Position numbers and translations under genes: made by a program
Notes under the pieces: generated by a model
The model's database searches: none
What the model saw: the letters and a program-made list of their open reading frames with translations, nothing else
What the model was told of the DNA's origin: nothing
Part shown: positions 1 through 6,694 of the stretch, piece after piece
Layout of the letters: each line of letters starts with the position of its first letter
Position numbering within the stretch: the stretch's first letter is position 1
Source: an uncultured Verrucomicrobiota bacterium
GTDB lineage: Bacteria; Verrucomicrobiota; Kiritimatiellia; RFP12; UBA1067
Reading direction: 5' to 3'
NCBI GenBank assembly: GCA_946615275.1
Contig: CAMOHV010000062.1
Coordinates: 1-6,694 of the forward strand
Length of the DNA: 6,694 nt

Positions 1-2
1 TC

Positions 3-1703
3 GGCGGATGCTGCTGCGGAGGCAATGCGGCGAAATCCGCGCTGTACGTAACGAGGGGCGAATACCTCGACCTCGTGGAGGCGGCGGTCTCGGCGTACTC
101 CGACGAGCACATCGAGGAGTACATCGCCGACGCCGAGCGCAACGGAGTGCATGAGCACGGCTTCCCGCGCCTGGCGTCCAACCTGGGCGTGCTGCTGGCG
201 AACGGAAGGCTGCCGGCGAAGCGCGAGACGTTCCGCCGCATGATGTCCGTGAGCTGCATGAACGCGGCGAAGGGGAAGATGAAGCGCGAGGGCAACGAGT
301 TCTCCGTGAAGGAGCTGGTGGCGGCGCTTCTGGCGGTGGAGAAGGCGGGGCTCTTCGAGAAGTCCGTGACTGACGCCTGGCGCGCCGATCTCGCGAAGGT
401 GGACGCGAAGCGCTGCTACACGTGCCTGCCGCCCGTCGGCAAGGATCGCGCCTACAACTGGTGCGTGTTCGGCTGCGCGAGCGAGCAGGCGCGCATCGCG
501 GCCGGCCTCGGCGGCGACGCGGCGCACGTCGAGAAGTACGTGGCGGACCAGCTCCGCTGGTTCGACTCGAACGGCATGTACCGCGACCCGAACCAGCCGG
601 CCGTCTACGACCTCGTGACGCGCCTCCAGTTCATGCTGCTCCTGCACTACGGCTACGACGGTCCGTCCAGGGCGAAGCTCGAGGAGCTGCTCGACCGCGC
701 GGCGGAGCCTACCCTCGCGATGATCTCCGCCTCCGGCGAGATCCCGTACGGCGGGCGCAGCAACCAGTTCCTCCACAACAACACCTTCTACGCGGCGGTC
801 TGCGAGTGGTACGCGGCGCGCGCGTGGAGGCGCGGGGACAAGGCGCTCTCGGCGCGGTTCCGCCGCGCGGCCCGCGAGGCAGTGGACTCCATCAACGGCT
901 GGCTCGCCGTGAAACCCATGCGCCACGTGAAGAACTTCTACCCGCGCGGCTCCGGCAAGCGCGGCACCGGCATCGGATGCGAGGGCTACGCCTACTTCGA
1001 CAAGTACATGGTCACGATGGGCTCCTGGGCGAGCCTGGCGTACACCTTCGCCGACGACTCCGCTACGGACGGCCTTGCGCGGTTCGCCGACGAGCCGCGC
1101 AGGCCCTTCTCCTTCAAGACGACGCCCGACTTCCACTTCGTCTTCCTCGGCGCGGGCGACTATTCCGCGCAGTTCGACTACAACGCCGACGCGCATTACG
1201 ACTGCGACGGCCTCGGCCGCGTCCAGCGCCGCGGCGCCCCCTCCACGATCTGCCTCTCCACTCCCTGCGCGAAGAAGCCGAACTACGCCACCGAGCTCCC
1301 GAACTCCGGTACGCTCGCGATCGCGCCTGTTGGGAACGGCGCGCTGATCCCCGCCGGTGAAGGGCACGACGCGGATTCGGCCTGGGCCAGCTGGAAGGCC
1401 GGCGACCTTGACTGGCGCTGCCGCCTCACGGCGGACGGCCTCTCCTCCACGCTCTCCGGGCCTGGCAGGGTGGCTCTGAAGCTGCCGGCCTTCGCGTTCG
1501 ACGGCGAACAGGAGACGGAGATCGTGAGCGGCCCAAGGACGCTCGCCGTCCGCTACCGCGGATGGGAGTGCAGATACGAGACCGACGGCGAGATCGTCGA
1601 CGCCGGAATGGTCTGCTGCAACAGAAACGGACGCTACAAGGTGTTCGAGGCCCGCGGGGACGGAAAGCTCTCGGTGAAGATTGCCATCGAGCCCGTGAAG
1701 TAG
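3..1703 (+). CDS. 5'-truncated helical-toroid (heparinase/lyase-like) hypothetical protein
   Basis: The frame is already open at the left edge and runs to a TAG at 1701-1703, so 566 residues are visible and the true start lies upstream. The GTG at 75 is an internal valine: the 24 codons before it read as coding and include a Gly/Cys-rich stretch (GGCCCGGN). Visible residues 1-350 look all-helical with repeated Trp/Tyr/Leu helices, as in alpha/alpha-toroid glycan-active proteins. The best motif is SGEIPYGGRSNQF at about 244-256, followed by HNN. Another conserved-looking block, GCEGYAYFDKY, lies near 325. From about 375 the sequence becomes beta-rich, with the phrases GLGRVQRRGAPSTICLS and TLAIAPVGNGAL, resembling the beta-sandwich that follows the toroid in heparinase II/III-like proteins. 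I do not recognise a named family and cannot assign catalytic residues. A polysaccharide lyase or glycosidase role is inference. The gene ends 87 bp before the LarA-like gene. Confidence 0.82.
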   Translation, partial: GGCCCGGNAAKSALYVTRGEYLDLVEAAVSAYSDEHIEEYIADAERNGVHEHGFPRLASNLGVLLANGRLPAKRETFRRMMSVSCMNAAKGKMKREGNEFSVKELVAALLAVEKAGLFEKSVTDAWRADLAKVDAKRCYTCLPPVGKDRAYNWCVFGCASEQARIAAGLGGDAAHVEKYVADQLRWFDSNGMYRDPNQPAVYDLVTRLQFMLLLHYGYDGPSRAKLEELLDRAAEPTLAMISASGEIPYGGRSNQFLHNNTFYAAVCEWYAARAWRRGDKALSARFRRAAREAVDSINGWLAVKPMRHVKNFYPRGSGKRGTGIGCEGYAYFDKYMVTMGSWASLAYTFADDSATDGLARFADEPRRPFSFKTTPDFHFVFLGAGDYSAQFDYNADAHYDCDGLGRVQRRGAPSTICLSTPCAKKPNYATELPNSGTLAIAPVGNGALIPAGEGHDADSAWASWKAGDLDWRCRLTADGLSSTLSGPGRVALKLPAFAFDGEQETEIVSGPRTLAVRYRGWECRYETDGEIVDAGMVCCNRNGRYKVFEARGDGKLSVKIAIEPVK

Positions 1704-1712
1704 CGGCGAGAA

Positions 1713-1743
1713 TCAACATGAACATTGTGGACAATCAGGTTGA
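1713..1743. promoter_or_regulatory. Palindromic operator-like element upstream of the LarA-like gene
   Basis: ATTGT (1724-1728) and ACAAT (1731-1735) form a 5-bp inverted repeat around GG. It is flanked by a second pair, TCAAC (1713-1717) and GTTGA (1739-1743). The nested symmetry sits in the AT-rich gap between two GC-rich genes, so it could be a repressor operator or a small RNA hairpin. A weak promoter (TTGAAG at 1740-1745 and GATAAA at 1765-1770, 19-bp spacer) would start just downstream, but neither box is close to consensus. Short AT palindromes arise easily by chance. Confidence 0.3.
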
Positions 1744-1759
1744 AGGCAGTTTGAATTGA
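1718..1759 (+). other. Possible 13-codon upstream ORF before the LarA-like gene
   Basis: ATG at 1718 opens a short frame, MNIVDNQVEGSLN, ending at TGA 1757-1759, 31 bp before the LarA-like start. It has no good ribosome binding site and overlaps the palindrome. It may be a regulatory upstream ORF or chance; it is recorded because it fills much of this leader. Confidence 0.15.
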
Positions 1760-1777
1760 AAGATGATAAATTGTTTG

Positions 1778-1784
1778 AAAGGAG
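1778..1784 (+). promoter_or_regulatory. Strong Shine-Dalgarno site for the LarA-like gene
   Basis: AAAGGAG lies 6 bases before the ATG at 1791. This fixes that start and shows that at least some genes in this genome use canonical SD initiation. Confidence 0.8.
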
Positions 1785-1790
1785 AATGAG

Positions 1791-3077
1791 ATGGACATTT
1801 TCAAGATCGCGGCCACGGAAGATGGCCTGAGCGACGCGGAGATACGCGCCGCGCTGGAGGCGAGCCTCAAGGGGCGCCGCCTGAAGAAGGTGCTGGTGAT
1901 CCCGCCGGACTTCACGCGCTTCCACTCCAACGCCGGCTTCATCACGCAGGTCTACTACGAGATGCTGACGGCTCGCGGCGTGGAGGTGGACATCATGCCG
2001 GCCCTCGGCACGCACGTGCCCGTATCGGAAAGCCAGTGGAAGACCATGTTCGGGGCTATCCCTTACGAGAAGATGATCGTCCACAACTGGCGCACGGACG
2101 TCGTGAAGCTCGGCGAGGTGCCGGCCGACGAGGTGAAGGGCATCTCGGAGGGCCTCTGGACCGATCCCGTGAGCGTGGAGGTGAACCGCCGGATAATGGA
2201 CGAGTCGTACGACCTCATCATCTCCCCTGGCCAGGTGGTGCCGCACGAGGTTATCGGCATGGCCAACCACGCGAAGAACCTCTTCGTGGGGTGCGGCGGC
2301 AGCGACATGATAAACAAGTCGCACATGATCGGCGCGGTGTGCGGGATGGAGAAGGCGATGGGGCGCGACCACACGCCCGTCCGCCGCCTCTTCGACTACG
2401 CCTTCGAGCATTTCGTGGCGCAGCGCCCTATCCTCTGGGTGCTAACCGTGAACACCGCCCCCGGCGGCAGGATACATTCGCACGGCCTCTTCATCGGAGA
2501 GGGCCGCAACTGCCTCACAGAGGCCGTGAAGCTCGCCCAGCAGAAGAACATCGACTACGTGGAGACCGGCATCAGGAAGTGCGTCGTGTACCTTGAGCCT
2601 TCCGAGTTCACCAGCACATGGCTCGGCAACAAGGCCATCTACCGCACGCGCATGGCGATGGCGGACGGCGGGGAGCTGATAGTGCTCGCCCCCGGCGTGC
2701 ACACGTTCGGCGAGGACAAGGCGGTGGACGCGCTCATCCGCAAGTACGGCTACAAGGGCCGCCTCCACACGCTTGAGGTGTTCAAGAGCCCGGAGGCCGG
2801 GGACCTTCGCGAGAACATGGGCGCCGCCGCGCATCTCATCCACGGCTCCTCGGACGGACGCTTCTCCATCACCTACTGCGTGAAGAACATCTCCAAGGCC
2901 GAGGTGGAGGGCGTGGGCTTCAAGGCGGCGGACTACGACGAGATGACGGCGAAGTACGACCCCGAGAAGCTCAAGTACGGCTACAACACCGTCGACGGCG
3001 AGGAGATATACTTCATCCCCAACCCCGCCCTCGGCCTCTGGATCAACCGCGAGCGTTTCGCAGGATCGAAAGACTGA
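1791..3077 (+). CDS. LarA-family nickel-dependent 2-hydroxyacid racemase/epimerase
   Basis: A 428-residue protein of usual LarA (DUF2088) length. LarA enzymes invert the alpha-carbon of a 2-hydroxy acid by transient hydride transfer to a nickel-pincer nucleotide bound to a lysine. The spacing of active-site residues matches Lactobacillus plantarum LarA: D40 and R43 in PDFTRF (Asp72, Arg75), H75 in ALGTH (His108), H152 in VVPHEV (His174), K162 (cofactor-bound Lys184) and H178 (nickel ligand His200). The intervals H152-K162 (10) and H152-H178 (26) are identical to those of LarA. The enzyme should therefore be active if the cofactor is supplied. No signal peptide is seen, so it is cytoplasmic. 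The substrate is unknown: the superfamily covers lactate, malate, aromatic hydroxyacids and sugar acids, and the neighbourhood does not suggest simple lactate metabolism. The cofactor genes larB, larC and larE are absent here. Start set by the SD at 1778-1784. Confidence 0.9.
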   Translation: MDIFKIAATEDGLSDAEIRAALEASLKGRRLKKVLVIPPDFTRFHSNAGFITQVYYEMLTARGVEVDIMPALGTHVPVSESQWKTMFGAIPYEKMIVHNWRTDVVKLGEVPADEVKGISEGLWTDPVSVEVNRRIMDESYDLIISPGQVVPHEVIGMANHAKNLFVGCGGSDMINKSHMIGAVCGMEKAMGRDHTPVRRLFDYAFEHFVAQRPILWVLTVNTAPGGRIHSHGLFIGEGRNCLTEAVKLAQQKNIDYVETGIRKCVVYLEPSEFTSTWLGNKAIYRTRMAMADGGELIVLAPGVHTFGEDKAVDALIRKYGYKGRLHTLEVFKSPEAGDLRENMGAAAHLIHGSSDGRFSITYCVKNISKAEVEGVGFKAADYDEMTAKYDPEKLKYGYNTVDGEEIYFIPNPALGLWINRERFAGSKD

Positions 3078-3111
3078 ACTAGTTGCAAAACCTCTATCGT
3101 AACCTTTTTAT

Positions 3112-3195
3112 GAACCACGGAACACACAGAATACACGGAAATATGTCTGGAGCAAGAAATTATGCTTCAGGGTTTTCCGTGGTATTCAGCGGTTC
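3112..3195. repeat. Long imperfect hairpin, likely a dispersed intergenic palindromic repeat
   Basis: The left arm is GAATACACGGAAA (3129-3141) and the right arm TTTCCGTGGTATTC (3174-3187), pairing over 13 bp with one bulged G. Outer bases GAACC (3112-3116) and GGTTC (3191-3195) also pair. An inner stem, CTGGAGCA (3147-3154) with TGCTTCAG (3163-3170), forms with one G-U pair and an 8-base loop. The arms consist of the 'AACCACGGAACACA...ATACACGGAA' type of sequence, which I recall as common in intergenic repeats of many bacteria. No T-run follows, so it is not a classical terminator. It occupies most of the 142-bp gap and ends 24 bp before the DUF362 start. A weak promoter-like pair (TTGCAA 3083-3088, TTTTAT 3106-3111) precedes it. 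Confidence 0.55.
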
Positions 3196-3219
3196 TACAA
3201 TTACCTCGACTGAAAAAAC

Positions 3220-4338
3220 ATGAAACAGCCAACAGTGTATTTCGCGGACTTCCGCTGCTCGGACAGCGAGAACCTCCAGCAGAAGTTCACCCGCCTCCTC
3301 AAGACGGCGGGCATGGGGAAGATCGACTTCCAGGACCGCTTCGCCGCCATCAAGCTGCACTTCGGCGAGGCCGGGAACATGAGCTACCTCCGCCCCAACT
3401 GGGCGAAGACCGTGGCGGACTTCGTGAAGGAGCGCGGCGGCCGCCCGTTCCTCACGGACTGCAACACCCTCTACGTGGGCCAGCGCAAGCACGCCCTCGA
3501 CCACATATCCATCGCCTACGAGAACGGCTTCTCGCCTTTCTCGACGGGCTGCCACGTGATAATCGGCGACGGGCTCAAGGGCACGGACGACGTGGCCGTG
3601 CCGCTCCCTGACGGCAAATACGTCAAGGAGGCGTTCATCGGCCGGACGATAGCCGACGCCGACGTCATCATCTCCCTCACCCACTTCAAGTGCCACGAGA
3701 TGACCGGCATCGGCGGCGCCTTGAAGAACCTCGGCATGGGCTGCGGCTCGCGCGCGGGGAAGAAGTCCATGCACTCGTCGGTCCATCCGGAGATCGACGC
3801 CAAGAACTGCATCGGCTGCGGCAAGTGCACGCGCGAGTGCGCGCACGGGGCGTGCACGCTCGTGAAGGGCGCGGACGGCAGACGAGTGGCCGCGATCGAC
3901 GCCGCGAAGTGCGTCGGGTGCGGGCGCTGCATCGGCGCGTGTAACCGCGACGCCGTGCAGAGCGACTTCGGCGAGCCGTGCACGGCTGTGCAGGGGAAGA
4001 TCGCCGAGTACGCCGCGGCGGTGGTGCGCGGGAAGCCCGCGTTCCACATATCGCTCGTGTGTGACGTGTCGCCGCACTGCGACTGCCACCCGATGAACGA
4101 CGCGCCGCTGGTGGCGGACATCGGGATGCTGGCGTCTGCCGACCCCGTCGCGCTCGACAAGGCGTGCGCCGACCTCTGCAACGCCGCGCCGGTCTTGCCG
4201 GGATGCTGCCTTGAGGGCGTGGACACGCACGGCGACCTCTTCACGACCATGCACCCCTACACCCGCTGGCAGGACGCCATTGCCGAGGGCGAGCGCATGA
4301 AGCTGGGCTCCGCCGAATACGTCCTGCGCCGAATCTGA
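3220..4338 (+). CDS. DUF362 domain protein with two [4Fe-4S] ferredoxin motifs
   Basis: A 372-residue protein. The N-terminal part (about 5-185) and C-terminal part (about 270-325) show typical DUF362 phrases: HFKCHEMTGIGGALKNLGMG (155-174), followed by CGSRAGKKSMH, and CDCHPMNDAPLVADIGMLAS (287-306), followed by ADPVALDKA. Inserted between them is a two-cluster ferredoxin segment: C197, C200, C203, C207 and C231, C234, C237, C241, both CxxCxxCxxxC. The usual proline after the last Cys is replaced by Ala and Asn. Further cysteines lie in the DUF362 part (C111, C158, C175, C281, C287, C289, C320, C329, C330). No signal peptide or membrane segment. DUF362 proteins have no settled biochemical role; a cytoplasmic electron-transfer or iron-sulfur redox function in an anaerobe is the reasonable inference. 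An in-frame TGA at 3211-3213 makes ATG 3220 the earliest possible start; no SD precedes it, only an A-rich stretch. Confidence 0.93.
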   Translation: MKQPTVYFADFRCSDSENLQQKFTRLLKTAGMGKIDFQDRFAAIKLHFGEAGNMSYLRPNWAKTVADFVKERGGRPFLTDCNTLYVGQRKHALDHISIAYENGFSPFSTGCHVIIGDGLKGTDDVAVPLPDGKYVKEAFIGRTIADADVIISLTHFKCHEMTGIGGALKNLGMGCGSRAGKKSMHSSVHPEIDAKNCIGCGKCTRECAHGACTLVKGADGRRVAAIDAAKCVGCGRCIGACNRDAVQSDFGEPCTAVQGKIAEYAAAVVRGKPAFHISLVCDVSPHCDCHPMNDAPLVADIGMLASADPVALDKACADLCNAAPVLPGCCLEGVDTHGDLFTTMHPYTRWQDAIAEGERMKLGSAEYVLRRI

Positions 4339-4340
4339 CG

Positions 4341-4403
4341 CATTTTCAAAATTCAAAAAACTCATTTTGCCCCCTTGTCAGGCGCAACGGCTTTTGATAT
4401 ACT
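4341..4403 (+). promoter_or_regulatory. Near-consensus sigma-70 promoter with UP-like A/T tract
   Basis: TTGTCA (-35, 4375-4380) and TATACT (-10, 4398-4403) each differ from consensus at one base and are separated by exactly 17 bp. TGA directly before the -10 gives an extended -10 (TGN). An A/T-rich stretch with an A6 run (4341-4368) lies where an UP element would be. This is the best promoter in the window and fits the strong output needed for a stable RNA. Predicted transcription start is about 4409-4412. Confidence 0.8.
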
Positions 4404-4411
4404 ATCCCGCC

Positions 4412-4510
4412 ATGGGACAACAACTTAGAGTACGCGCCAAGAGAGCACGCCGGAAAGCGCATGACAAGCGCCTCCGCGCGAAGATCTATGCGGCGAAGAA
4501 GGCGAAGTGA
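4412..4510 (+). CDS. 32-residue highly basic small protein, leaderless or nearly so
   Basis: The ORF starts at ATG 4412 and stops at TGA 4508-4510. The product begins MGQQLRVRAKRARRKAH and ends IYAAKKAK, with 7 Arg and 7 Lys in 32 residues, one acidic residue and no Cys. It should be one helix that binds nucleic acid; a small ribosome-associated or RNA-binding protein is plausible, but I cannot name a family. The predicted transcription start falls 0-3 bases before the ATG, and there is no SD, so translation would be leaderless. The first codons (GGA CAA CAA CTT AGA) are AT-richer than the rest, as expected for an unstructured start. It lies 10 bp before tRNA-Cys and should share its transcript. 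The alternative is that the segment is only a tRNA leader; the immediate ATG, absence of internal stops and strong compositional bias favour a real gene. Confidence 0.6.
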   Translation: MGQQLRVRAKRARRKAHDKRLRAKIYAAKKAK

Positions 4511-4520
4511 GCCTTAATAA

Positions 4521-4594
4521 GGTGGGATGGCCGAGCGGTTAGGCTACGGACTGCAAATCCGTCTACAGCGGTTCAACTCCGCTTCCCACCTCCA
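4521..4594 (+). tRNA. tRNA-Cys (GCA), CCA encoded
   Basis: A full cloverleaf can be drawn. The acceptor stem GGTGGGA (4521-4527) pairs with TCCCACC (4584-4590), 7 of 7. D stem: GCC (4530-4532) with GGC (4542-4544). Anticodon stem: ACGGA (4546-4550) with TCCGT (4558-4562), loop CTGCAAA, anticodon GCA at 4553-4555. T stem: AGCGG (4567-4571) with CCGCT (4579-4583), loop TTCAACT. The discriminator base is T4591, the expected U73 identity base for cysteine, and CCA is encoded at 4592-4594. It appears functional. Confidence 0.97.
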
Positions 4595-4620
4595 TGCCCG
4601 TTCCGAAAGGAAGATGGGCG
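4595..4620 (+). other. GNRA-tetraloop hairpin in the tRNA trailer
   Basis: Directly after the tRNA CCA, GCCC (4596-4599) pairs with GGGC (4616-4619), and TTCC (4601-4604) with GGAA (4609-4612), around a GAAA tetraloop (4605-4608). A small internal loop separates the two stems. It could shape 3' processing of tRNA-Cys or stabilise the trailer after cleavage. The base pairing is visible; the role is inference. Confidence 0.45.
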
Positions 4621-4635
4621 CAAGCAGTGCCAATT

Positions 4636-4665
4636 TTCCGCCGGAGCACGGCGGAATGTTTTTTT
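4636..4665 (+). terminator. Rho-independent terminator of the small-ORF/tRNA-Cys unit
   Basis: TTCCGCCG (4636-4643) pairs perfectly with CGGCGGAA (4649-4656) over a 5-base loop, followed by TG and a run of seven T (4659-4665). It ends only 9 bases before the SD of the next gene, so that gene needs either its own promoter or readthrough. Confidence 0.88.
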
Positions 4666-4674
4666 ATACCCAAC

Positions 4675-4679
4675 GGAGG
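4675..4679 (+). promoter_or_regulatory. Shine-Dalgarno site deciding the ATG at 4687
   Basis: GGAGG lies 7 bases before ATG 4687. It shows that the longer open frame from the ATG at 4594, whose first base is the A of the tRNA CCA, is not the real start. Confidence 0.85.
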
Positions 4680-4686
4680 TAAAGAC

Positions 4687-6654
4687 ATGTCAAGGACGGT
4701 TATGGCACTTTGCGCGGTGGCGTTCTGCGCGGCGGCGCTGGCGGAGTGTCCGCAGTGGATATCGGTGATGCCGCTGAAGGGCGAGTGCGCCGAGGAGCTG
4801 GCGAAGGATTCGGCCGACCTGGGCGAGACGACGTTTGTGGACGGCATAGCGTGGTGCTGCGCGCTGCACCCCGAGGGGGACCCCGTAGCCGACCGCGCGG
4901 CGATATACGCCGAAGCCTACCGCAAGGTGGCGCCGCGCCTGAAGTCGCTCTCGTCCGTCAAGCAGGGCATCCTCCTGCAGGCCACGATGGGCCACGGAGG
5001 CCGACCCGGCTCGCCGACGCCGTGGCAGCTCACCGTGCAGAGGGACGGCAAGAGCGTCTACAGGATGTGCCCGATGGACCCCAGGTTCCTCGACTACATC
5101 GCGCGCACATGCCGCACGCTATCGGCCCTCAAGCCCGACTTCTTCATGGTGGACGACGACACGCGCATGATCTGGGGCGGCGTGCCGGGATGCTTCTGCC
5201 CCCTCCACCTGGCGGCCTTCGCGAAGCGGACGGGGCGCGGCTGGACGCGCGAGGAGGTGGCGAAGATGCTCGCCTCGGGCGACGCCAGGATGTCGGCGGA
5301 GTGGGAGGCGGTGAAGGTGGACTCCCTCAAGCGGTTCTTCCAGACGATACGCGGCAACTTCCCGCCGGAGGTGCCTGGGATGCTGTGCGTGGTGACGGAT
5401 CCGTGCCACCTCAGGCACGCGCGCGAATTCGCGCAGATCCTCGCCGCGCCGGGCCAGACGCCCGTGATACGCGGCGGCGGGGCGCCGTACCATGGCTACG
5501 GGAAGGACCTCTTCCACGTGGTGGACATGCGCGCGGCGTACGCCAGGCAGATGGAGATGGTCGGCGGGGGCGTCGTGTACATGCAGGAGGCGGACACATG
5601 TCCGCAGACCCTCTGGGCGACGAGCGCCGCGCGCATGTACGACCATATCGTGATGCTGGCGCTCGATGGCTTCAAGGGCGCGAAGATGTGGATCACGCGC
5701 ACCGGCAACTACCATGAGAAGCGCTCCGCCGAGGCGTACAGGCGCATCTTGCGCGAGAACAAGGGGCTCATGGAGTGGGCGGCGAAGGTGGACTTCGCGC
5801 AGCGCGGCGTGGTGGTGCCGGCGTGCGGGCCGGTCAAGCGCAGCTTCGGCGACAGCTACCTGGCGCTCGTCGGCATCCCGTACAGGTTCGGCAAGGCGCG
5901 ACCGGGAGAAGTAACGGCGCTCACGGCCAGCACCCTTGCGCTGCTCCCCCCGGACGAGATACGCGCCATCCTCGCGGGCGCAGTGATCGCCGACGGCTCC
6001 GCCGCGCTCTGGCTGGTGAAGAACGGATATTCCGCCGACATAGGCGCGGCGGCGAAGCCGTGGGGCCGGGGCACGGTCCAGATGCACGAATTCGAGGATG
6101 GATTCCGCCAGGCCGGGGTAGGGAGGGGGGGCTTCGCCGACCTCTCCGACCTCGCGCCGGGCGCAAGGGCGCTGACGCGCCTGCTGAATCTTCCGCGCAT
6201 GGGCGACGATGTGGTGTGCATCGCGCCGGGCAGCACGCTCTTCTCCAATGCGCGAGGCGGCAAAGTGCTTCTCATGGCGCAGCCCCTGCCGCCGCAGATG
6301 CCGGTCTACTACGAGGCGGTCCTCTTCTCCGAACGCTGCAGGGACGAGATTGCGAATTGGCTGGCGCTGCTCGCGGGCGGCATCCCGGGGGGCGTGCGCT
6401 ATCTTGGGGTGGGCCCGACGATGTGCGAGGCGGGGACGATGGGTGAAGGGGAGAACGTGTTCGTCCTGAACATGCTCGACCTCGACGGCGACGACGCGCC
6501 GGAGATGGAGTTCGACGCGGCGCCGTCCTCCATCGAGCGGCTTCAGGGCGACGGCGCGTGGAGGGCGGTCGCGTTCGAGCGCGTCGGCGGCAAGGGCGTG
6601 AGGCTGCAAAGCCCCGTACTGCCGCAGCGCCCCGCCATATTCCGCTGGAGGTGA
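4687..6654 (+). CDS. Secreted glycoside-hydrolase-like (TIM-barrel plus amidotransferase-like domain) protein
   Basis: 655 residues from the SD-supported ATG. Residues 1-19 form a Sec signal peptide (hydrophobic MALCAVAFCAAALA, cleavage after A19 in ALA-E), so the protein is exported. Residues 22-370 read as a TIM barrel. The strand ending FFMVDDDTRM (152-161) with GCFCPLHL (168-175), and VYMQEADTCPQT (297-308) followed by a helix and AKMWITRTGNY, resemble the hypothetical glycosidase family common in Lentisphaerota and gut bacteria, related in shape to GH42-type beta-galactosidases. D156-D158 and E301 are the best catalytic candidates, by inference. Residues about 386-500 (GDSYLALVGIPYRF, then TLALLPPDEIRAIL) look like the degraded class-I amidotransferase-like domain that follows such barrels; a beta-rich tail follows. 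The barrel is unusually rich in Cys for an exported protein. Substrate unknown. No clear promoter lies between the upstream terminator and the SD. Confidence 0.88.
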   Translation: MSRTVMALCAVAFCAAALAECPQWISVMPLKGECAEELAKDSADLGETTFVDGIAWCCALHPEGDPVADRAAIYAEAYRKVAPRLKSLSSVKQGILLQATMGHGGRPGSPTPWQLTVQRDGKSVYRMCPMDPRFLDYIARTCRTLSALKPDFFMVDDDTRMIWGGVPGCFCPLHLAAFAKRTGRGWTREEVAKMLASGDARMSAEWEAVKVDSLKRFFQTIRGNFPPEVPGMLCVVTDPCHLRHAREFAQILAAPGQTPVIRGGGAPYHGYGKDLFHVVDMRAAYARQMEMVGGGVVYMQEADTCPQTLWATSAARMYDHIVMLALDGFKGAKMWITRTGNYHEKRSAEAYRRILRENKGLMEWAAKVDFAQRGVVVPACGPVKRSFGDSYLALVGIPYRFGKARPGEVTALTASTLALLPPDEIRAILAGAVIADGSAALWLVKNGYSADIGAAAKPWGRGTVQMHEFEDGFRQAGVGRGGFADLSDLAPGARALTRLLNLPRMGDDVVCIAPGSTLFSNARGGKVLLMAQPLPPQMPVYYEAVLFSERCRDEIANWLALLAGGIPGGVRYLGVGPTMCEAGTMGEGENVFVLNMLDLDGDDAPEMEFDAAPSSIERLQGDGAWRAVAFERVGGKGVRLQSPVLPQRPAIFRWR

Positions 6655-6694
6655 AGCCGCCGCGGACGGTCTATTGGACGACAAAAGCAAGAAT

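Follow-up and report, generated by a model that had tools for sequence, protein, structure and literature searches.

A conserved small basic ORF between a promoter and tRNA-Cys in Verrucomicrobiota: a probable leaderless mRNA–tRNA precursor

The DNA analysed here, referred to as the window, is a stretch of 6,694 nt from an uncultured Verrucomicrobiota bacterium (contig CAMOHV010000062.1, assembly GCA_946615275.1). Positions 1791–3077 encode a full-length nickel-pincer (LarA-type) enzyme that matched the NCBIfam model NF052594, 'putative hexonate epimerase' (619.8 bits; model cut-off 500), and the Shine-Dalgarno (SD) sequence AAAGGAG precedes its ATG. A DUF362 protein with two 4Fe-4S motifs follows (3220–4338), with relatives in Kiritimatiellae MAGs and Clostridia; the gap before its gene holds an imperfect 18-nt inverted repeat (3114–3183, 83% complementary, 34 nt between the arms). 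A 655-residue protein with a signal-peptide-like start is encoded at 4687–6654 behind a GGAGG SD sequence, and no Pfam match to it was found at E ≤ 1. Between the latter two genes lies the short unit considered here (Table 1), in which the ORF and tRNA-Cys are on the same strand, with no room for a promoter between them and a terminator-like hairpin after the tRNA.

Table 1. Elements of the promoter–ORF–tRNA-Cys unit in the window
Feature	Positions	Strand	Details or basis
Promoter	4375..4403	+	–35 TTGTCA 4375–4380, 17-nt spacer, –10 TATACT 4398–4403, TG at 4395–4396
Predicted transcription start	4409..4412	+	G4409 (3-nt leader) or A4412 (leader 0)
MGQQ-family ORF, 32 codons, 14 Lys/Arg, TGA included	4412..4510	+	conservation, pN/pS
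ORF–tRNA spacer, 10 nt; RNase P cut expected at 4520/4521	4511..4520	+	general tRNA biology
tRNA-Cys, anticodon GCA	4521..4594	+	ARAGORN; Rfam RF00005, 62 bits, match 4521–4591
Terminator-like hairpin (4636–4656) plus T-run	4636..4663	+	sequence

Translation of the ORF gives MGQQLRVRAKRARRKAHDKRLRAKIYAAKKAK, and the preliminary description of this DNA was correct in reporting 32 codons with 14 Lys/Arg that end 10 nt before tRNA-Cys. The tRNA gene has a genome-encoded CCA-like end, CCTCCA. The promoter matches the consensus at 10 of 12 positions with the TG present, and the ATG lies 8 nt past the end of the –10 TATACT. No SD sequence was found before this ATG. The two candidate transcription starts were predicted from the textbook distance to the –10 and the preference for a purine after a pyrimidine. 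Within the window by itself, a promoter match of this kind is no more than chance would give (one found, shuffle mean 1.1), so conservation in relatives must decide its significance. A 47-residue frame opening at TTG 4367 was rejected as a longer start since conservation begins at MGQQ.

Through the neighbouring DUF362 protein we found 12 contigs of close relatives (75–83% identity), titled Kiritimatiellae in three cases and otherwise Verrucomicrobia, Lentisphaerae or unnamed bacterium, several of them from ruminant samples. Ten of the 12 genomes encoded the ORF (E ≤ 7.8e-5). In all ten, a TG-extended TATACT or TAAACT ended 7–8 nt upstream of the start codon, and tRNA-Cys, the single such match in each genome, began 3–17 nt past the ORF stop. 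The two genomes without the ORF also had no tRNA-Cys match, which probably reflects assembly gaps. Synteny with the DUF362 gene was rejected, the DUF362 stretches of the 12 relatives containing no tRNA-Cys; the conserved unit is thus promoter, ORF and tRNA.

Among 10 linked sequences, pooled pN/pS was 0.34 in the ORF frame versus 0.78 and 1.68 in the other two frames, and the variable columns at codon positions 1, 2 and 3 numbered 13, 11 and 21 of 31. Judged by this substitution pattern, the ORF evolves like a protein-coding sequence. The preliminary description had proposed to look in relatives for conservation, synteny with tRNA-Cys and synonymous-rate bias, and had named the lack of a conserved ORF there as evidence against its reading; the ORF proved to be present in most of the close relatives, with conserved promoter spacing and tRNA-Cys linkage and a low pN/pS. 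The observation made in the window is confirmed as real, with conservation far beyond chance.

A family profile built from 58 rows matched 307 of 387 sampled genomes of the relatives' phylum (E ≤ 0.001), with a single match in each matching genome. In a second bacterial order, 28 of 31 genomes carried the family. Among the 58 members M1, K10 and R14 are invariant, and G2, Q3, Q4, R11 and R20 occur in at least 90%. The same profile gave no match at E ≤ 0.001 in 20 Clostridia genomes and 7/20 at E ≤ 1 (best 0.029); an earlier family profile had given matches in 3/20 (best E 0.0107). The first search round also yielded 83 weaker places (E 3.6e-5 to 0.0114), of which 80 were taken; G031, G044 and G334 were left out, the match in G044 beginning elsewhere than model position 1. 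At all 80, the ORF at the match started M-(G/S/T)-(Q/K)-(Q/N). A protein search with the family returned 479 proteins at E ≤ 1; the 120 of them that were listed were called 'hypothetical protein' where a name was given, and none of these 120 had a Pfam domain. Only weak, chance-like matches to NCBIfam and Pfam were obtained (PanM/PanZ, UbiU, UPF0542; best E 0.029), the PDB search gave no sequence at E ≤ 10, and there was no match to a model of any known small ribosomal protein family or to a ribosome chain in the PDB. Four family sequence strings were not found mentioned in the limited literature collection searched. On the evidence of these searches, the MGQQ family is a previously unnamed and unannotated, phylum-wide family, overlooked by annotation owing to its length of ~32 residues.

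This distribution bears on two other accounts of the ORF. That it arose by chance and has no function might be suspected from its extreme shortness, from the chance-level promoter match in the window and from a single-sequence protein search that returned one relative only; the recurrence in close relatives, in most of the phylum and in the second order, together with pN/pS, contradicts this account, to which we give practically no weight. A more serious possibility is that a genuine peptide, co-transcribed with tRNA-Cys, works as a protamine-like, general neutralizer of charge on DNA or RNA, like Tpr of the E. coli tyrT operon (see below), with no ribosomal role. The high Lys/Arg content, the precedent of a tRNA operon and the searches of Pfam, NCBIfam and PDB, in which homology to ribosomal proteins was not found, are compatible with such a function. 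The invariant and nearly invariant positions show more specificity than bulk charge should require, and the occurrence in 307 genomes also argues against it, so that we consider this account unlikely, yet the strongest of those set against our own.

We compared promoter placement and SD sequences across 116 family loci, of which 28 have tRNA-Cys directly downstream (gap 3–71 nt) and 88 are unlinked. Three further loci stand outside these counts: L099 (the same place as L084), and L112 and L114, both missed by the locus filter, L114 having an SD sequence and no tRNA. L112 (1160–1420, – strand) is a tRNA-Cys-linked copy with ATA at the start position, attributable to sequencing error, an unusual start or decay. 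The promoter criterion, a score of 9 plus the required TA, was chosen after the linked loci had been seen, with shuffles and 83 ordinary genes serving as controls. By this criterion, a promoter with its –10 ending 7–12 nt before the ATG was present at 27 of the 28 linked loci (1.0% of shuffles) and at 7 of the 88 unlinked loci (2.1% of shuffles). The linked exception, L103, has an SD sequence and no such promoter. Two of the seven unlinked loci, L162 and L181, carry an SD sequence as well; at the others (L144, L163, L197, L201 and L203) the promoter stands 9–10 nt before the ATG and no tRNA-Cys was found behind, representing a near-leaderless form without the tRNA. SD matches of at least 4 nt showed the opposite distribution, 2/28 linked versus 58/88 unlinked loci. 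Ordinary long genes of the relatives had a promoter at the first ATG in 3 of 83 cases; when all of the first five ATGs were considered, 5/83 had a promoter and 56/83 an SD sequence. PMC10783764 tabulates a value of 63 for Kiritimatiellae, which we take to mean that 63% of genes show an SD interaction.

Two promoter types could be distinguished among the linked loci. The window type, found at 13 loci, has a weaker –35 and a –10-to-ATG distance of 7–8 nt, from which a leader of 0–3 nt is predicted. The TTGACA type of the other linked loci has distances of 8–12 nt, mostly 10–12, and at 10–12 nt its predicted leader would be ~4–6 nt, not zero. Across 12 aligned loci the –10 and the TG are conserved, and an invariant C directly precedes the ATG. 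The spacing that would place +1 at the AUG is kept in relatives of the window, as the extended –10 promoter described earlier in front of the ATG is. The further claim, that transcription starts at or within about 3 bases of the ATG, holds up well for the window type, where promoter spacing gives good support to a predicted 5' end close to the start codon or exactly on it; the TTGACA-type relatives depart from it with their longer predicted leaders.

It might be argued instead that transcription begins further upstream, so that the ORF is translated behind a longer leader, and that the nearby promoter is chiefly for the tRNA. Read-through from the preceding gene, whose end is at 4338, is possible. 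This arrangement appears improbable, given that the ATG of the window has no SD sequence, that the 13 window-type loci hold the –10-to-ATG distance at 7–8 nt, and that nearly all linked loci have a promoter at the ATG versus 3 of 83 ordinary genes.

A terminator-like hairpin followed tRNA-Cys at 19 of 28 linked loci versus 49 of 560 shuffles. At 29 tRNA-Cys loci lacking the ORF (from 28 of 58 genomes), no ATGGGACA was found within 200 nt upstream of the tRNA, and an extended –10 was located 14–25 nt before the tRNA in 21/29. This indicates that the ORF sits between the usual kind of tRNA-Cys promoter and the tRNA. In some relatives without the ORF (L256, L258 and L274), tRNA-Cys comes last in a cluster of tRNA genes with the order Arg-Met-Pro-Cys.

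A position between promoter and tRNA would also suit a leader peptide or attenuator acting in cis on tRNA-Cys synthesis, its product being immaterial. In the window, the ORF contains no Cys codon, Rfam detects the tRNA alone and no T-box, and the RNA from 4411 to 4520 is not unusually structured (fold z –1.25); on these three grounds a Cys attenuator or T-box leader was rejected. One linked member, L124, does contain a Cys. With 88 of 116 family loci having no tRNA-Cys behind them as well, control of the tRNA in cis is a very improbable purpose of the ORF. By the same count, and because 58 of these 88 loci have an SD match, linkage to tRNA-Cys is, on genomic evidence, not required for the protein as such. 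Gene neighbourhoods gave no clue to the function; 11 unlinked loci have mixed neighbours. A YacP-like (NYN ribonuclease-like) frame stands just after the family gene at 2 of the 88 unlinked loci (L123 and L141).

At least two orders have retained the linkage. In the relatives' order, the ORF was found in 59 of 134 genomes and a tRNA-Cys match in 111/134. By coordinates, 42 of the 59 ORF genomes have the two adjacent, 11 have them apart and 6 have no tRNA match; in two of these six, G336 and G241, ARAGORN placed tRNA-Cys adjacent to the ORF. Another 58 of the 134 genomes have tRNA-Cys and no ORF match, and the protein is thus dispensable in those genomes. In the second order, four of whose genomes were already represented among the 116 loci, tRNA-Cys lay within 200 nt at 28 of 29 loci, the promoter was present at 23/29 (six fell below the promoter score), and an SD match of at least 4 nt occurred at 7/29, leaving 22 without one. 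One genome, G506, has two different family members (L351 and L368), each directly before its own tRNA-Cys, from either duplication or a mixed MAG.

An rpoB tree was built from 53 of 60 genomes (G473 and G100 gave no match, G453, G007 and G444 only short fragments, and G366 and G499, whose rows came from a wrong reading frame, were left out). Linked loci were distributed both outside and inside the order of the window's relatives. Genomes without the ORF formed one group of 5 and another of 10 (100/100 for both), plus one single genome, and the SD-led form was a clade of 8. At least four changes between linked and unlinked states are required on this tree, in which bootstrap support for the inner branches connecting the linked groups is 82–87%. 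The simplest reading of this history is an old linkage with at least two losses and one shift to the SD-led form; incomplete genomes can mimic loss. The ORF losses mean that the protein is not essential everywhere.

We propose that positions 4375 to ~4663 form one short transcription unit of promoter, ORF, tRNA-Cys and terminator. The strong extended –10 promoter would produce a leaderless mRNA with a leader of 0–3 nt, and the small mRNA and tRNA-Cys would share a primary transcript because the ORF lies between promoter and tRNA. Ribosomes would begin at the 5'-terminal AUG without an SD sequence. Since the 5' ends of tRNAs are generally made by RNase P, its cut at the tRNA 5' end would separate the mRNA from tRNA-Cys. 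The protein, predicted in the preliminary description to be made at tRNA-like levels by coupling to tRNA processing, would be a constitutive RNA-binding and probably ribosome-associated one. It is basic, has a fixed MGQQ start, is encoded once per genome and is widely present, which suggests that it binds RNA or the ribosome, a suggestion drawn from composition and distribution and not from homology or structure. We consider it probable that the model as a whole, a conserved leaderless mRNA/tRNA-Cys precursor encoding a cationic protein that probably binds RNA or ribosomes, is right; ribosome association specifically is close to an even call, leaning slightly against. The interpretation given in the preliminary description is to this extent partly supported. 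A further proposal, which we put forward tentatively and hold to be rather doubtful, is that the MGQQ protein is a phylum-specific ribosomal or ribosome-bound protein encoded as the first, leaderless cistron, so that one promoter would set the supply of both tRNA-Cys and a ribosome component, with RNase P separating them; the arrangement would be old in the class, and on at least two occasions it would have been lost when the ORF disappeared from its place in front of the tRNA, behind the promoter.

The analysis brings to light a protein family carried by most of the genomes sampled from its phylum, and the unit would be a conserved natural example in which a single transcript is both leaderless mRNA and tRNA precursor. 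Related genomes have the same protein behind an SD sequence, or have no protein and a tRNA-Cys with its own promoter, which makes the switch in the mode of translation start and the coupling of mRNA to tRNA directly testable. No description of such a dual-purpose transcript was found in the limited literature collection searched.

Parts of the unit resemble known systems. Very small basic ribosomal proteins such as bTHX and eL41 are, like the MGQQ protein, ~25–45 residues long, highly basic, encoded once per genome and restricted to lineages; the MGQQ family differs in that neither a Pfam or NCBIfam model of that kind nor any PDB chain matched it, and in being missing from part of one order. 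In the tyrT tRNA operon of E. coli, the small protamine-like ORF Tpr shares a transcript with tRNA, as reportedly described by Altman in 1981 and by Bosl and Kersten in 1991. Both systems thus combine a small, very basic ORF with a tRNA, and the window has the sequence features of a tyrT-tpr-like unit (same strand, no space for an intervening promoter, terminator-like hairpin). Tpr is reported to follow the tRNAs and not to be leaderless, whereas the window ORF comes first, at the promoter, and the MGQQ ORF is conserved across orders and, unlinked, through most of the phylum. With bacterial leaderless mRNAs (PMC4782308), the unit shares a lack of SD sequence and a 5' end at or a few bases from the AUG, the latter predicted here from spacing; its second cistron, unlike theirs, is a tRNA. 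That source puts mapped starts at annotated gene starts at 10% in Akkermansia, 15% in Bifidobacterium and 0.4% in E. coli, and Akkermansia is a relative in which leaderless starts are known. In mammalian mitochondrial tRNA punctuation (compare PMC5203842), RNase P parts mRNA from tRNA at the tRNA edge, as proposed for the window unit, and the mRNA has little or no leader. Mitochondria differ in processing one long polycistronic transcript, whereas the window unit would comprise one ORF and one tRNA, and the 5' end of its mRNA would come from the promoter rather than from removal of a tRNA.
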